Assembly: GCA_947460875.1 (NCBI GenBank)
Contig: CANHGR010000003.1
Span: 1 to 64,000 of the forward strand
DNA length: 64,000 bases
Source of the DNA: Sphingobacteriaceae bacterium
GTDB lineage: Bacteria; Bacteroidota; Bacteroidia; Sphingobacteriales; Sphingobacteriaceae
Direction of reading: 5' to 3'
How positions within the stretch are numbered: position 1 is the first letter of the stretch; each line of letters begins with the position of its first letter. A program made the position numbers and the translations under genes. The notes under the pieces were generated by a model. That model was not told where the DNA came from, searched no databases, and saw only the letters and a list, made by a program, of their open reading frames with translations. Positions 1-64,000 of the stretch are shown piece after piece.

Positions 1-1327
1 AATTGTTGGCAAGAGCATTTACATAATCTGGAAGGGTTACTGTGACAGACTTGTTGTTTTCAATCTTAGATTCCCCTCTATAATATACTCCCGCTTCTGG
101 CCCCTCCAAACATGAATGAACCAAATAGCTATCAGGCTTTGTAGGATGACTAATAACAAATGTCTTGGCCGTATTATACGTAATTTCACTAGTAGCACTG
201 TTATATTCTAAAGCACCACTAGAAGAAGGACTCGACCTTATTGGCTTAACATAAAATCCAGAATAACCGGCATCTAAGTTGCTACCTGATGCATTTATTA
301 CAATACTATTTGAACTTTGGCTATTATATCCTGCATAATTACCTATTGCTATTGAATTACTACCTTGATTATAAGAACCTGCATAAGTACCTAATGCTAT
401 TGAATTAGCACTTTGCATATAATCTCCTGCAAAATAACCTAATGCTATTGATTTAGTACCTTGCATATAATAACCTGCACTATTACCTAATGCTATTGAA
501 TTAGCATTTTGCATATAATTAGCTGCAAAATAACCTAATGCTGTTGAATTAGCACCTTGATTATAATAACCTGCAGATCTACCTAATGCTATTGAATTAG
601 CACCTTGATTATAATTAATCGCATTATTACCAATAGCTAATGAATTGCCTCCCGTCAGCCCCCATGAATTTGAATTACTATTCCATCTTAAAATTTCTCC
701 ACCGCTTGTTCCAACCAAATTACTCATAGCATTAGTGCCATTTCCAATTATTAAACCAGTTAATGTATTTGATCCTGTACCACCATTTGCTACCGCAACA
801 GTTCCAGTTAATTGATCTGCTGCTGCTGCTGCGGTAATTGTGATATCTGCACTTCCATCAAATGCTACACCATTAATGTTTTTTGAAGCTGCTAATTTAG
901 TAGCTGTTCCTGCATTACCTGTAATAGTTGTTTGATCACCAGTATTCGTCCCTGTAATAGCTGCCAATTTTGTTTTTTCGGCAGAGGTATAATCATTGGT
1001 TGACAAGTCCTTGCCATCTACTTTATCTACTTTGTTCGCTATGTCGGTTTGAATAGCCATCAACTTCCAGGAAGTTCCGGTGTAATAATAAAAACCGATG
1101 GGTGCTGTGGTTTGATAAATTAATAAACCCTGTGCAGGACTAGCAATTGCATCTTTTTGGCTAGCAGTTATTCTAGGAATTAAGATCCCTTTATTATTGG
1201 CTGATGAACTTATCTCTAAGGCTGCAGAAGGAGCGGGAGTAGTAGTTCCGATGCCAATTTGAGCAAATGCGGGGATTGAACCCAGGAATACAAAAAGACA
1301 CAATAAACCGTAAAAAAAAGACTTCAT
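1..1327 (-). CDS. Secreted YadA-head-like repeat protein with S74-like tail (3' end outside window)
   Basis: An open frame runs leftward from an ATG at 1327-1325 to the window edge, so the C-terminus is missing. The first 22 residues are a signal peptide ending AFA before QIGIG. Next comes a segment around GIGTTTPAPSAALEISS and GILIPRIT, a common opening of Bacteroidota surface and tail-fibre-like proteins. A middle part with several NGVAFDGSADITI / GTVAVANGGTG motifs follows, then about seven 16-residue repeats of the form SIALGxxAGYYxQGAN that resemble trimeric-autotransporter head repeats. The last visible part (LVHSCLEGPEAGVYYRGE) resembles the region before an intramolecular-chaperone (peptidase S74-like) domain. 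A cell-surface or phage-tail-fibre-like trimeric fibre is likely. The exact role is unknown. Confidence 0.8.
   Translation of the reverse strand, partial: MKSFFYGLLCLFVFLGSIPAFAQIGIGTTTPAPSAALEISSSANNKGILIPRITASQKDAIASPAQGLLIYQTTAPIGFYYYTGTSWKLMAIQTDIANKVDKVDGKDLSTNDYTSAEKTKLAAITGTNTGDQTTITGNAGTATKLAASKNINGVAFDGSADITITAAAAADQLTGTVAVANGGTGSNTLTGLIIGNGTNAMSNLVGTSGGEILRWNSNSNSWGLTGGNSLAIGNNAINYNQGANSIALGRSAGYYNQGANSTALGYFAANYMQNANSIALGNSAGYYMQGTKSIALGYFAGDYMQSANSIALGTYAGSYNQGSNSIAIGNYAGYNSQSSNSIVINASGSNLDAGYSGFYVKPIRSSPSSSGALEYNSATSEITYNTAKTFVISHPTKPDSYLVHSCLEGPEAGVYYRGESKIENNKSVTVTLPDYVNALANN
345..640. repeat. 48-bp tandem repeats encoding SIALG-type head motifs
   Basis: The core AATGCTATTGAAT (read on the + strand) recurs at about 345, 393, 441, 489, 537, 585 and 633, an exact 48-bp step. 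Each step encodes 16 residues on the minus strand. Nucleotide identity between units is high, so this part can probably change length by slippage or recombination. Confidence 0.85.
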
Positions 1328-2235
1328 AGGAGGACAATTATTGATAAAATAGTTTAGTTAATAGTGGCGATTTTTTGTTTGAATTAGACTTTTAGAAATT
1401 ACAATATTCATCAGAATTGCACGCTATACAGCTAGACGATTCTAAAAAAAACATGCATATTTACCTAAATTATTTTCAATAAAAAAATTCTGTAATTGAA
1501 ATTAATTATAGCTATAAAAACATAGTTATTATTGAAGAACGCTATTGAATTTAAACCAACAAGAAATTATTTTAATGATAGCGTTTATTCTAAATCAACT
1601 CATTAATAACGGCCAATCTAGTGAAGGTGATTATAGCTTTGCTGTTGATGGAATTTTGCAGTTTTTTAAATCAACATTTTATTCTTAAACCAGGCCATGG
1701 TTTGCAAATAGTTTGCACAAAACTAAAAATATGCCTCTTCGCTTTCAAAACCTTAATTATCACTGGCCTTAGCATGCAGTTACTTTTTTATTGATATAGC
1801 ACATAGCATTTGCATACACGTCCGCTGTCGTTGCTGTTTCATTGTTAAGCAGAATTCATCTTTTCTGTCAATTAACACTGCATTCAACCAATTAATTGGT
1901 GAAACTCGAAATACACCCGCACCGAGTACAATTTACCATCTTTAATATCTTTAGAGAGGTTTTTTTGTCCTTTACATATGAAATAGCATACACGTTTGTT
2001 AGTGTCTCATGTTTGTTAATGGCTTTTAACATCTGGGTTTCTGTGAATCTGTGCTTCTTCATAGTTCCATTTTAAAGTTAGCGATTTACGCTTCTTCTAA
2101 TTGACCGAACTTCGGGGGAGCTTACACTTAAATATGTCACAATAAAAGATCGTAATAAAAACAGATTTTATTCCCAATTTTATACTAATTGCTTAGGATA
2201 ACTGTTAATTTAGCTATGGATTAATTAATTGAAAA
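1328..2235. other. 908-bp AT-rich intergenic region
   Basis: This stretch separates the truncated fibre-like gene from the thioredoxin-like gene. Apart from a decayed IS3-type remnant near 1990-2145, I find no convincing gene. A 38-codon frame from an ATG at 1575 has no recognisable product. Both neighbours point away from this region, so their promoters must lie inside it, but I could not place them. Confidence 0.6.
1990..2145 (-). mobile_element. Remnant of an IS3-family element (start of transposase OrfA)
   Basis: On the minus strand an ATG at 2062 begins MKKHRFTETQMLKAINKHE. This matches the typical start of IS3-family OrfA proteins (KKxRFTExQIxxAIKxxE). The reading then loses the expected helix-turn-helix sequence and stops near 1894, so only a fragment remains. 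Just upstream, around 2115-2140, lies a GTAAGCTCCCCC stretch that could be the old element end. I identified it by family pattern only, without an IS match. Confidence 0.5.
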
Positions 2236-3630
2236 TTGAAGAGGAATTACAATACCAACACTATAAAACTGCTGATACTTATTTTTCTACTAACTATCAA
2301 TGTTAAGCTATTTGCGCAGTACCAAATTAAATTAAACGTTAGTAATATAACCGAAACTTCCGTTCAAATTAGAGGCGTACTATTTGACGATAAAAATTAT
2401 TTAGCTAAAGACACCCTAAATTTTGCGAAAAAACAATTTATTTCCTCCTCAAAAACAGCAATTATCGGAGGGCTCTATTATTTATACTTCCCCATTTCTA
2501 AAACAAAAATTTACTTCGCACTCGAAAATAAAGACACGATAGCCATTAATATATCAGGAAAAGACTATTTGGCTAGTGTAAAATCGAATAAAGTTAGAAA
2601 CAATGTATTCTTTGATTACCAACGACTTGAACGCAGTTATAACTGGCTAGACTCGGCATATGCAAAAGAGCTTCAATTGCAAAAGAAATATAATTTTAAA
2701 CAGCGTGCAGAGTTTTTTGCTGAGAAAACCAAAGCGCTTACAGATTTCAGAAAAAAAGCATTGCTATCAATTCCCGCAAACAATGTACTGCATGTTTACT
2801 TTAGAGCTCTCAACCAGCTTGATGAGTGGATTCCCGACCGTAAAAATTTCGCAGGCAGAGCGTCCTTTTTAAAGAAGTTTGATTTGAATTCAAAGAAAAT
2901 CCTTTTTACCCCGGTATTGAAAGAAGTTCTTTATGAATATTATTCCTCATTTCCATTGGTATCTGATTCTTTAATGAAAGCTATGGATCAAGTATTGACT
3001 GTAGCAAATTGTAAAGAGAAAGCCTATCCGTTCATTTTTGATTATTCATCGAAAATTGTATCCAATCGAGCAATTTTAAACAATGGGAAATCTTATGCGT
3101 ATGTAATAGAAAAATATGGAATAAATTCTCCCTGTAAATTTTTAGATAAAAATATTTTGAGTTCTTATAAGAAAGAGCTTGATAAACTAAAAATGCAAAA
3201 TTCTAACCTCAAAGCTCCAAATATTATTTTAGCAGACACACTAAAAAAGACACAAAACTTACATGAATTTGCAAAACAATATGACTTTACGGTACTAATT
3301 TTTTACGCACCAAGTTGCGACCATTGCCAAAAGGAAATACCAATTATGGAAGAGACTATTGCCAATTTAGAAAAGCAATTCAATAAACGTATTGGGAGGT
3401 TTGCTATTTGCAATGATCCCGACTCTAACAATGAAGATTGGAGTAAATTTATTAGAACGCACGAGCTAAACACTAATTATGCTCATGTAAAATTGCCAAA
3501 CGAATCTAAATTACGCGAACTATATGACGCCTTTAGCACCCCCATCTATTTTCTAATAGATTCTGATGCAGACTTTTTAGCACGTCGAATAAGCCCTGTT
3601 AGTATAAAAAGATATTTTTTAACTCTGTAG
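2236..3630 (+). CDS. Secreted thioredoxin-like protein (DUF4369/TlpA type)
   Basis: A 464-residue protein with a probable TTG start and an N-terminal signal peptide (KLLILIFLLTINVKLFAQ). Residues about 30-110 look like the beta-rich DUF4369 region found before thioredoxin domains in Bacteroidota. The middle is helical. The C-terminal domain (about 330-464) has a thioredoxin fold with the redox pair in APSCDHCQKEIP and a cis-proline-like FSTPIYFLID. Relatives are periplasmic or membrane-exposed disulfide reductases of the TlpA/ResA type. The CDHC active site is intact, so redox activity is likely. The substrate is unknown, and the gene stands alone. The TTG start is the weakest part of the model. 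Confidence 0.8.
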   Translation: MKRNYNTNTIKLLILIFLLTINVKLFAQYQIKLNVSNITETSVQIRGVLFDDKNYLAKDTLNFAKKQFISSSKTAIIGGLYYLYFPISKTKIYFALENKDTIAINISGKDYLASVKSNKVRNNVFFDYQRLERSYNWLDSAYAKELQLQKKYNFKQRAEFFAEKTKALTDFRKKALLSIPANNVLHVYFRALNQLDEWIPDRKNFAGRASFLKKFDLNSKKILFTPVLKEVLYEYYSSFPLVSDSLMKAMDQVLTVANCKEKAYPFIFDYSSKIVSNRAILNNGKSYAYVIEKYGINSPCKFLDKNILSSYKKELDKLKMQNSNLKAPNIILADTLKKTQNLHEFAKQYDFTVLIFYAPSCDHCQKEIPIMEETIANLEKQFNKRIGRFAICNDPDSNNEDWSKFIRTHELNTNYAHVKLPNESKLRELYDAFSTPIYFLIDSDADFLARRISPVSIKRYFLTL

Positions 3631-3750
3631 ATAACGATAAGCTTGGCTTAATGTATCGTTTTGATTGCATTAAATTTTACCCTAGTCGAAACACTTATTT
3701 TATTGATCGATAGAATCTGCTAGTTAAAATAATGCATGGTAAGCGATTTT

Positions 3751-4791
3751 CTACTCAACTATAATCTCTACTCTACGCTTATTGGTTGAGCTACTTGCAC
3801 TAGTTAAACCTTTACGGTAATAACTTACTGCGATACGATCTGTTGCAATACCCTGATTAACAAAATAACGGTAAATCATTTTCACCTTTCTACGAGGATG
3901 AGGGCGAAAACCTATTAATCTAACAATGGAAGATGAGTTTTGGTTTAAGTGACTAGTTAAGCTAGCTAAGTCACTTTGTGCAGTTTCATTGATAAATCGA
4001 ACCCGATTTTTTTCAAAATAAACAATTCGGGTCAGTTTATTAGTTGACGCCGGATTATTGAATTTTAATAGTTTAGCTGCGGCTTTGATCTTTTCACTAG
4101 TTAACGCATTTGTGGCTAAACGTTCTTTTTTTGCAATTAAACTATCAGATTTTGCAAGCGGGTTAAATAAATAACTGCTAGGTATATCTTTTGGACGTTT
4201 ACGATTAAATGCTGGTACATGAAAACCAATATTGGTAATCAAATTGCTGGCTATTTCTTTTGAATGCCCTTCATCATATGCTGTTTGAAGATGTATAAAG
4301 CCTCCTTTATCCAAATTAAAACGAATGCCCGCTCCAAGAGGAACGCTCCAATAAGCTGCCGACTTTTTATATTGTAATAAAAACTGAACGCCTCCTGTCA
4401 AATAGGGTCTTACTCGCTCTTCGGGTCCGAAGAAATGATAAAAAGTTTCAAAGCGGGTCAAGAAAAGACTATTGCTTTTATACTGTTTTTGATCATTCAT
4501 CACTTTGCCATAAGCACCGCCAAAATCAAAACCCAAAGCCCAGTTTTCATTCAATGGCTCCATGGTTGAAAAACTTATATTTTGAAAAGAACGCTCCTTA
4601 AGAGCTGTACCTTCCTGGCAATTACAGGTATTACCCAATCGTCTGTTTAATGCAGAAAACTCTTGCACTCCATAACGAATACCCAATTTAAAGGTATCAA
4701 ACAAGGGAAGCTTTTTATTTGGAGTCTGCGCCAACAAGCCTATTGGGCTTAACAGCAAGATGATATATACATAGTGTCTCAGGTATCTCAT
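3751..4791 (-). CDS. Outer-membrane barrel with degenerate OmpA-like C-terminal domain
   Basis: A 346-residue protein with a signal peptide (YIILLLSPIGLLAQ), a region of alternating beta strands at about 30-190 that suggests a small barrel, and an OmpA-like C-terminal domain at about 235-346 (IVYFEKNRVRF ... NKRRVEIIVE). In typical OmpA domains a GHTD motif and a downstream LSxRRA arginine bind peptidoglycan. Here the first is GFRPHPRR and the second KVKMIYRYFV, so the usual diaminopimelate-binding residues are not visible. It is the third gene of the adhesin-PorP cassette, 53 bp after the PorP gene. OmpA-like proteins often accompany PorP/SprF. A role in anchoring or stabilising the export partner is an inference. 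Confidence 0.75.
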   Translation of the reverse strand: MRYLRHYVYIILLLSPIGLLAQTPNKKLPLFDTFKLGIRYGVQEFSALNRRLGNTCNCQEGTALKERSFQNISFSTMEPLNENWALGFDFGGAYGKVMNDQKQYKSNSLFLTRFETFYHFFGPEERVRPYLTGGVQFLLQYKKSAAYWSVPLGAGIRFNLDKGGFIHLQTAYDEGHSKEIASNLITNIGFHVPAFNRKRPKDIPSSYLFNPLAKSDSLIAKKERLATNALTSEKIKAAAKLLKFNNPASTNKLTRIVYFEKNRVRFINETAQSDLASLTSHLNQNSSSIVRLIGFRPHPRRKVKMIYRYFVNQGIATDRIAVSYYRKGLTSASSSTNKRRVEIIVE

Positions 4792-4844
4792 GATCTAATT
4801 TATCTTATTAGCTTTTTTGGCTTTTAATGCGTTTTCGCGATGGG

Positions 4845-5840
4845 TTATTTTTTTCTTCTATTAAAACGATGACCCAAACTCAGCTCAAATGCATTGCGCT
4901 GGTATCCACCTGCTCTTATCCCAGATACATTTACCTCATAATGTAAGGCGATGGTGGTATTGCGTAGCTTCAAGTCTACGTATGGAATTAATGCATCTCT
5001 AATCCGATAGGCCATCCCCAAGCCAAAGGCGTTTAGATTAGCGCTGTTAAACTGCTGACTGGCACTCAATGACAACAGCTGCTCATTAGCAAGTGCCTTA
5101 AAATTGGCTATCCCAAACAGACCATATCGAATACGATTTCGCTCAAACTCATATCCAGCTTGAAAACCAATTGTTGGACTTAAGTCGAACTTGTCGCCGG
5201 AGGGTCTATTAATTAAAGGCCTCAATACATCCCTAACTGAAAATCCAATTTTCCAGGATTCCAATTCAGTTTCTTGAAATAGGGATATACCGAGATGAGA
5301 ACTAAACCAATTTAAGGGGTTTCCATTTGCCAAAGGATCTTGTGTCATTGCCCCTCCAATTGGACCATTTTGATCAAATTGATCTGGGAAACTGGCCTGA
5401 CTTAAATCTAAACGACTATTGGAATATGACCCTTGGATACTTACCGCCAGATACTGGTTGTATCCATTTAGAGGAATTGCATGAGATAAGCCTAGTACTA
5501 TATTTGAATTGTTCAAGATGTTCTGATTAGATGCATCGAATGCTACCCCCATGGTAAAATTTGTAAATGCTGAATTACTCAGAAAACTCTCCCCATCAGT
5601 TTTAATCAATATATCTACCATCGCAGCATTACTGCGATAGCCCATTACGCCTTGATAACGAACATCCCGGTGATTCAACCGAACTGCATTTTGTTTGTCC
5701 ATCTTTAAAGACGGATTATACCACATCGATAAATCTTGAATCCGCGCATAATGTAAATCTTGCGATTGAAGATTGGTTATACCCAATATGATCATTAGCA
5801 TACTTATGCCTAGCACCTTAAATAATTGATTGTGCATCAT
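4845..5840 (-). CDS. PorP/SprF family type IX secretion system membrane protein
   Basis: A 331-residue outer-membrane barrel of the PorP/SprF family. After a signal peptide (ISMLMIILGITNLQSQ) comes the family opening QDLHYARIQDLSMWYNPSL, followed by alternating beta strands and a closing strand near the C-terminus (AFELSLGHRF). In Flavobacterium the paralogue SprF is needed for secretion of the giant adhesin SprB, whose C-terminal domain is of the same type as that of the gene immediately upstream here. The spacing of only 37 bp after the adhesin stop supports co-transcription and a dedicated export or attachment role for that adhesin. The start could be either of two adjacent ATG codons. Confidence 0.9.
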   Translation of the reverse strand: MMHNQLFKVLGISMLMIILGITNLQSQDLHYARIQDLSMWYNPSLKMDKQNAVRLNHRDVRYQGVMGYRSNAAMVDILIKTDGESFLSNSAFTNFTMGVAFDASNQNILNNSNIVLGLSHAIPLNGYNQYLAVSIQGSYSNSRLDLSQASFPDQFDQNGPIGGAMTQDPLANGNPLNWFSSHLGISLFQETELESWKIGFSVRDVLRPLINRPSGDKFDLSPTIGFQAGYEFERNRIRYGLFGIANFKALANEQLLSLSASQQFNSANLNAFGLGMAYRIRDALIPYVDLKLRNTTIALHYEVNVSGIRAGGYQRNAFELSLGHRFNRRKK

Positions 5841-5877
5841 TTTAATTGACTTTTTTCCCCTTGCATCTTCTCCATCA

Positions 5878-8800
5878 TTATCTTAATAAGGTCACCAAGC
5901 CCATACGCTTAATTAGAATTCCTTTTGCATCATAGCCTTCTGATAACCATTGGAACGTCTCAGTACCTTGGCCTTGGGTACGATAATTTCCATCCCAAGC
6001 CATATTTGGATCTGCAGTTTCAAAAATTAGATTCCCCCAACGGTTATACACTTTGAAACAAACAAATTGCTTGATTCCAAGTAGAATTGGTTTAATAACA
6101 TCATTAACCCCATCCCCATTTGGCGTAAACACCTTTGGAAATAAAATATCTGTTTGACAAGATTTAGGATCTTTGAAATTTGGAATACCATCTAGATTGC
6201 AATCTTCTATACCATCTTTTTCATTTGTAAGGCCATCGCCATCACAGTCTGCTGCCTTCCAGGCAGCACTTGGCTGAAGAGTTCTACTAGAAACTTTGAA
6301 ATCGCAGCCATCCAATACGTTGGTTCCATCTAATCGCTCAGTTCCATTACTCACTCCATCTCCATCACAATCAGATGCATTCCATGATGCGCTTGATTGA
6401 AGTTTTTGGCTACTTAATTTAAATGAGCAAGCATCCAATGGATTGGTTTGATCCTTAACTTCATCGGCATCACTAACGCCATCACCATCTGAATCCAAAT
6501 CACGATAATCTGGAATACCATCACCATCGGTATCCACTGGTTTGTTCCCGTTTGTGCCTTTCTCTATACTGTCAGAAATACCGTCATTATCTGAATCCAG
6601 GTCGCGGTAATCAGGAATGCCATCACCATCGGTATCTAGAGGAATAGCGCCGTTTGGACCTTTTTCTACGCTGTCAGGAATACCATCACCGTCAGAATCT
6701 GTGTCCAGGTAATCTGGTTTACCGTCACCATCGGTGTCTACAGGTGCAGCTCCGTTTGTGCCTTTTTCAACGCTATCCGGAATACCGTCATTATCTGAAT
6801 CTGTGTCCAAATAATCTGGTTTACCATCGCCATCGGTATCCAATGGGTTTGTTCCATCTGGACCTTTTTCTACGCTATCCGGAATACCGTCACCGTCTGA
6901 ATCCAAATCTAAATAATCTGGTTTACCATCGCCATCCGTATCTAGTGGAGTAGCGCCGTTTGGACCTTTTTCAACTGAATCCGGAATACCGTCATTATCA
7001 GAATCTAAGTCTAAATAGTCTGGTTTACCGTCACCATCTGTATCTACAGGCTTTGTGCCATCTGGACCTTTTTCAACTGAATCCGGAATACCATCATTAT
7101 CAGAATCTAAGTCTAAATAGTCTGGTTTACCGTCACCGTCTGTATCTACAGGCGCAGATCCATTTGGACCTTTTTCTACTGAATCCAGAATGCCGTCACC
7201 ATCTGTGTCTACTGGGGTAGACAAATCCTCTAGAATTGGAGCAGTCACCGTAATGGTTAAGGTCTGCGTAGGACAGTTGGCAGTCTGGCCTAGTGCACAT
7301 ACCGGTACCGTGTAGGTGTAGGTACCTGCTGTTGTGGCCGTGAAACTGTAGGTTCCATCTGCATTCACCGTCAGCGTGGCGCCTGCCTGCTGGGCTGGCT
7401 GACCATAGGTAGATCCCGCTGGGTTGGTGTCGTTGGTCGACAAGTTGCCTGTCTTCGCCACGTTGGCCAAGGCGGTAGCCGTATCGTTTACTAGAATTGG
7501 AGCAGCCACCGTAATGGTTAAGGTCTGCGTAGGACAGTTTGCCGTCTGGCCTGGTGCACATACCGGTACCGTGTAAGTATAGGTCCCTGCTGCTGTGGCT
7601 GTGAAACTGTAGGTTCCATTAGCATTTACCGTCAGCGTGGCGCCTGCATGCTGAGCTGGCTGCCCATAGGTAGATCCCGCTGGGTTGGTGTCGTTGGTAG
7701 ACAAGTTGCCTGTCTTTGGTACATGAGCAAATGCGGTGTTCGTATCGTTTACCAAGGCCGGGGTCGGATTTACTAAAATATGTAGCGTAGCTTTTGCACA
7801 CACATTTCCATTGGTACATACCTCGTAACTGATTGCTACAGGCCCAGTAAATCCAGGGGCAGGTGTAAAGGAATAGTCTCCATTTGCATTCAAGGTGAAG
7901 GTACCCTGAGCCGAGCTTGGTCCCGCTAGCACACTTGCGGTTAAGGCAGCACCACTGGTATTGGCATCGTTTGTAAGCACCGATCCTGTCACGGGAGCAC
8001 CAGAATAGGTGACCGTATAGTCATTACCTGCGGTGGTTACCGCCGGACTGCCGGCAGCTTCCACGGTAAAATAAATCGTAGCTGTTTGGCAAGCAGCAGG
8101 ATTCGCGCTATCGCATATTCGGTACTCCATACTATCGGTGCCTACGAAATACGGATCTGGGGTGTAGGTGATTGTACCATCTGCATTGACCACCGCGGTG
8201 CCTCTAGTTGGCGCTCTTGTGATGGTTAAACTGGTAAGATCTAAAGTCTTTCCAAGATCACCCGGCTTGTCATTGGCAAGTACGGCTACTGTAGTCACTT
8301 TCCCTTGCTCCAGCGTCATGTAATCGTTGTTGGCTACCGGCGCGTCAGTTGCCAGAGGATCCAAGACGGTAATTTCTAGAGGCGTTTGTGGACAGCCTGT
8401 CGTTTGATTTGGCCCACATACTGAGATCAAGTACACATAAGTACCAGGTACAGCAGAACTAAAGCTGTAGGTTCCATTTGCGTTCATGGTCAGGGTTGCT
8501 CCCGCAACTTGGGCAGGCTGACTGTAGGTGGTACCAGCCGGTACCGGATCATTGGTGCTCACATTGCCTGTTACAGGAACCGATTTATTCGTCACGTTTA
8601 GATCTGCCCTGCCTAAGTTGTCCACATCACGGTAATCTGGAATGCCGTCCCCATCGCTGTCCATTGGGTTAGCGCTTGGCCCTTTTTCCACAGCATCTGT
8701 TTTGCCGTCTCCATCTGAATCCAGATCCAAGTAATTTGGTATTCCATCTCCATCCGTATCCGTAGGGGTACATGGAGCGGTACCAGTACAGGCATCGTCT

Positions 8801-11800
8801 TCGATACTGTCCAGAATGCCGTCGCCATCACTATCCCGATCGAGGTAGTTTGGAATACCATCTCCATCGGTATCGGTGGTTCCTTCGATGGTATCAGGGA
8901 TGCCGTCGGCGTCACTATCGAGGTCCAGGTGATTTGGAATACCATCCCCATCCGTGTCCACAGGGCTTGCTGGATTAAATCCTCTTTCGATGGCATCCGA
9001 AATACCGTCGTTATCCGAATCAGTATCTAAATAATTTGGTATACCATCTCCATCGGTATCTAATAAAGACGCTCCCGTTCCTTTTTCCAAGGCATCGGTC
9101 AAGCCATCTCCATCACTATCAAGGTCACGGTAATTCGGTATTCCGTCTCCATCCGTATCGAGTGGGGTCGCGCCAGAAGGACCTTTTTCTACTGCATCGG
9201 TAATGCCATCGTTATCCGAATCCGTGTCGCGGAAGTCTGGAATTCCGTCTCCATCCGTATCTAAGATCGCCGCTCCCGTTCCACGTTCTACGTTATCTGG
9301 TATGCCGTCGTTATCCGAATCCGTATCACGGTAATCCGGTATGCCATCCCCATCGGTATCCACTGGTGTATTTGGATTTGCACCTCTTTCTAAGGCATCG
9401 GAAATACCATCCCCATCGCTGTCTGTATCATACGGATCAGGCAAGGTAGTTCCATCTGTATTTGGAGGTGTCAACCCACCATTTGCTGAAACAGGAACCC
9501 CATTTGCATCCACTGCTCCATCTACTTTTCCGTCTCCATCTACATCCGTTCCGTTTGATTCACGAACATCATTGATGCCGTCATTGTCACTGTCTGGATC
9601 GATGCGATTTGGGATGCCGTCGCCATCTGTATCACAGTCTGCCGCCGAAGGAGAGCAGGCTGCAGCCTCCACAGCATCACGGATGCCATCGTTATCATCG
9701 TCTAGGTCGTCGATGTCGTAAATGCCATCTGCATCTGTGTCGACTGGGCAACCGTTAAGATTTGCGAGTCCAACTAGCAATGGACATTGGTCTACGCTAT
9801 CGAGTACCCCATCCCCATCAGAATCAGTGTCAAGGTAATTGGGTGTACCATCTCCATCAAAATCTGTTTCACCTTCCGATAGATCTGACTTACCATCCCC
9901 ATCCGAATCCAAGTCTTTATAGTTAGGTGTACCGTCATTATCAGAATCTGTAGGTGTACAAGGTGCTGTACCTGTACATCCTACATCTTCGGTATCGTCT
10001 AAAATACCGTCGTTATCCGAATCGGTATCGCGATAATCCGGCAGACCATCACCATCCGTGTCTACATTGCCTTCTACTGAATCTGGAATCCCATCACCAT
10101 CACTATCCACTTCTTTGTAATCTGGAATCCCATCCCCATCGGTATCGAGTGGACTGTTTCCATTGATACCTCGTTCAATGGCATCTGAAATCCCATCGTT
10201 ATCACTATCCGTATCCAGGTAATTTGGCGTATCCGTACCGTCCGTATTTTCTGGATTAGCACCGTCAATTCCTTTTTCTATACTGTCCGGAATTCCATCC
10301 CCATCACTATCTAAATCGAGGTGATTTGGAACACCATCGCCGTCTGTATCCGTAGGCGCACAAGGAGCAGTACCCGTACAACCTGCATCTTCTACACCAT
10401 CTGGAATCCCATCGCCATCGCTGTCCGTATCCAAATAATCTGGTGTACCGTCGTTATCGGTATCCACTGGAGTAACCGTAGGTCCTTTTTCGATGCTGTC
10501 TGGGATGCCGTCGCCATCACTATCGAGGTCTCGGAAGTTCGGCGTGCCGTCGTTGTCGCTGTCTAGATTTCCTTCGATCGCATCGGAAATTCCGTCCCCA
10601 TCACTATCTGTATCCAAGTAATCTGGATTCGCATCGCCATCCGTATTTGCTGGAGTAGACGTTGGGCCTTTTTCAATTATATCTGAAATACCGTCCCCAT
10701 CACTATCCAAATCTCTAAAGTTTGGAATACCGTCCCCGTCCGTATCGGTAGGGGTACATGGAACAGTACCTGTGCATCCGGAATCTTCCACGCTGTCAAG
10801 AATACCGTCCCCATCACTATCCGTATCCAGGTAGTCAGGTATATTGTCCCTATCGGTATCCGTAAGCGTTGCTCCGGTTCCCTTTTCGATCGCATCTGGA
10901 ATGCCGTCGTTGTCACTATCGGCGTCCAAATAGTCTGGGATGGAGTCATTGTCTGAATCGGTCGGGGTACAAGGCAGTGTTCCAGTACAAGCTGCATCTT
11001 CGATTGCATCTGAAATGCCATCACCATCCGCGTCCAAATCTTTGTAATTTGGTGTGCCATCCCCGTCTGCATCGGTTACCCCTTCGGTGGCGTCAGGGAT
11101 ACCATCACCGTCCGAATCCAGATCTCTAAAGTTTGGAATACCATCCCCATCCGTATCGACACTACCTTCCACCGCATCGGAGATGCCATCTCCATCCGAA
11201 TCTAGATCTAGGTAATCAGGGATGTTATCCCCATCAGTATCTGCCAACGCGGCTCCAGTTCCTTTCTCGATCGCATCCGAAATGCCGTCCCCATCACTAT
11301 CAGTGTCGTATGGATTCGAAGAACCTGTTCCATCGGTGTTGGGAGGAGACAAGCCACCTGAAGCAGAGGCTGGAATGCCATTGACATCTGGAGCTCCATC
11401 CGCTTTACCATCCCTATCTACATCGGTTCCGCCCGCTTCGATGACATCTGAAATACCATCCCCATCACTATCCGTGTCTAGGATATTAGGAATGCCATCT
11501 CCATCGGTATCACAGGTTGCTGCCGAAGGCGAGCAAGCCGCTGCCTCTACCGTGTCCAAGATGCCGTCATTATCGTCATCTGAATCATCTACATCTGCGA
11601 GTCCATCCCCATCACTATCTGGAGGACAACCGTTGGTGCTGCCTAATCCATTGATTAATGGGCATACATCTACTGCGTCCAATACCCCATCCCCATCTGA
11701 ATCGAGGTCTCTAAAGTTTGGTGTACCATCTCCGTCGGTATCTACATTGCCTTCTGACTGATCTGTTTTACCATCACCATCAGAGTCTAAATCTCGGTAA

Positions 11801-14800
11801 TCCGGCGTACCATCGCCATCGGTATCGGTAGTACCTTCGGTAGCATCTGTAATGCCGTCGCCATCCGAATCCAAGTCTCTGAAATCAGGAGTGCCGTCTC
11901 CATCGGTATCAAGTGGATTAGCACCGTTTCCTTTTTCAACCGCATCTGTGATCCCATCTCCATCGCTATCTGTATCCAAGTAATCTGGGATACTGTCACC
12001 ATCTGTATCAACAGGAGTTCCTGTTGGTCCTTTTTCGATCGCATCAGAAATACCGTCTCCATCACTATCCACATCTAGGTAATTCGGCGTACCGTCTCCA
12101 TCTGTATCCGTAGGGGTACAAGGAGCTGTTCCGGAGCAACCCGCATCTTCGATGCTGTCCAAAATCCCATCCCCATCGCTGTCTGTATCCAAGTAGTTAG
12201 GAATTCCGTCCCCATCTGCATCAGCCCTACCTTCTATGTTGTCAGGTATTCCATCCCCATCACTATCTACATCTAAGTAATTTGGTGTACCGTCTCCATC
12301 GGTATCAAGTGGGCTAGCACCGTTAGATCCTTTTTCGATTGCATCCGCAATACCGTCCCCATCGCTATCTAAGTCCAGATAGTTTGGCGTACCGTCTCCA
12401 TCTGCGTCGGCCGAACCTTCTACACTATCCGGTATACCGTCGTTATCCGAATCTAGGTCTTTATAGTCCGGTGTACCATCTCCATCGGTATCAACAGGAG
12501 TTCCTGTAGGCCCTTTTTCGATTGCATCAGAAATGCCATCCCCATCGCTATCCGTATCTATATAATTCGGATTTCCATCTCCATCCGTGTCAGTTATGCC
12601 TTCAATTGCGTCCGTAATGCCGTCGCCATCAGAGTCCGTATCCCGGTAATTTGGCGTACCGTCTCCGTCCGTATCAACCGTTCCTTCGGTAGCATCTAAA
12701 ATACCGTCCCCATCACTGTCCGTATCAAGGTAATCTGGCGTGCCATCACCATCCGTATCTCGAGGTGTTGGATCTGGTCCTTTCTCAACCGCATCTGAAA
12801 TACCATCCCCATCGCTATCTAGGTCCAAATGATTTGGCACTCCATCCCCATCCGTATCAGTTGGGGTACATGGCGCAGTTCCGGTGCAGCCCGCATCTTC
12901 GAGCGCATCTGTAATGCCATCGCCATCGCTATCCAGGTCTCGGAAGTCTGGTGTCCCATCGCCATCCGTATCGGTTGGGGCACATGGTAAGACGCCGATA
13001 CAGGCCGCATCTTCTATGCTATCCGGGATCCCGTCATTATCTGAATCCAAATCCAACCAGTCGGGTGTGCCATCACCATCTGTATCAATTGGATTGGCTC
13101 CCGTTCCTTTTTCGGTGGCATCTGGAATTCCATCTCCATCGGTATCAATTGGGGTGATGGTCATACTCAAGGTACCGGTACTTGTGGCTGTGCCATCAGA
13201 AACGGTATAGGTAATCACTGGTACGGTTCCAACATACAGATTAGCAGGAGTAAAGACAAAACTTCCATCTGCATTGACTAGAATCGTCCCCACTCCAGTG
13301 ATCGTGGTCAATTGACCCACGGGGTAGCTCACCCCGCCAATACTGAATGATGCCACACTTAGGCTTGCGCCTTCTATATCCCGGTCATTGGTCAATACAT
13401 TTCCTGAAATCGCGGTATTGATTGGTGCCGAAAGCGTCTCATTCGTTACCGTTGAGGCATCGTTTACTGCGGTTACTGCAATCGTCAAATTACCACTGGC
13501 TGTTCCATTTTGGGCTTGACCATCGCTTACGGTGTATTCAATCATCGGTACAACTCCGTTGTAATTGGCTACAGGCGTAAAGGTGTAGGCTCCGGTTGCA
13601 CTGATGCTGATGGTCCCCACGTTCGGAATTAGATAAGTTCCACCAGTCGTTGGGTCTACCGCAGTAGTTACTCCTCCTACGATAAATTGAGTAATCCTTA
13701 AGTCTGACCTAGCTTGCTCAGGATCAGAATCGTTCGCCAATAAATTTCCTGTAGCAACCGCATCCTCTTGAATATTGACTGTTTCATTCACCACTACAGG
13801 AGGATCATTCACTGGAGTTACAGTGATCACGAGCGTACCGTTGGTCTGGCCACCATTGCCGTCCGAAACGGTATAAGTAAGTGTAGGGACAGTTCCGAAA
13901 AACCCTTGATTTGGGGTAAATGTGTAGGTGCCATCCGCATTTACCAGAATGGATCCTACACCAGCAAGTTCAACAATAGATCCCGCTTGATAAGTCACCC
14001 CAGCAATCGTGAATTGGCTAATGGAAAGTGTATTTCCTTCTACATCGGTATCATTAGTAAGCAGATTCAGTCCAGTGATTGCTGTATTTTCTGGGGTGCT
14101 GGTGGTTTCGTTGACTACGGTTGGAGGATCATTTACCGGGGTTACCGTTAAATTCAAGTTCGCGGTATTGGTCCCTACCCCGTCCGAAACGGTATAGGTG
14201 ATCCTCGGAACAACCCCATTGAAATTCGGGTGTGGAGTAAACGTGAATTCGCCTGTGCTTAGTGCATTGATTGTCCCTTTGCCAGGGATCGTCGCCGTTG
14301 TAGTAAAGATTCCTGTAATCCCGTCAATCGTAAATTGCGTTACCGTCAAGGTTGAACCCGCATCTAGATCGGAGTCATTCGTCAATACATTGACAGTGAC
14401 TGAAGTATCCTCTGGCGTTGTTTTATTGTCGTCGTTAACGGCAATTGGATCGTCATTTACTGCCGTAATTGTAATTGTTAAACCAGCCGTAGCTGTTGCA
14501 CCATCATTATCTGTAATTACATAATTAATTACAGGAACTACACCATTGTAATTTGCATTTGGTGTAAAAGTGTAGGTTCCGTCGGCATTGACCTTTATAA
14601 TTCCCACCCCTGAAATAGACGAAGTTGCTCCTGCTGGGTAGGTATATGTTACTCCAGCTACCACAAATGAATATTCTGTAATCACTAATGGTTTTGCTTC
14701 CGGATCAGTGTCATTGCTTAATAAGTTGCCTGTTGCACTCGTATCTTCATTAATTGTTTTGGTATCATTAACGGCCACTGGATTAGCATTAACTGGCGCT

Positions 14801-17800
14801 ACAAAAATATCTAGCTTTGCAGATTTTGTAATTCCTCCATCAGTTATGGTATAGGTAATAATAGGCACATCACCTGAAAAGCCACTTACTGGCACAAAAG
14901 TATAATTGCCATCTTCAGCAATTACAATTGTTCCCACATTTGTAATGGTAGCTGTTTGGCCCTTTAAAAACGTAGCTGAAATTCCTGCAATAGTAAATTG
15001 GGTTACTGATAAGGTATTGCCTTCTACATCCGTATCATTGATTAATACGTTTCCAGTGGCCGTTGTATTGGCCGTTGTAGTCTTTATATCATCTGACGGC
15101 AGTGGTGCATCATTCACATCGGTTACTGTGATTGATAATGTGGCATTGGTAGTGCCTCCTTGAGCATCGCTAATACCATAACCAATAACTGGCACAAGGC
15201 CTACATATCCAAAGGCTGGTGTAAAGGTATAATTGCCATTCGCATTCACTACAATAGTTCCAACGCCTGGGATACTAGCACTTTCGCCTGCATTATAAGT
15301 TATTCCACCTACAGTAAATGTGATGACACTTAATATATTTCCATCAGCATCCGTATCATTTGTCAAAACATTACCTATTAGTGGCATATCTTGTGGGGTA
15401 GAGGTAGTTTCATTGAATGCAACTGGTGCATCATTGACCGGGGTGATCGAAATACTCAAATCCCCTATATCCGAACCTCCATTGGCATCCGTTGCAAGGT
15501 AGGAAATCACCGGAACGGTGCCGTTATAATTGGCCACAGGAGTAAACGTATAGCTACCATTGCTATTGATTTGGATGGTTCCGATGTTCGGGATGGATGC
15601 TGTTTGTCCTGCATTAAAGGTGCCTGCAACCCCTGCTACCGTGAAGTTGGTCAGGGTCAATGTTGCTGCTGGTGTACCTGAGCCGGTATCGTTGGTCAAC
15701 ACATTCCCCGTGACTGGCGTATCTTCCGGTCCTGTCTTCGCATCATCGACAACGGAAGGCGTGTTGTTCATTACAATTTTGGCGACCGAAGACGTTACAT
15801 TCCCACAGACGTAATTGGACTGAGAAAGCTGAAGTCGGTAACGGTAGCCTCGCATGGCTATGGTCACATTGCTTACCGTCAATGTACTTGTAGCAGCCCC
15901 TGCATAAGTAGCGGAGTTGGTTACATTCGACCAGTTGGTACCTCCATCGGTACTCAATTGCCATTGGTAGGTCGTCGTACCCGAACCAGCGGTGATTGTG
16001 CTTGCAAATACCACCGTACCTCCCGGTGTAGTGGTCTGATCTGTAGGCTGTGCTGTAATTAAACTTGCCGAACCAACACTCAAATAATTTACATTGGGCG
16101 TATTATAGGTAGCGGTAGTGACTTTTCCGGTTGCGTCTACCGTGATTGGGTTAGTACCAAACACTTGGTTGCCATCGGTACCCTGCGCAGTGGAACTGTT
16201 GTAGGCTTCGTTTGCATCAGAGCAGCCATCGCCGTCGGAGTCAAGATCGAGTTGGTTTGGTATTCCATCTCCATCGAAGTCGCAGATTAAATTTGAATCA
16301 TCCAATGAATTTCCCATTCCAGTCGCAGCAAATTGGAATCCATTCGCAACATCTACAGGAGACCAAGCTGAGAAACTTGTTAGTGGAGAAACTAAAGAAT
16401 ATTGAACTGTTGCTTGTTCAAATTGGCCACCATCGTGCATCGCAACAGCCATACGTACCCATTTCCCAGCATTGACAACGCTCGTGATAAATGCTCCACC
16501 AATATAATTATCAACCGTATTGTACTTGGTTTGAGATACTAGTTTTAAATCGTCTCTATTCGTAGTCAATAGTAAACTACTATTTCCGCCACCTCCTTGT
16601 TTAGGAGTTGTGATCGAGGCTCCTTTATGCGAAACATAGAGCATGGCAACATTCCACGTTGTATTCGAATTACCTATTCTAAATGCAATTTGACTTGCAT
16701 TAGTAAATGCAGCAGTGGCAGGAATTTTTACATAAAATTCGCGGTAGATTACTGTCCCCTGATTCAGAGAAGGAAAATCTAACGAGGTTAAAGGCTCTTG
16801 AATAACCGCAGTAGTAGCTGGCGGAAGCTTTACTTCGCCATAAACCAATTGTGTTGCTTCAGCTCGAACTGCACCAAAACTTCCTCCAGCAAAACTATTC
16901 ACCGAGCTTTCATCAATTGAAGAAAAAGTCCAACTCTTACGAGAGACCTGCCCAAGGTTGCTAGACGTATTTTCAATCATCAACGCAACATTACATTCCG
17001 TCGCATCCAATATCCCATCATTATCATCATCCAAATCGTCAATATCTGGAACCCCATCAAAATCGGAATCTAAACACCCTTTTACTGTAGCATTTGTGGC
17101 GCGAGAATAAAGGTTATAATTTCCAGTGTAAATGCCGCTCTCAGAACTTGTTTCAATTGAATTCGCGAAACCGTTGTTCCCATAAGGCCCCGTAACGGTT
17201 GATTGCGTGAGTGAAGTCACGGTTTTCGCCTCAACGGCATCAAAGCAACCATCGCCATCAGAGTCTAAATCTAAACGATTTGGAATACCATCGCCATCTG
17301 TATCCAATGCATCATTAGAGGACGCTGGCTTACTCGTACATAAGTATCCAGAACCAGCCTCAATGACCATTAAGGATAAATCAGTTGCTAGATCAGCTGT
17401 ATGCGCAATAGCTATTGTATGCGTCGTAGCAGTAGCCACAAATGACAACGTAACCATTTGTTGCGTGGCTTCAAGCAACTGATCCGGTGCTTGGGAAACC
17501 TGCGTTCCATCTCTTAACAAGACAAACCTTGCGGCTGTTGGGGTTGTTTCATAGGACACTGCAGCGTTAACACCCGGACTATGCGTAAATGCACCTCTAA
17601 ATGATAAATAATACGTTTGCCCTACTGTCAAGCAGTTTAGCGTTTGCTGGAAGGCTTCACCATACGGCGCCCAGCCTCCAAGTGATCCACTTCCACCTTT
17701 ACTCATTCCATAAATGAAGAAGGTATTAGCGGTAGCGGCAGGGAATAAGGTCCTAGAAGGGGTGGCTTGTCCATAACTTATTTGCCAATTTCCCTGATTA

Positions 17801-20800
17801 ATATCTACAGAGCCACCATTCGCAAAATTTGTCCAACCTGTAGGAGGCGTTCCAGTTGCAGAAACAGCAGCAGATAAGGAAGCGTTGGTTACACAAGCTG
17901 GAGATACCACACAACCAAATGGTCCATTTTCAATGCTATCCAACACCCCATCGTTATCATCATCTAAATCGAATATATCCCGCACCCCATCAGAGTCCGT
18001 ATCGGTACAAGCATTAATTGCATTTGTTAGGGCGTAACTAGCATAGGAAGACGTGTAATTGACCATTCCTGTGGTCCCAGTTTCGTAATTATTTAAAAGC
18101 CCATTGCTGTTGGTATCTGTACCCGTTGGAAAAACCGAAGTACTCGTTGCAGTAGTAGAGCTTCCAGCTTCAATGGCATCCGAACAACCATCGCCATCTG
18201 AATCTAAGTCTAAGTGATTGGGGGTGCCATCATTATCAGTATCGATGTTGGTACAAACTGATTCTCTGAAGTAAACTTCTTGCGACCAGTTGGCTTGCCC
18301 TGTAATACTAATTCCTAAAACACGGTAGGTGCTAAATGCCGAAACATTTTTCGGCATATCAAACTTGATGGAATTGGTAGTTGCAAGAATTTGGAGAGAG
18401 TTAGCGACAACTTGTGATGCGACTATATCGACCCATGTGGTTCCCCCGTCATTTGATCCTTGAATTTTGTAGGTTCCTCCTGCAATTAATGGCGTCTGGT
18501 TATTATTATTTGCCAACTCAATTAAATTCAAAACCTTTTGACTTGGCAAATTGAATTGCAAAATCGTTTTGTTGTTCAAGTTGGTCTCAGAAGGATAAAT
18601 TTGTTGGATTAGATTTCCATCTAACAAGGAGTTTAATCCTGTTGGGGCATTTTGGAATACCCAGTTGACAGTTGAGCTTATCGTAATTCCTGATTTGGAA
18701 AGAACAGTATTTGCGCATGATTGTTCAACGACATCCAACACCCCATCATTGTCATCATCTAAGTCGACAACATTTTTAATTCCGTCTGAATCTGTATCCA
18801 AACAAGCATTTACGGTGTTTGACAATGCGTAATTAGCGTAGGTAGACGTATAATTTACAGTACCAGCAGTTGTGCCTTCGTAGATAGTTAGCAAACCATT
18901 CCGATTAGCATCGGCGCCTGATGGGAAAGTAGATGTACTTGTTGCAGTCGTAGAGCTTCCAGCCTCAATGGCATCAGCGCATCCATCGCCATCACTATCC
19001 AAATCAAGAGAGTTTATTTTCCCATCGTTATCAATGTCCCAACTACAAACATTCTCTTTAAAATAAATCTCTGTTGCCCATCCACCACCAGAAGTAGCCG
19101 CAATACCATATATACGGTAATACTTGTAAGCTGTAATATTAGAAGGAAAATTAGCAATGTTTGAATTGTGAGTTGACAAACCGCCACTTGTACTGGTAGC
19201 TATGTTATTATAGCTTAGGGTACCTGATACATCGATCCAATTCGTGTTATCTGTACTTCCTTGAATTTTATAAGTAGATCCAGTAGCAAACAATTGCTGC
19301 CCAACATAATGTCCAATTTCTAAGTAGCCCAATGCCTTTGGCGTTGGAAATTCAAAATTAAACCATGGACTGTTATTCAATGTTCCACTTGGACCGCTTG
19401 CCACGTACACATTGGCATCTACTCCATCAATTAAATTAGCAATTGTGTTGCCATTAAAAGTATAATTAATTGTTGCCGGCTTGGTAATGATTAGACCTGT
19501 TTTAGAAATTGTTAGTTCTGCACAGGCTAATTCTGTAGTATCTAAAACCCCATCGTTGTCATCATCAAGATCCAAAACGTCTCCAATACCATCCCCATCT
19601 GTATCTAAACAAGCATTGACGGTGTTTACTATTGCGAAATTGGTGTAAGTTGACGTATAATTTACAGTACCAGCGGTGGTGTTACTTTCGTAATTGTTCA
19701 ACAAGCCATTCCCGTTAGTATCTGTTCCTGTTGGGAAAACTGACGTACTCCTTTCTGTTGTCGAACTACTTGCTTCAATGGCATCAGCGCATCCATCGCC
19801 ATCACTATCCAAATCAAGGGAGTTTATTCTCCCATCATTATCAGTGTCTAGTACCGTACATTCTTGAAATGGTTCTCCATTTTGAGTCATTTTACCACCT
19901 TTCCAGAATCTACTACCAATATTACCAATACGGCTATCGTATCCTAAAGTAATTAGTGTAGAACTGCCAATACCCATGAAACTAACCGTCCGAATACCAG
20001 AGCCGTTTAAATAAGTAGTCCCTAATATGACACCTGTAGAAGCATCTATTGCTCTCAAATATGGTTTGGATCCTGTTGTAGGGTCATCCCCAAAAGCACT
20101 AATTAGTTCAACTTCGAAAGTATAAGAAAGGCCCGCCGTAGTAGAAAAGCTTTTGACCATCTTACCAGTTATATTAGGGCCTGCATTGGACCCTTGCAAA
20201 TCAAAATATGGATCAGTACCAGACAAGCCCATATAATCAAAATCTGCTCTATCAACAGCAGTAGGTGATGGATCAAAATCGAATGCATTCCAGCCAGAAC
20301 AATGGGTGAATATTCCGTAAACAGCTGCTCCCAACTGCGCTGCTGTGCAGTTTCCATTAGTTGACGAAACGAGTGTACAACTCATTTCTTTGATATCTGT
20401 CACCCCATCATTATCATCGTCTAAATCAATGAAATCACCTACTCCATCCACATCTGTATCAATGCAGGTAATGATTAAATTAGTACTCGCAAAAAGGTAG
20501 GTATAGGTACCCTTGTATATTCCGCTAGAAGGGCTTGTTTCTAGGGCATCTGCAAAGCCGTTGGTTCCTGTCGTAGCTGGGTTAAAGAAACTCGTAGCAG
20601 AAAAAGCGGTGGTTCCTATTGGTGCTGTTCCTGCTTCAACGGCATCGCTGCAACCATCTCCATCGGAGTCATGGTCTAAATGATTTGGCTTGGTATCGCT
20701 GTCGGTATTTTCACTACAAGTAGCTTTAGGGTATACCGTATTTGCGGAGACTGGGATCACAAATCGTGCAGTAAGTACACCTCCATAACTGGATGTGCCT

Positions 20801-23800
20801 GCCACACCAATTAGTCTGAAGAATTTGAATTTGGCGGTAGTAGCTAAGGTATTACTTATGGTAAGTGTGCCAGTTGTTGCACTAGAACTGATTGCTGCAG
20901 ACAAATCGGTCCAGCTTTGATTATCAGTTGAACCCTGTAGCTTAAATGTACTGGAACCATTTGCGGAAAGTGCCCAACTTACCAAGTCGAAGGTCATGGA
21001 AGTCAGCGGCACATAATCTGCCGCAGTGAATTTGAAAATTTCTTTTCCTACCCAATTTTGACCTGTTGTAAATGCTGATGCAGTTGAAGTATTTGCATCA
21101 ATTGAGTTTCCAATCACATAGGAAGTTGTGTGTTGAGTTAATTCGGAGCTTACAGCAATAGGGACTTGTAATTCTTGATTCGTATAAAAGCAAGAAGGAG
21201 ACTCCACGTTATCTAAAACCCCATCGTTATCGTCATCCAAATCAACATAATCTACAACACCATCCGAATCAGAATCCAGGCATAGATTAAATGCAGCAGA
21301 AAGTGCAAAATCATAAGTAGCATTGTAATTAAGGAATCCCGCAGTGGTTCCTTCGTATTGATTCAGCAAACCGTTTGAATTGGTATCCGTGGTCGTTCCA
21401 TTGGTAACAGGGAAGATCGTTGTACTAGTAGCAGTAGTAGAGCTTCCCGATTCAATTGCATCGGCACAGCCATCACCATCAGAGTCGAGATCTTGGTGAT
21501 TTAGTTTTTGATCTCCATCGGTATCATTGGTACAAATCGCTTTTGGATAGGCTGAAGGATTAAAATCTGAAGCGATATTGAAGGTAATTTCTCCTACCCC
21601 ACCATACCATGAATCGCCAGCTGCTCCAACAATACGGTAGTGAGTAAATGATTTAGTAGGCTCGAGTGTATTGGCAAGTACAAAATTACCGGTATTCAAA
21701 GTTGAAGCTACAGCAGCAGATAAGTCTGTCCAGTTGACATTATCCACAGACCCTTGCAATTTAAAGGTATTGGCTGCACCATTGGAAAGAGGCCAACTCA
21801 CTAAATTGCCCAAGGTAACTCCCGTAATTTTAATGGTGGTTGCTGCAGTTAGTTTGAAAAGCTCCAATCCCACCCAATTGACATTCGGTGCAAAAGCAGA
21901 TGCAGTTGCAGGATCATTATCAATTGTATTAGCTATTAAATAAGTTGAATGCATTGCCAATTGGGTACTTACCGCAATTGGCCTTAGTAATTCTTTGGCA
22001 GTTAAAAAGCAGCTTGGTGACTCTACCGCATCTAAGACACCATCGTTGTCGTCGTCCAAGTCAACAATGTCTTTTATTGCATCACCATCGGTATCGGTAC
22101 AAGCATTTATTGAAGATATTAAAGCAAAAGAACTATAAGTGAGGAAATAATTGATTGTTCCAGCTGGAGTAGCCTCATAAACATCTAGCAATCCATTCCC
22201 ATTGGTATCTGTTCCCGTTGGGAAAACCGTTGTACTTGTTGCAATGGTTGAGCTTCCCCCTTCAATCGCATCGGAACAGCCATCACTATCTGAGTCCAGG
22301 TCTATGTGATTGGTTTTCCCGTCATTATCTAGGTCGCTAATACAATCCAATTTTGGGTTCAAACTTGATTGATAATTGGCAGGAACTTCAAAATAAACCT
22401 CATTTGAGTACCCATTCGCATTCACTCCACCACCAGAAACCCAATAAATCCGGTAAAACAAATACTTCCCACTATTCTGTGTAACTGAAAACGTATTCGC
22501 TGTAAGGGAGCCTGCTAGTCCAGGGACAGAAGTTGACGCTCCATAGCCATTGCCCAAGGTTGTCCAAGATACGTTGTCATTGGAGCCCTCTAAACGCAAT
22601 ACCGTTCCCGTATTGAAATGCGTATTCGCATTGATGTACCCCAGGTAAATCGTTTTGAGTTCGACAGGAACTGGCATCTTAAATGCATAGACCGTTTGTC
22701 CAGCTGTGGTTGATGCAATAAAATTAACTGCATAATTTGCAGCAGCCGTTCCATTATTTCCGTCTACTAATTTGTAAGGACTTCCATAAGTGGCATTCAT
22801 GGCCAGCGTGGTACTCACCGTAATGTCAGATCGATTGCCTGATAGCCAGTCTGCTCTTGAGTAAAAACAATTAGGTGATTCTACCGCATCTAATATGCCA
22901 TCGTTATCATCATCAATATCAATTACATCAGTAATACTATCCCCATCTGTATCTACACAAGCAGCATAATTTTTTGAAATGGCAAAATCATAGGTAGAGG
23001 TGTAATTAATCAGCCCGTTACCTGCGGTTTCTAAACTATTATCTAAACCATTGGCTCCCATAGTGCCCGCAAAGGCATAATTCGTGGTTGTACTAGTTGT
23101 AGCACCAGATTCTAAAGCATCTGAACAACCATCCCCGTCTGAATCGAGGTCTAAGCGATTAGGGGTACTATCATTATCTGTATCTTGATCATTACAACCC
23201 GCAAATAACCCTACCCAAGAATTCTGCGAACCCGCTGTTTTGTAAATTTCAATCCGTTTAGCTGCAAACGGAATCTCAATTAAAATATTTGATATGGGGT
23301 TTGTTGAGCCATCATAAGTTGCCGCACCTGCTGCAGTTAAAAGGATTGATGATCCAGATGGATAAGTTGTATTTACATAAGACCCTTTTTGTGAAATATT
23401 GCTTGAATTTAACGGAATCAGGTTTCCTAATACATCATATACTTTTAGGGCTATGGACTCACTTTGGTCAACATCAGCTACCGCAATCTTTAATTGCTGA
23501 TAGGTGTCAGTCAATACAATAGCAGCAGAACTCGTCCCTGATAATTGTACTACATTGATATTGGTCTCGTAAAGTGTTGTAGCTATGCTATTTACTGTAG
23601 CTCCTCCTAACTTGATAAAGTTCCCCGTATTGTTATCTGAAAAAATGCTTGTTGCACCAGCAGCAGTTGGGGGCACTGCATTTAATGGCGAAGTACAGGA
23701 CAACTCTGTGGCATCAAGTACTCCATCATTGTCATCGTCTACATCCAGTACATCATTTATCGAATCATTGTCTGAATCAATGCAGGCAGCATAGCCTCTC

Positions 23801-26667
23801 AACATAGCATAAGCATAGGTAGTGGTATAGTTGATGACCCCATTATCCGTAGCGGTTTCTAAACTATTCGCAAAACCATTAGCGCCATATATGCCCGCAG
23901 CAATCGCATTAGGTAACGTAGTTGTAGAAGTAACGGCGCCGTTAACTCCATTTTTTACAGCACCTGAATTCAACGTTCCGGTGACGCCGGCTTCTGTCGC
24001 ATCGGTACAACCATCCCCATCGGAATCTAAATCCAATCTATTCGGAATTCCATCATTATCGGTGTCAATATCTGCAGTTCCACAAATGGCGCGGAATTCA
24101 CCCAAGAACATATTGTAGGCGGCATTTACGGTAAGCCCATCGGTAGACACTTGACCAACACTGTTATTATTAATGTCATACCAGCCGCTTAAAATATTTA
24201 AACGGAGTTTGGTTACATTACTTAAGGCTTTGGGGAAATAAAAAGGTTGCGCTCCGGGTAGTGCCCCGCTACTATTGGGCTGTGCAGTCGTGAACACCTG
24301 CGAGGTAAATATGCGGCCCCCTTCATAGGTTACCTCTACGGTAAAGTCTTTTGGAGGTCCATCACCACCACCGTAATTAAAGGCGTCTGGAGCCCATAGC
24401 GCTACCCCGCCCACGTTAGAACCAGCAGGCATTAAGTATTCGATAAAACCAGATGTTTCGGGTTCTTTCAATAACCAGGCATTCTCCAGTACCGCCGGTG
24501 CGCTCGCTAAAGCCGCAAGTCCAGTACCTGTAAATCCTGATCCATCAATGGTTCGAGTGGCAGTGGAGCCACCATATACCGGACTAGAAGTGGCAGAAAA
24601 TGGGGTTAAAGTGACAGTTGAACAAGATCCAGATTGCTCCGAGGCGTCTAAAATACCATCATTATCATCATCAATGTCTACATAATCCACCACACTATCA
24701 CCGTCGCTATCTAAACAGGTGAATGATTTTGAATCAATGTTATTCGTATAGGTACATTCATTGATGCCCGTATTTGGTGTCCAGGAGCTTAAATTAAATG
24801 GCCTTGTCGTAGTGCCTCGATCATTCACCACGGCGAATACAGTGGTAGAAAGTGATACTAAATTGGCAGTCATGGTTACTGCCTGTGATGCACCAGCTGC
24901 AATGCTCGCAGTTATTTGGAAAGTCCCAATCAAATTAGCGGCACCTGTAGTAGGATTTGCATCGTACATCGCCACAGAAGTACCGGCTGGCAATACGAAG
25001 GAACCTGAATTACTGATGGTGGCAGTAACCGTAATCCTAGGACAATCCGTTGTAACCGTATTAATGGTAATTCGTGCATCAGGTGCATAGGTAAACCCAC
25101 TTGGCACTCCATTTCCTACCGCATCAGCAAATTGAAACTGCGCTGCGTTGTTGTTGTATGCAATAGAACTTGCGGCATTAACTTCTGTTGCAGGGATTGT
25201 TAAGTTGCTGTTGATGTTTACAATGCGGTAGTTCCGCTGGTTCCAATAGGTAGGCGCACCTTTCCAAGGAAAAGTAGCAGGGTCGCTTCCAAAAACTTGC
25301 AACATACTGTTTCCTGTAACGGCAATTTCTGCTTGGCCATCGTTGTTCAGATCTGCCACAATGGGATATTCTCCCCAAGTGGAAGAAGCTACATTGGCTG
25401 TTGCATAGTTAACAGGGGTAGTTCGGTTACCATTAATAATCCGTAGGGTAGACTGATCACGGTATACAATTTCCCGTAACCCATTTCCATCAAAGTCAAA
25501 AGCGGTAATACCCGTGCAACCTGACATGTCGTTTGTTGCCAAAGACCAGATATGCTGCGTCGCAGTTCCTGCAGTCGTATTGTAATTTAAATTGTAAGCC
25601 GTAACAATTCCTGACGAACCCCCAGATGAATTAATTATTACTGCTTCCGGTAAATCAGTAGATTTTCCTCCTGTTGTTTTATCATCAAATACATTGGCAA
25701 TTAATGGCAAACCTCTGACTCCATAAATGAAACTTGGAGGTATCCTTCTAAATAAAAGTGTATTTGCTGCAGTGGTTCCATTGGGATCCCACATAACCAC
25801 AAAAGATGAACCATTATAAACGATGTCTAATTTACCATCTCCATTCATGTCGGCAATAGCGGTGGGTCCATTGTCATTAGCAGCAATCAAACTTGTACCA
25901 ACGATAGTACTCAGGTCATTTAAGATGGTGGTTACGCCGGTAGCTAAATTAATCCCATACACTCTTGAACCATAAATCAATTCCTTGCCTGGGTTGGATG
26001 AAAGAATGTCTGCAACAATTACATCAACAGGCGTTCCTGTGCTACCCGATGTTTGACCAATATATCCTAATGCAGGTCCTGCAACACGCTTGACCAACGC
26101 ATTGCCTACAATACCAAAAACATCACTACCTAATACAATTTCAGCTGTTCCATCCTGATCTATATCTACGATGTAAGGAGTTACTGTATTGGTGTATTGC
26201 GAAGCTGTTGTTGATTTGAACAAAAAGTTTGTTTCAGTACCACCTGTACTAGCAAAAATGTAAACAAATCCAGCCGTGTTGACCATAACAACTTCAGGGG
26301 CTGATGCTGCGTTTCCAATGATGTTAGCAATGGCGGGTTGAACTGATCTTCCACTCGCTGTAGCTATAACAAAATCTTTGGTAGCAGTAGTTTTATTCGT
26401 TCCATCACCTTTGTACACATAATAACCAGTAAAGTTTTCATCAGGCGCTAGTATTTCAGAAATACCATCTCCATTCAGATCTGCAGCTGTAGGTGTACCC
26501 CCATTCCAGATTAACGCATTCGATTGAAATTTTTGTACCATGCCCCAAGAGGTTGCAGGGGTAGGGTTATAAGGTGCTGCGCAGATTTGTGCATGAACAG
26601 AAACATATGTGAATTGAATTAAAAAGAATACAGTTAAACAGAACCTAAATAATCTACTCTTTATCAT
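5878..26667 (-). CDS. Giant T9SS-exported multidomain adhesin (6929 aa)
   Basis: One uninterrupted frame. Order of parts by residue: signal peptide 1-27 (ends VHAQ); FG-GAP/VCBS beta-propeller about 30-490 with DxNxDGxxEI loops; CARDB-like beta domain about 520-643; ten modules about 650-3480, each opening with a DDDNDGxLD calcium-loop block, followed by a variable insert (several resemble F5/8 discoidin folds) and a DSDGDGCxDAxE block; Ig-like domain about 3540-3633; eight cadherin-like VxNDxxxTxEDT repeats to about 4500; thrombospondin type 3 array about 4503-6018; five Ig-like repeats to about 6480; a second 34-residue TSP3 array to about 6731; and a C-terminal gliding-associated (CHU_C, type B) sorting domain about 6840-6929 (FTPNGDGVNDV, YNRWGNLIFE). 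By family it is a calcium-dependent surface adhesin exported through T9SS. The ligand is unknown. Confidence 0.93.
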   Translation of the reverse strand: MIKSRLFRFCLTVFFLIQFTYVSVHAQICAAPYNPTPATSWGMVQKFQSNALIWNGGTPTAADLNGDGISEILAPDENFTGYYVYKGDGTNKTTATKDFVIATASGRSVQPAIANIIGNAASAPEVVMVNTAGFVYIFASTGGTETNFLFKSTTASQYTNTVTPYIVDIDQDGTAEIVLGSDVFGIVGNALVKRVAGPALGYIGQTSGSTGTPVDVIVADILSSNPGKELIYGSRVYGINLATGVTTILNDLSTIVGTSLIAANDNGPTAIADMNGDGKLDIVYNGSSFVVMWDPNGTTAANTLLFRRIPPSFIYGVRGLPLIANVFDDKTTGGKSTDLPEAVIINSSGGSSGIVTAYNLNYNTTAGTATQHIWSLATNDMSGCTGITAFDFDGNGLREIVYRDQSTLRIINGNRTTPVNYATANVASSTWGEYPIVADLNNDGQAEIAVTGNSMLQVFGSDPATFPWKGAPTYWNQRNYRIVNINSNLTIPATEVNAASSIAYNNNAAQFQFADAVGNGVPSGFTYAPDARITINTVTTDCPRITVTATISNSGSFVLPAGTSVAMYDANPTTGAANLIGTFQITASIAAGASQAVTMTANLVSLSTTVFAVVNDRGTTTRPFNLSSWTPNTGINECTYTNNIDSKSFTCLDSDGDSVVDYVDIDDDNDGILDASEQSGSCSTVTLTPFSATSSPVYGGSTATRTIDGSGFTGTGLAALASAPAVLENAWLLKEPETSGFIEYLMPAGSNVGGVALWAPDAFNYGGGDGPPKDFTVEVTYEGGRIFTSQVFTTAQPNSSGALPGAQPFYFPKALSNVTKLRLNILSGWYDINNNSVGQVSTDGLTVNAAYNMFLGEFRAICGTADIDTDNDGIPNRLDLDSDGDGCTDATEAGVTGTLNSGAVKNGVNGAVTSTTTLPNAIAAGIYGANGFANSLETATDNGVINYTTTYAYAMLRGYAACIDSDNDSINDVLDVDDDNDGVLDATELSCTSPLNAVPPTAAGATSIFSDNNTGNFIKLGGATVNSIATTLYETNINVVQLSGTSSAAIVLTDTYQQLKIAVADVDQSESIALKVYDVLGNLIPLNSSNISQKGSYVNTTYPSGSSILLTAAGAATYDGSTNPISNILIEIPFAAKRIEIYKTAGSQNSWVGLFAGCNDQDTDNDSTPNRLDLDSDGDGCSDALESGATTSTTTNYAFAGTMGANGLDNSLETAGNGLINYTSTYDFAISKNYAACVDTDGDSITDVIDIDDDNDGILDAVESPNCFYSRADWLSGNRSDITVSTTLAMNATYGSPYKLVDGNNGTAAANYAVNFIASTTAGQTVYAFKMPVPVELKTIYLGYINANTHFNTGTVLRLEGSNDNVSWTTLGNGYGASTSVPGLAGSLTANTFSVTQNSGKYLFYRIYWVSGGGVNANGYSNEVYFEVPANYQSSLNPKLDCISDLDNDGKTNHIDLDSDSDGCSDAIEGGSSTIATSTTVFPTGTDTNGNGLLDVYEATPAGTINYFLTYSSFALISSINACTDTDGDAIKDIVDLDDDNDGVLDAVESPSCFLTAKELLRPIAVSTQLAMHSTYLIANTIDNDPATASAFAPNVNWVGLELFKLTAATTIKITGVTLGNLVSWPLSNGAANTFKLQGSVDNVNWTDLSAAVASTLNTGNFVLANTLEPTKSFTHYRIVGAAGDSWYGGVGEITFNIASDFNPSAYPKAICTNDTDGDQKLNHQDLDSDGDGCADAIESGSSTTATSTTIFPVTNGTTTDTNSNGLLNQYEGTTAGFLNYNATYDFALSAAFNLCLDSDSDGVVDYVDLDDDNDGVLDNVESPSCFYTNQELQVPIAVSSELTQHTTSYVIGNSIDANTSTASAFTTGQNWVGKEIFKFTAADYVPLTSMTFDLVSWALSANGSSTFKLQGSTDNQSWTDLSAAISSSATTGTLTISNTLATTAKFKFFRLIGVAGTSSYGGVLTARFVIPVSANTVYPKATCSENTDSDTKPNHLDHDSDGDGCSDAVEAGTAPIGTTAFSATSFFNPATTGTNGFADALETSPSSGIYKGTYTYLFASTNLIITCIDTDVDGVGDFIDLDDDNDGVTDIKEMSCTLVSSTNGNCTAAQLGAAVYGIFTHCSGWNAFDFDPSPTAVDRADFDYMGLSGTDPYFDLQGSNAGPNITGKMVKSFSTTAGLSYTFEVELISAFGDDPTTGSKPYLRAIDASTGVILGTTYLNGSGIRTVSFMGIGSSTLITLGYDSRIGNIGSRFWKGGKMTQNGEPFQECTVLDTDNDGRINSLDLDSDGDGCADAIEASSSTTERSTSVFPTGTDTNGNGLLNNYESNTTAGTVNYTSTYTNFAIVNTVNACLDTDGDGIGDVLDLDDDNDGVLDTTELACAELTISKTGLIITKPATINYTFNGNTIANLIDGVDANVYVASGPSGTLNNSPWFNFEFPTPKALGYLEIGHYVGQQLFATGSTYKIQGSTDNTNWIDVSGTLSYNNIATSTSGGLSTHNSNIANFPSNITAYKYYRIYGIAATSGGGWATEIYFKENVCSWDIDNDGKINSLDLDSDGDGCADAIEAGSSTTATSTSTFPSGADANRNGLLTIYEGTTAGTVNYTSTYANYALSNTVNACLDTDSDGIKNVVDLDDDNDGVLDVVEQSCANTVLSKSGITISSTVNWVFQNAPTGLNSLLDGNLIQQIYPSETNLNNKTILQFNLPSQKVLNLIELANNNNQTPLIAGGTYKIQGSNDGGTTWVDIVASQVVANSLQILATTNSIKFDMPKNVSAFSTYRVLGISITGQANWSQEVYFRESVCTNIDTDNDGTPNHLDLDSDGDGCSDAIEAGSSTTATSTSVFPTGTDTNSNGLLNNYETGTTGMVNYTSSYASYALTNAINACTDTDSDGVRDIFDLDDDNDGVLDSIENGPFGCVVSPACVTNASLSAAVSATGTPPTGWTNFANGGSVDINQGNWQISYGQATPSRTLFPAATANTFFIYGMSKGGSGSLGGWAPYGEAFQQTLNCLTVGQTYYLSFRGAFTHSPGVNAAVSYETTPTAARFVLLRDGTQVSQAPDQLLEATQQMVTLSFVATATTHTIAIAHTADLATDLSLMVIEAGSGYLCTSKPASSNDALDTDGDGIPNRLDLDSDGDGCFDAVEAKTVTSLTQSTVTGPYGNNGFANSIETSSESGIYTGNYNLYSRATNATVKGCLDSDFDGVPDIDDLDDDNDGILDATECNVALMIENTSSNLGQVSRKSWTFSSIDESSVNSFAGGSFGAVRAEATQLVYGEVKLPPATTAVIQEPLTSLDFPSLNQGTVIYREFYVKIPATAAFTNASQIAFRIGNSNTTWNVAMLYVSHKGASITTPKQGGGGNSSLLLTTNRDDLKLVSQTKYNTVDNYIGGAFITSVVNAGKWVRMAVAMHDGGQFEQATVQYSLVSPLTSFSAWSPVDVANGFQFAATGMGNSLDDSNLICDFDGDGIPNQLDLDSDGDGCSDANEAYNSSTAQGTDGNQVFGTNPITVDATGKVTTATYNTPNVNYLSVGSASLITAQPTDQTTTPGGTVVFASTITAGSGTTTYQWQLSTDGGTNWSNVTNSATYAGAATSTLTVSNVTIAMRGYRYRLQLSQSNYVCGNVTSSVAKIVMNNTPSVVDDAKTGPEDTPVTGNVLTNDTGSGTPAATLTLTNFTVAGVAGTFNAGQTASIPNIGTIQINSNGSYTFTPVANYNGTVPVISYLATDANGGSDIGDLSISITPVNDAPVAFNETTSTPQDMPLIGNVLTNDTDADGNILSVITFTVGGITYNAGESASIPGVGTIVVNANGNYTFTPAFGYVGLVPVIGYGISDAQGGTTNATLSITVTDVNDAPLPSDDIKTTTANTTATGNVLINDTDVEGNTLSVTQFTIAGISATFLKGQTATITNVGTIVIAEDGNYTFVPVSGFSGDVPIITYTITDGGITKSAKLDIFVAPVNANPVAVNDTKTINEDTSATGNLLSNDTDPEAKPLVITEYSFVVAGVTYTYPAGATSSISGVGIIKVNADGTYTFTPNANYNGVVPVINYVITDNDGATATAGLTITITAVNDDPIAVNDDNKTTPEDTSVTVNVLTNDSDLDAGSTLTVTQFTIDGITGIFTTTATIPGKGTINALSTGEFTFTPHPNFNGVVPRITYTVSDGVGTNTANLNLTVTPVNDPPTVVNETTSTPENTAITGLNLLTNDTDVEGNTLSISQFTIAGVTYQAGSIVELAGVGSILVNADGTYTFTPNQGFFGTVPTLTYTVSDGNGGQTNGTLVITVTPVNDPPVVVNETVNIQEDAVATGNLLANDSDPEQARSDLRITQFIVGGVTTAVDPTTGGTYLIPNVGTISISATGAYTFTPVANYNGVVPMIEYTVSDGQAQNGTASGNLTIAVTAVNDASTVTNETLSAPINTAISGNVLTNDRDIEGASLSVASFSIGGVSYPVGQLTTITGVGTILVNADGSFVFTPANLYVGTVPVITYTVSDGTATSTGTLSMTITPIDTDGDGIPDATEKGTGANPIDTDGDGTPDWLDLDSDNDGIPDSIEDAACIGVLPCAPTDTDGDGTPDFRDLDSDGDGITDALEDAGCTGTAPCTPTDTDGDGVPNHLDLDSDGDGISDAVEKGPDPTPRDTDGDGTPDYLDTDSDGDGILDATEGTVDTDGDGTPNYRDTDSDGDGITDAIEGITDTDGDGNPNYIDTDSDGDGISDAIEKGPTGTPVDTDGDGTPDYKDLDSDNDGIPDSVEGSADADGDGTPNYLDLDSDGDGIADAIEKGSNGASPLDTDGDGTPNYLDVDSDGDGIPDNIEGRADADGDGIPNYLDTDSDGDGILDSIEDAGCSGTAPCTPTDTDGDGTPNYLDVDSDGDGISDAIEKGPTGTPVDTDGDSIPDYLDTDSDGDGITDAVEKGNGANPLDTDGDGTPDFRDLDSDGDGITDATEGTTDTDGDGTPDYRDLDSDGDGKTDQSEGNVDTDGDGTPNFRDLDSDGDGVLDAVDVCPLINGLGSTNGCPPDSDGDGLADVDDSDDDNDGILDTVEAAACSPSAATCDTDGDGIPNILDTDSDGDGISDVIEAGGTDVDRDGKADGAPDVNGIPASASGGLSPPNTDGTGSSNPYDTDSDGDGISDAIEKGTGAALADTDGDNIPDYLDLDSDGDGISDAVEGSVDTDGDGIPNFRDLDSDGDGIPDATEGVTDADGDGTPNYKDLDADGDGISDAIEDAACTGTLPCTPTDSDNDSIPDYLDADSDNDGIPDAIEKGTGATLTDTDRDNIPDYLDTDSDGDGILDSVEDSGCTGTVPCTPTDTDGDGIPNFRDLDSDGDGISDIIEKGPTSTPANTDGDANPDYLDTDSDGDGISDAIEGNLDSDNDGTPNFRDLDSDGDGIPDSIEKGPTVTPVDTDNDGTPDYLDTDSDGDGIPDGVEDAGCTGTAPCAPTDTDGDGVPNHLDLDSDGDGIPDSIEKGIDGANPENTDGTDTPNYLDTDSDNDGISDAIERGINGNSPLDTDGDGIPDYKEVDSDGDGIPDSVEGNVDTDGDGLPDYRDTDSDNDGILDDTEDVGCTGTAPCTPTDSDNDGTPNYKDLDSDGDGKSDLSEGETDFDGDGTPNYLDTDSDGDGVLDSVDQCPLLVGLANLNGCPVDTDADGIYDIDDLDDDNDGIRDAVEAAACSPSAADCDTDGDGIPNRIDPDSDNDGINDVRESNGTDVDGDGKVDGAVDANGVPVSANGGLTPPNTDGTTLPDPYDTDSDGDGISDALERGANPNTPVDTDGDGIPDYRDTDSDNDGIPDNVERGTGAAILDTDGDGIPDFRDTDSDNDGITDAVEKGPSGATPLDTDGDGIPNYRDLDSDGDGLTDALEKGTGASLLDTDGDGIPNYLDTDSDNDGISDAIERGFNPASPVDTDGDGIPNHLDLDSDADGIPDTIEGTTDTDGDGIPNYLDRDSDGDGILDSIEDDACTGTAPCTPTDTDGDGIPNYLDLDSDGDGKTDAVEKGPSANPMDSDGDGIPDYRDVDNLGRADLNVTNKSVPVTGNVSTNDPVPAGTTYSQPAQVAGATLTMNANGTYSFSSAVPGTYVYLISVCGPNQTTGCPQTPLEITVLDPLATDAPVANNDYMTLEQGKVTTVAVLANDKPGDLGKTLDLTSLTITRAPTRGTAVVNADGTITYTPDPYFVGTDSMEYRICDSANPAACQTATIYFTVEAAGSPAVTTAGNDYTVTYSGAPVTGSVLTNDANTSGAALTASVLAGPSSAQGTFTLNANGDYSFTPAPGFTGPVAISYEVCTNGNVCAKATLHILVNPTPALVNDTNTAFAHVPKTGNLSTNDTNPAGSTYGQPAQHAGATLTVNANGTYSFTATAAGTYTYTVPVCAPGQTANCPTQTLTITVAAPILVNDTATALANVAKTGNLSTNDTNPAGSTYGQPAQQAGATLTVNADGTYSFTATTAGTYTYTVPVCALGQTANCPTQTLTITVTAPILEDLSTPVDTDGDGILDSVEKGPNGSAPVDTDGDGKPDYLDLDSDNDGIPDSVEKGPDGTKPVDTDGDGKPDYLDLDSDNDGIPDSVEKGPNGATPLDTDGDGKPDYLDLDSDGDGIPDSVEKGPDGTNPLDTDGDGKPDYLDTDSDNDGIPDSVEKGTNGAAPVDTDGDGKPDYLDTDSDGDGIPDSVEKGPNGAIPLDTDGDGIPDYRDLDSDNDGISDSIEKGTNGNKPVDTDGDGIPDYRDLDSDGDGVSDADEVKDQTNPLDACSFKLSSQKLQSSASWNASDCDGDGVSNGTERLDGTNVLDGCDFKVSSRTLQPSAAWKAADCDGDGLTNEKDGIEDCNLDGIPNFKDPKSCQTDILFPKVFTPNGDGVNDVIKPILLGIKQFVCFKVYNRWGNLIFETADPNMAWDGNYRTQGQGTETFQWLSEGYDAKGILIKRMGLVTLLR
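5881..6150 (-). other. Gliding-associated C-terminal (type B T9SS sorting) domain
   Basis: The last about 90 codons of the giant gene encode FTPNGDGVNDV, then VYNRWGNLIFE, then AWDGNY and a final beta hairpin ending VTLLR. This is the hallmark of the TIGR04131/CHU_C family that directs type IX secretion. It links the adhesin to the adjacent PorP/SprF gene. Confidence 0.93.
6475..7225. repeat. 102-bp tandem repeats (34-residue TSP3 units)
   Basis: On the minus strand seven consecutive units follow the pattern DTDGDGKPDYLDxDSDxDGIPDSVEKG plus a short linker, each 34 residues. For example, the TGGTTTAC core seen at 7021 recurs at 7123, a 102-bp step. A short leading unit precedes them. Each unit carries two DxDxDG-type calcium loops. 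Confidence 0.88.
7231..7752. repeat. Near-identical 261-bp tandem duplication in the adhesin gene
   Basis: The segment beginning TAGAATTGGAGCAG at 7231 is repeated from 7492, and the end motif GTATCGTTTA recurs at 7481 and 7742, both exactly 261 bp (87 residues) apart. Only scattered base changes separate the copies, which encode two of the five Ig-like repeats. This points to a recent duplication. Confidence 0.88.
8615..13160. repeat. Long thrombospondin type 3 calcium-loop array
   Basis: About 1500 residues on the minus strand consist almost entirely of DTDGDGxPDYxDxDSDGDGIxDxxE units of roughly 24-36 residues, interrupted by short cysteine-containing linkers such as CTGTAPCTPT. There are close to or above one hundred DxDxDG loops in this part. 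The protein pattern is nearly constant, yet synonymous codon positions vary freely between units. Confidence 0.9.
9390..11735. repeat. Higher-order duplication inside the TSP3 array (1878-bp period)
   Basis: A distinctive block with VCPLINGLGSTNGCP, EAAACSPSAATCD, DGAPDVNGIP and GGLSPPNTDGT (about 11270-11735) has a diverged copy reading QCPLLVGLANLNGCP, EAAACSPSAADCD, DGAVDANGVP and GGLTPPNTDGT (about 9390-9860). Matching points at 9431 and 11309, and at 9791 and 11669, are both 1878 bp apart, which is 626 codons. Confidence 0.8.
13165..15770. repeat. Eight cadherin-like (tandem-95/VCBS type) repeats
   Basis: On the minus strand eight domains of about 105-110 residues each open with a V(V/A)(N/D)(E/D)T-like strand, continue with TGNxLTNDTDxEGxxLxVTxF and VGTIxVNADGxYTFTP, and end with a YTVSDGxGxxxxxxLxITVTPVND linker. 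They follow an Ig-like domain at about 15770-16050. Confidence 0.85.
16220..24720. repeat. Ten alternating calcium-loop / variable-insert modules
   Basis: Ten DDDNDG blocks are spaced through this part of the adhesin. Each is followed by a cysteine-containing EQSGSC / ESPSCF / ELSC type turn, a variable insert, and a DLDSDGDGC(S/T/A)DAxE block. Several inserts contain KLQGSxDNxxWTDLS and YYRIxG strands, like F5/8-type discoidin folds. Others look like larger jelly-roll domains. Confidence 0.78.
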
Positions 26668-27421
26668 CTAAACCTGACTATTTTTAATTGTGGAAGAATT
26701 TTAAAAGAAAATAACTGCATGAATGCTACATATTGAACCGATGGCTATGGAGGATAGATTGTCGGTTGCCGTAAAAGACCTAACAGGAAAAAGTGACAAT
26801 AATCCTTTTAGATGCATAGCAAAACCATTTATTTTTTTCAGTATTATTAAGAAATGATTCAAATTCATTTAGTGTATGGCATGAATATTATTACTTATTT
26901 TTTAGCGCAATAGTTGAAAAATAACATCCCCAATAATTAAACAGCATGATTTATCTTGATGTTATTTTTGCTTTAACACAACAGAAATAACCGAAAGTTA
27001 ATTGGCAACAACTAGCTTAATTAATTGGCAGGGTCGCGAATATGATTTATAACGGTGATAAGTCAAACGGGAAGCTGACCTAGAATTGTCCAATTTTTTA
27101 TTTGTGAACAAAAAAGCCTGGATGGATTAAAAAAAGTGAAATTATAGGAAAAAATAAGACTGAATTTTAGAATATGAACTAAAATCCGTGAATGAATTAA
27201 TTTTCAAGACCTAGTACCTATGAATTGAGAAAATTAATTTTGAATATACTTTTCAAACAAAAATTAGAATCTAGAAAGGAATTAAAAATGATCATCGTTT
27301 TTACAAATTGGTCTTGTTTTGCATTTGTGAACTAAAAAGAATTGAGAATGATAAAAAATTGGAGTCATTTTAATAATTAGAACTTCTTTTAAAGAATTGA
27401 ACTAATTTCAGAGGAAGATAT
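26668..27421. other. 754-bp AT-rich divergent intergenic region
   Basis: It lies between the divergently transcribed giant adhesin and the first membrane AraC-type gene, so both promoters should be here. No coding sequence is visible. Degenerate copies of a TGAACTAAAA-like word occur near 27100, 27172 and 27323, all in the half closer to the regulator gene. Confidence 0.6.
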
Positions 27422-28591
27422 ATGGTATTTTATTTTGCGCTGACAACAATTATTCTCACGGCGGTTTTAACCGTGCACAATTTCAGATTCAATAAAAACT
27501 GTATTTATTTAGCTGGTTATTTACTGCCCATCAGCCTGTTTGTAATAGCCAACTACTATTTTTTTGAAAGTGATTCAGTTAAAGGTATTGCCATTCTATT
27601 TGGGCATGCTGCGCCATTTTATCACTTATCAGCACCCATGTTATACTTTTACACCAAAGGCACTATTGATGATACATGGAAATTTGGCTATTCAGACTAT
27701 TGGCATTTTATACCCTTTATACTCGGTACAATAAATATCAGTCCCTATTACTTTGTTGATTTCAGCCAAAAGATTGTCTACGCCGAAAAAATGATTGCAG
27801 ATCCAAACTTTCATCGCTCAATAGACATAACCCTTCTTTACCCCAACTACATTCAGGCTCTTGGTAGGCCATTTCTGATTTTAATCTATTCAATAGGCAG
27901 TTTGATATATTTAATACAGCAGAAAGCCTATTTTCTGAGCACTAAGCCTCTTGAAATTAAAAAAACCACCTACCGATGGTTAGAATTTTTGACAGTCAAT
28001 GCAATCTTGATATCAATCATGTATTTAATTGTTACGTATAATTATTTTTCATATAATTTAGAAACAAGAGACCAAATAGTCAATAATGTATATTCCATCA
28101 TATCAAAGATTTTGATCTTCATGGTACCTGCAATTCTCTTGTTTTACCCTCAGGTAATTTATGGCCATTCAGTAACTATCACAAGCAACATCGGCCTAGG
28201 CAAAAAATCTATAAAACAAAATAAGAACAGTCAGAATAAATACAATTCGCAATTAGCTAAACGCTTGATGAGTATAATTAATGACGAAAATTTATACTTA
28301 AGTCCTGATTTTTCATTAGATACATTGGCGCAAAGATTAGACGTCCCTAAACACCGTTTATATCCATGCTTTAATACTATTTTAAAGAAAAAATTTAGTG
28401 AATTAAGAACTGAGCTGCGAATTAACTATGTGAAAAATTTACTCCTTTCAGAAGAGTTTAATGCTGTATCGATGGAAGGTATTTGGACAAAAGCAGGATT
28501 TGCTTCAAAAACCAACTTTTTTACCACCTTTAAAGAAGAAACAGGGTTTACGCCATTGGAATTTATAAAACTGAAAAAAGATAAAAAATAA
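27422..28591 (+). CDS. Membrane-bound AraC-family regulator (7TM-like N-terminus), copy 1
   Basis: A 389-residue protein. Residues 1-250 hold about seven hydrophobic segments (for example FYFALTTIILTAVLTV, YLLPISLFVIANYYFF, ILIFMVPAILLFYP). A charged linker follows, and residues about 285-389 carry an AraC-type double helix-turn-helix with the conserved tail GFASKTNFFTTFKEETGFTPLEFI. Such Bacteroidota proteins combine a membrane sensor and a DNA-binding domain in one chain. The signal and target are unknown. It overlaps the next, paralogous gene by one base (TAATG), so the two are co-translated. The giant adhesin operon diverges from it and is a possible target, by position only. Confidence 0.85.
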   Translation: MVFYFALTTIILTAVLTVHNFRFNKNCIYLAGYLLPISLFVIANYYFFESDSVKGIAILFGHAAPFYHLSAPMLYFYTKGTIDDTWKFGYSDYWHFIPFILGTINISPYYFVDFSQKIVYAEKMIADPNFHRSIDITLLYPNYIQALGRPFLILIYSIGSLIYLIQQKAYFLSTKPLEIKKTTYRWLEFLTVNAILISIMYLIVTYNYFSYNLETRDQIVNNVYSIISKILIFMVPAILLFYPQVIYGHSVTITSNIGLGKKSIKQNKNSQNKYNSQLAKRLMSIINDENLYLSPDFSLDTLAQRLDVPKHRLYPCFNTILKKKFSELRTELRINYVKNLLLSEEFNAVSMEGIWTKAGFASKTNFFTTFKEETGFTPLEFIKLKKDKK

Positions 28592-29766
28592 TGACTTTAT
28601 ATTTTGGAGTACTCACCTTAATTCTGACGCTTATATCAACTTTTTATAATGCAAAGGTTAATAAAGCTATATTCTATTTGTCGGGATTTTTGATATCAAT
28701 TACTATGTACGGCCTGGCTCATTATTATTATTTTAGTGGTGAGTCGGTATTTATTTTTAGCATCATAAATATTCACTTTTTGCCAGTATACTATTTATCA
28801 GGGCCCATGCTTTTTTTCTATGTACGAAGTACCCTAAAAGATAATTCACAATTATCAAAAATTGACCTTTTGCATTTCCTTCCTTTTTTAATTGGCTTGA
28901 TTTATATTATACCTTATTCATTTCAAAGTTTCGAATTTAAAATTGATTTTAATACCAAACTTCTAGCTGATAATGGGCTTATAAAATCAACACATATAAA
29001 ATCTTTCTTTCCCAATTATATCAATCTTGTAGCTAGGCCAGTATTTTTATTATCCTATGCGCTAGGAAGTGCTTATCTCATTTTTAAGTATTCAAGGTTT
29101 AAAAAACGGAAATATTCACCATTGATTCAAAGAAATAACATGGTTAAATGGCTGAAAACTGTTGTACTGATTGCCTTCATTTTAAGCTTTTTTTACATCA
29201 TCATCACCTACAAATATTTATCCACGAACCTGGTTGTTAAACAATTGATCAATGAAATGGAAGTGAGTATACTCGCAGGTATTTGCTACTGCATTATACC
29301 TATTTGTATTTTAATATTTCCGAGTGTTTTATATGGCATTCCTAGAGTATCAAAAGGCCCAAGCAAGTATTTAGATGAAAGCAACAGACAAGCTATTCTT
29401 CAATCAAATGAACCATTGGAAGCAACTGCAAAAGATATTTTAAACTTTTTAAATGAATCTGAAGCATATTTAAATCCTAAATTTAGTATCCAGGACTTGA
29501 TTAACGGTTTGGGGATACCTAAGCACCATGTTTATTATTGTTTTAATAATATCATCCAAAATAAATTCACAATCATAAAATCAGAGCTCAGGGTCAACTA
29601 CGCTAAAAAATTACTCTTATCGAGTAAAGCAAAAGACTTGACTATGGAAGGAATTGGGATGGAATCAGGCTTTGCTTCAAAATCAAATTTCTTTGCTGTT
29701 TTTAAAGAATTTACCGGAAAAACTCCTTTAGAATTTATTGAGGCAGAGCAAGTTGAAAAGCACTAA
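28591..29766 (+). CDS. Membrane-bound AraC-family regulator (7TM-like N-terminus), copy 2
   Basis: A 391-residue paralogue of the preceding gene with the same layout: about seven N-terminal membrane segments, a soluble linker, and an AraC-type helix-turn-helix at the C-terminus (GMESGFASKSNFFAVFKEFTGKTPLEFI). Shared landmarks include the YHLSAPMLYFY / YYLSGPMLFFY segment and the GIPKHHVYYCFNNII / DVPKHRLYPCFNTIL first helix-turn-helix. The ATG overlaps the upstream stop codon by one base. The pair probably arose by tandem duplication and may form a heteromeric regulator, which is an inference. Confidence 0.85.
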   Translation: MTLYFGVLTLILTLISTFYNAKVNKAIFYLSGFLISITMYGLAHYYYFSGESVFIFSIINIHFLPVYYLSGPMLFFYVRSTLKDNSQLSKIDLLHFLPFLIGLIYIIPYSFQSFEFKIDFNTKLLADNGLIKSTHIKSFFPNYINLVARPVFLLSYALGSAYLIFKYSRFKKRKYSPLIQRNNMVKWLKTVVLIAFILSFFYIIITYKYLSTNLVVKQLINEMEVSILAGICYCIIPICILIFPSVLYGIPRVSKGPSKYLDESNRQAILQSNEPLEATAKDILNFLNESEAYLNPKFSIQDLINGLGIPKHHVYYCFNNIIQNKFTIIKSELRVNYAKKLLLSSKAKDLTMEGIGMESGFASKSNFFAVFKEFTGKTPLEFIEAEQVEKH

Positions 29767-30519
29767 AAATGCTAAAAAGTGATTGGCGAAACCTTAGCTA
29801 GAACCAAGTTATATTTTTTTTGTAAACAAGCAAAGCCTGGAAAATTGGATAGTTTAGCTAACTAACAGATGCTGGTGCAGCTGACTCCTCGGAAAAAACC
29901 GAGCATTCATAATGGAGGTTTCTTTAATTACTTATCAGTTCCAACAAAGCAATTAATAAATTGATTGCATCCAAGTGAATAATTTATGCGATTTTTAAAT
30001 AGTCAAACTGTATGTCTTCGAACTAAAGTGGACTAACTCTTAAGGAGTGTTTTCAATTAACTTAGAGCTAACCTATTTACGTTACTGATGTTGAAATTTC
30101 TCCTTTTCAGTTTTTCATAATCCTCCTTTATTTTTTAACTAATTCAGTCCACTTGTTGCGGACGATTTACAAATTTCAAAAACTATGGAAAATATATGAA
30201 AAATAAAGAAAAAATGAGATAGCACTAAAAAGCATCCCAGATTGAATATCAATCAAAAAAAAGAAACAGAATGAAATACGGTCTTTATAACCTACAAGCA
30301 GAGGGTCAAGGGCGACCCATAGCTCCAGACTAAACACCCTGAAATTAACTCGTTGACTGCTTAAGCGCAGGATAAAATACCAATTCGAAATATTATATTT
30401 AAGTTCTCCAAAGTCGGCTAACCTAGATAAGGAAGAAATCAACACCTGTATCCATGGATATAGATGTTAATGATGTAAATAGATGATATATAAAGACTGT
30501 TCATTTTAATTTTCAAGTT
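29767..30519. other. 753-bp intergenic region without a convincing gene
   Basis: It contains a small palindrome, CTCGG-AAAAAA-CCGAG, near 29887-29905 after the regulator pair, a short segment bounded by inverted repeats at 30026-30154, and otherwise AT-rich sequence. An 89-codon minus-strand frame (30176-30445) has no family features and is probably chance. Confidence 0.55.
30026..30154. mobile_element. Possible IS-derived scar or MITE-like segment with 9-bp inverted ends
   Basis: AAGTGGACT at 30026-30034 and its exact inverse AGTCCACTT at 30146-30154 bound 129 bp. Inside, read on the minus strand, an AAAGGAGGATTATGAAAAAC start region is followed by a shifted frame reading KRRNFNIS. This recalls the KRRNFxxxFKAKVALE opening of some IS3-type OrfA proteins. 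No transposase remains, and the identification is tentative. Confidence 0.35.
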
Positions 30520-30885
30520 GTGCAAAAAAGGATACTAATTTTTGACGATGATATAGACATACTTTCTATATGTAGCTTTATCCTCGAAGAGCAACACTGG
30601 GAGGTTCACACATCTACAAACTGTAATAATATTATCGAAAAAGTCAGAAAGGTTAACCCAGATATAATATTGATGGACAACTGGATTCCAGATACTGGCG
30701 GAATTGTGGCAACGCAAATGCTAAAAAATGACCCTGACCTAAAGAAAATTGGCGTGATCTACTTTTCTGCAAATAATGATATTGAAACCTTGACTAAAGA
30801 AGCGGGCGCCGATACCTTTTTAGCCAAGCCATTTGATATTGTTGACCTTGAAAAGGCGATTAACGGCTTAATAAATAAAATCTAG
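30520..30885 (+). CDS. Single-domain response regulator (receiver only)
   Basis: A 121-residue receiver domain with a GTG start. The acidic pocket is at D9-D11 (IFDDDID), the likely phospho-acceptor is D53 (LMDNWIPD), the conserved Ser/Thr is S83 (YFSANND) and the lysine is K103 (LAKPFD). No output domain follows, so it would act by phosphotransfer or protein contact. No histidine kinase lies nearby. It ends 10 bp before the convergent recO gene. Its partner and role are unknown. Confidence 0.85.
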   Translation: MQKRILIFDDDIDILSICSFILEEQHWEVHTSTNCNNIIEKVRKVNPDIILMDNWIPDTGGIVATQMLKNDPDLKKIGVIYFSANNDIETLTKEAGADTFLAKPFDIVDLEKAINGLINKI

Positions 30886-30895
30886 TGCCGTTCGA

Positions 30896-31621
30896 CTATG
30901 CACTTAAGACTTCTTCGAGTATTCGGTGGGACTTAACTTCGCCGAAATTATCAAGATGGAGCCTGTAATAATCCAATAAATATTCTAGCAGAGCCCTTCT
31001 ATCATTTCCGGGAATTTTGATCTGATCTGTTTGGTCAAAAGTGCTGTTAATAAGATCAGACCAATATTTCTTGTACGGCAGCTCAAGCACAAAAAGATGG
31101 GTCGGTTTTGTATTGCAGTAGACCCCATTTTTAAGATCAAAAAAAGGCGCATTACTATTTAAACTATCGGGGTAGAAGCCAAGAAATTGTGTGAGTCGCA
31201 TTAGAAAAAATAGGTGAAAATTTTCAGTACCCTCAGTTATTTCATCTAATAATTCTATGCTATGAAAAACGTATTCAAACAACGTTTGATCTGGATCTTG
31301 ATGCCTAATTGACTTATACAAGACTTCATTTAAGAACAGAGCTAAAGCGCTTTTTACTGTATCGTATGGAATATTTTGAAGAATATGCGCCTGACGTAAT
31401 TCTGCAACCCGCTGAATATTACCGCCTGGCTTATAGTAGACAACCATATCAAGCAGATGTAAGGGCTGAAGCATGTTTTGCCTGATTTTTGCCTTTGGCT
31501 TCTTCACTCCATTGATTAGGTACGATTGCAAACCAAACTTTTCCGTTAGAATCTGTACAATGACACTGCTTTCAGAATAGTCGGTTGTCTTTAATACAAT
31601 ACCACGCGTTTTATGAAGCAT
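30896..31621 (-). CDS. recO: DNA repair protein RecO
   Basis: A 241-residue RecO, the mediator that helps load RecA in RecF-pathway gap repair. Visible features are the OB-fold start MLHKTRGIVLKTTDYSESSVIVQILTE (split here by position: residues 1-27) with the typical YxExSxIVxxxTxxxG pattern, the GVKKPKAKIRQN and LQPL motifs, and a helical C-terminal half. Like many Bacteroidota homologues it seems to lack a zinc-binding cysteine cluster. An in-frame ATG lies nine codons upstream at 31648 inside the dgkA gene. I prefer 31621 because it gives the usual RecO start and sits one base after the upstream stop (TGA-A-ATG), implying translational coupling. Confidence 0.92.
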   Translation of the reverse strand: MLHKTRGIVLKTTDYSESSVIVQILTEKFGLQSYLINGVKKPKAKIRQNMLQPLHLLDMVVYYKPGGNIQRVAELRQAHILQNIPYDTVKSALALFLNEVLYKSIRHQDPDQTLFEYVFHSIELLDEITEGTENFHLFFLMRLTQFLGFYPDSLNSNAPFFDLKNGVYCNTKPTHLFVLELPYKKYWSDLINSTFDQTDQIKIPGNDRRALLEYLLDYYRLHLDNFGEVKSHRILEEVLSA

Positions 31622-31622
31622 T

Positions 31623-31973
31623 TCAAAAGAATTTCGGAACGAAGACAAACAGTCCTAATGTGAACGCAAGTACAGCCGTCAACAAAACGGAGGCAGCAGA
31701 AATATCGTTGATAAGACCTGCATTGTAGTTATAATTGGGTGAAATTAGATCCACAAGTAGTTCAATAAGAGTATTAATTAACTCGGCAATCAGTACCAGA
31801 AAAATAGCTGTAATGATCCAAAGCCACTCGGTGCGTGTGAGACCAACAAAATAAGAAATTAGGAAAATCCCGAGAGCAGCAAAAAGGTGAAATCTAAAAT
31901 TAATCTGCGATACAAAAGCGTATCGTATGCCTTTAAACGCAAATACAAAGCCTTTGAGAAATTTACTGATCAT
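31623..31973 (-). CDS. dgkA: Diacylglycerol/undecaprenol kinase family protein
   Basis: A 116-residue integral membrane lipid kinase of the DgkA family. It has an amphipathic start (KGFVFAFKGIRYAFVSQINFR), three membrane helices, and the conserved catalytic segment AELINTLIELLVDLISP with its glutamates and asparagine, followed by NDISAASVLL in place of the common KDxAAAAVL. Gram-positive and Bacteroidota homologues mostly phosphorylate undecaprenol, recycling the cell-wall lipid carrier. The exact substrate here is inferred. The gene is flanked by a small membrane protein upstream and recO immediately downstream on the same strand. Confidence 0.88.
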   Translation of the reverse strand: MISKFLKGFVFAFKGIRYAFVSQINFRFHLFAALGIFLISYFVGLTRTEWLWIITAIFLVLIAELINTLIELLVDLISPNYNYNAGLINDISAASVLLTAVLAFTLGLFVFVPKFF

Positions 31974-31996
31974 CTGGCAGGAAAAAATAAAACTAG

Positions 31997-32263
31997 TTAA
32001 GGCATTGAGTCTTCTGCCCTTCGAACGGGTTGTTCTGCTTCTTCTTGTGCTTCAGCACGTTCTTCAAGTAGAGCTGCACGCTCTACTTTTCTAATCAAAC
32101 CATATAAAATTAAAAGGAACCCAATGCCAAATAGCACAGTTCCAAGAACCATTGCCCATTTATATACATCTAATTCCTCTAGTTGCAGATACCAACCTGC
32201 CAAGTTCAAACCAACTCCAGCTAACAGCAGTAGAACTCCGCGACGCATATACTTATTTATCAT
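31997..32263 (-). CDS. Small two-helix membrane protein
   Basis: An 88-residue protein starting MINKYMRRG, with two hydrophobic segments (VLLLLAGVGLNLAGWYL and WAMVLGTVLFGIGFLLILYGLI) and a charged, glutamate-rich C-terminal tail. An in-frame ATG lies 12 codons upstream at 32299. A TATATTTA promoter-like box at 32285-32278 falls between the two, which favours the ATG at 32263. It heads the small membrane protein-dgkA-recO group. No known function is visible. Confidence 0.65.
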   Translation of the reverse strand: MINKYMRRGVLLLLAGVGLNLAGWYLQLEELDVYKWAMVLGTVLFGIGFLLILYGLIRKVERAALLEERAEAQEEAEQPVRRAEDSMP

Positions 32264-32277
32264 AATAAAGCTTAGTG

Positions 32278-32285
32278 TAAATATA
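32278..32285 (-). promoter_or_regulatory. Probable -7 element (TATATTTA) for the small membrane protein-dgkA-recO operon
   Basis: It matches seven of eight positions of the Bacteroidota TAnnTTTG element, 15 bases before the preferred ATG at 32263. No clear -33 TTG partner was assigned. Confidence 0.4.
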
Positions 32286-32358
32286 ACGAAATTCTCCAAA
32301 TTAGGTTTTCAGCTACCGCCCTTCTCAATTCATCTTCTAAAGTACGTAGACAATTTCT

Positions 32359-32366
32359 TACCTTTG
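32359..32366 (+). promoter_or_regulatory. -7 promoter element TACCTTTG upstream of ileS
   Basis: A perfect TAnnTTTG element 29 bases before the ATG at 32396. It would place the transcription start near 32372, which argues against the in-frame TTG at 32372 as the translation start. Confidence 0.7.
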
Positions 32367-32395
32367 CATCCTTGAATTTTGGAGTTAAAGCGCTG

Positions 32396-35300
32396 ATGTA
32401 TAAAGAATATAAGCAACTGAATTTATCACAAACCGGAAAGGAGATCTTAGAATATTGGAAAGAGAACCGGATTTTTGAGAAAAGTATTTCAAATCGTCCG
32501 GCCTCCAAACCCTATACATTTTACGAAGGCCCGCCTTCTGCAAATGGCATGCCCGGCATCCACCACGTAATGGCGAGGACAATTAAAGATATCTTTTGCC
32601 GATATAAAACCCTAAAGGGGTTCCAGGTGAAGCGAAAAGGTGGTTGGGATACGCACGGACTGCCGATTGAACTCGCCGTTGAAAAAACCCTAGGCATTAC
32701 AAAAGACGATATAGGCAAAAAAATCTCGGTTGAAGACTATAACGCCGCCTGTCGCAGGGAGGTTATGAAATATACCGATGTTTGGAATGACCTGACCGAA
32801 AAAATGGGCTACTGGGTTGACCTCGATCATCCGTATGTAACCTATGAAAACAATTATATTGAAACACTTTGGTGGATTTTAAAAGAGTTTTATAAAAAGG
32901 GATTGCTATATAAAGGCTACACTGTTCAACCCTTTTCGCCTGCAGCGGGCACCGGATTAAGCTCGCACGAGTTAAACCAGCCCGGAACTTACAGAGATGT
33001 GAAAGACACCTCTATTGTCGCTCAGTTTAGGCTTAGAAGAGATCAGAAACATCCACTTTCGACGACGTTATTTGATAACGAAACTGAAGATACTGTAATT
33101 CTTGCATGGACAACAACGCCTTGGACTTTACCTTCGAACTGCGCGCTTGCAATTGGTAAAAGTATTCGTTACGCAAAAATAAAAACATTTAATCAATACA
33201 CCTTTGAATCGGTAAGCGTGATTTTGGCCAAAGATCTTATTTCTAAACATTTTAGGCCTGAAGGCGAAAACGCTTCCTTTCAAGAATACATAGGAAATAA
33301 AACACAGCTCGCTAATAAAGTCATTCCTTGGACGCTGGAAGCCGAATTTAATGGTGCGGAGCTTCTTGACCTTCGCTACTATCAGTTACTGCCGTACGTT
33401 TCGAACGAAATGCTAGAAAAAGACGCTTTTCGGATTATTCCAGCTGATTTCGTTACCACCGAAGACGGAACTGGTATCGTTCATATTGCATCTGTATTTG
33501 GCGCCGACGATTTTCGAGCTGCGCGTGAAAATGGGGTTCCTTCTGTAATGATAACAGACGATAAGGGCAATGAACTACCGCTTGTTGATCGGTCAGGTAA
33601 GTTTGTAAGCGAAGTAAGCGATTTTGCCGGGCACTACGTAAAAGAAGAATACTATAGTGATCAAGAACGGCAGAAGCCAGATTTCAAACCGACAGATGTT
33701 CTTATTGCAATAAAGTTAAAAGAAGACAATAAAGCATTTGACGTTAAAAAATACGAACATAGTTATCCGCATTGCTGGAGAACAGATAAGCCAGTACTGT
33801 ATTATCCTCTAGATAGTTGGTTTATTAAAACCACTGCAGTCAAGGATCGAATGGTAGAACTTAATAAAACGATCAATTGGAAACCCGAAGCAACGGGTAC
33901 CGGACGATTTGGCAATTGGCTCGAGAATCTTGTCGATTGGAATTTGTCTCGTTCGCGTTTTTGGGGAACGCCTTTGCCTATCTGGCGAAGCGAAGACGGA
34001 TCTGAAGAAACCTGCATCGGTTCTATACAGGAGCTGGAAGCGGAAATTGAAAAATCGATTAAAGCCGGATTTATGCCAGCGGAATCGGTAATTAAAGACT
34101 TACATCGACCGTATGTTGACGATGTAGTTCTGGTTTCGCAAAGCGGGAAAAAGATGCTGCGCGAGCCGGATTTGATCGATGTATGGTTTGATTCTGGAGC
34201 GATGCCATATGCTCAATGGCATTTCCCATTTGAAAATAAAGAAGAGTTTAAACATGCATATCCCGCAGATTTTATCGCCGAGGGTGTAGATCAAACGCGT
34301 GGATGGTTTTTTACTTTACATGCTATCTCGGTAATGTTAAACGACAGCGTAGCATTTAAAAATGTTGTTTCGAATGGCTTGGTCCTGGATAAAAACGGCA
34401 ATAAAATGTCTAAACGTTTGGGCAACGCCGCGGATCCCTTCGAAACCATAGAGCAATATAGTGCCGACGCAACTCGCTGGTACATGATCAGCAATGCATC
34501 CCCCTGGGATAACCTGAAATTTAATACAGAAGGCTTAGATGAAGTGCGCCGTAAATTCTTCGGTACGCTTTACAATACCTATTCATTCTTTACCCTATAC
34601 GCAAATATTGATAAATTTAGCTATCGCGAATCAGAGATTGCTTATCAAGACCGGCCCGAAATCGATCGCTGGATACTATCACTTCTAAATTCCTTAACGG
34701 ATGAAGTTGGCGGTTTTTACGAAGATTTTGAACCCACGAAAGCATGTCGTGCAATACAGGAGTTTGTGGATGAGCACCTGAGCAACTGGTACGTGCGTTT
34801 GTCGCGCCGACGCTTTTGGAAAGGCGATTATACCCAAGACAAAATTTCTGCCTATCAAACACTTTATACATGTCTAAATACTATTGCTAAATTAATGTCG
34901 CCGGTGGCTCCATTTTTCAGTGATCGTTTATATCTTGATCTAAATTCGGTAGCTAAAAAAGAACAATTTGAGTCAGTGCACCTGGCAGATTTTCCAGTGT
35001 ACGATAACGAAGCGATTGATAAACCTTTGGAAGAGCGCATGGCGATTGCTCAAGACATCTCATCAATGATTTTGTCAATACGAAAGAAAAGTAGCTTAAA
35101 CGTTCGGCAGCCACTTAATAAAATTCTTTTACCGATTTTGGATAACCACTTTAGGCTGCAGGTTGAGAAAGTAAAAGATCTAATTTTATCAGAAACCAAT
35201 ATAAAAAACATAGAGTACATCAGCGATACTTCAGGTATCATTAAGAAGAAAATAAAGCCAAACTTTAAGGCTCTGGGACAAAAAGTTGGCAAGGACATGA

Positions 35301-35764
35301 AAGCTGTAACTGAGGCTTTAATTTCTCTTAGTCAGGAAGACATCAGCAAGTTCGAAGCTGAAGGTCGGTTTGAATTAATCGTTCTAAATACCCAATACTC
35401 AATTCATACTACTGAGATAGAAATCATTGCCGAAGACATCCCGGGCTGGCAGGTTTTAAATTCAGGCAGGCTTACCGTCGCTTTAGACGTTACGCTTACA
35501 CCTGAGTTAAAGCAGGAGGGTCTCTCGAGAGAGTTGGTAAACAGAATACAGAATCTGAGAAAAGACTTCGGTTTTGAAGTAACCGACAAAATAGCTGTTC
35601 GAACCAGTTTCAACCCCTACTTTACAGAGGCCATAGACAATAATATATCTTATATTTGCGGCGAAATTCTGGCGGTCTCATTTCAATCTGATGTAGAGCT
35701 AACTGACGGCAGCGCAGTTGAGATTGATAACCACGAATTAATGATTTCAATTACAAGAGCATAG
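32396..35764 (+). CDS. ileS: Isoleucyl-tRNA synthetase
   Basis: A 1122-residue class I synthetase that charges tRNA-Ile. The HIGH-like motif is in PPSANGMPGIHHVMART, the CP1 editing domain sits at about 190-410, the KMSKR loop is in NGNKMSKRLGNA, and an anticodon-binding helical domain follows (DRWILSLLNSL onward). Sequence features such as CRREVMKYTDVWNDLTEKMGYW and the absence of a C-terminal cysteine zinc cluster resemble the eukaryote-like IleRS type 2. The ATG at 32396 is chosen over an upstream TTG because of the promoter position. It is the first gene of an ileS-dksA-like-lspA operon. Confidence 0.97.
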   Translation: MYKEYKQLNLSQTGKEILEYWKENRIFEKSISNRPASKPYTFYEGPPSANGMPGIHHVMARTIKDIFCRYKTLKGFQVKRKGGWDTHGLPIELAVEKTLGITKDDIGKKISVEDYNAACRREVMKYTDVWNDLTEKMGYWVDLDHPYVTYENNYIETLWWILKEFYKKGLLYKGYTVQPFSPAAGTGLSSHELNQPGTYRDVKDTSIVAQFRLRRDQKHPLSTTLFDNETEDTVILAWTTTPWTLPSNCALAIGKSIRYAKIKTFNQYTFESVSVILAKDLISKHFRPEGENASFQEYIGNKTQLANKVIPWTLEAEFNGAELLDLRYYQLLPYVSNEMLEKDAFRIIPADFVTTEDGTGIVHIASVFGADDFRAARENGVPSVMITDDKGNELPLVDRSGKFVSEVSDFAGHYVKEEYYSDQERQKPDFKPTDVLIAIKLKEDNKAFDVKKYEHSYPHCWRTDKPVLYYPLDSWFIKTTAVKDRMVELNKTINWKPEATGTGRFGNWLENLVDWNLSRSRFWGTPLPIWRSEDGSEETCIGSIQELEAEIEKSIKAGFMPAESVIKDLHRPYVDDVVLVSQSGKKMLREPDLIDVWFDSGAMPYAQWHFPFENKEEFKHAYPADFIAEGVDQTRGWFFTLHAISVMLNDSVAFKNVVSNGLVLDKNGNKMSKRLGNAADPFETIEQYSADATRWYMISNASPWDNLKFNTEGLDEVRRKFFGTLYNTYSFFTLYANIDKFSYRESEIAYQDRPEIDRWILSLLNSLTDEVGGFYEDFEPTKACRAIQEFVDEHLSNWYVRLSRRRFWKGDYTQDKISAYQTLYTCLNTIAKLMSPVAPFFSDRLYLDLNSVAKKEQFESVHLADFPVYDNEAIDKPLEERMAIAQDISSMILSIRKKSSLNVRQPLNKILLPILDNHFRLQVEKVKDLILSETNIKNIEYISDTSGIIKKKIKPNFKALGQKVGKDMKAVTEALISLSQEDISKFEAEGRFELIVLNTQYSIHTTEIEIIAEDIPGWQVLNSGRLTVALDVTLTPELKQEGLSRELVNRIQNLRKDFGFEVTDKIAVRTSFNPYFTEAIDNNISYICGEILAVSFQSDVELTDGSAVEIDNHELMISITRA

Positions 35765-35770
35765 AAAAAC

Positions 35771-36154
35771 ATGGAGAACATCGAAAAGACGAAATATTCA
35801 GACTCAGAATTACACGAGTTCAAAGAGTTAATTTCCGACAAATTGCGCGGAGCAAAAGAAGAATTGGCTGCGCTTAGCTTATCATTAAGTAACCCAAATG
35901 TCAATGGCACTGATGATACAGCCGGAACTTACAAAACTTTAGAAGATGGTTCCGCTACATTAGAGAAAGAGCAAATCAACCAACTGGCTGCTCGTCAGAA
36001 AAAGTTTATTGAGAATCTTGAAGCAGCGCTGGTGCGCATCGAAAATAAAACCTATGGTATTTGCCGCGAGACCGGCAAACTTATCCAAAAAGAACGTCTA
36101 CGTGCGGTTCCGCATACCACACTGAGTATGGAAGCCAAACTTAAACAGTCTTAA
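35771..36154 (+). CDS. TraR/DksA-family regulator lacking the zinc cysteines
   Basis: A 127-residue protein of the TraR/DksA family. An N-terminal helical region (LHEFKELISDKLRGAKEEL) forms the expected coiled coil, and the C-terminal part YGICRETGKLIQKERLRAVPHTTLSMEAK matches the zinc-finger segment. Only one cysteine (in YGIC) of the usual four is present, a common state in Bacteroidota members. Family members bind in the secondary channel of RNA polymerase. The role here is inferred. It follows ileS by 6 bp and overlaps lspA by one base. Confidence 0.85.
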   Translation: MENIEKTKYSDSELHEFKELISDKLRGAKEELAALSLSLSNPNVNGTDDTAGTYKTLEDGSATLEKEQINQLAARQKKFIENLEAALVRIENKTYGICRETGKLIQKERLRAVPHTTLSMEAKLKQS

Positions 36155-36804
36155 TGAAAGGTTATAACAAGCCGCTACTAGTAATTTTTACTGTCTTACT
36201 TGCGGATCAACTACTTAAATTCTGGATCAAGCTAAATATGAGCATGGGCCAAGAATTCCAAATTCTTGGCGATTGGTTTATCGTACATTTTACTGAGAAT
36301 AATGGAATGGCCTTCGGACTTGAATTTGGAGGAGAAACGGGCAAGTTAATTCTTACCTTATTTAGAATCGCGGCGGTTTGTGGCATTGCTTATGGAGTAA
36401 TCTACCTGATCCAAAAGAAGTATCATCGAGGATTGATACTCAACATCTCTCTCATTTTAGCCGGAGCTATCGGCAATATTATAGATTCTACCTTTTACGG
36501 CCTTTTGTTTAGTGAGAGTTCTTACTATGAGCCGGCTAAGCTTTTTCCTACAGAAGGCGGATATTCTGGACTATTCCATGGCAAAGTGGTAGACATGTTC
36601 TACTTTCCTATAATCAATACGATCCTTCCAAACTGGGTACCCTTTTGGGGTGGCGAAGACTTTGTCTTTTTCAGACCGGTATTTAACATTGCCGACGCGG
36701 CTATTTCGATCGGCGTTGTTCTAATTTTGATCTACCAGAAAACGTATTTTAAGGAAGAACTTAAAGAAGAAAGCCATCCTCATAGCGAGATAGTGGAAGA
36801 ATAA
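36154..36804 (+). CDS. lspA: Lipoprotein signal peptidase (signal peptidase II)
   Basis: A 216-residue membrane aspartyl protease that removes signal peptides from lipoproteins. It has four hydrophobic segments and the conserved FTENNGMAFGL motif, with the two catalytic aspartates likely in KVVDMFYFP and FNIADAAISIG. It is longer than the usual 160-170 residues because of an insertion (about 115-165) between the third and fourth membrane parts, as in other Bacteroidota. Its ATG overlaps the stop of the DksA-like gene (TAATG), indicating coupled translation. Confidence 0.95.
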   Translation: MKGYNKPLLVIFTVLLADQLLKFWIKLNMSMGQEFQILGDWFIVHFTENNGMAFGLEFGGETGKLILTLFRIAAVCGIAYGVIYLIQKKYHRGLILNISLILAGAIGNIIDSTFYGLLFSESSYYEPAKLFPTEGGYSGLFHGKVVDMFYFPIINTILPNWVPFWGGEDFVFFRPVFNIADAAISIGVVLILIYQKTYFKEELKEESHPHSEIVEE

Positions 36805-36898
36805 AAAAAATTATCAGCTTTACAGTTTTAATTTGCCAAACGTCTTCCTTATGGAATTGGCACGATATTTACATCAACTAAACGTATATATACTTATT

Positions 36899-37603
36899 AT
36901 GAAAAAGATACTCTTCATCGTGTTGCTTGCCATAGTAGCTTTAAGCACGTTTGCTCAAAATATTGACCCTCGCAAAAAAATAGACGTTACGGGCTCTGCA
37001 GAAGCTGAAGTAACTCCCGATATCATCTATTTCGCATTATCCTTAAAGGAATATTTTAAGGATAATGCGATGAAAAATAAAGTAGAAATTGAAGTACTGG
37101 AACAGCAGTTGCAAGCAGCTGTTATAAATGCAGGAATACCGAAAGAGAACTTTATGATTAACAATATATCTAGCTACAACTATGCATGGGAGAAGAAAAA
37201 AGATCCCGGATTTTTGGCGCGGAAACAATATCGCATCAAACTCACTGATCTCACAAAGTTAAATCAGATTATGAGCGCCCTTGATCAAAGGAGCGTTGAA
37301 TACACAACCATTGAAAGTTTTGACTACTCCAAAATAGAATCGTTGAAAAAGGATTTGAAGATCAAAGCCTTACAAGCTGCCCGTGAAAAGGCTACGTATC
37401 TGGCTGAAGGCATAGGCGAAAAACTTGGGGTGGCCTTGGATATACAAGAAGTTAACAATGAATACTATCCGCAACCGATGTATCGTGCTAACGTCATGAT
37501 GAAAGCAGAGGGTATGTCGGCGCAGGATTCAGCGATCCCGGAAATAGATTTTAAAAAGATTAAACTGAATTATCAAATGCGCGCAGTTTTTGAATTGAAA
37601 TAA
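36899..37603 (+). CDS. Secreted SIMPL-domain (DUF541) protein
   Basis: A 234-residue exported protein. The signal peptide MKKILFIVLLAIVALSTFAQ is followed by the SIMPL domain (IDVTGSAEAEVTPDIIYFALSLKEY ... AAREKATYLAEGIGEKLGVALDIQEV). An in-frame start 22 codons upstream (36833) would put hydrophilic sequence before the signal peptide, so I chose 36899. The biochemical role of this family in bacteria is not settled. Some members affect outer-membrane or stress phenotypes. A hairpin terminator follows. Confidence 0.85.
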   Translation: MKKILFIVLLAIVALSTFAQNIDPRKKIDVTGSAEAEVTPDIIYFALSLKEYFKDNAMKNKVEIEVLEQQLQAAVINAGIPKENFMINNISSYNYAWEKKKDPGFLARKQYRIKLTDLTKLNQIMSALDQRSVEYTTIESFDYSKIESLKKDLKIKALQAAREKATYLAEGIGEKLGVALDIQEVNNEYYPQPMYRANVMMKAEGMSAQDSAIPEIDFKKIKLNYQMRAVFELK

Positions 37604-37625
37604 GATTTCTATTTCAAAAAATAAG

Positions 37626-37657
37626 AACCCAATTGCTTCAAGCGCTTGGGTTTTTTT
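37626..37657 (+). terminator. Intrinsic terminator after the SIMPL gene
   Basis: AACCCAA and TTGGGTT form the outer stem around an inner GCTT/AAGC stem, followed by seven T residues. It lies 22 bp after the stop codon. Confidence 0.8.
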
Positions 37658-37790
37658 GTTTTGTCTGTACTTAAAGACTTAAAAGTTAGAACCGGTTTTG
37701 AGTAATGTCGATATTTAATTTTCAGAATCCGGTACCATCGGATGAATTCTATTTTATGTTGATAGATAGGGCAGCATCTCTAAATTTTGC

Positions 37791-37798
37791 TATTTTTG
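37791..37798 (+). promoter_or_regulatory. -7 promoter element TATTTTTG upstream of glnS
   Basis: It matches TAnnTTTG and lies 15 bases before the ATG at 37813. The transcript would start near 37804, so the longer in-frame reading from 37705 would not be in the mRNA. Confidence 0.65.
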
Positions 37799-37812
37799 TC
37801 CCTCTATCAATT

Positions 37813-39483
37813 ATGAGCGAAGAACGATCACTGAATTTCCTAGAAGAAATTATAGAAGAAGATATTCAAAATGGCACACACCAAGGACGTGTATTGACAC
37901 GATTCCCACCTGAGCCAAACGGATATCTTCATATCGGTCATGCGAAGTCTATCTGTTTAAATTTCGGGCTTGCCGAAAAATATAATGGGAAAACAAATCT
38001 TCGGTTTGATGATACAAACCCGGAAACAGAGGAGACAGAATATGTAGAAAGTATCAAGGCCGATTTAAAATGGCTTGGATTTCAATGGGCAGACGAATTA
38101 TATACTTCTGATTACTTCGGCGCGTTATACAACTTTGCGGTAAAACTGGTAGAAAAAGGACTTGCTTACGTAGATGACAGCAGCGCAGAACAAATTGCCG
38201 AACAGAAAGGAACCCCAACTGAACCAGGAAAGCTTTCGCCATATCGAAATCGTAGTATTGCAGAAAATCTAGCTTTATTTCAAGAAATGCGAGATGGAAA
38301 ATATGCTGATGGCGATAAAGTTTTGCGTGCAAAGATCGACATGGCTTCACCAAACATGCATCTGCGCGATCCGCTTATGTATCGCATAAAGCATGAAAAA
38401 CATCATCGTTCTGGCGACCAATGGTGCATTTATCCGATGTATGACTTTGCGCATGGCCAATCTGATTCAATTGAAGAAATTACTCATTCCATTTGCACTC
38501 TCGAGTTTGTGCCTCATCGTCCGCTTTACGACTGGTTCATCGAAAAACTTGACATATTTCCGAGTAAACAGTATGAATTTGCTCGTCTTAATGTTAGTTA
38601 CACCGTTACAAGCAAAAGAAAATTATTGGAGTTGGTGACCAATGGGTTTGTAAGTGGATGGGATGATCCTCGGATGCCGACAATTACCGGGTTACGCCGT
38701 CGCGGTTATACTGCAGCCAGTGTCCGCAATTTCTGCGACCGCATCGGTGTTCAGAAAAGGGAAAATATAATTGACATGAGCCTTCTTGAGTTTTGTATCC
38801 GTGAGGATCTAAACAAAACATCCTGGCGTCGAATGGCGGTTTTGGACCCGATTAAATTGGTAATTACCAATTACACGGAAGGACAAGAAGAAATATTCTA
38901 CGGCGAAAATAATGCAGAAGTCGAAGGCGGAGAAGGATTAAGAGAAATCCCGTTTAGTCGCGAAATTTGGATAGAACGTGAAGATTTCATGGAAAATCCT
39001 TCTAAAAAGTTCTTCCGTCTGGGACCAGGTTTAATGGTGCGTTTAAAGCATGCTTACATTGTCAAATGTGAAGACTTTGTAAAAGACGAAAACGGAGACA
39101 TTACTGAAATTCATTGCACTTATATCAAGGAATCGAAAAGCGGTGAAGACACCAGTGGAATCCATGTAAAAGGAACTATTCACTGGGTTAGTGTACCGCA
39201 CGCTGTAACCACGTCTGTCAACCTATATGATCGACTTTTCAAAGTTGAAGATCCGGGAAATAGCGACCGTGATTTTAAAGAATACATTAATTCAGAGAGT
39301 CTTCAGATAATACCTCAAGCATATATCGAAGCTGATCTCGAACAACCTGAAATTGGCCGGAGCTACCAATTTATAAGAAAAGGTTATTTCTGCCTTGACA
39401 AAGATTCAAAGCCGGACAATTTAATATTTAACCGCACAGTATCATTGAAAGACACTTGGGCCAAGGAAGTGCGCAACGCCTAA
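37813..39483 (+). CDS. glnS: Glutaminyl-tRNA synthetase
   Basis: A 556-residue class I synthetase that charges tRNA-Gln. The HIGH motif is in PPEPNGYLHIGHAKSI, the KMSKS-like loop is VTSKRKL, and a two-barrel anticodon-binding part occupies the C-terminal third (about 340-550). Family-typical NLRFDDTNPE and DWGDPRMPT-like (GWDDPRMPTI) strings are present. The start MSEERSLNFLEE at 37813 is supported by homologous N-termini and by the promoter just upstream. The mRNA leader would be only about 10 nt. It ends 6 bp from the convergent thiE-like gene. Confidence 0.97.
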   Translation: MSEERSLNFLEEIIEEDIQNGTHQGRVLTRFPPEPNGYLHIGHAKSICLNFGLAEKYNGKTNLRFDDTNPETEETEYVESIKADLKWLGFQWADELYTSDYFGALYNFAVKLVEKGLAYVDDSSAEQIAEQKGTPTEPGKLSPYRNRSIAENLALFQEMRDGKYADGDKVLRAKIDMASPNMHLRDPLMYRIKHEKHHRSGDQWCIYPMYDFAHGQSDSIEEITHSICTLEFVPHRPLYDWFIEKLDIFPSKQYEFARLNVSYTVTSKRKLLELVTNGFVSGWDDPRMPTITGLRRRGYTAASVRNFCDRIGVQKRENIIDMSLLEFCIREDLNKTSWRRMAVLDPIKLVITNYTEGQEEIFYGENNAEVEGGEGLREIPFSREIWIEREDFMENPSKKFFRLGPGLMVRLKHAYIVKCEDFVKDENGDITEIHCTYIKESKSGEDTSGIHVKGTIHWVSVPHAVTTSVNLYDRLFKVEDPGNSDRDFKEYINSESLQIIPQAYIEADLEQPEIGRSYQFIRKGYFCLDKDSKPDNLIFNRTVSLKDTWAKEVRNA

Positions 39484-39489
39484 AGGCGA

Positions 39490-40125
39490 TCAAGCAAAAT
39501 ATTTTCTAAATTCCTTAATAGCGCTTTTCGGATCTTCTGCAACGTTAACGGCAGATGATACTGCAATTCCGTAAACACCCTCTTGGTGAAGGGCAGCTGC
39601 GTCTTCGATCTTTATTCCACCAACAGCAAGGATAGGAACTTTGATATTGGCCTGCTCCATCTCAGTTAAAATTGCTCGGTAGCCTTCGATACCAAGCAAA
39701 GGATAATCATTGATCTTGGTTTTAGTGAAAGAGAAAGGACCACAGCCTATATAATCTGCTGCTCCTTCATGCGCAATTCGCTTGATATCTGTAAATGAAA
39801 TTGCAGAAGCACCAAGAGTTTTTTCTTCAGTTATGATACTCCGTATTTTACCCAAATTAGCATCCATATTTTCCATATGGACGCCTTGAGCGTCAACTTT
39901 GTCTAGCAAATGATAATGGTTGGTTATGATCAAAGTAGCGCCCCAATCATCACAGATCATTGCGATCTGATTAATCTCTGAAATTAAATCCTTATCGCTT
40001 TTAGATAAACATCGGTATTGAATCCAGTTGGCTCCGGCTTCGCAAGCAGTCAAAACCTGCTCGGTGTGACTTCTATTCGGCAAGTCCTGGCTAAGATAGT
40101 GGAATCTGGATATAAATTTTTTCAC
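39490..40125 (-). CDS. thiE: ThiE/TenI-family protein (thiamine phosphate synthase-like)
   Basis: A 211-residue TIM barrel of the ThiE/TenI family. ThiE joins the pyrimidine and thiazole phosphates to form thiamine phosphate, whereas TenI is a thiazole tautomerase. Visible landmarks are WIQYRCLSK (ThiE QLRxK site), GVHMENMD (HLGQxD site), GADYIGCGPFSFTKTK and VPILAVGGI. The usual INDR after strand 2 is TNHY here, so the active site is divergent and TenI-like function is possible. The GTG start shares one base with the phosphatase stop (TAGTG), so it is translationally coupled. It is the third gene of a TPP-riboswitch operon. Confidence 0.82.
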   Translation of the reverse strand: MKKFISRFHYLSQDLPNRSHTEQVLTACEAGANWIQYRCLSKSDKDLISEINQIAMICDDWGATLIITNHYHLLDKVDAQGVHMENMDANLGKIRSIITEEKTLGASAISFTDIKRIAHEGAADYIGCGPFSFTKTKINDYPLLGIEGYRAILTEMEQANIKVPILAVGGIKIEDAAALHQEGVYGIAVSSAVNVAEDPKSAIKEFRKYFA

Positions 40126-41756
40126 TATTTAAGAACTTCTACAATAGGTTTTCCGATACTTCCATTAGGCGCTTGAATGTGCAATAAAGCAGCTATTGTG
40201 GGTGAGATGTCGGTCATATTCGTTAGCTTATTTGTTTTACCATGATTAATCCCCCAACCCATAAATAACAGTGGAATGTGTGTGTCATAAGGGTAGAGAG
40301 AACCATGAGTAGTGCCTGTTTGCTGTCCGCTATACCAACCCGGCTTTAGTATGATTTGAACGACCCCGCTACGCTCTGAATTATAGCCATTGACTATCTT
40401 ACTGCGCAATTCGTCTGGAAGAATAACGTTGTTGATGGCTTTTAAATCAAAAACACCGGCGATACCCGGCTTTCCTTGTAGAAAGTTGACAACGTCTTTG
40501 CGGATACTTTCTTCGTTTAAATTGTTTGTTGCTATAATCCTGTTATTAAGGCTTGCTTGTAAATTACTGAAACTAACTACCAGTCTCGCAGCATTATATT
40601 TTCCTTGAAGCATTGCGTTCAGCTCTTGCAACAGCTGTCCGCTTTGCCAAAGTCCGGCAGGTAGCTTATTGTCTTTCATGAAATTCACATTGTGCGCTGC
40701 ACCGTGATCTGCGGTCAGGAAGACCGTGTAATTACCTTTGCCGGTGGTCTTGTCGAGGAATGTGAAGAAGTCTGCCAACTCGTTATCAAGTCGTAGATAA
40801 GTATCTTCAATCTCGATCGAATTTGGTGCATATTGGTGCCCGATATAGTCTGGCGATGAAAGGCTTACTGCCAGAAAATCCGTAAAACCTGATTTGCCTA
40901 ATCCTTCATTTTCAATTGCCGCCTTTGCCATGTCAAAGGTAAAAGTATTCCCATAAGGTGTGTTTTGAACACTTGCCAGACGTGCGGCAGAAGTTTTTAC
41001 CGGGAAAGTTGGCGTTGTAGCACCACTAAATAACCCCTCATATGGGTTGTTGTCTGGCAAACTTTGCGTGTAAGTTGAAATAGGATATAAAGTGTTCCAT
41101 TCCTGTTTCAAATATTGCTCAACTAACTTTTGATCGTTTAATCTCTTTACCCAGTCCGGAAGTTCGTTCATGTAATAAGTGCTTGTAATCCAGTTACCCG
41201 TTGGATCATCAAACCAATATGCTGCGTTGCCGGTATGTCCTGCCGGAAGGATCGACCCCCTATCTTTTAGCGCAATTCCTATTACTTTGGATCTAAAGTT
41301 AGTTGCTAATCTTAGTTCGTCAGTAATGGTACTTACCCATAAATTTTTGGGCGACATTTCGCCTTCGCGCGAAGTGCTTCCCACAGTCTTTACTGTTGTA
41401 TCCGTTGTACAGTACATCGACTCTCCGGTGGCTTGAATGATAAAATCATTTCCGGCGATTCCATGTATCGATGGAACAGATCCCGTGTACACAGTACTAT
41501 GGCCAATTGCGGTAACTGTTGCAGCATAATCTATATTAGTGTTCTCTGCTGTGAATCCTTCATTTAACATTCTCTTAAAGCCTCCCCCCTGATACCTATC
41601 AAAGTAGCGATACAAAAAATCCCATCGCATCTGATCGACCATGATTCCAACGACAAGTTTAGGACGAGGGACCGTATTATTGGCCTGATTATTTTGTGCG
41701 GAAGCGACCAAAGCAACTAATGTCAGCCCCAACACAGCAACAAGTCTGAATTTCAT
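40125..41756 (-). CDS. PafA-like secreted alkaline phosphatase
   Basis: A 543-residue exported phosphomonoesterase of the PafA branch of the alkaline phosphatase superfamily. A signal peptide (MKFRLVAVLGLTLVALVASAQ) is followed by the metal Asp in GIMVDQMRWD, the nucleophile Thr in YAATVTAIGHSTVYTG, the phosphate-contacting Asn in GIAGND, the K-x-R pair in ALKDRGSILPAGH, metal ligands DYIGH and TADHG, and a final His in TTHGSLYP. All expected catalytic positions are present. PafA enzymes hydrolyse a wide range of phosphomonoesters. Here the gene lies between a TPP-controlled TonB receptor and a ThiE-like gene, which suggests phosphorylated thiamine as a relevant substrate. An upstream in-frame ATG at 41786 is less likely. 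Confidence 0.92.
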   Translation of the reverse strand: MKFRLVAVLGLTLVALVASAQNNQANNTVPRPKLVVGIMVDQMRWDFLYRYFDRYQGGGFKRMLNEGFTAENTNIDYAATVTAIGHSTVYTGSVPSIHGIAGNDFIIQATGESMYCTTDTTVKTVGSTSREGEMSPKNLWVSTITDELRLATNFRSKVIGIALKDRGSILPAGHTGNAAYWFDDPTGNWITSTYYMNELPDWVKRLNDQKLVEQYLKQEWNTLYPISTYTQSLPDNNPYEGLFSGATTPTFPVKTSAARLASVQNTPYGNTFTFDMAKAAIENEGLGKSGFTDFLAVSLSSPDYIGHQYAPNSIEIEDTYLRLDNELADFFTFLDKTTGKGNYTVFLTADHGAAHNVNFMKDNKLPAGLWQSGQLLQELNAMLQGKYNAARLVVSFSNLQASLNNRIIATNNLNEESIRKDVVNFLQGKPGIAGVFDLKAINNVILPDELRSKIVNGYNSERSGVVQIILKPGWYSGQQTGTTHGSLYPYDTHIPLLFMGWGINHGKTNKLTNMTDISPTIAALLHIQAPNGSIGKPIVEVLK

Positions 41757-41857
41757 ATATTTTATTTTTTGCAAATATCTAAACAATTTATAACTGAAAC
41801 GTTATGCTAATATTAAGACATTGTTCTAAAATAGCATTTTTCGGTTGAAGAACTGCC

Positions 41858-44221
41858 CTAAAACTTCAAGCTCATTGACAATAAAAAGTTGCGTGATGCC
41901 TGTGGAAAGTAAAAGTTCTCAGTAGTAACTGTGCCTAAGTAGTTATAACTAAATGTATATCCATTTGTCTCATAAAGCTCGTTGAGTACATTATTTACTA
42001 GTAATGTCATGGCAACATTGTCAATTCTCCCAATAGACGTTTGATAACGCAGTCTAACATCATTTGCAAAAAAGCTATTGATGGTCCGTGCGCTGTTGGA
42101 AGTATTATCAAGATATTGCCTACTTACGTATTTAGTCAAAAACGCCAATTCTACCCGTTTAATGGTCCTAAACGTAAATTCTGAAGACCCAACAAACGAG
42201 GGAGAGAATGCAATGTTAGTATTCTTAAAGTTATTTACGATCTGGCCACCGTTATCGTAATCATCTACAAATTCAGTGAAATTCTCCACTTTATTAGTGC
42301 TCAGTGCTGCGGTTGCATTCCACGCGATATTGTTGGCAAACTGCCATCTGGCATCTAGTTCAACACCAACTCGGTAACTTTCAGGAACATTTTGCCGGAT
42401 ATATTCCCCCACATCGTTGATCTTTCCCGTCAACACAAGCTGATCCTTGTAAAACATTCCGTAACCATTTATTCCTGCACTAAAGGCGTTGCCGTTTAGC
42501 CGATAACCAAGTTCGATGTTGTTCAGCCTTTCTGATTTCGGTTGCTCCACTCCGGCATTTATAAAATCATCTCGATTTGGCTCCTTATTGCCTACAGCAA
42601 AGGAAACATATGCATTCTGATTGGATTTAATGTGGTAACTCAATCCCGCCTTCGGATTAAAAAAGCCTATTTTATCAGTAAAGTCTAATGTATTACGGTT
42701 TTTATCAGTTCCTGTAATGGAATAATTCAGATTTCGATATTGCAAGTCTCCGGAAAGTGTCAAAGCGCCTAGCTGATAATTTGCTTTCGCGAAAACGTTA
42801 AAATCCGTTTTAAATCCATTACCATCATAATAGCGCTGCCTGATTTTACTTGTTGAAGCGAACTCGGCCCATATTACTTCGCCGAAATGATCTCCATCGT
42901 ACTCATTGTAGGCTCCACCAAGTGTAAAATTTAACTCCGACATAGGAAGATAGTTTAATGAATAGGTGAGACCATAAAAATCGTTGTTTAGCCATCTCCG
43001 TCTTATTACATCGCTTTCACTGATGGTTGCTCCACCAAGCACAACCGCGGTAATTCCGTATCCGGATAAGCTAGCATCTTCACGATACTCTTCGTAAAAG
43101 CCGCGTCCATAAGTGTAGTGTAAAGCTGTATTTAGATTCAGCTTTGAAGAGAAAGAATGGGAATACAATAGCTGATAATGATCCTGACTGTAGTTATCGG
43201 TTTGATCATCGTATTCAAAACCGTTAAAGCGACGATTTGTCGATAGCAATGCTTCTGGAACACCATTCCAAGCTTGATAAGTCTCTTCAGTTCCTGAGAA
43301 AACATTAATACGAAGCAGGTCATTTTTACCATAGAAGGCTCCACTTAAAAAGTAAGATTTTAGATTTGAACTTGCTCTATCGATGTATCCATTAGACTTT
43401 ATCCGGGATAAGCGTCCGTCAAAATTCCATTTGTTTTTGATCAAACCGGTTCCAACACTTACCGTATTTTTCCATGTCTCAAAAGAGCCATAGCTATTAT
43501 TTATTTCAGTGTATGTAGAGTCTTTCCTTGTATTAGTCTGCATATTAATACTCGCGCCAAATGCCCCTGCCCCATTGGTTGAAGTGCCTACACCTCGCTG
43601 GATTTGAATATTATCTACAGATGAGGCAAAGTCTGGAATGTTAACTAAAAAAGACCCCTGACTTTCTGAATCATTATATGGAATGCCATTGATGGTTAAA
43701 TTAATTCGGGTAGGATCGCTTCCGCGGATGCGAATTCCAGTATAACCAACACCGGCGCCTGCATCAGAACTTACTACAGCAGAAGGAGTTTGATTTAAAA
43801 GATAGGGTAGATCTTGTCCAAGATTATTCTTTTCAAGCTCCTCTTTTTTAAGATTTCGAAATGTGGTCGCAGAATTATCATCTGCACGCAGGGCACTAAC
43901 TATTACTTCGTCTGTTAAAAAATTACTTCGCTCTAATTCTAGCTCAAGGACAACGTCACTAGCTAGCGAAATCTTCTGCTCTTTTGTAGTAAATCCCACA
44001 TAATTAAACCGGATAGTGTAATCGCCCGGACGTAAATTTCCAATTAAAAAATTGCCCGAATTATTTGTTTGAGTTGCAATAACGCTGTTGGCAAGTTCAA
44101 TCGAAGCCCCTGGCAGTCCCCGCCCTTTATTGTCTGAAATTTTGCCGGAAATAGAAAATTGTGCAAATGCCAAGACAGGCAAAAGCGTTGCCACAAGGGC
44201 AATTAATCGATGTTTTTTCAT
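41858..44221 (-). CDS. TPP-riboswitch-controlled TonB-dependent receptor
   Basis: A 787-residue outer-membrane receptor. Parts in order: signal peptide (LIALVATLLPVLAFAQ); carboxypeptidase-regulatory-like beta domain at about 22-100 (ISGKISDNKGRGLPGASIEL); plug at about 115-225 (DLPYLLNQTPSAVVSS, GIRIRGSDPTRINLTINGIPYND); and a 22-strand-type barrel ending in phenylalanine (LLSMSLKF). A TPP riboswitch ends about 54 bases before its ATG, so thiamine or a phosphorylated or precursor form is the likely ligand. Receptors with this control are known in Bacteroidota and are thought to bring in thiamine compounds. No other uptake genes follow. A phosphatase and a ThiE-like gene do. Confidence 0.92.
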   Translation of the reverse strand: MKKHRLIALVATLLPVLAFAQFSISGKISDNKGRGLPGASIELANSVIATQTNNSGNFLIGNLRPGDYTIRFNYVGFTTKEQKISLASDVVLELELERSNFLTDEVIVSALRADDNSATTFRNLKKEELEKNNLGQDLPYLLNQTPSAVVSSDAGAGVGYTGIRIRGSDPTRINLTINGIPYNDSESQGSFLVNIPDFASSVDNIQIQRGVGTSTNGAGAFGASINMQTNTRKDSTYTEINNSYGSFETWKNTVSVGTGLIKNKWNFDGRLSRIKSNGYIDRASSNLKSYFLSGAFYGKNDLLRINVFSGTEETYQAWNGVPEALLSTNRRFNGFEYDDQTDNYSQDHYQLLYSHSFSSKLNLNTALHYTYGRGFYEEYREDASLSGYGITAVVLGGATISESDVIRRRWLNNDFYGLTYSLNYLPMSELNFTLGGAYNEYDGDHFGEVIWAEFASTSKIRQRYYDGNGFKTDFNVFAKANYQLGALTLSGDLQYRNLNYSITGTDKNRNTLDFTDKIGFFNPKAGLSYHIKSNQNAYVSFAVGNKEPNRDDFINAGVEQPKSERLNNIELGYRLNGNAFSAGINGYGMFYKDQLVLTGKINDVGEYIRQNVPESYRVGVELDARWQFANNIAWNATAALSTNKVENFTEFVDDYDNGGQIVNNFKNTNIAFSPSFVGSSEFTFRTIKRVELAFLTKYVSRQYLDNTSNSARTINSFFANDVRLRYQTSIGRIDNVAMTLLVNNVLNELYETNGYTFSYNYLGTVTTENFYFPQASRNFLLSMSLKF

Positions 44222-44274
44222 GTAACAACTATTTTTTAGTTAAATTATCTGCATCGGGGTACGTGCAGCTTACG

Positions 44275-44491
44275 TTAACTTACCTCCCTACGCCGGCATT
44301 ATCCGGATCAGGTGCTTAGTAAAGTTATAAGTTATTAATTTGTAGGCTATAAGTGGGCAAACGCCCAGACGTATAACTTAAAACGTATAAATAAAACTTC
44401 CTAATGGGTATAATCTCAGCCCGTCTTTGTGTTTGAATTAAGCTGCTTAGGTAGCATGCGGCTTTATTTCACAAACAAGGCACCCCTTAAT
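44275..44491 (-). ncRNA. TPP (THI-box) riboswitch
   Basis: Read on the minus strand: GGGGTGCC at 44486-44479, a P3 helix with TTGTTTGTG pairing to CACAAA, then GGGCTGAGATTATACCC, an extended variable P3a/P4-side region of about 100 nt, and the strongly conserved CACCTGATCCGGATAATGC and CGGCGTAGGGA. Flanking TTAA/TTAA can close P1. The conserved CTGAGA and GATAATGC cores are intact, so TPP binding is expected. A CTGCA/TGCAG hairpin lies between the aptamer and the ATG and may be the expression platform. Confidence 0.95.
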
Positions 44492-44495
44492 GGCA

Positions 44496-44503
44496 CAAAG
44501 ATA
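44496..44503 (-). promoter_or_regulatory. -7 promoter element TATCTTTG of the TPP-riboswitch operon
   Basis: A perfect TAnnTTTG on the minus strand, directly before the riboswitch 5' end. Transcription would start near 44490, at the first nucleotides of the aptamer. Confidence 0.7.
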
Positions 44504-44594
44504 GCGTTATTGAGATTAAGTTTGCAAATCATATTGAAGGAATGCCTTTTCGAAAGGTTGCAGATGTATGCATCTTACATTCCCTCAAAAATCT

Positions 44595-44602
44595 TACTTT
44601 TG
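44595..44602 (+). promoter_or_regulatory. -7 promoter element TACTTTTG upstream of aspS
   Basis: A perfect TAnnTTTG, 20 bases before the ATG at 44622. It excludes the upstream in-frame ATG at 44568 as the normal start. Confidence 0.7.
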
Positions 44603-44621
44603 CGCTTCTAACAAAAAATCT

Positions 44622-46367
44622 ATGCACAGAACACATACTTGCGGAGAACTAACTTTGGCCGATCTTGGAAAGGAAGTTATATTATCGGGATGGGTACAAA
44701 AGTCGCGCGATCTGGGTGCGATGACCTTTATTGATATTCGCGACAGGTACGGCATCACCCAATTAGTGTTCAATGCAGATGACTCGGCGAACGCCGCCGC
44801 CCTAGCCGAACTGGGTCGTGAATATGTAATCAAAGCCACGGGGAGTGTTGTCGAACGCTCAAATAAAAATGCTAAAATCCCCACAGGGGAAATAGAAATA
44901 AAGGTTTCAAAACTTGAAATACTCAACGCTGCAAAGCTTCCGCCTTTCATGATTGAAGATGAAACAGATGGTGGCGACGACGTCAGGATGAAGTACCGAT
45001 ACCTTGATCTGCGGAGAAATCCGGTACGTAGTAACCTCGTTTTACGCCACAAGATGGCTCAGGAAGTTCGCAAGTACCTAGACGGGCTCAATTTCATTGA
45101 AGTAGAAACGCCTGTCCTGATCAAATCTACTCCCGAAGGCGCACGAGATTTCGTGGTTCCAAGCAGGATGAATCCCGGTGAGTTTTATGCCTTACCACAA
45201 TCTCCTCAAACATTTAAGCAATTACTGATGGTATCCGGCTTCGATCGCTATTTTCAGATTGTAAAATGCTTTCGCGATGAAGATTTACGTGCCGACCGTC
45301 AACCTGAGTTTACGCAAATCGATTGCGAAATGTCTTTCATCGAGCAAGAAGATATTCTCAATGTTTTTGAGGGTTTGATACGCAGTTTGTTTAGAAATGT
45401 TAAAGGCGTCGATCTAATCGAAGTTCCGCGAATGACCTATGCTGATGCGATGAGCCGATACGGTTCGGATAAACCGGATACAAGATTCGGAATGGAATTT
45501 GTAAGCCTTGAAGGAGACCTTGTAAAAGGCAAAGGGTTCCCTGTGTTTGACAATGCCGAATTAGTGATCGGCATTAATGCAAAGGGCTGTGCAGAATATA
45601 CCCGTAAACAATTAGATGAACTAACCGATTTTATAAAACGACCTCAAATTGGAGCAACTGGACTGATTTATTTCCGTCATAGCACTGATGGTACATTAAA
45701 ATCTTCTGTCGATAAGTTCTATCATGAAGATGATCTAAAAAAATGGTCAACCGCTTTTAATTCAGCGCCTGGAGATTTGATCCTGATCATGGCAGGAAAG
45801 ACGGAAAAAGTGCAAAAACAATTGAGCGAACTGCGCCTGGAAATGGGCAACAGATTAGGATTACGCGATAAAAATAAATTCTCGCCTCTCTGGGTTCTTG
45901 ATTTTCCATTGCTAGAATGGGATGAAGATAGCCAGCGTTACCACGCGATGCACCACCCCTTCACTTCGCCTAAGCCAGAAGACATTGCACTTTTAGATTC
46001 GAAACCCGGTGAAGTTCGCGCCAATGCCTATGATATGGTAATCAATGGCACTGAAATAGGCGGCGGCTCCATTCGTATCCACGACCGCACTCTGCAATCG
46101 TTGATGTTCAAGCATCTTGGATTCTCGCCGGAAGAGGCCCAAAAACAGTTTGGCTTCCTTCTAGATGCCTTTGAATTTGGTGCGCCACCACATGGTGGCA
46201 TTGCATTTGGATTCGACCGTCTGGTTTCCATCTTTGCCGGTTTAGATTCGATTCGTGATGTAATCGCATTTCCGAAAAATAATTCGGGAAGAGATGTGAT
46301 GATCGATTCTCCTTCAACAATTTCAGATGAGCAATTGAAAGAGTTAACTATTCGGACAACGGTTTAG
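44622..46367 (+). CDS. aspS: Aspartyl-tRNA synthetase
   Basis: A 581-residue bacterial-type class II synthetase that charges tRNA-Asp. An OB-fold anticodon-binding domain (1-110, [21 protein letters not shown]) is followed by motif 2 ([21 protein letters not shown] region), the bacterial GAD insertion at about 300-400, and motif 3 ([16 protein letters not shown]). The start [10 protein letters not shown] is set by the promoter at 44595-44602. It ends 18 bp from the convergent ssb gene, so both need termination in a very short space. Confidence 0.97.
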
Positions 46368-46385
46368 ACTCTTATTCGGAGATTT

Positions 46386-46817
46386 TTAAAACGGCAAATC
46401 ATCCTGGTCATCTGCACTCAGACCAACCTTATCTTCTTGTTTTACGACATTTTGAGCTGGCGCGTTAGAACTTCCCTCATCTGAGTCTTCTTTTTTGCCT
46501 AGCATCGTAAAATTTTCTGCGACAACTTCGGTAGAATATCTCTTGATCCCTTCTTTATCTTCAAAGCTTCGGGTACGCAGTTTTCCTTCGATATAAACAA
46601 GTTTTCCTTTTTTGAGATACTTGGCACCGACGTCAGCTAAGCCTCTCCACATCACGATGTTATGCCACTCTGTCTGTTCGATCTTCCGGCCATCTTTGGT
46701 ATAAGTCTCTGATGTAGCCAGCGGAAAGCTAGTAACCGATACCCCACCATCAAGGTGTCGTATTTCGGGGTCTTTCCCTAAATGTCCTACCAGAATTACC
46801 TTATTTACACCCGACAT
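46386..46817 (-). CDS. ssb: Single-stranded DNA-binding protein
   Basis: A 143-residue SSB. An OB fold at about 1-108 (VNKVILVGHLGKDPEIRHLDGG, TEWHNIVMWRGLADVGAKYLKKG) is followed by an acidic tail ending DDQDDLPF, the conserved tip that binds partner proteins. It coats single-stranded DNA in replication, repair and recombination. It lies 23 bp downstream of mutY on the same strand and probably shares its transcript. Confidence 0.96.
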   Translation of the reverse strand: MSGVNKVILVGHLGKDPEIRHLDGGVSVTSFPLATSETYTKDGRKIEQTEWHNIVMWRGLADVGAKYLKKGKLVYIEGKLRTRSFEDKEGIKRYSTEVVAENFTMLGKKEDSDEGSSNAPAQNVVKQEDKVGLSADDQDDLPF

Positions 46818-46840
46818 ATAACAAGTATTTAACGTTCAAT

Positions 46841-47887
46841 TTAAACAAATTTTTTCAGGTTTTCAAAAATTAGTTTAGGAAGTGCGAGGTTTTCAAAATC
46901 TGCCTGAGAAGCATAGAACCACTCGCTTTTCTCAATAAACTGATCTTCGAAGTTTTCTATTTCTATAAAGATTGCATATATATTTTGATGGCTCAACATA
47001 TGTTTTCGTGGCTGATGTACGGATCGGATAATGGCTCTCTCACCGAAGAACTCTTTAAATTGCTGATCATTAACTATTTGATAGGGCGGAAATTCAGCAG
47101 ATGTTTCAAAAAGCGGAAATTCATGCAAATTTTGCCAAATATCATTTGGCCCTCTTTTGTTCAGTAATATCTTTTCATCCCTTCTGGCAACGATATAATT
47201 AAAGTACCGATTCCTATTAGGTTGCTTTTTTAGCTTAACAGGAAGCTCGTCAATTCGATTATCCCGGTAGGCAACGCAAGCAGACCGTAAAGGACAGATA
47301 AAACAATCGGGTTTTTTATACCGGCATTGCAGCGATCCAAACTCCATGATCGCTTGATTATAAAGACCCGGGTGGGATGGATCAATCAGATCGTTAGCTA
47401 GGTCGAAAAAAAGTCTTTTCCCTTTCGAGGAATTTATAACTTCATCAATTCCAAAATATCGCGATAGTAAACGAAAGACGTTGCCATCGACAACCGCCTT
47501 AACTTCGTTAGCAGAAAAAGAGGAAATTGCTGCAGCAGTATATTCACCAATACCTTTCAATTTAATTAGTTTAGCATATGAAGTCGGGAAATACCCTTCG
47601 TGCTCCTCCATCACCACGTTTGCCGTAAAGTGCATATTTCTGCCGCGAGAATAATAACCCAAGCCTTGCCAAAGATTAAGCACCTTATCTTCTGATGCAG
47701 CGGCAAAATGAGAAACAGTGGGAAATTCCTCGATGAAGCGAGTAAAATAAGGCAAGCCCTGTTCTATCCGAGTTTGCTGCATGATAATCTCAGACAACCA
47801 AATGATATAGGGATCATGAGTATTTCGCCAGGGAAGTTCGCGTTTGTGTTCATTATACCAGCTAATTATCTCTTGAGAAAAATTCAT
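46841..47887 (-). CDS. mutY: A/G-specific adenine glycosylase MutY
   Basis: A 348-residue DNA glycosylase that removes adenine mispaired with 8-oxoguanine. The opening SWYNEHKRELPWRNTHDPY and QQTRIEQ (catalytic Glu region) are typical. A helix-hairpin-helix is in LKGIGEYTAAAISSFS with the catalytic Asp in VDGNVFRLL, and a [4Fe-4S] cluster site has the spacing C-x6-C-x2-C-x5-C (CRYKKPDCFICPLRSAC). The C-terminal third is the NUDIX-like 8-oxoG recognition domain. It is transcribed leftward from a shared promoter region opposite the HU gene, with ssb next. Confidence 0.96.
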   Translation of the reverse strand: MNFSQEIISWYNEHKRELPWRNTHDPYIIWLSEIIMQQTRIEQGLPYFTRFIEEFPTVSHFAAASEDKVLNLWQGLGYYSRGRNMHFTANVVMEEHEGYFPTSYAKLIKLKGIGEYTAAAISSFSANEVKAVVDGNVFRLLSRYFGIDEVINSSKGKRLFFDLANDLIDPSHPGLYNQAIMEFGSLQCRYKKPDCFICPLRSACVAYRDNRIDELPVKLKKQPNRNRYFNYIVARRDEKILLNKRGPNDIWQNLHEFPLFETSAEFPPYQIVNDQQFKEFFGERAIIRSVHQPRKHMLSHQNIYAIFIEIENFEDQFIEKSEWFYASQADFENLALPKLIFENLKKFV

Positions 47888-47939
47888 AAATTGATGTGCT
47901 TGAGCAAAGCTAAAAGGGCTTTTAATTGTAGATTCTCCG

Positions 47940-47947
47940 CAAAAATA
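47940..47947 (-). promoter_or_regulatory. -7 promoter element TATTTTTG for mutY-ssb
   Basis: TAnnTTTG match on the minus strand, 53 bases before the mutY ATG. Confidence 0.6.
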
Positions 47948-48020
47948 GCTTACTGATTGTCTTATAGCGAGTTGATTTTAAAAAAACTCTCATTTATTTC
48001 AGAAATCCAATTAAAACCAA

Positions 48021-48028
48021 TACTTTTG
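48021..48028 (+). promoter_or_regulatory. -7 promoter element TACTTTTG for the HU gene
   Basis: TAnnTTTG match 48 bases before the HU ATG. It diverges from the mutY promoter about 75 bp away. Confidence 0.68.
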
Positions 48029-48075
48029 CAACCCAAAATCAAACAAACTGATACAAATTAATAAAGTTAAAAAAT

Positions 48076-48366
48076 ATGACTAAAGCAGAAATTATTGCAG
48101 AAATCTCTAATAAAACGGGGATTGAGAAAGTAGACGTTCAGGAAACAGTTGAAGCATTTTTTAAAGTGATTAAAGGAGCGATGGTTAGCGGCGAAAATGT
48201 ATATGTAAGAGGTTTTGGAAGTTTCGTTGTTAAGAAGAGAGCCGAAAAAACAGCTCGTAACATTTCGAAAAATACAGCTATTATAATTCCCGAACATTTT
48301 GTCCCTAGCTTTAAACCTGCGAAAATTTTTGTAGAAAAGGTAAAGACCGGAAACAAAAAGAAGTAA
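48076..48366 (+). CDS. HU/IHF family DNA-binding protein
   Basis: A 96-residue histone-like protein. The helical dimerisation half (MTKAEIIAEISNKTGIEKVDVQETVEAFFKVIK, given as residues 1-33) is followed by the GENVYVRGFGSFVVKKR core, the DNA-clamp arm (ISKNTAIIIPEHFVPSFKPAK) and a lysine-rich end. The usual RNPxT arm tip is ISKNT, so the intercalating proline is not at its normal place. It compacts and bends DNA. The TPR gene follows 21 bp downstream. Confidence 0.92.
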   Translation: MTKAEIIAEISNKTGIEKVDVQETVEAFFKVIKGAMVSGENVYVRGFGSFVVKKRAEKTARNISKNTAIIIPEHFVPSFKPAKIFVEKVKTGNKKK

Positions 48367-48387
48367 TAAAGAACATTACCCGAAGCA

Positions 48388-49236
48388 ATGGTTAAGAAAC
48401 AGCAATTTATCGTAATCGGATCAATAGTTATATTGATGGGATTACTGCTGTCTTTAGAAATCAAAGGTTTAGTTAAGCCTACTGAACAAAACGATGCCAG
48501 CGGTTCTGCGGCTTCATCTGCAACACAAACAATCTCAATAGAAAGCGTTTCTACTATCGCAAAGCAAGGCATTGATGCTAATCTCGCGCAAGAGATTACA
48601 GCAATGGAGGCGCGTTTAAAAAATGCTGGCGGTGCTGAAAAGATTGCCTTACAAAAAGATCTTGCTCAGAAATGGGATGATGTTGCACAACCCGCTCCTG
48701 CTGCTTTATACTATGAAGCTGTGGCTCAAGCTGAGATTACTTTTGAAAATTGGCTAAAGGCCGGCAACTTGTTTACAAGCGCCTACCAAAGTTCACAAGA
48801 TTCTTTAATGCAAACAGGCCTAATTCAAAAAGCTATATCTTCCTACCAAAAAGCTATAGAAAAGAATTCCACTAGCCTGGATGCTAAAACGGGGCTTGGA
48901 GTAGCATATGTTAGCGGCGGTACACAAGGCCCTATGCAAGGCATTCAATTGTTGCAAGGAGTAGTCAAAGAAGATCCAAAAAATACGAAGGCCAACATGG
49001 CTCTCGGCAGATTTTCAATGCAATCCGGACAATATGAAAAAGCGATAGAGCGCTTCAAAACTGTCATTGAACAAAAGCCCGACCTAGAGGCATACTTCCT
49101 GCTTGCAACAAGTTATGAGAGCCTCGGCATGAATACAGAAAGTATCGCTGCCTATGAAAAAAGTAAAAGTTTGGGTGCAGACCCGAACCTCACAAAATTT
49201 GTAGACGGAAAGATTGAAGAACTAAGAAAAAATTAA
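48388..49236 (+). CDS. Membrane-anchored tetratricopeptide repeat protein
   Basis: A 282-residue protein. A single N-terminal membrane segment (FIVIGSIVILMGLLLSLEI) is followed by a low-complexity linker and at least four TPR-like helical pairs (ALYYEAVAQAEITFENWLKAGNLF, AISSYQKAIEKNSTSLDAKTGLGVAY, AKTNMALGRF-like ANMALGRFSMQSGQYEKAIERF, AYFLLATSYESLGMNTESIAAYEKS, each a short quoted stretch). It is probably a periplasm-facing scaffold. The function is not known. Its place between HU and the ribonuclease G gene is common in the phylum. Confidence 0.82.
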   Translation: MVKKQQFIVIGSIVILMGLLLSLEIKGLVKPTEQNDASGSAASSATQTISIESVSTIAKQGIDANLAQEITAMEARLKNAGGAEKIALQKDLAQKWDDVAQPAPAALYYEAVAQAEITFENWLKAGNLFTSAYQSSQDSLMQTGLIQKAISSYQKAIEKNSTSLDAKTGLGVAYVSGGTQGPMQGIQLLQGVVKEDPKNTKANMALGRFSMQSGQYEKAIERFKTVIEQKPDLEAYFLLATSYESLGMNTESIAAYEKSKSLGADPNLTKFVDGKIEELRKN

Positions 49237-49264
49237 TTTACAACGACATTTAAAACTTAAAACT

Positions 49265-49354
49265 ATGCCAAGCGGAAAGAAAAGAAAAAGACATAAAATG
49301 GCCACTCATAAACGCAAAAAGCGTTTAAGAAAGAACAGGCATAAGAAAAAGTAA
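49265..49354 (+). CDS. AURKAIP1/COX24-domain mini-protein (29 aa)
   Basis: MPSGKKRKRHK then MATHKRKKRLRKNRHKKK, 29 residues with 18 Lys/Arg. This is the COX24/AURKAIP1-type sequence annotated widely in Bacteroidota. The mitochondrial relative is the small-subunit ribosomal protein mS38, so ribosome association is a sensible inference. It lies 28 bp after the TPR gene. At 29 codons it is easily missed by standard gene calling. Confidence 0.85.
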   Translation: MPSGKKRKRHKMATHKRKKRLRKNRHKKK

Positions 49355-49427
49355 TATTCCCGCCAAGTAATCTATAGTACAACGATTACATCATTCTTGT
49401 TTTTAGAGCTATAGATTCTAAATTGGG

Positions 49428-49458
49428 ACCTTCATGCATTTTATGCAGAAGGTTTTTT
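49428..49458 (+). terminator. Intrinsic terminator after the HU-TPR-COX24 group
   Basis: ACCTTC and GAAGGT with an inner TGCA/TGCA pairing form a strong hairpin followed by TTTTTT. It separates the HU group from the ribonuclease gene. Confidence 0.82.
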
Positions 49459-49493
49459 CCTATATTCATATTTTCTGGTAAGTGTTGGACATT

Positions 49494-49508
49494 AGTGGCT
49501 TCGCCACT
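49494..49508 (+). promoter_or_regulatory. Short leader hairpin before the ribonuclease G gene
   Basis: AGTGGC-TTC-GCCACT is a perfect 6-bp stem 15 bases before the TTG start. It has no T-tract, so it is not a terminator. It could affect translation or serve as an autoregulatory cleavage site, as 5' leaders of RNase E/G genes sometimes do. Confidence 0.45.
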
Positions 49509-49523
49509 CTTAAAACTTAGCTG

Positions 49524-51074
49524 TTGGTAAAAGAATTAATAATCAATTCATCCGAAAACGGGGTGACTATAGCTTTACTGCAAGACAAACAACTTGTAGA
49601 GCTTCATACAGAGCTCGTTAATAACAATTATTCTGTTGGCGACATATATCTGGGTAAGATTAAAAAAATCATGCCCGGACTAAATGCTGCTTTCGTAGAT
49701 GTCGGCTATGAAAAGGATGCTTTTCTACACTATCTCGACCTGGGTTCGCAAGTAAACTCCCTTATCAAGCTGACAAAGCTCATAAAGAACGGAAGCTATA
49801 AAGAGAAGCTACTTAATAACTTCCGGATGGAGCCAGAAATCAATAAGTCGGGTAAGATATCTGAATTGCTTAGTCGCAATATGATGCTTCCTGTACAAAT
49901 TGCTAAGGAACCTATTTCTACAAAAGGCCCGCGCCTTAGTTCAGACCTTTCTATAGCCGGACGTTTTGTAGTATTAGTACCTTTTTCTGATGCCACATCT
50001 ATTTCTAAAAAGATCAAGAGCAACTCAGAGCGAAACCGATTAAAGAAGATTGTAGAAAGTATTAAACCTAAAAATTTCGGGGTTATAGTTCGTACAGTTT
50101 CAGAAGGCAAAGGAGTGGCAGAGTTGCAAAAGGACCTTTTAGACCTAGTAGCAAAGTGGGAATCCTTTACCACGCGCCTTCCTACAACCGAGCCCTCTAA
50201 AAAGATTCTAGGCGAGATGGGCAGAACTTCGACCATCTTGCGTGATATTTTAAATGCGGATTTCACAAATATTTATGTGAACGATGCTGCCATTTATGAA
50301 GATGTGCGCCTGTATGTTCAAGAGATATCGCCTGAACTCGAAAAAATCGTAAAGTTGCATAAAGGTCGAGAACCGATATTTGAACACTTCGGTATCGACA
50401 AGCAAATAAAGAATTCATTTGGCAGAACAGTCAATCTTGCCGGTGGAGCCTATCTGGTAGTGGAACATACGGAAGCACTGCATGTTATTGATGTGAACAG
50501 CGGAAATCGTACGGCAAGCAAAGAAACACAAGAAGAAAATGCCACTCAGGTAAATAAAGAAGCCGCACGCGAAATTGCGCGTCAACTTAGACTTCGTGAC
50601 ATGGGCGGAATTGTCGTAATCGATTTTATCGATATGCACAAAGCTCAAAACCGTAAAGAACTTTTCGATTATCTCCGGGAACAAATGGCACTTGATCGTG
50701 CTAAGCACACTATTCTTCCTCCAAGTAAGTTTGGTCTTGTTCAAATTACACGTCAACGTGTTCGGCCTGAAATGAATATTGTTACCAACGAAAAATGTCC
50801 TGCATGTGGTGGCACCGGAGAAATTAAAGCAAGTATCCTGTTGATGGACGATATTGAAAATAACCTTGCCTATATTCTAAATGAGCAAAACGAGAAAAAT
50901 ATCAGTCTTAATGTTCATCCTTATGTTGAAGCCTACATTAGAAAGGGATTAATATCCAAACAATGGAAATGGCTATTTAAGTACGGAAAATGGATAAAAG
51001 TCGATGGAATTGCATCTCATTTTCTTACGGAATTCCATTTTATTAATTCTAGAAGCGAAGAAATTAAGTTATAA
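49524..51074 (+). CDS. rng: Ribonuclease E/G family protein
   Basis: A 516-residue endoribonuclease of RNase G type. An S1 RNA-binding segment lies at about 35-130 (GDIYLGKIKKIMPGLNAAFVDVGYEKDAFLHYLDL, quoted by its first residues), interrupted by a Bacteroidota-type insertion. A catalytic DNase I-like domain follows with metal-binding aspartates (VIDVNSG and VVIDFIDM), and a zinc-link-type CPACGGTG lies near residue 430. It lacks the long scaffold region of RNase E. It processes rRNA and decays mRNA. The TTG start gives the family-standard beginning MVKELII. Confidence 0.93.
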   Translation: MVKELIINSSENGVTIALLQDKQLVELHTELVNNNYSVGDIYLGKIKKIMPGLNAAFVDVGYEKDAFLHYLDLGSQVNSLIKLTKLIKNGSYKEKLLNNFRMEPEINKSGKISELLSRNMMLPVQIAKEPISTKGPRLSSDLSIAGRFVVLVPFSDATSISKKIKSNSERNRLKKIVESIKPKNFGVIVRTVSEGKGVAELQKDLLDLVAKWESFTTRLPTTEPSKKILGEMGRTSTILRDILNADFTNIYVNDAAIYEDVRLYVQEISPELEKIVKLHKGREPIFEHFGIDKQIKNSFGRTVNLAGGAYLVVEHTEALHVIDVNSGNRTASKETQEENATQVNKEAAREIARQLRLRDMGGIVVIDFIDMHKAQNRKELFDYLREQMALDRAKHTILPPSKFGLVQITRQRVRPEMNIVTNEKCPACGGTGEIKASILLMDDIENNLAYILNEQNEKNISLNVHPYVEAYIRKGLISKQWKWLFKYGKWIKVDGIASHFLTEFHFINSRSEEIKL

Positions 51075-51080
51075 TTTACG

Positions 51081-51098
51081 TCCCGATGGCAATCGGGA
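51081..51098 (+). terminator. Palindrome TCCCGAT-GGCA-ATCGGGA between rng and radA
   Basis: A perfect 7-bp stem with a 4-base loop, 7 bp after the rng stop. There is no T-tract, so termination is uncertain. A related TCCCGAC/GTCGGGA palindrome lies at the carB promoter. Confidence 0.4.
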
Positions 51099-51165
51099 TG
51101 AGATTTAGAATTACAGTTTTTAAGTCTAAAATCGTAAATCGTACTTCTAAAAACCGTAAATCAAA

Positions 51166-52581
51166 TTGGCTAAAATTAAATCTGCCTATTTCTGCCAAAG
51201 TTGTGGCTACCAGTCGCCAAAATGGTTGGGAAAATGCTCCGCTTGCGGAGAATGGAATACCTTTGTCGAAGAGATTATAGAGAAACCAAATACTTCCATC
51301 CCGGAATGGAAATCCTCTTCAACTTCTTTAACGAGAGCAAACCAGCCGGTTGCCATACATAAAATTATATTTTCCGAAGAAAATAGATTGATCACTCCGG
51401 ACAAGGAGCTGAACAGAGTTTTAGGAGGCGGAATTGTTGCAGGCTCGTTGGTACTCATCGGCGGTGAACCGGGCATAGGCAAGTCCACGCTGATGCTTCA
51501 AATTGCTATGAACCTACCGGGATTAAAGGTTTTGTACATATCTGGCGAAGAAAGTGAACAACAGATAAAGATGCGGGCAGAAAGACTAGGTCCACAACCC
51601 GCTGAAGGAGTAACAAGGACAACAACTCACCCGGAGGGCAAAGGAACGTACATCCTTACCGAAACATCCACCCAGAATATCTTTAAACAAATTGAAATTC
51701 TTGAACCCGATATAGTCGTTGTTGATTCGATTCAAACCCTATATTCGGCTCATATTGAATCAACTCCAGGAAGTGTTTCACAAGTGCGTGAGTGTACTGC
51801 AGAGCTGCTTCGCTTTGCCAAAGAAACCTCAACTCCTGTTTTCTTAATCGGGCATATCACTAAAGATGGCATGATTGCTGGTCCGAAGATTTTGGAACAT
51901 ATGGTAGATACCGTACTTCAATTTGAAGGAGATCGTCATCATGTATACCGTATTCTAAGAACGGTCAAAAACCGTTTCGGTTCAGCATCAGAATTGGGAA
52001 TTTATGAAATGCAGGGTGATGGCTTACGCGAGGTTTCGAATCCTTCTGAAATTCTACTTTCTGAAAGAGATGAACCATTGAGTGGAATCACGATTTCTGC
52101 CATGCTAGAAGGCCTCAGGCCGATGCTGATAGAGACGCAGGCGCTTGTAAGCACCTCTGCATATGGCACGCCTCAAAGGTCTGCAACTGGCTTTGACACC
52201 AAAAGAATGAACATGCTCCTTGCAGTGCTTGAAAAAAGATGTGGTTTCAGACTGGGTACCAAGGATGTCTTTCTAAACATCGCTGGTGGACTACGAGTTG
52301 ACGATCCGGCAATAGATCTGGCTGTGATCATTGCAGTTATTTCATCGCATGAAGACATGCCGGTTTCGTCTAAAACCTGCTTTGCTGCAGAAGTCGGACT
52401 TTCTGGCGAAATACGGGCAGTGAACCGCATTGAGCAGCGTATCGCAGAAGCAGAAAAACTAGGATTCGAACAGATCTATATATCTAAATACAATAAAAAA
52501 GGCCTTGATATTAAGCGCTATAAAATTGAAATCAAGACTGTTTCAAAGGTCGAAGAAGTGTTTAACTCGTTGTTTGGCTAA
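51166..52581 (+). CDS. radA: DNA repair protein RadA
   Basis: A 471-residue RecA-like helicase that promotes branch migration in recombination repair. A zinc finger at residues about 10-27 has the spacing C-x2-C-x10-C-x2-C. Walker A is GGEPGIGKST, Walker B is DIVVVDSIQT, the RadA signature is KNRFGSASE, and the C-terminal third is a Lon-protease-like domain (GGLRVDDPAIDLAVIIAVISS, quoted as a landmark; it is thought to be non-proteolytic). The start is TTG, giving MAKIKSAYFCQSCG. Confidence 0.96.
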   Translation: MAKIKSAYFCQSCGYQSPKWLGKCSACGEWNTFVEEIIEKPNTSIPEWKSSSTSLTRANQPVAIHKIIFSEENRLITPDKELNRVLGGGIVAGSLVLIGGEPGIGKSTLMLQIAMNLPGLKVLYISGEESEQQIKMRAERLGPQPAEGVTRTTTHPEGKGTYILTETSTQNIFKQIEILEPDIVVVDSIQTLYSAHIESTPGSVSQVRECTAELLRFAKETSTPVFLIGHITKDGMIAGPKILEHMVDTVLQFEGDRHHVYRILRTVKNRFGSASELGIYEMQGDGLREVSNPSEILLSERDEPLSGITISAMLEGLRPMLIETQALVSTSAYGTPQRSATGFDTKRMNMLLAVLEKRCGFRLGTKDVFLNIAGGLRVDDPAIDLAVIIAVISSHEDMPVSSKTCFAAEVGLSGEIRAVNRIEQRIAEAEKLGFEQIYISKYNKKGLDIKRYKIEIKTVSKVEEVFNSLFG

Positions 52582-52651
52582 ACGTTATAGCCAAGAGTTT
52601 AAAGCCTGGACTGTACGTTTTTTTAATTAAAATTTGCTCTGAGCTCTAAAT

Positions 52652-55468
52652 TTATTTACTCAAATACATCGACTTATCCTTATATAGCTTCCTGAAATAA
52701 GGATCCTCAGTATCTTTAATAAATCGTATCGCTTCGCCGGTTGATTTCATTTCAGGTCCCAATTGTTTTTCAACTTCAGGAAATTTATCAAATGAGAAAA
52801 CAGGTTCTTTTATCGCAAAGCCTTCAAGCTTTCTCACAATTGTAAAGTCTTTCAATTTGTTCGCTCCAAGCATCACTTTAGTTGCAATATTGACATAAGG
52901 AACATCGTATGCCTTCGCGATAAAAGGAACAGTTCTTGACGCTCTAGGATTAGCTTCAATTACATAAACGATCTCATCCTTTACTGCAAATTGAATATTT
53001 AATAAACCTCTAACGTTTAGCGCCTTAGCAATTTTAACTGTATATTCTTCCATTTGACTAATCACACTTGGCGAAAGATCAAAAGGTGGCAATACCGCAC
53101 TCGAATCTCCAGAGTGAATTCCGGCAGGTTCAATATGCTCCATTAACCCGACTATGTGTACATCGTCGCCGTCAGAAATTGAGTCTGATTCTGTTTCCGC
53201 AGCTCTATCTAGGAAATGATCAATTAGTACCCGATTGCCCGGCAGGTTTTTTAGAAGATTGACGACAGCAGTTTCCAGATCGGCATCGTTTATCACGATA
53301 CTCATCCCTTGACCACCAAGTACATAACTTGGCCGAACTAGTACTGGATAGCCCACTTTGTGTGCTACTTCAATTGCTTCCTCAGCACTTTCCGCTACAC
53401 CATATTTGGGATAAGGGATATTTAATTCTTTGAGTCTATCTGAAAAACGTCCGCGATCTTCTGCGATATCCATGTCATCGTACGAAGTGCCGATTATTTT
53501 AATACCATTCTCATGAAGCTTCTGGGCCATCTTTAGCGCTGTTTGTCCGCCTAGTTGAACAATTACACCCACAGGCTTTTCAAGTTCGATGATCTCACGC
53601 ACATGCTCCCAAAATACCGGCTCAAAATAAAGCTTATCGGCCATGTTAAAGTCGGTCGAAACTGTTTCTGGATTGCAATTGATCATTATCGACTCGTAGC
53701 CTGCCTCTTTTGCGGCAAGTAGACCGTGAACGCAGGAATAATCAAATTCAATGCCCTGACCAATACGATTTGGTCCGGAACCCAATACAATAATTTTTTT
53801 CTTTTCTGAAACAATCGACTCGTTTTCATCTTCGAACGTAGAATAGAAGTAAGGAGTCTTGGCCTGAAACTCTGCCGCACAGGTATCGACCATTTTATAA
53901 ACTCGCCTTATTCCCAATTCCATTCGCTGGGCATATACTTCGTCTTCGGTAACATTACCCAAAAGCCAGGCTATCTGTGCATCAGAATAACCTTTCTGTT
54001 TGAGGGTAATAAAGAAGTCTTTAGGAATATTTGTAAGCAAGTAGCGTTTTAACTCGGTTTCTAAAGTGATCAAATCCTGGATCTGGATAAGAAACCATTT
54101 GTCTATTTTAGTAGCCTTTCGAATCGATTCTAAAGGAACACCCAGACTCATTGCATCTTTTATATGGAACAATCTATCCCAACTTGGGTGCTCCAAACTG
54201 TGCATAATTTCTTCAAGATTACGACTTTCTCTGCCGTCTGCACCTAGTCCAAGGCGATTAGTTTCTAGACTTTGACAAGCTTTTTGCAATGCTTCAATAA
54301 AGGTGCGACCGATAGCCATTACCTCGCCAACAGATTTCATCTGCAAGCCTAATTCTTTATCGGCTCCTTTAAATTTATCAAAGTTCCAGCGAGGTATTTT
54401 TACAATCACATAATCAAGTGTAGGCTCAAAGTATGCAGAAGTTGTTTTGGTAATCTGATTTTCTATTTCGTCTAGATTGTAACCAATCGCTAGCTTGGCC
54501 GCAATTTTAGCTATCGGATATCCCGTTGCTTTAGAGGCTAATGCAGATGATCGCGAAACACGCGGATTTACTTCAATGGCAATAATATTTTCTGTCGCAG
54601 GGTCAACGGAGAATTGAACATTACAGCCGCCCGCAAAATTTCCGATCGCCCTCATGATCATGATAGCCTGGTTTCTCATATCCTGGTAACATCGATCACT
54701 CAACGTCATGGCCGGAGCTACTGTTATAGAATCGCCGGTATGGATCCCCATAGGATCAAAATTCTCTATTGAACAAATAATAATTACATTATCATTGCTA
54801 TCACGCAGCAATTCTAACTCGAATTCCTTCCAGCCGAACACTGCTCTTTCTACCAGCACTTCATGCGTTGGCGAAGCTTGCAAGCCGCGACTTAAAGCCT
54901 GGTCAAAGTCTTCCTTTTGGTGCACAAAACCGCCTCCCGTTCCTCCTAATGTATAAGACGGACGAATTACAAGTGGAAATCCGATAAGTTGAGCTGCCTC
55001 TTTTCCTTCTAAAAAAGAGTTTGCAATTTTTGAGGGTGCAACACCAACTCCGATTTCTACCATAAGCTTACGGAATTCCTCACGATTCTCCGTTTTCTCG
55101 ATAGCAGCGGTATCGACGCCAATTACCTTCACATTATATTTGTCCCAAATTCCTCGCTCTTCAGCCTCCTTACAAAGGTTAAGCGCAGTTTGCCCGCCCA
55201 TTGTAGGAAGGACGGCATCTATCTTCTGTTCCTGAAGTATTTTTTCAATACTTTCACAATTTAGCGGTAACAAATAAACATGATCAGCGATGACCTTGTC
55301 TGTCATAATTGTTGCCGGATTTGAATTAATGATCGATACAGAAATGCCTTCGTCTTTTAAAGAAAGCGAAGCTTGCGATCCTGCATAGTCGAATTCACAG
55401 GCCTGACCGATAATAATAGGTCCAGAACCAATGATTAGAACAGATTGAATGGAGTTGTCTCTTGGCAT
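52652..55468 (-). CDS. carB: Carbamoyl-phosphate synthase large subunit
   Basis: A 938-residue enzyme that makes carbamoyl phosphate for arginine and pyrimidine synthesis. Two ATP-grasp halves are visible, each with a GSGPxxIGQxxEFDY start (residues about 8 and 545) and a GGTGGG or GGQGM nucleotide loop. Both the carboxy-phosphate and carbamoyl-phosphate halves look complete. The chain ends just after STGEAIRFIKDTEDPYFRK, so the C-terminal MGS-like allosteric domain of the 1073-residue E. coli enzyme is absent, as in many Bacteroidota. The start MPRDNSIQ at 55468 is chosen because the promoter lies between it and the upstream ATG at 55534. carA is not nearby. Confidence 0.96.
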   Translation of the reverse strand: MPRDNSIQSVLIIGSGPIIIGQACEFDYAGSQASLSLKDEGISVSIINSNPATIMTDKVIADHVYLLPLNCESIEKILQEQKIDAVLPTMGGQTALNLCKEAEERGIWDKYNVKVIGVDTAAIEKTENREEFRKLMVEIGVGVAPSKIANSFLEGKEAAQLIGFPLVIRPSYTLGGTGGGFVHQKEDFDQALSRGLQASPTHEVLVERAVFGWKEFELELLRDSNDNVIIICSIENFDPMGIHTGDSITVAPAMTLSDRCYQDMRNQAIMIMRAIGNFAGGCNVQFSVDPATENIIAIEVNPRVSRSSALASKATGYPIAKIAAKLAIGYNLDEIENQITKTTSAYFEPTLDYVIVKIPRWNFDKFKGADKELGLQMKSVGEVMAIGRTFIEALQKACQSLETNRLGLGADGRESRNLEEIMHSLEHPSWDRLFHIKDAMSLGVPLESIRKATKIDKWFLIQIQDLITLETELKRYLLTNIPKDFFITLKQKGYSDAQIAWLLGNVTEDEVYAQRMELGIRRVYKMVDTCAAEFQAKTPYFYSTFEDENESIVSEKKKIIVLGSGPNRIGQGIEFDYSCVHGLLAAKEAGYESIMINCNPETVSTDFNMADKLYFEPVFWEHVREIIELEKPVGVIVQLGGQTALKMAQKLHENGIKIIGTSYDDMDIAEDRGRFSDRLKELNIPYPKYGVAESAEEAIEVAHKVGYPVLVRPSYVLGGQGMSIVINDADLETAVVNLLKNLPGNRVLIDHFLDRAAETESDSISDGDDVHIVGLMEHIEPAGIHSGDSSAVLPPFDLSPSVISQMEEYTVKIAKALNVRGLLNIQFAVKDEIVYVIEANPRASRTVPFIAKAYDVPYVNIATKVMLGANKLKDFTIVRKLEGFAIKEPVFSFDKFPEVEKQLGPEMKSTGEAIRFIKDTEDPYFRKLYKDKSMYLSK

Positions 55469-55508
55469 AGGTTTTAAAGCTTTGGGATTTCCTACGCGTG
55501 AAATGAAA

Positions 55509-55530
55509 ATCCCGACTTGTTTGTCGGGAT
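55509..55530. promoter_or_regulatory. Palindrome ATCCCGAC-TTGTTT-GTCGGGAT at the carB transcription start
   Basis: A perfect 8-bp inverted repeat directly downstream of the carB -7 element. It could be an operator, or a hairpin at the very 5' end of the mRNA. Confidence 0.45.
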
Positions 55531-55531
55531 G

Positions 55532-55539
55532 CAAAGATA
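55532..55539 (-). promoter_or_regulatory. -7 promoter element TATCTTTG for carB
   Basis: A perfect TAnnTTTG on the minus strand, 64 bases before the chosen ATG at 55468. It makes the in-frame ATG at 55534 unusable, because that codon lies within the element. Confidence 0.68.
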
Positions 55540-55610
55540 AGGTTTGAAAAAGTTTTTAAAGAGAATTATTTATATTTCTTGGATTTTATTAGAAACAAAT
55601 ATCACTCGCT

Positions 55611-55618
55611 TACATTTG
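55611..55618 (+). promoter_or_regulatory. -7 promoter element TACATTTG for pnuC
   Basis: A perfect TAnnTTTG only 7 bases before the ATG at 55626. If that ATG is used, the mRNA would be leaderless or nearly so. An alternative in-frame ATG lies at 55671. Confidence 0.6.
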
Positions 55619-55625
55619 CGATGTA

Positions 55626-56252
55626 ATGATTACTGAAATCTCGTTTTGGCAACAAGTAAATATCCAGTTCATGCAAACAACATGGCTTGAATGGCTAGGT
55701 ACGATAAGCGGATTTTTATGTGTTTATCTAGCGGCAAAGCAGCATATTCTAAATTGGCCGTTAGCCATTATCAGCATAACTTCATACCTGTTTTTATTTT
55801 ATGAATACAAGTTATACGGGGATTCGGCGCTACAAATCTATTTTCTAGCGACGTCGATTTATGGTTGGCGCTTCTGGATTAAAAGAAAGGCTAGCGTTGA
55901 AGTGCCCGTGTCAGCATTAACTAGAAAAGAAACTATAATTGCCGTTCTTTCAATTTTATTTCTATCGGGTCTAACCGGCGTCATACTTGATTTAAAAACC
56001 GATAGCGATGTCCCTTATGCAGACGCCTTTTGCACGTCCGTCAGTCTTGTTGCGCAATTCCTGCTAACGAGAAAAATACTTCAAAACTGGACTTTATGGA
56101 TCATTGTTGATATTTGCTACATCCCATTATACTTGCACAAGGAATTATACCTCACCGCCATGCTCTATGCGTTGTTTCTGATATTGGCAGTTATGGGATT
56201 CGCAGATTGGAAGAAGACTTATTTGAAATCAAAAGCTATACTATTGACATGA
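55626..56252 (+). CDS. pnuC: PnuC-family nicotinamide riboside transporter
   Basis: A 208-residue membrane transporter with about seven hydrophobic segments. PnuC hallmarks are WLGTISGFLCVYLAAKQHILNWPL (quoted as a landmark), SIYGWRFWIKRK, the VPYADAFCTSVSLVAQFLLTRK segment and the aromatic WTLWIIVDICYIPLY. PnuC relatives carry nicotinamide riboside or, in the PnuT branch, thiamine. The next gene is a nucleoside kinase of the NadR type with a 4-base overlap (ATGA), which favours nicotinamide riboside. No riboswitch precedes this gene. Confidence 0.92.
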   Translation: MITEISFWQQVNIQFMQTTWLEWLGTISGFLCVYLAAKQHILNWPLAIISITSYLFLFYEYKLYGDSALQIYFLATSIYGWRFWIKRKASVEVPVSALTRKETIIAVLSILFLSGLTGVILDLKTDSDVPYADAFCTSVSLVAQFLLTRKILQNWTLWIIVDICYIPLYLHKELYLTAMLYALFLILAVMGFADWKKTYLKSKAILLT

Positions 56253-56782
56253 TAGAGGCAGTCAAAAAAATTGCAATCGTAGGACCAGAATCTACAGGAA
56301 AGTCTACTATTTCTGCTTCGCTGGCATCTCATTATCAAACCTTTTGGGTTCCCGAGTATGCACGAGAATATTGCGCAGCACTAAATGCGCCTTGCAGCTG
56401 GCAAGATGAAATTAACATATTTAAGGGTCAATTGGAACTTGAAGATCGTTTGCTTCCTAGTGCTAATAGGCTCCTAATATGCGACACAACCTTTTTAACC
56501 GTCAAAATATGGAGTGATCATATTTTCGGAAAGTCTCCACAAGAAGTGCTAGACGAACTTCCGAAACGACCCTACGACCTGTACCTTCTGATGGATATCG
56601 ATCTTCCATGGCAAGAAGACCCACTGCGTGATTTTCCCGACTTACGTGAGCATTTTATGGAAACGTGGCATAAAGAGCTTCTCTCTTTACACGCAACATA
56701 CGCTGTTATTTCAGGAAGCGACGACCAGCGATTCAGAAATGCAGTCAACTATATTGACGAAATATTGCTCAAAGCTCGCTGA
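56249..56782 (+). CDS. NadR-like ribosylnicotinamide kinase
   Basis: A 177-residue P-loop protein matching the kinase domain of NadR. Walker A is GPESTGKST, followed by VPEYAREYC, the Walker-B-like LLICDTTFLTVKIW and the lid-region segment DIDLPWQEDPLRDFPDLR. It lacks the nucleotidyltransferase and repressor domains of E. coli NadR. It probably phosphorylates imported nicotinamide riboside to trap it as the mononucleotide. The longer in-frame reading from 56114 runs inside pnuC and is rejected. The ATG at 56249 overlaps the pnuC stop. Confidence 0.9.
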   Translation: MIEAVKKIAIVGPESTGKSTISASLASHYQTFWVPEYAREYCAALNAPCSWQDEINIFKGQLELEDRLLPSANRLLICDTTFLTVKIWSDHIFGKSPQEVLDELPKRPYDLYLLMDIDLPWQEDPLRDFPDLREHFMETWHKELLSLHATYAVISGSDDQRFRNAVNYIDEILLKAR

Positions 56783-56802
56783 TCAACACTTTGTATTTTT
56801 CG

Positions 56803-56810
56803 TACCTTTG
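56803..56810 (+). promoter_or_regulatory. -7 promoter element TACCTTTG for terC
   Basis: A perfect TAnnTTTG 18 bases before the terC ATG at 56828, and 21 bases after the end of the kinase gene. Confidence 0.66.
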
Positions 56811-56827
56811 CCTAAAAAATAGAACCT

Positions 56828-57604
56828 ATGGAATGGATTGGAAATCCTGAGATCTGGATATCCCTTGTAACACTTACTGTATTAGAAATAGTTTTAGGTA
56901 TTGATAATATCGTCTTTATCTCCATCCTTTCTGGTAAACTTCCGGCAGAAAAACAAAAAAAAGCACGCCAGCTAGGACTGGCTCTTGCAATGATAACACG
57001 CGTGCTGCTTCTGTTATCACTAACCTGGATCATGAAATTAACCTCACCACTGTTCAATCTTGGAGAATGGATTGGCTTAGAGAGTGGGGCACTATTTGAA
57101 AAAATGGCGATCTCAGGAAGAGACTTGATATTGTTAACCGGCGGATTGTTTTTAATCTATAAAAGTACTGTCGAAATTCATGATAAACTAGAAGGCGAAG
57201 ACCATACAAAGGAAAATAAGAAGATTTACTCTTTTTCGGGAGTTATTGTACAAATACTTTTACTTGATATTGTTTTTTCCCTTGACTCGGTCATAACTGC
57301 CGTGGGAATGGCCGATGAGGTTGGGGTAATGATTGCAGCTGTAATCATTGCCGTCATCGTGATGATGTTTTCGGCAGCTGGCATAAGTAGGTTTGTAAAT
57401 GATCATCCGACCGTTAAAATGCTCGCCCTTTCTTTCCTTTTACTGATCGGCGTATCACTTCTAGCCGAAGGGTTTGATCAACATATCCCTAAAGGATATA
57501 TTTATTTCGCAATGGCGTTTTCTGTACTGGTCGAAATGCTTAATTTAAGAATGAAAGCAAAAGCGAAAAAGCCTGTTCAGCTTCGGAATATGCCTATTGA
57601 GTAG
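56828..57604 (+). CDS. TerC-family membrane protein
   Basis: A 258-residue protein with about seven membrane helices. Family signatures are LEIVLGIDNIVFISILSGKLP (landmark) near the start and LLDIVFSLDSVITAVGM in the middle, with conserved acidic residues inside helices. TerC proteins are linked to manganese efflux or metal loading of exported proteins, and to tellurite resistance in some settings. Other ter genes are absent, so a tellurite role is not indicated. It ends 12 bp from the convergent methyltransferase gene. Confidence 0.92.
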   Translation: MEWIGNPEIWISLVTLTVLEIVLGIDNIVFISILSGKLPAEKQKKARQLGLALAMITRVLLLLSLTWIMKLTSPLFNLGEWIGLESGALFEKMAISGRDLILLTGGLFLIYKSTVEIHDKLEGEDHTKENKKIYSFSGVIVQILLLDIVFSLDSVITAVGMADEVGVMIAAVIIAVIVMMFSAAGISRFVNDHPTVKMLALSFLLLIGVSLLAEGFDQHIPKGYIYFAMAFSVLVEMLNLRMKAKAKKPVQLRNMPIE

Positions 57605-57616
57605 GGTGTTATCGGA

Positions 57617-58801
57617 CTAGACTCTGCAAAGCAAGCCTTTTAGATACTCTCCTTCTGGAAAAGACGATCGAATTGGATGATCTTCAGGCTGTGTAAATTG
57701 GCGAATGAATTGCACCTCTTTACCAGCGTCTAGAGCTGCCCAAGCGAGTATTTGCTTGAAAGTACTTATATCAACAGCGCCTGAACAAGAGAAAGTTGCA
57801 AGCAGGCCGTCTTCATTTAGTAAACCCATTGCCAACCGATTAAGATCTTTATAGGCTCGTGCCGCCTTAGTCAAGGCCGCTCTGGAAGGAGCGTATTTGG
57901 GTGGATCAAGAATAATAAAATCAAACTTCTGATTTTGTTCTTTAAAAATACGGAGCTGTTTATTTACGTCAGACTGTATCGCAACATGCTGCGTTGCTTC
58001 CATTCCGTTCAATACAATATTTTGTTTCAAGGTTTCGAGTGCAAGAGCAGAACTGTCCACACTTACCACTTCAGATGCGCCCCCTTGGAGCGCATTCAGT
58101 GTAAATCCTCCCGAATAACAGAAACAATCCAGAATACGTTTGTCCTTTGCGTATTGCGCAACCAGTTTTCTATTATCTCTTTGATCACAGTAAAAGCCTG
58201 ATTTCTGCCCTTCGGCGATATTTACATCATATCTAATTCCATTTTCTTTGATGGTCACAAATTCGGGAGGGTCAACTCCACATAGTTTTCCAAATGATGC
58301 TTCTAATCCTTCGTGGGAGCGCGATGAAGTATCGCTACGATCAAATATACCAGCAGGCTTTAACAAATTCTGCAACTCATCAAGAACAATATCTTTAATA
58401 TTTTCGATCCCCGAGGTAAGTAATTGAACCGACAAGAAATCGCCGTATTTGTCAACTATTAATCCCGGAAGAAAATCTGCCTCGCTAAATATTAATCGAC
58501 AGGTGTCCGTTTCATTAGAGCTCAATAAATCTGCTCTCAGGTTTACAGATTTCTTGATCTTGTTGCGCCACCAGGATTCATCAATCTCGATTTCTTCGTT
58601 CCATTCGAGTAAACGAACGGCAACCCTAGATTGGCTATTGTAAAATCCGTAGGCCATGAATTTTTCTTCATGATCGCATAGCCTCACAATCTCACCATCG
58701 AGCGGATTTCCTTTAAACGCTTCGATCGCACCAGAGAACACCCAGGGATGTAATTGTCTAACAGCCTTTTCTTTACCTTTCTTTAGTCTGATTGAATACA
58801 C
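57617..58801 (-). CDS. RlmI-like class I rRNA methyltransferase
   Basis: A 394-residue SAM-dependent methyltransferase. The N-terminal PUA-like RNA-binding domain (LKKGKEKAVRQLHPWVFSGAI, landmark) is followed by a central EEHD-like part and a Rossmann domain with ILDCFCYSGGFTLNA (SAM site) and FIILDPPKYAPS (catalytic DPPxF-type motif). RlmI makes 5-methylcytosine in 23S rRNA, but the catalytic cysteine context is not certain here, so the exact base is not assigned. A TGIFD-like GIFDRSD segment is typical of the family. Confidence 0.9.
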   Translation of the reverse strand: MYSIRLKKGKEKAVRQLHPWVFSGAIEAFKGNPLDGEIVRLCDHEEKFMAYGFYNSQSRVAVRLLEWNEEIEIDESWWRNKIKKSVNLRADLLSSNETDTCRLIFSEADFLPGLIVDKYGDFLSVQLLTSGIENIKDIVLDELQNLLKPAGIFDRSDTSSRSHEGLEASFGKLCGVDPPEFVTIKENGIRYDVNIAEGQKSGFYCDQRDNRKLVAQYAKDKRILDCFCYSGGFTLNALQGGASEVVSVDSSALALETLKQNIVLNGMEATQHVAIQSDVNKQLRIFKEQNQKFDFIILDPPKYAPSRAALTKAARAYKDLNRLAMGLLNEDGLLATFSCSGAVDISTFKQILAWAALDAGKEVQFIRQFTQPEDHPIRSSFPEGEYLKGLLCRV

Positions 58802-58823
58802 GGAGCAAATCTAATACATTTTA

Positions 58824-58831
58824 TACCTTTG
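58824..58831 (+). promoter_or_regulatory. -7 promoter element TACCTTTG before the csaA pseudogene and tadA
   Basis: A perfect TAnnTTTG 26 bases before the ATG at 58857. It probably still drives tadA, which follows the broken gene by 8 bp. Confidence 0.65.
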
Positions 58832-58856
58832 CTACAGGGATTTAGAAAGATTGAAA

Positions 58857-59079
58857 ATGATTACACCGATCAAAGGAAATTTAGGCACAACTAGCTGGGA
58901 TGATTTCGAAAAAGTAGAGCTTCGTATCGGCACAATACTCGAAGTTTTAGTCTTTCCGCTGAAGCAAATTGCGAATTTCATGTCTGAATTTTTAATTACT
59001 GGCATTACCGAGCAGAACGGAGAAATTGTTCTAATTGCGGGTCGACGAGCATGTTTCTAAAGGTGCCATACTTATCTAG
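58857..59079 (+). pseudogene. csaA: Broken CsaA-type tRNA-binding protein
   Basis: The start TTSWDDFEKVELRIGTILEV matches the opening of CsaA-like tRNA-binding/chaperone proteins, and FPLKQIANFMSEFLITGITEQNGEIVLIA matches the C-terminal part. The roughly 45 residues normally between them are missing without loss of frame. A frameshift near 59040 then replaces the expected VDEHVSKGAILI ending with GRRACF and a stop. Those expected residues are still readable in the next frame up to a TAG at 59077-59079. So there are two lesions, an internal in-frame deletion and a frameshift. The short frame may still be translated as part of the tadA transcript. Confidence 0.82.
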
Positions 59080-59087
59080 CATTCAAA

Positions 59088-59564
59088 ATGAACTATATCA
59101 ATTTTTCTGACGAGCCATCAATAACACCCGACGAGTTTTTCATGAATGAAGCCCTGAAGGAGGCATATCATGCACTAAAATTAGATGAGATACCTATTGG
59201 GGCGGTCATCGTTTGTAATGGAAAGGTAATCGGGCGGGGTCATAATTTAACAGAACAGCTTACTGATGTAACAGCACACGCAGAAATGCAAGCATTTACC
59301 GCCGCGGCAAATTTCTTAGGTGGCAAATATTTAAAAGACTGCACTTTGTATGTAACAATGGAGCCCTGTATTATGTGCGCCGGAGCATCTTATTGGACGC
59401 AGATTAGCCGCATAGTCTTTGGGGCATTTGATCCCCAACGAGGCTTTATGAGGATAAAACAGAAAATAACACACCCCAAAACAGAAATAATAGGAGGGAC
59501 AAAGGAGAACGAATGTAGCCGCCTTGTGAAAGAATTTTTTCTAAACAAAAGGAACAAAACTTAA
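59088..59564 (+). CDS. tadA: tRNA adenosine deaminase TadA
   Basis: A 158-residue zinc deaminase that converts A34 to inosine in tRNA-Arg. The zinc site is TAHAEMQAF (His-Ala-Glu, with catalytic Glu) plus MEPCIMCAGA (Cys-x2-Cys). The FFMNEALKEAYHAL opening and the ISRIVFGAFDPQRGF segment are also typical. It is read right after the broken csaA and probably depends on the promoter at 58824. Confidence 0.94.
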   Translation: MNYINFSDEPSITPDEFFMNEALKEAYHALKLDEIPIGAVIVCNGKVIGRGHNLTEQLTDVTAHAEMQAFTAAANFLGGKYLKDCTLYVTMEPCIMCAGASYWTQISRIVFGAFDPQRGFMRIKQKITHPKTEIIGGTKENECSRLVKEFFLNKRNKT

Positions 59565-59595
59565 TTGTAAACAAACAAAACTTTAGATTTAGGCT

Positions 59596-59603
59596 TATAT
59601 TTG
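59596..59603 (+). promoter_or_regulatory. -7 promoter element TATATTTG for sodA
   Basis: A perfect TAnnTTTG 32 bases before the sodA ATG at 59636. Confidence 0.66.
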
Positions 59604-59635
59604 CAATGTATCATTCATTATTTAAATAAAAAATC

Positions 59636-60244
59636 ATGGCATTCGTATTACCTGCGCTATCATACGCAACAGACGCTCTTGAACCACATATCGATAAGGC
59701 TACTATGGAAATCCACCACGGAAAGCATCATCAAGCATATGTAGATAATCTTAATAAAGCACTTGCAGGAACCGCAGGTGAAAATTTACCTCTCGAGGAG
59801 ATTGTCAAAAATATTTCTAAGTATCCAATGCCAGTACGCAATAATGGAGGTGGACATTGGAATCATAGTTTTTTCTGGGAAGTTCTAGCGCCTAACAGCA
59901 ATGGTGCTCCATCGGGAGAACTTGCTAAAGCGATTGATGCGGCATTTGGGTCTTTTGATGAATTCAAGAAAAAATTTGCCGAGGCAGGTACAACTCGTTT
60001 CGGTTCAGGATGGGCTTGGCTAAGCATAGATGGAAGTGGAAAACTTCAAGTTTCTTCGACTCCTAATCAAGACAATCCTTTGATGGACGTTGCGGAAGTT
60101 AAAGGCACGCCAATCTTAGGGATGGATGTTTGGGAACATGCGTATTACTTAAAATATCAAAATAAACGTCCGGATTATATTGCTGCATTTTGGAATGTGG
60201 TAAACTGGTCTGCAGTTTCAGCGCGTTTCGCGAAGGCAAAATAA
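59636..60244 (+). CDS. sodA: Iron/manganese superoxide dismutase
   Basis: A 202-residue enzyme that converts superoxide to hydrogen peroxide and oxygen in the cytoplasm. Metal ligands are in [17 protein letters not shown] (His27 region), [11 protein letters not shown] and the [18 protein letters not shown] segment. No signal peptide is present. Whether it uses Fe, Mn or either cannot be settled by eye. It stands alone between its own promoter and a strong terminator. Confidence 0.96.
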
Positions 60245-60266
60245 AAGTTTTAAAACTTTTATTTTT

Positions 60267-60298
60267 AAAGTAGTGTTTTACGTACACTACTTTTTTTA
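60267..60298 (+). terminator. Intrinsic terminator after sodA
   Basis: AAAGTAGTGT and ACACTACTTT form a perfect 10-bp stem with a 7-base loop, followed by a T-run. It lies 22 bp after the sodA stop. Confidence 0.88.
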
Positions 60299-60473
60299 TT
60301 TAAAAGCCACGATAAAGAGACCGTATTTTCTACTCTCTGTTATCGCTATTTCATTGCTGAGCAGTTGCCAACTTGTTGGTGGCATTTTCCAGGCCGGCTA
60401 TTACCTGGGAATAGTCGTGGTAATCGGCGTTTTGGTCGTGATTTTTGGACTATTTTACAACATAAAACGGTAA
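60273..60473 (+). CDS. Small lipoprotein-like membrane protein (start uncertain)
   Basis: The frame encodes RPYFLLSVIAISLLSSCQLVG, a lipobox-like signal ending in SSC, followed by a single membrane segment (LGIVVVIGVLVVIFGLFYNI) and IKR. Small lipoproteins of this pattern are common in Bacteroidota. The only standard start upstream, a GTG at 60273, lies inside the sodA terminator hairpin. A plausible ATG at the natural place (near 60312, where ATA AAG AGA is read) is missing. The gene may use an unusual start, or may be inactive. Confidence 0.5.
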   Translation: MFYVHYFFYLKATIKRPYFLLSVIAISLLSSCQLVGGIFQAGYYLGIVVVIGVLVVIFGLFYNIKR

Positions 60474-60504
60474 CCGTTCTCTAAATAAGTTTTTTGCCTT
60501 TTAA

Positions 60505-62097
60505 TTAGTTGACAATTAACATCGTTCTGATTTGCTGAATAGTTTGGTTCTGTAACCTTGCAAAATATACACCAGGCACAAAACCTTCGTTTTCAAAAGT
60601 TATTTTATGAGTACCTGCACTTAGATCGGCATCTACCAACGTTTTGATCAACTTTCCTTCTGTATTAAATACTTGAACTAGGGTATGTCCCCCTGAACTT
60701 TCATAGGATATGGTTGTAGAAGTTTGGAATGGATTGGGATAATTACTAATGATGTTTTTCCCTGCATTCGCAATTAGTAAATCAGGACTGCTTGACATAC
60801 AAGGAGCTGATTTCTTAACGACTTGTATATTCTGGAAGTTCTTAAGCATCACATTCGTTAGAGTTGCTTCGGGGACACAAAACCATTGTTGCAAGATGGA
60901 GGCATAGATTGATCGGAAATCATACTGCATGGGTATATTATCTGCCGTGCCCGTAGTCAAATTGATTATCGGACTAGTCCCGGTTACATCGTTCTGAGCG
61001 TAATGCCCAAACACGAATAAAGGGGCAGCGGCACCATGATCAGTTCCTCCACTTGCATTAGACTTGATACGCCTTCCGAATTCAGAAAAGGTCATTCCGA
61101 TTACCCTTTTGCTTGAATTTAGAAAATCAAGATCATCCATAAATGCTTTAATTCCTTCTGAAACTTTTTGCAACAGAACAGCATGGGCACCAGTTTCTGT
61201 AGCATTCGCATTAACCTGCTGGGCATGCGTATCAAATCCTCCCAAACTCACCATATAAATCCTCGTCTTTAACCCTCCTGCAATTAAACGTGCAACTATT
61301 TTCAATTGGTCTGCCAAACTATTCCCGGTAGGATAGCCTGAAAACTGCTTGGTTACTTTTGCTGCCGCTGATTTGATCACAGCACCGTATTGCTGGGCTT
61401 GCTGAGCAATCTGACGGATATAAGTTAGCTCCTTTCCTCCCCTCGTATTAGGCGCAATACCTTGTACGCCATTAATCAAGTTGTAAAAATTAACAGGATC
61501 AGAAATTGCCATTCCCATGTTTACTCCTGGCCCCTGCATAGCAGGGGAAACAAATGAGCCAATTTGAATGGCCAGTGGATCAGGCATAACGCTGTTTGGA
61601 TATCCAGTTGGAAAGTTCGTATACTCTTCATGCAAATAACGACCTGCCCACCCTGAATTGATTGTTTGATTTGAATCAGAAGCGCTAAGCCAGATATCTG
61701 TCGCCCTGAAGTGTGAAAAATTGGGTTGAGGATATCCAACCGACTGCACAATCTGAAGCTTTTCTTCATTAAACAGAGTTTGCAAGCCGGTCATGGAAGG
61801 GTGCAAGCCGGTAAAACTGGTACCATCAAGTTTTAAAATCTTATTTCTTGGAATAATAATATTTGAACGCGCATTGCTCAGATTATCGTATTGATCAAAT
61901 GGGATTACCATATTAAGCCCATCATTACCTCCGTTTAACTGCACAATAACTAAAACATGGTCAGTTTCAGTTGGCGCCTGAGTAAGTGCAGAAACAAGGG
62001 GAGAGTCTGCAAAGGCTTTAAATGTAAATCCATTAATAAGCGCAGGAAATAGAATGCCAGCAGGTGCGGTTCTTCTTATAAAATCCCTCCTTTTCAT
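60505..62097 (-). CDS. DUF1501 protein with T9SS type A sorting tail
   Basis: A 530-residue exported protein. The N-terminus MKRRDFIRRTAPAGILFPAL resembles a Tat signal (twin Arg). The DUF1501 body shows VQLNGGNDGLNMVIP, GLHPSMTGLQTLF, GFDTHAQQ, TFSEFGRRIKSNASGGTDHG (landmarks) and related alkaline-phosphatase/sulfatase-like strings. A C-terminal sorting domain at about 455-530 contains NYPNPFQTSTTISYES and GVYFARLQNQ, the standard type A tail of T9SS cargo. It overlaps the upstream DUF1800 gene by 4 bases (ATGA). The enzymatic role of DUF1501 proteins is not established. Confidence 0.9.
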   Translation of the reverse strand: MKRRDFIRRTAPAGILFPALINGFTFKAFADSPLVSALTQAPTETDHVLVIVQLNGGNDGLNMVIPFDQYDNLSNARSNIIIPRNKILKLDGTSFTGLHPSMTGLQTLFNEEKLQIVQSVGYPQPNFSHFRATDIWLSASDSNQTINSGWAGRYLHEEYTNFPTGYPNSVMPDPLAIQIGSFVSPAMQGPGVNMGMAISDPVNFYNLINGVQGIAPNTRGGKELTYIRQIAQQAQQYGAVIKSAAAKVTKQFSGYPTGNSLADQLKIVARLIAGGLKTRIYMVSLGGFDTHAQQVNANATETGAHAVLLQKVSEGIKAFMDDLDFLNSSKRVIGMTFSEFGRRIKSNASGGTDHGAAAPLFVFGHYAQNDVTGTSPIINLTTGTADNIPMQYDFRSIYASILQQWFCVPEATLTNVMLKNFQNIQVVKKSAPCMSSSPDLLIANAGKNIISNYPNPFQTSTTISYESSGGHTLVQVFNTEGKLIKTLVDADLSAGTHKITFENEGFVPGVYFARLQNQTIQQIRTMLIVN

Positions 62098-63725
62098 GAT
62101 AGCTGATATTCAGGGAGGTTCATAAGATATTTAAACAATGCTTGTAAACGGGTTAAGACAATTGTTCTGTTTGCTGCGATATTCACATTTGCTTTGTAAG
62201 CTACCCATGCATCTGTCCAGTATGAATCTGTAGACTGGCCAGATAAAAGAATAGTTTTCAGGAAGCTTTTCACTTCCTTTGAAATTTCGATTGAATAAAT
62301 TATTAAAAGACTGTCGAGGATCAGAATATTGGGATCCGCAGGGTTCGGTAAACTGTCAACAAATGCAAGTATGTCGATTTTTATATTCTTTCCATTTCTT
62401 GTGTAGCCATTCCCAATCATCGTATCACTGAACTGATTCCGTCTTGGCAACGTATCTGCATTAATCCAGAGTTCATGAAATTGCGGCTCTTGATAATAAG
62501 CAGACCATCCTGCAACACTTGGTGGATCTCCTAGGTTTTGCTGCATATTTGAAGCCTGCGTTCGAATATAGTCATGCATGTAGTAATGATTCGCTAAATC
62601 AGCTGAAATTGGGAAAACTATGTTGAATTCTCTGCTTAAACCAACACAAAAATCAATAGGGCTTTTTATCATGCAGGCCCGGTTAACAGGGTCAAAGAAA
62701 TGCTCGCTACCGAAGAGTGCTTTTAAAACCGGCTTTATTTCATAATTGCTATTCCTGAAAATAGTAGCAAGGGGAGCAATTACATTCGTTTCTGTTGCTT
62801 CGTCAATATCGTAGTATATAAAAAAGCGATATAACCTACGACAGACATACAGAGCTGTTTCTGGCTGTTGAAAGATAATATTAATTAAATCATCTAACTC
62901 GGATGCCCCGTTTACACCAGTTTTTCCTGTAATTAAAGCATTATTATAGAATGCAGAAAACTGTTTGTTTCCGGTGTCGTGTTTGTTGGGATCAAAAGCC
63001 GAAGAGATCGTTGTCGGATTGACAGTATATCCTGTTAAAACCCTTGCGGCTTGCTTTACATCACTTTCGGTATAATTTGACTTTGGACCTTTACCTAAAG
63101 TGAACAGTTCTTGCAATTCCCTTGCATAGTTTTCATCAGGCGAGGTTTTATTATTTAGATATCCATTAAGATACCTAAGCATCCCTGGATCGAGTGTTAT
63201 TTCTTTAACTAATGTCTTAAAATTGCCAAGTGCAAGACTTCTGATAAGCGCATTATGCTTGTAAGCATATCGTGCGTCATTAATATCGATGCTCTCTGTT
63301 GCAAAATGATTGTGCCAAAATAATACCATTTTTTCATGTATAGTAGTATTCTGATTCAACATCAGGCCAATCCACCATGATTTGAACGAAGTAATTCTAC
63401 GGCTAGTAGCATTTCCATCGTTAGGAGCCGTTACCCAAGATTGGCCCAATGGAACAACTGGGTCAGTATAGGAAGTATCATTGTAGTTATTAACCGGTGG
63501 AGCGGGAGTAGGATCGGCAACTAATAACAGATCGAGAACTACTTCCAGAGATTTGCCCTTAACTTTCGAAAGGTCTGCTTGCTTTACCCCAAAAAGTACC
63601 CTTTTAAACAAATGAGAAATTTCAGCAGTATCAAAGGGTGGTGAATAAGGAAACAATCCCGCATTTGTACGCTGTGAGGAAGCTCTTTTTGTAGAATTAG
63701 CCGTAATGAAACTTCGTCTATCCAT
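62094..63725 (-). CDS. DUF1800 protein
   Basis: A 543-residue protein of the DUF1800 family. Family landmarks are HLFKRVLFG near residue 40, MVLFWHNHFATES, LNGYLNNKTSPDENYARELQELFTLG (landmark), VLTGYTVNP and PPSVAGWSAYYQEPQF. The start MDRRSFITANS contains a twin arginine, but no clear hydrophobic signal core follows, so its own export is uncertain. DUF1800 and DUF1501 genes occur as a pair in many bacteria. Here the two overlap by 4 bases and must be co-translated. No function is known. Confidence 0.88.
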   Translation of the reverse strand: MDRRSFITANSTKRASSQRTNAGLFPYSPPFDTAEISHLFKRVLFGVKQADLSKVKGKSLEVVLDLLLVADPTPAPPVNNYNDTSYTDPVVPLGQSWVTAPNDGNATSRRITSFKSWWIGLMLNQNTTIHEKMVLFWHNHFATESIDINDARYAYKHNALIRSLALGNFKTLVKEITLDPGMLRYLNGYLNNKTSPDENYARELQELFTLGKGPKSNYTESDVKQAARVLTGYTVNPTTISSAFDPNKHDTGNKQFSAFYNNALITGKTGVNGASELDDLINIIFQQPETALYVCRRLYRFFIYYDIDEATETNVIAPLATIFRNSNYEIKPVLKALFGSEHFFDPVNRACMIKSPIDFCVGLSREFNIVFPISADLANHYYMHDYIRTQASNMQQNLGDPPSVAGWSAYYQEPQFHELWINADTLPRRNQFSDTMIGNGYTRNGKNIKIDILAFVDSLPNPADPNILILDSLLIIYSIEISKEVKSFLKTILLSGQSTDSYWTDAWVAYKANVNIAANRTIVLTRLQALFKYLMNLPEYQLS

Positions 63726-63883
63726 TAAAAACTAAATATTCCTTTAAAGGGAAAGTTAATAAAAATCAATTTAATCTGTAATTATTGAAAAATAAGATAA
63801 TTTTTTGTTTTTCTATATGCCTAGATTATACTCTCTTATAGTTATACATGTCTTTTGTGTAGAATGAGTTTTAAGTTCACTTG

Positions 63884-63891
63884 TATCTTTG
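63884..63891 (+). promoter_or_regulatory. Possible -7 element TATCTTTG for a gene beyond the right edge
   Basis: A perfect TAnnTTTG on the plus strand in the last 120 bases. No gene is complete to its right within the window. An ATG at 63983 could begin one. Confidence 0.35.
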
Positions 63892-64000
63892 TTCATATCT
63901 TCTTCAATTTTACTTTCGACTTGGAATTGCAATTAGTTTGATAAGATTGAACGTGTTAGTGGTATTACTAAAGATATAAATAATGTTAATGAAGTACTAT

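Follow-up and report, generated by a model that had tools for sequence, protein, structure and literature searches.

Genes A and B of the window (the whole 64,000-nucleotide stretch of DNA analysed here) encode a tandem of AraC-type regulators, each with a predicted seven-helix membrane domain, and we lean towards the reading that they are a membrane one-component receptor pair, probably a heterodimer, that controls both itself and the divergent giant adhesin operon. The architecture of the proteins, the conservation of the tandem, its frequent linkage to adhesin genes and a conserved cis element can be read from the sequence itself; binding, the assignment of half-sites, the type of dimer, the direction of regulation and the signal are what we infer.

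The regulator pair and the divergent operon

The two genes (Table 1) meet at the junction TAATG, where the TAA stop codon of A (28589–28591) overlaps the ATG of B by one base, and their products are 38% identical from end to end (391 columns, BLASTP E 3e-88). Both proteins are AraC/XylS-type regulators as judged by HTH_18, which scores above the curated Pfam cut-off of 33.6 bits in A (residues 302–382, 41.6 bits, E 1.5e-10) and in B (residues 307–383, 41.5 bits, E 1.7e-10). In Pfam and NCBIfam no family matched the N-terminal ~250 residues of either protein above cut-off. The 2.2-Mb genome of the window contains five HTH_18 matches, A and B included, and the similarity of the other three proteins to A is confined to the HTH part.

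Table 1. Features of the window at the regulator pair and the divergent operon
Feature	Positions	Strand	Details
346-aa protein	3751–4791	-	OmpA similarity sub-threshold; next after the PorP/SprF gene
PorP/SprF-type outer-membrane protein	4845–5840	-	PorP_SprF E 1.6e-19; next after the giant gene
Giant adhesin-like protein, T9SS type B	5878–26667	-	6929 aa; TSP3 repeats, CHU_C signal; divergent from A
Shared divergent intergenic region	26668–27421	.	754 bp, between the giant gene and A
Element copy 1	27087–27180	+	TGTCC-N14-GAACA at 27087–27110; GAACT at 27176–27180
Element copy 2	27310–27403	+	GGTCT-N14-GAACT at 27310–27333; further box at 27359–27367
Gene A	27422–28591	+	389 aa; 7TM domain ~residues 1–248, then C-terminal AraC-type (HTH_18) domain
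Gene B	28591–29766	+	391 aa; paralogue of A, same architecture

AlphaFold2 models of A and B place seven long helices ahead of the DNA-binding part, with modest confidence (mean pLDDT 69.2 and 69.8, respectively); hydropathy analysis gave five segments in A and seven in B at a cut-off of 1.4, and five and four at 1.6. The loop charges of both proteins mostly agree with an N-out/C-in topology, loop 5 carrying eight Lys and Arg residues in B and five in A. The preliminary description of a paralogous pair with about seven membrane segments, a C-terminal AraC domain and a one-base overlap is confirmed by the open reading frames, BLASTP, HTH_18 and the AlphaFold2 models taken together.

We compared the membrane domain with known structures. 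Foldseek found no match to the B model below E 0.001, the GPCR rows standing at E 0.29 or worse, and with the 7TM profile a PDB sequence search at E up to 1 came back empty. When the Foldseek candidates for the B model were realigned with VIA-align, 49 of the 50 rows shown were GPCRs or GPCR complexes by title, the title of 7br3 being uninformative; the best match reached Z 14.6 with 233 residues aligned at an rmsd of 4.2, a score to be read with the caveat that, for helical bundles, values up to about Z 13 may reflect no more than the arrangement of the helices. Sequence identity between the B model and GPCRs was 5–12%. The VIA-align scores are suggestive, not proof, of a GPCR-like arrangement of the membrane domain, a helical bundle in a model of modest confidence.

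The genes divergent from A constitute a putative T9SS type B adhesin operon, as indicated by the CHU_C C-terminus of the giant protein (39.4 bits against a Pfam cut-off of 27) and the adjacent PorP/SprF gene (70.9 bits against 22.3). The position of the 346-aa protein is taken in two other genomes by OmpA-ended proteins of 640 aa (G835) and 643 aa (the Flavobacterium sp. Ww15 MAG, whose divergent run consists of a 6739-aa open frame, PorP and then the OmpA-ended protein). That A and B diverge from a giant adhesin operon, as had been proposed, is borne out by the 6929-aa CHU_C/TSP3 gene followed by PorP/SprF. Among nine genomes searched with the N-terminus of the giant protein, the sole other match (67%) was a 10660-aa open frame in G091 (contig C31, L098–L100), and G128 gave none. 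This open frame contains two copies of the N-terminal domain, at 67% and 39% identity, and its contig has no 7TM-AraC match, which counts against a simple pairing of such giants with the regulators.

Conservation of the tandem and linkage to adhesin genes

Relatives were sought with a profile of the membrane domain (A1), the matches to which form a sharply separate group. The searches of the order, the class and the genus of the Ww15 MAG scored at most 6–9 candidates per genome, so that members may be missed and the counts are lower bounds: in the order (400 genomes, threshold 1e-25) the members in at least four genomes had E <1e-90 and the other matches listed stood at 5.4e-29 or weaker, in the class (395 genomes, threshold 1e-25) the matches listed comprised only the genome of the window and one distant match, and in the Ww15 genus (E up to 1e-30) at least 23 of 299 genomes matched. 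At E up to 1e-15, matches occurred in three of 20 genomes in the genus of G091 and in five of six in that of G046, two in each genus with members below 1e-90.

The A–B tandem is found in four genomes, those of the window, G128 (L041), the Ww15 MAG (L042) and G091 (L044), with junctions that range from a 4-base overlap to a gap of 10 bases. The L041 proteins are 87% (A) and 83% (B) identical to those of the window; L043 duplicates the record of L041 and was dropped. Maximum-likelihood analysis of 49 proteins puts the four A proteins in one clade and the four B proteins in another (support 100/99 for each). By these comparisons the pair is old and conserved.

Linkage was surveyed at all 35 loci with a membrane-domain score of at least 110 bits, the window included and weaker matches excluded (L078 is the continuation of the second L077 locus). 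Three genes upstream and two downstream of each regulator were viewed, and Pfam was run on 17 neighbour proteins. At two of the 35 loci (L074 and L080) the contig end was reached first. A large secreted repeat or adhesin-like gene, as classed by eye, is immediately divergent at 16 of the 33 determinable loci, namely the window, L042, L044–L047, both L062 loci, L063, L073, the first L077 locus, L081, L082, L084, L088 and L096. Several of these neighbours leave the contig or the fetched stretch, and those at both L062 loci and at L063 are interrupted by runs of N. The other 17 loci have no divergent adhesin (L041, L072, L075, L076, the second L077 locus, L079, L083, L085–L087 and L089–L095). The second regulator copy in G1000, at L096 (9882–10346), is in fragments with several stops and lies beside a large gene of cadherin/Ig type.

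Pfam assignments among the neighbours included CHU_C (window), Por_Secre_tail (L088; sub-threshold in L077), SprB repeats (L084), laminin-G/fn3 (L081, L082), F5/8C (L044), invasin/fn3/TSP3 (L047), bacterial Ig/cadherin (L096) and FG-GAP/laminin-G (L073); the start of the Ww15 giant gave a sub-threshold match only. A home-made CTD profile found 11 proteins, and its labels were visible during the classing by eye; the nine loci with a CHU_C signal within the divergent run, the window and eight others, rest on Pfam. PorP_SprF then follows at all nine; at L082 the CHU_C signal belongs to a small gene of its own that follows the large gene. The background was 288 CHU_C matches in ~65 Mb of the 23 genomes searched, a set that left out the genomes of five loci (L091–L095), and at an assumed ~900 genes per Mb the chance expectation is about 0.2 CHU_C neighbours among 33 genes.

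As a control we took the 18 more distant 7TM-AraC genes with a membrane-domain score of 50–110 bits and a length of at least 340 aa, of which L055–L058 look like orthologues. None of the 18 has a divergent adhesin; their divergent neighbours of at least 700 aa are two, a glycosidase-like protein (L053) and a histidine kinase (L052). Among 192 other ORFs of at least 300 aa, eight have any divergent neighbour of at least 700 aa. Judged by these counts, the linkage of regulator to adhesin is well above background. Conserved linkage to adhesin operons, which the preliminary description had put forward as a check, is thus present without being universal (16 of 33 loci adhesin-facing, and the tandem itself in four genomes).

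Several other neighbours were observed. Near the distant regulators L053 (7018–11028), L060 and L067, large CTD-bearing proteins and ~300-aa genes lie on the same strand, a possible alternative geometry of the adhesin link. The single-gene relative at L072 (2369–3595), which is near A and B in the tree, stands tail to tail with an OmpA-ended protein, the end of which resembles that of the last gene of the Ww15 adhesin operon. In the window, a single-domain response regulator with a GTG start (30520–30885) is encoded ~750 bp after B; in L042 a 201-aa protein that by eye resembles a receiver-LuxR regulator comes directly after B, and next to the distant regulator L048 stands a receiver-like protein of 121 aa. 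In one genus, four genomes (L055–L058) have a more distant single 7TM-AraC gene within similar gene clusters, where it comes after a gene that by eye resembles an HscB-type co-chaperone.

Predicted operators

A block around TTTGTGAAC is common to the intergenic regions of the four pair loci. In 941,369 fetched bases the pattern TTTGTGAAC[AT]-N40-50-GAACT has four matches, one upstream of each A and none elsewhere, as compared with a mean of 0.10 and a maximum of 1 in 30 first-order simulations; since the pattern was derived from the pair loci, what is informative is that other loci lack it. Pairwise alignments of these regions beat all 300 shuffles for four of the six pairs, and the two weak alignments, of the window with L042 and with L044, had scores reached by 5 and 28 of 300 shuffles, respectively. 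Copy 2 of the element has counterparts upstream of A in all four pair loci, and in the window it includes GAACT boxes at 27380–27384 and 27399–27403, 19 bp apart. Copy 1 is degenerate and closer to the giant gene, and its boxes, like those of copy 2, are spaced by 70 bp.

Within the element, an asymmetric repeat, [AGT]GTC[CT]-N14-GAAC[AT], is present in all five copies upstream of A (twice in the window, once each in L041, L042 and L044), with the GAAC half nearer A every time. In L041 there is also a sixth copy, on the 3' side of B. This regular expression alone is unspecific (21 matches against a simulated mean of 11.7 and a maximum of 19), and a de novo repeat scan of the pair loci gave nothing above two of four. 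TAnnTTTG is the -7 box of Bacteroidota, and because the element contains TTTG, some of its sequence may belong to a promoter; the window has no TAnnTTTG directed towards the giant gene.

Downstream of B in L041, an inverted counterpart of window positions 27085–27331 occupies bases 11608–11855 (68% over 251 columns, E 6.6e-27). Its alignment scores 171, where 300 shuffles reached at most 85, and 122 bp of contig remain beyond it. The adhesin-side region therefore survived an inversion, and A retained its own copy of the element. The final part of B and the sequence immediately after it (29753–29843), which includes a T-run and is possibly a terminator, are also kept in L041 (~79–83% over 80–92 columns).

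Single-gene relatives have symmetric repeats. In the sister group, a scan of all 5-mers and spacings ranked AGTTC-N15-GAACT first, in five of seven upstream regions, with unrelated repeats and six rounds of shuffling reaching at most three. Seven of its eight matches in 941 kb are at sister-group loci, and the eighth is inside an unrelated ORF; the match in L085 is on the 3' side of the regulator, and that in L086 falls within a predicted ORF of 99 aa. A Flavobacterium group that is partly adhesin-linked has TGTCC-N16-GGACA in L073, L074, L075, L081 and L088 and the N15 form in L063, in all six loci 51–87 bp upstream of the predicted regulator start. These six account for half of the twelve TGTCC-N15/16-GGACA matches; three more are inside ORFs and three are intergenic, on the 3' side of the more distant regulators L051, L059 and L060. 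At five of eight loci checked (L073, L074, L063, L088 and the first L062 locus) the repeat sits between outward-facing TAnnTTTG boxes. Of the other three, L081 has regulator-facing boxes that overlap the repeat or come before it, and L075 and the second L062 locus each have a box on a single side of the repeat. De novo scans of L077/L082/L083 and of L045–L047 gave no clear operator. The pair element looks like an asymmetric version of these symmetric repeats.

Three columns of the AraC domain (W355, T364 and F367 in A numbering) fully split A and its sisters (10 proteins) from the other groups (18), and positions 364 and 367 fall in what we take for the second recognition helix. The B proteins compared (three, that of L042 being excluded for its altered end) have G, S and F at these columns, the type of the other groups at two of three. 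The columns differ in a way that matches the DNA, which suggests that A reads the GAAC half and B the GTCY half, a correlation that may also reflect shared ancestry. The asymmetric element, the differences between the DNA-binding domains and the separate clades are indirect signs that A and B probably form a heterodimer.

Proposed mechanism and comparison with known systems

In the mechanism that we favour, the seven-helix domain (N-out, C-in) would sense an envelope or extracellular signal and hand it directly to the cytoplasmic AraC-type DNA-binding domain. A and B would work together, most likely as a heterodimer, with A bound to the GAAC half and B to the GTCY half of the asymmetric inverted repeat, two copies of which lie between the pair and the adhesin, and from this repeat would regulate themselves as well as the divergent T9SS adhesin–PorP operon. 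As related regulators are often beside giant adhesin genes and have a common DNA element, A and B probably switch such adhesins on or off. Only tentatively do we extend this to a GPCR-like seven-helix receptor fused to an AraC output, working as an obligate A–B heterodimer with one operator half per subunit and anchoring the adhesin promoter at the membrane where the adhesin is exported, while the related homodimers and palindromes would make up a lineage-specific switch code for T9SS adhesin operons.

We consider it somewhat unlikely that A and B are instead two separate homodimers, or an activator and its antagonist, at separate sites of the region. The window does have two element copies and extra GAACT boxes 19 bp apart, and the single-gene relatives are presumably homodimers on palindromes; yet the box 1 repeat is asymmetric and in the same orientation in all five copies upstream of A, and the near-fused tandem order recurs in four genomes. 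The pair and its relatives might, less probably still, regulate only themselves or distant genes, with the adhesin linkage reflecting a loose clustering of envelope genes. The 17 of 33 loci that lack a divergent adhesin fit this idea, as do the TGTCC repeat of L075, which has no adhesin neighbour, and the short distance (51–87 bp) of such repeats from the regulator start at six loci. Against it stand a linkage well above background and seen at none of the 18 distant 7TM-AraC genes, the position of the repeat between outward-facing TAnnTTTG boxes at five of eight loci, and the adhesin-side region kept in L041 despite the inversion.

Proteolytic control is known for other membrane regulators, and the linker at ~248–273 is of low confidence in both AlphaFold2 models, features that would suit a DNA-binding domain freed by proteolysis from a membrane domain serving as a mere tether with a switch. 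No positive sign of this emerged among the neighbours viewed (three genes upstream and two downstream), and we regard it as quite improbable. The earlier interpretation of A and B as adhesin-linked heterodimeric regulators is, on the genomic evidence, partly supported.

To our knowledge, little is understood of how Bacteroidota select, among their many T9SS adhesins, those that are expressed. The pair suggests that adhesins have dedicated membrane regulators encoded close by, with predicted operators, so that adhesin choice becomes testable at the level of individual promoters. How a polytopic membrane protein finds DNA is an open problem for which the pair provides a case, and together with its relatives it forms a natural series in which presumed homodimers and a presumed heterodimer go with DNA sites that match them. 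Among open-licence PMC full texts we found apparently no paper on these 7TM-AraC regulators.

The best-studied transmembrane transcription regulators (TTRs), those of the ToxR/CadC/TcpP type, have one membrane helix and a winged HTH (Trans_reg_C), whereas A and B have seven predicted helices and an AraC-type domain; with no Trans_reg_C match in Pfam and seven helices predicted, assignment to the ToxR/CadC subfamily was rejected. 7TMR-DISM receptors are defined by the Pfam 7TMR-DISM membrane or extracellular domain, and none was listed for A or B at E up to 10, a range in which HMMER drops most matches above ~0.1. TTRs at large are one-component, membrane-fixed regulators with a direct DNA-binding output and were found to be enriched in Bacteroidota in a 2023 census (PMC10269533), the main text of which does not contain the word AraC. 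By prediction A and B resemble them in being one-component and membrane-fixed with a direct DNA-binding output, and each has its DNA-binding domain and membrane helices within one chain, as TTRs do.

Overlapping gene pairs are likewise described for VtrA/VtrC, an obligate heterodimer, and for MarT/FidL, which regulate the neighbouring MisL autotransporter gene (PMC9214523). In those pairs the DNA-binding domain is on one partner and the sensor on the other, whereas A and B each carry both. The adhesin and PorP-like neighbour of the window operon are paralleled by SprB–SprF, in which SprF binds SprB, and by other type B CTD–PorP systems, and the transcription regulators named alongside these systems are PorX, PorY and SigP (PMC9143113), whereas A and B are membrane AraC proteins. 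The pair is known in kind, as TTRs, and differs in the predicted seven-helix domain, the AraC output, the presence of a DNA-binding domain on both partners and the link to adhesins.

What the first reader, a model, noticed from the sequence alone, without database searches (positions are those of the whole stretch)
39490..44503. Thiamine-controlled operon joining a TonB receptor, a PafA-like phosphatase and a ThiE-like enzyme
The sequence shows a TPP riboswitch with its promoter, a TonB-dependent receptor, then a secreted phosphatase with all PafA catalytic residues, then a ThiE/TenI-family gene that shares one base with the phosphatase stop. TPP-regulated receptors are known in Bacteroidota. 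I do not recall an alkaline phosphatase placed inside such an operon. The inferred pathway is that thiamine mono- or diphosphate outside the cell, or in the periplasm after receptor import, is dephosphorylated by the PafA-like enzyme so that thiamine can cross the inner membrane, and the ThiE-like protein helps rebuild the cofactor or salvages the thiazole.
Basis: partly seen in the sequence, partly recalled or inferred. Interest (0 to 1): 0.75.

Follow-up and report, generated by a model that had tools for sequence, protein, structure and literature searches.

The report
Thiamine-controlled receptor operon containing a phosphatase
A family of soil bacteria often keeps its only copy of a secreted alkaline phosphatase behind a vitamin-B1 sensor and a vitamin uptake receptor, which suggests that these cells strip phosphate from scavenged vitamin B1 before taking it in, as yeast does with a different enzyme.

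Summary
On the minus strand lie a promoter match, a TPP riboswitch (Rfam 39.1 bits, below the 54.3 gathering score because of an insertion), a TonB receptor, a PafA alkaline phosphatase (778 bits, cut-off 650, catalytic residues intact) and a ThiE-like gene that shares one base with the phosphatase stop. It is not a one-off. About 26 of 69 PafA-bearing genomes in the family have PafA in the TPP-receptor operon; Mucilaginibacter often adds PnuT. Outside the family, 0 of 59 PafA loci read have a TPP element nearby. Best reading: a TPP-repressed thiamine-scavenging operon in which periplasmic PafA removes phosphate from thiamine phosphates (role inferred), functionally like yeast PHO3. This genome also has no detectable PnuT and no recognisable TPK; a TPK-derived protein with lost catalytic motifs is conserved instead. 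How thiamine crosses the inner membrane and is phosphorylated stays open. Operon PafAs are not a separate clade and are usually the only copy, so a specialised thiamine phosphatase is not shown.

The parts
44496..44528 (-). promoter match TTTG-N21-TATCTTTG (Bacteroidota type)
   Evidence: the TAnnTTTG box is at a similar distance in nearly all homologous receptor loci
44265..44501 (-). TPP riboswitch aptamer, interrupted by about 99 nt between its 5' half (about 44423-44487) and its 3' core (44287-44313)
   Evidence: Rfam RF00059 39.1 bits, E 2.4e-6, below gathering 54.3; invariant core in 16 homologues
41858..44221 (-). TonB-dependent receptor, 787 aa
   Evidence: Pfam PF00593, PF07715, PF13715
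40125..41756 (-). PafA-type alkaline phosphatase with N-terminal signal peptide (ATG at 41756; the ORF finder's TTG at 41786 is upstream)
   Evidence: NF042991 778 bits, cut-off 650; 5TJ3/5TOO alignment with active-site residues kept; invariant in 30 homologues
39490..40125 (-). ThiE/TenI-family protein, GTG start, first base shared with the last base of the PafA stop (TAGTG)
   Evidence: PF02581 131.9 bits; under the ThiE cut-offs; fold ThiE-like Z 26; ThiE pyrophosphate/Mg residues not kept
55626..56252 (+). the genome's only PnuC-family transporter, probably for nicotinamide riboside; not part of the operon
   Evidence: PF04973 194 bits, TIGR01528 over cut-off
56249..56782 (+). NadR-like kinase-domain protein overlapping the PnuC stop; not part of the operon
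   Evidence: TIGR01526 kinase part, PF13521

Best explanation
This is a TPP-riboswitch-controlled thiamine-scavenging operon. When cellular TPP is low, one transcript makes a TonB receptor for thiamine compounds, a periplasmic PafA phosphatase and a non-canonical ThiE-fold protein. PafA hydrolyses the phosphate groups of thiamine mono- or diphosphate, so that unphosphorylated thiamine can be passed across the inner membrane (by PnuT in relatives, by an unknown carrier in this genome). Shown: parts, order, shared strand, riboswitch core, catalytic residues, conservation. Inferred: thiamine phosphates as the relevant PafA substrate, periplasmic location, co-transcription, direction of regulation. 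Unknown: the inner-membrane carrier and thiamine kinase of this genome, and the ThiE-like function.
For: About 26 of 69 PafA-bearing genomes of the family have riboswitch-receptor-(PnuT-acyl-CoA-dehydrogenase-like)-PafA on one strand: 24 by coordinates, minus G043, plus G006, G024 and G055 found by sequence. There are 60 distinct such loci in all, including many Mucilaginibacter, Daejeonella oryzae, Hufsiella ginkgonis and Arcticibacter. PafA's other recurrent neighbours are PnuT, a ThiE-fold protein and a TPK-derived protein. The last still adjoins PafA in five genomes that have neither receptor nor riboswitch next to PafA. PafA and the ThiE-like gene overlap or nearly touch in many loci. As control, 0 of 59 PafA loci read outside the family carry a TPP element or thiamine gene. 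PafA is an intact phosphomonoesterase, and F. johnsoniae PafA is needed for growth on sugar phosphates as carbon source, so PafA can serve to free the organic moiety (PMC8812569). Yeast PHO3 gives a precedent for a thiamine-repressed periplasmic TPP phosphatase (PMC4807840).
Against: No biochemical or expression evidence. Operon PafAs are not a clade (19 label changes on the tree, at least 15 forced by starred branches), and in nearly all these genomes the operon copy is the only PafA (23 of 24), so it may be a general phosphatase. The stretch from AspRS to the M28 peptidase is partly conserved synteny, so some adjacency may be inherited. This genome has no PnuT and no recognisable TPK, leaving the proposed route unfinished.
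Confidence: 0.6

Rival explanations
1. PafA is the cell's general phosphomonoesterase that merely sits in the TPP operon by inherited gene order; thiamine control is incidental and its main job is phosphate or carbon release.
For: Operon and non-operon PafAs intermix on the tree; it is usually the only PafA; flanking order (AspRS ... TPK-like, GNAT, M28) is also conserved; PafA elsewhere is constitutive and broad (PMC8812569).
Against: The downstream order breaks in this genome right after the ThiE-like gene (TPK-like, GNAT and M28 are at contig C7) while receptor, PafA and ThiE-like stay together; PafA stays with thiamine-type genes in several rearranged genomes; a sole general phosphatase repressed by TPP would be an odd arrangement.
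Confidence: 0.25
2. PafA trims TPP only to thiamine monophosphate, which is imported and used by ThiL, because these genomes have ThiL but no recognisable thiamine kinase.
For: ThiL is found in 80 of 81 genomes; canonical TPK in none; the conserved TPK-derived protein has lost its catalytic motifs.
Against: PafA cleaves phosphomonoesters, so it should go on to thiamine; PnuC/PnuT-type carriers are thought to move unphosphorylated substrates (own knowledge); no TMP carrier was looked for.
Confidence: 0.08

Closest known systems
OMthi-PnuT-Tnr3 thiamine uptake operons of Bacteroides (Costliow and Degnan 2017, PMC5613172)
   Same: TPP riboswitch, TonB receptor, in relatives PnuT and a TPK-derived protein
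   Different: adds PafA and a non-canonical ThiE-like protein; the TPK relative has lost its catalytic motifs; no PnuT in the window's genome. Searches of the main text found no phosphatase
Yeast PHO3 thiamine-repressible periplasmic acid phosphatase
   Same: secreted phosphatase shut off by thiamine status, thought to free thiamine for uptake (PMC4807840)
   Different: unrelated enzyme family, eukaryotic regulation, no TonB receptor
PafA of Flavobacterium johnsoniae and Elizabethkingia meningoseptica (PDB 5TJ3; PMC8812569)
   Same: same enzyme family and active site
   Different: described as constitutive and phosphate-insensitive; thiamine is not mentioned in PMC8812569

Membership tests
TPP riboswitch (RF00059) | conserved THI core in both halves | tested here: met
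   GGGGTGC, GGCTGAGA..ACCC and CTGATCCGG-TAATGC-GGCG-AGG largely invariant with 15 homologues
TPP riboswitch (RF00059) | Rfam gathering score (a calling rule, not a structural feature) | tested here: not met
   39.1 against 54.3 bits; homologous receptor elements also fall short, consistent with the 25-123 nt insert
TPP riboswitch (RF00059) | TPP binding and gene control | not testable with these tools
   needs in-line probing or a reporter
PafA alkaline phosphatase (NF042991) | score over equivalog cut-off | tested here: met
   778 against 650 bits
PafA alkaline phosphatase (NF042991) | catalytic Thr, Asn, Lys, Arg and metal ligands | tested here: met
   alignment to 5TJ3 and its mutant 5TOO; invariant in 30 homologues
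PafA alkaline phosphatase (NF042991) | activity on thiamine phosphates | not testable with these tools
   needs purified enzyme
ThiE thiamine phosphate synthase | score over curated ThiE cut-offs | tested here: not met
   126.9 against 145.1 (TIGR00693); 183.7 against 227 (NF000736)
ThiE thiamine phosphate synthase | pyrophosphate and Mg residues K61, N92, D93, D112 | tested here: not met
   window protein has L, T, N, D at these places; canonical ThiE of relatives keep K, N, D, D
ThiE thiamine phosphate synthase | ThiE fold | tested here: met
   AlphaFold pLDDT 94; Z 26 to ThiE structures, Z 21.7 to TenI
TenI thiazole tautomerase | catalytic residues of TenI | not tested
   only fold similarity seen
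Thiamine TonB receptor (OMthi) | TonB receptor domains under TPP control | tested here: met
   Pfam and riboswitch upstream
Thiamine TonB receptor (OMthi) | transport of thiamine or its phosphates | not testable with these tools
   needs uptake assay
OMthi-PnuT-TPK operon | PnuT and TPK present | tested here: not met
   PnuT in many relatives but not in this genome; no canonical TPK in 81 genomes

The most novel reading that the evidence does not exclude
Sphingobacteriaceae evolved a thiamine-phosphate salvage route in which their PafA is a riboswitch-controlled periplasmic vitamin phosphatase, while canonical TPK was lost and replaced by a TPK-derived pseudo-enzyme, a repurposed ThiE-fold protein and an unidentified thiamine kinase feeding ThiL.
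Probability: 0.25. Interest if true: 0.75.

Novelty: new variant of a known kind. Interest (0 to 1): 0.55.

Why it matters
It would give a bacterial counterpart of yeast PHO3 and assign a role to some Bacteroidota PafA enzymes, whose reason for being phosphate-independent is debated. It also points to an unknown thiamine activation step in a whole bacterial family, which is directly testable.

Tried and rejected
Rfam at gathering score finds no riboswitch in the window or in eight related loci; an E-value search was needed. Free folding of the leader gave no signal (z 0.00). The TPK-like gene had no Pfam, NCBIfam or PDB sequence match and was identified only by fold and by profile comparison with canonical TPKs. 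The idea that the ThiE-like protein makes thiamine phosphate here was rejected. The idea that the window's PnuC is the thiamine transporter is not excluded, but its NadR-like neighbour favours nicotinamide riboside. Paper searches for a phosphatase in TPP-controlled operons found none, within an open-access library only. Enrichment of the PafA operon in genomes without ThiC (p 0.037) is not corrected for relatedness and used an operon list later adjusted, so it is not relied on.

Full report
Observation. The minus strand from 44528 to 39490 holds a promoter match, a TPP riboswitch, a TonB receptor, PafA and a ThiE-like gene. Rfam scores the riboswitch 39.1 bits, E 2.4e-6, under its gathering score of 54.3. 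The two conserved halves are separated by about 99 nt. The same split occurs in relatives, with 25-123 nt, and the core is invariant. The PafA stop and the ThiE-like start share one base (TAGTG). The receptor-PafA gap is 101 bp without a TAnnTTTG motif.

Enzyme. PafA scores 778 bits against a cut-off of 650 and aligns along its length with 5TJ3. The residues mutated in 5TOO are all present and invariant in 30 homologues. The N-terminus MKFRLVAVLGLTLVALVASAQ reads as a signal peptide, so periplasmic export is inferred.

Conservation. Riboswitch, PafA and ThiE-family coordinates were taken in the same 81 genomes of the family. PafA lies within 6.5 kb downstream of a riboswitch on the same strand in 24 of 69 PafA-bearing genomes. 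G043 has opposite-strand genes between and is removed; G006, G024 and G055 were found by sequence, giving about 26. Named loci show the order riboswitch-receptor-PnuT-acyl-CoA-dehydrogenase-like-PafA-ThiE-like-TPK-like in many Mucilaginibacter, and the shorter order of the window in Daejeonella oryzae, Arcticibacter and others. On a PafA tree the operon label is scattered, with 19 changes, so operon PafA is not a distinct subfamily and gains cannot be told from losses. Of 60 stretches fetched outside the family, 59 had a PafA ORF recognised by the script, and none had a TPP element or thiamine gene near PafA.

Other genes. The ThiE-like family keeps the ThiE fold but scores under ThiE cut-offs. 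It lacks K61 and N92 in most members, with D93 and D112 variable, while canonical ThiE of relatives keep them. The window's genome has no ThiC or ThiD, so it cannot be supplied with HMP-PP by the known route. ThiG, ThiM and ThiK were not searched. ThiL is present. TIGR01378 TPK is found in none of 81 genomes. The unknown 188-aa neighbour of PafA in relatives has a TPK fold (model pLDDT 92; 2OMK Z 15.5 over 173 residues) and aligns by profile with canonical TPKs of other Bacteroidota families (99.9% probability), sharing the N-terminal SSHH-REKQEPAL and LGQLLEWSP stretches but lacking GDFDS, DQ-KTD and R-ADH motifs. In the window's genome it lies at C7 with GNAT and M28 genes. The only PnuC-family protein of this genome (55626-56252) is followed by a NadR-like kinase.

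Interpretation. The simplest account is thiamine scavenging with dephosphorylation by PafA outside the inner membrane. This rests on operon logic, an intact enzyme, thiamine-type neighbours and precedents in yeast (PMC4807840) and in PafA biology (PMC8812569). It is not proven that thiamine phosphates are the substrate. The pathway after PafA is incomplete in this genome.

Known work. Costliow and Degnan 2017 describe OMthi, PnuT and Tnr3 in gut Bacteroidetes; searches of its main text found no phosphatase. No paper in the open-access library was found that links PafA with thiamine control; subscription literature could not be searched.

Noticed in passing
L272 1501-2064 (own genome C7:55858-56418); L076 10276-10839: Conserved TPK-derived protein that has lost the GDFDS, DQ-KTD and R-ADH catalytic motifs but keeps an invariant N-terminus; canonical TPK was not found in any of 81 family genomes although ThiL is nearly universal.
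   Followed up: partly
L192-L201, and L032, L046, L057: PnuT under a TPP riboswitch is regularly followed by an acyl-CoA-dehydrogenase-like gene of unknown role.
   Followed up: no
L209; window 55626-56782: A PnuC and NadR-like kinase pair lies directly upstream of the TPP-receptor locus in L209; whether it could serve thiamine was not tested.
   Followed up: no
window 44265-44501 and homologous loci: TPP riboswitches of these receptor genes fall below the Rfam gathering score, apparently because of inserts between the two halves, so routine annotation will miss them.
   Followed up: partly
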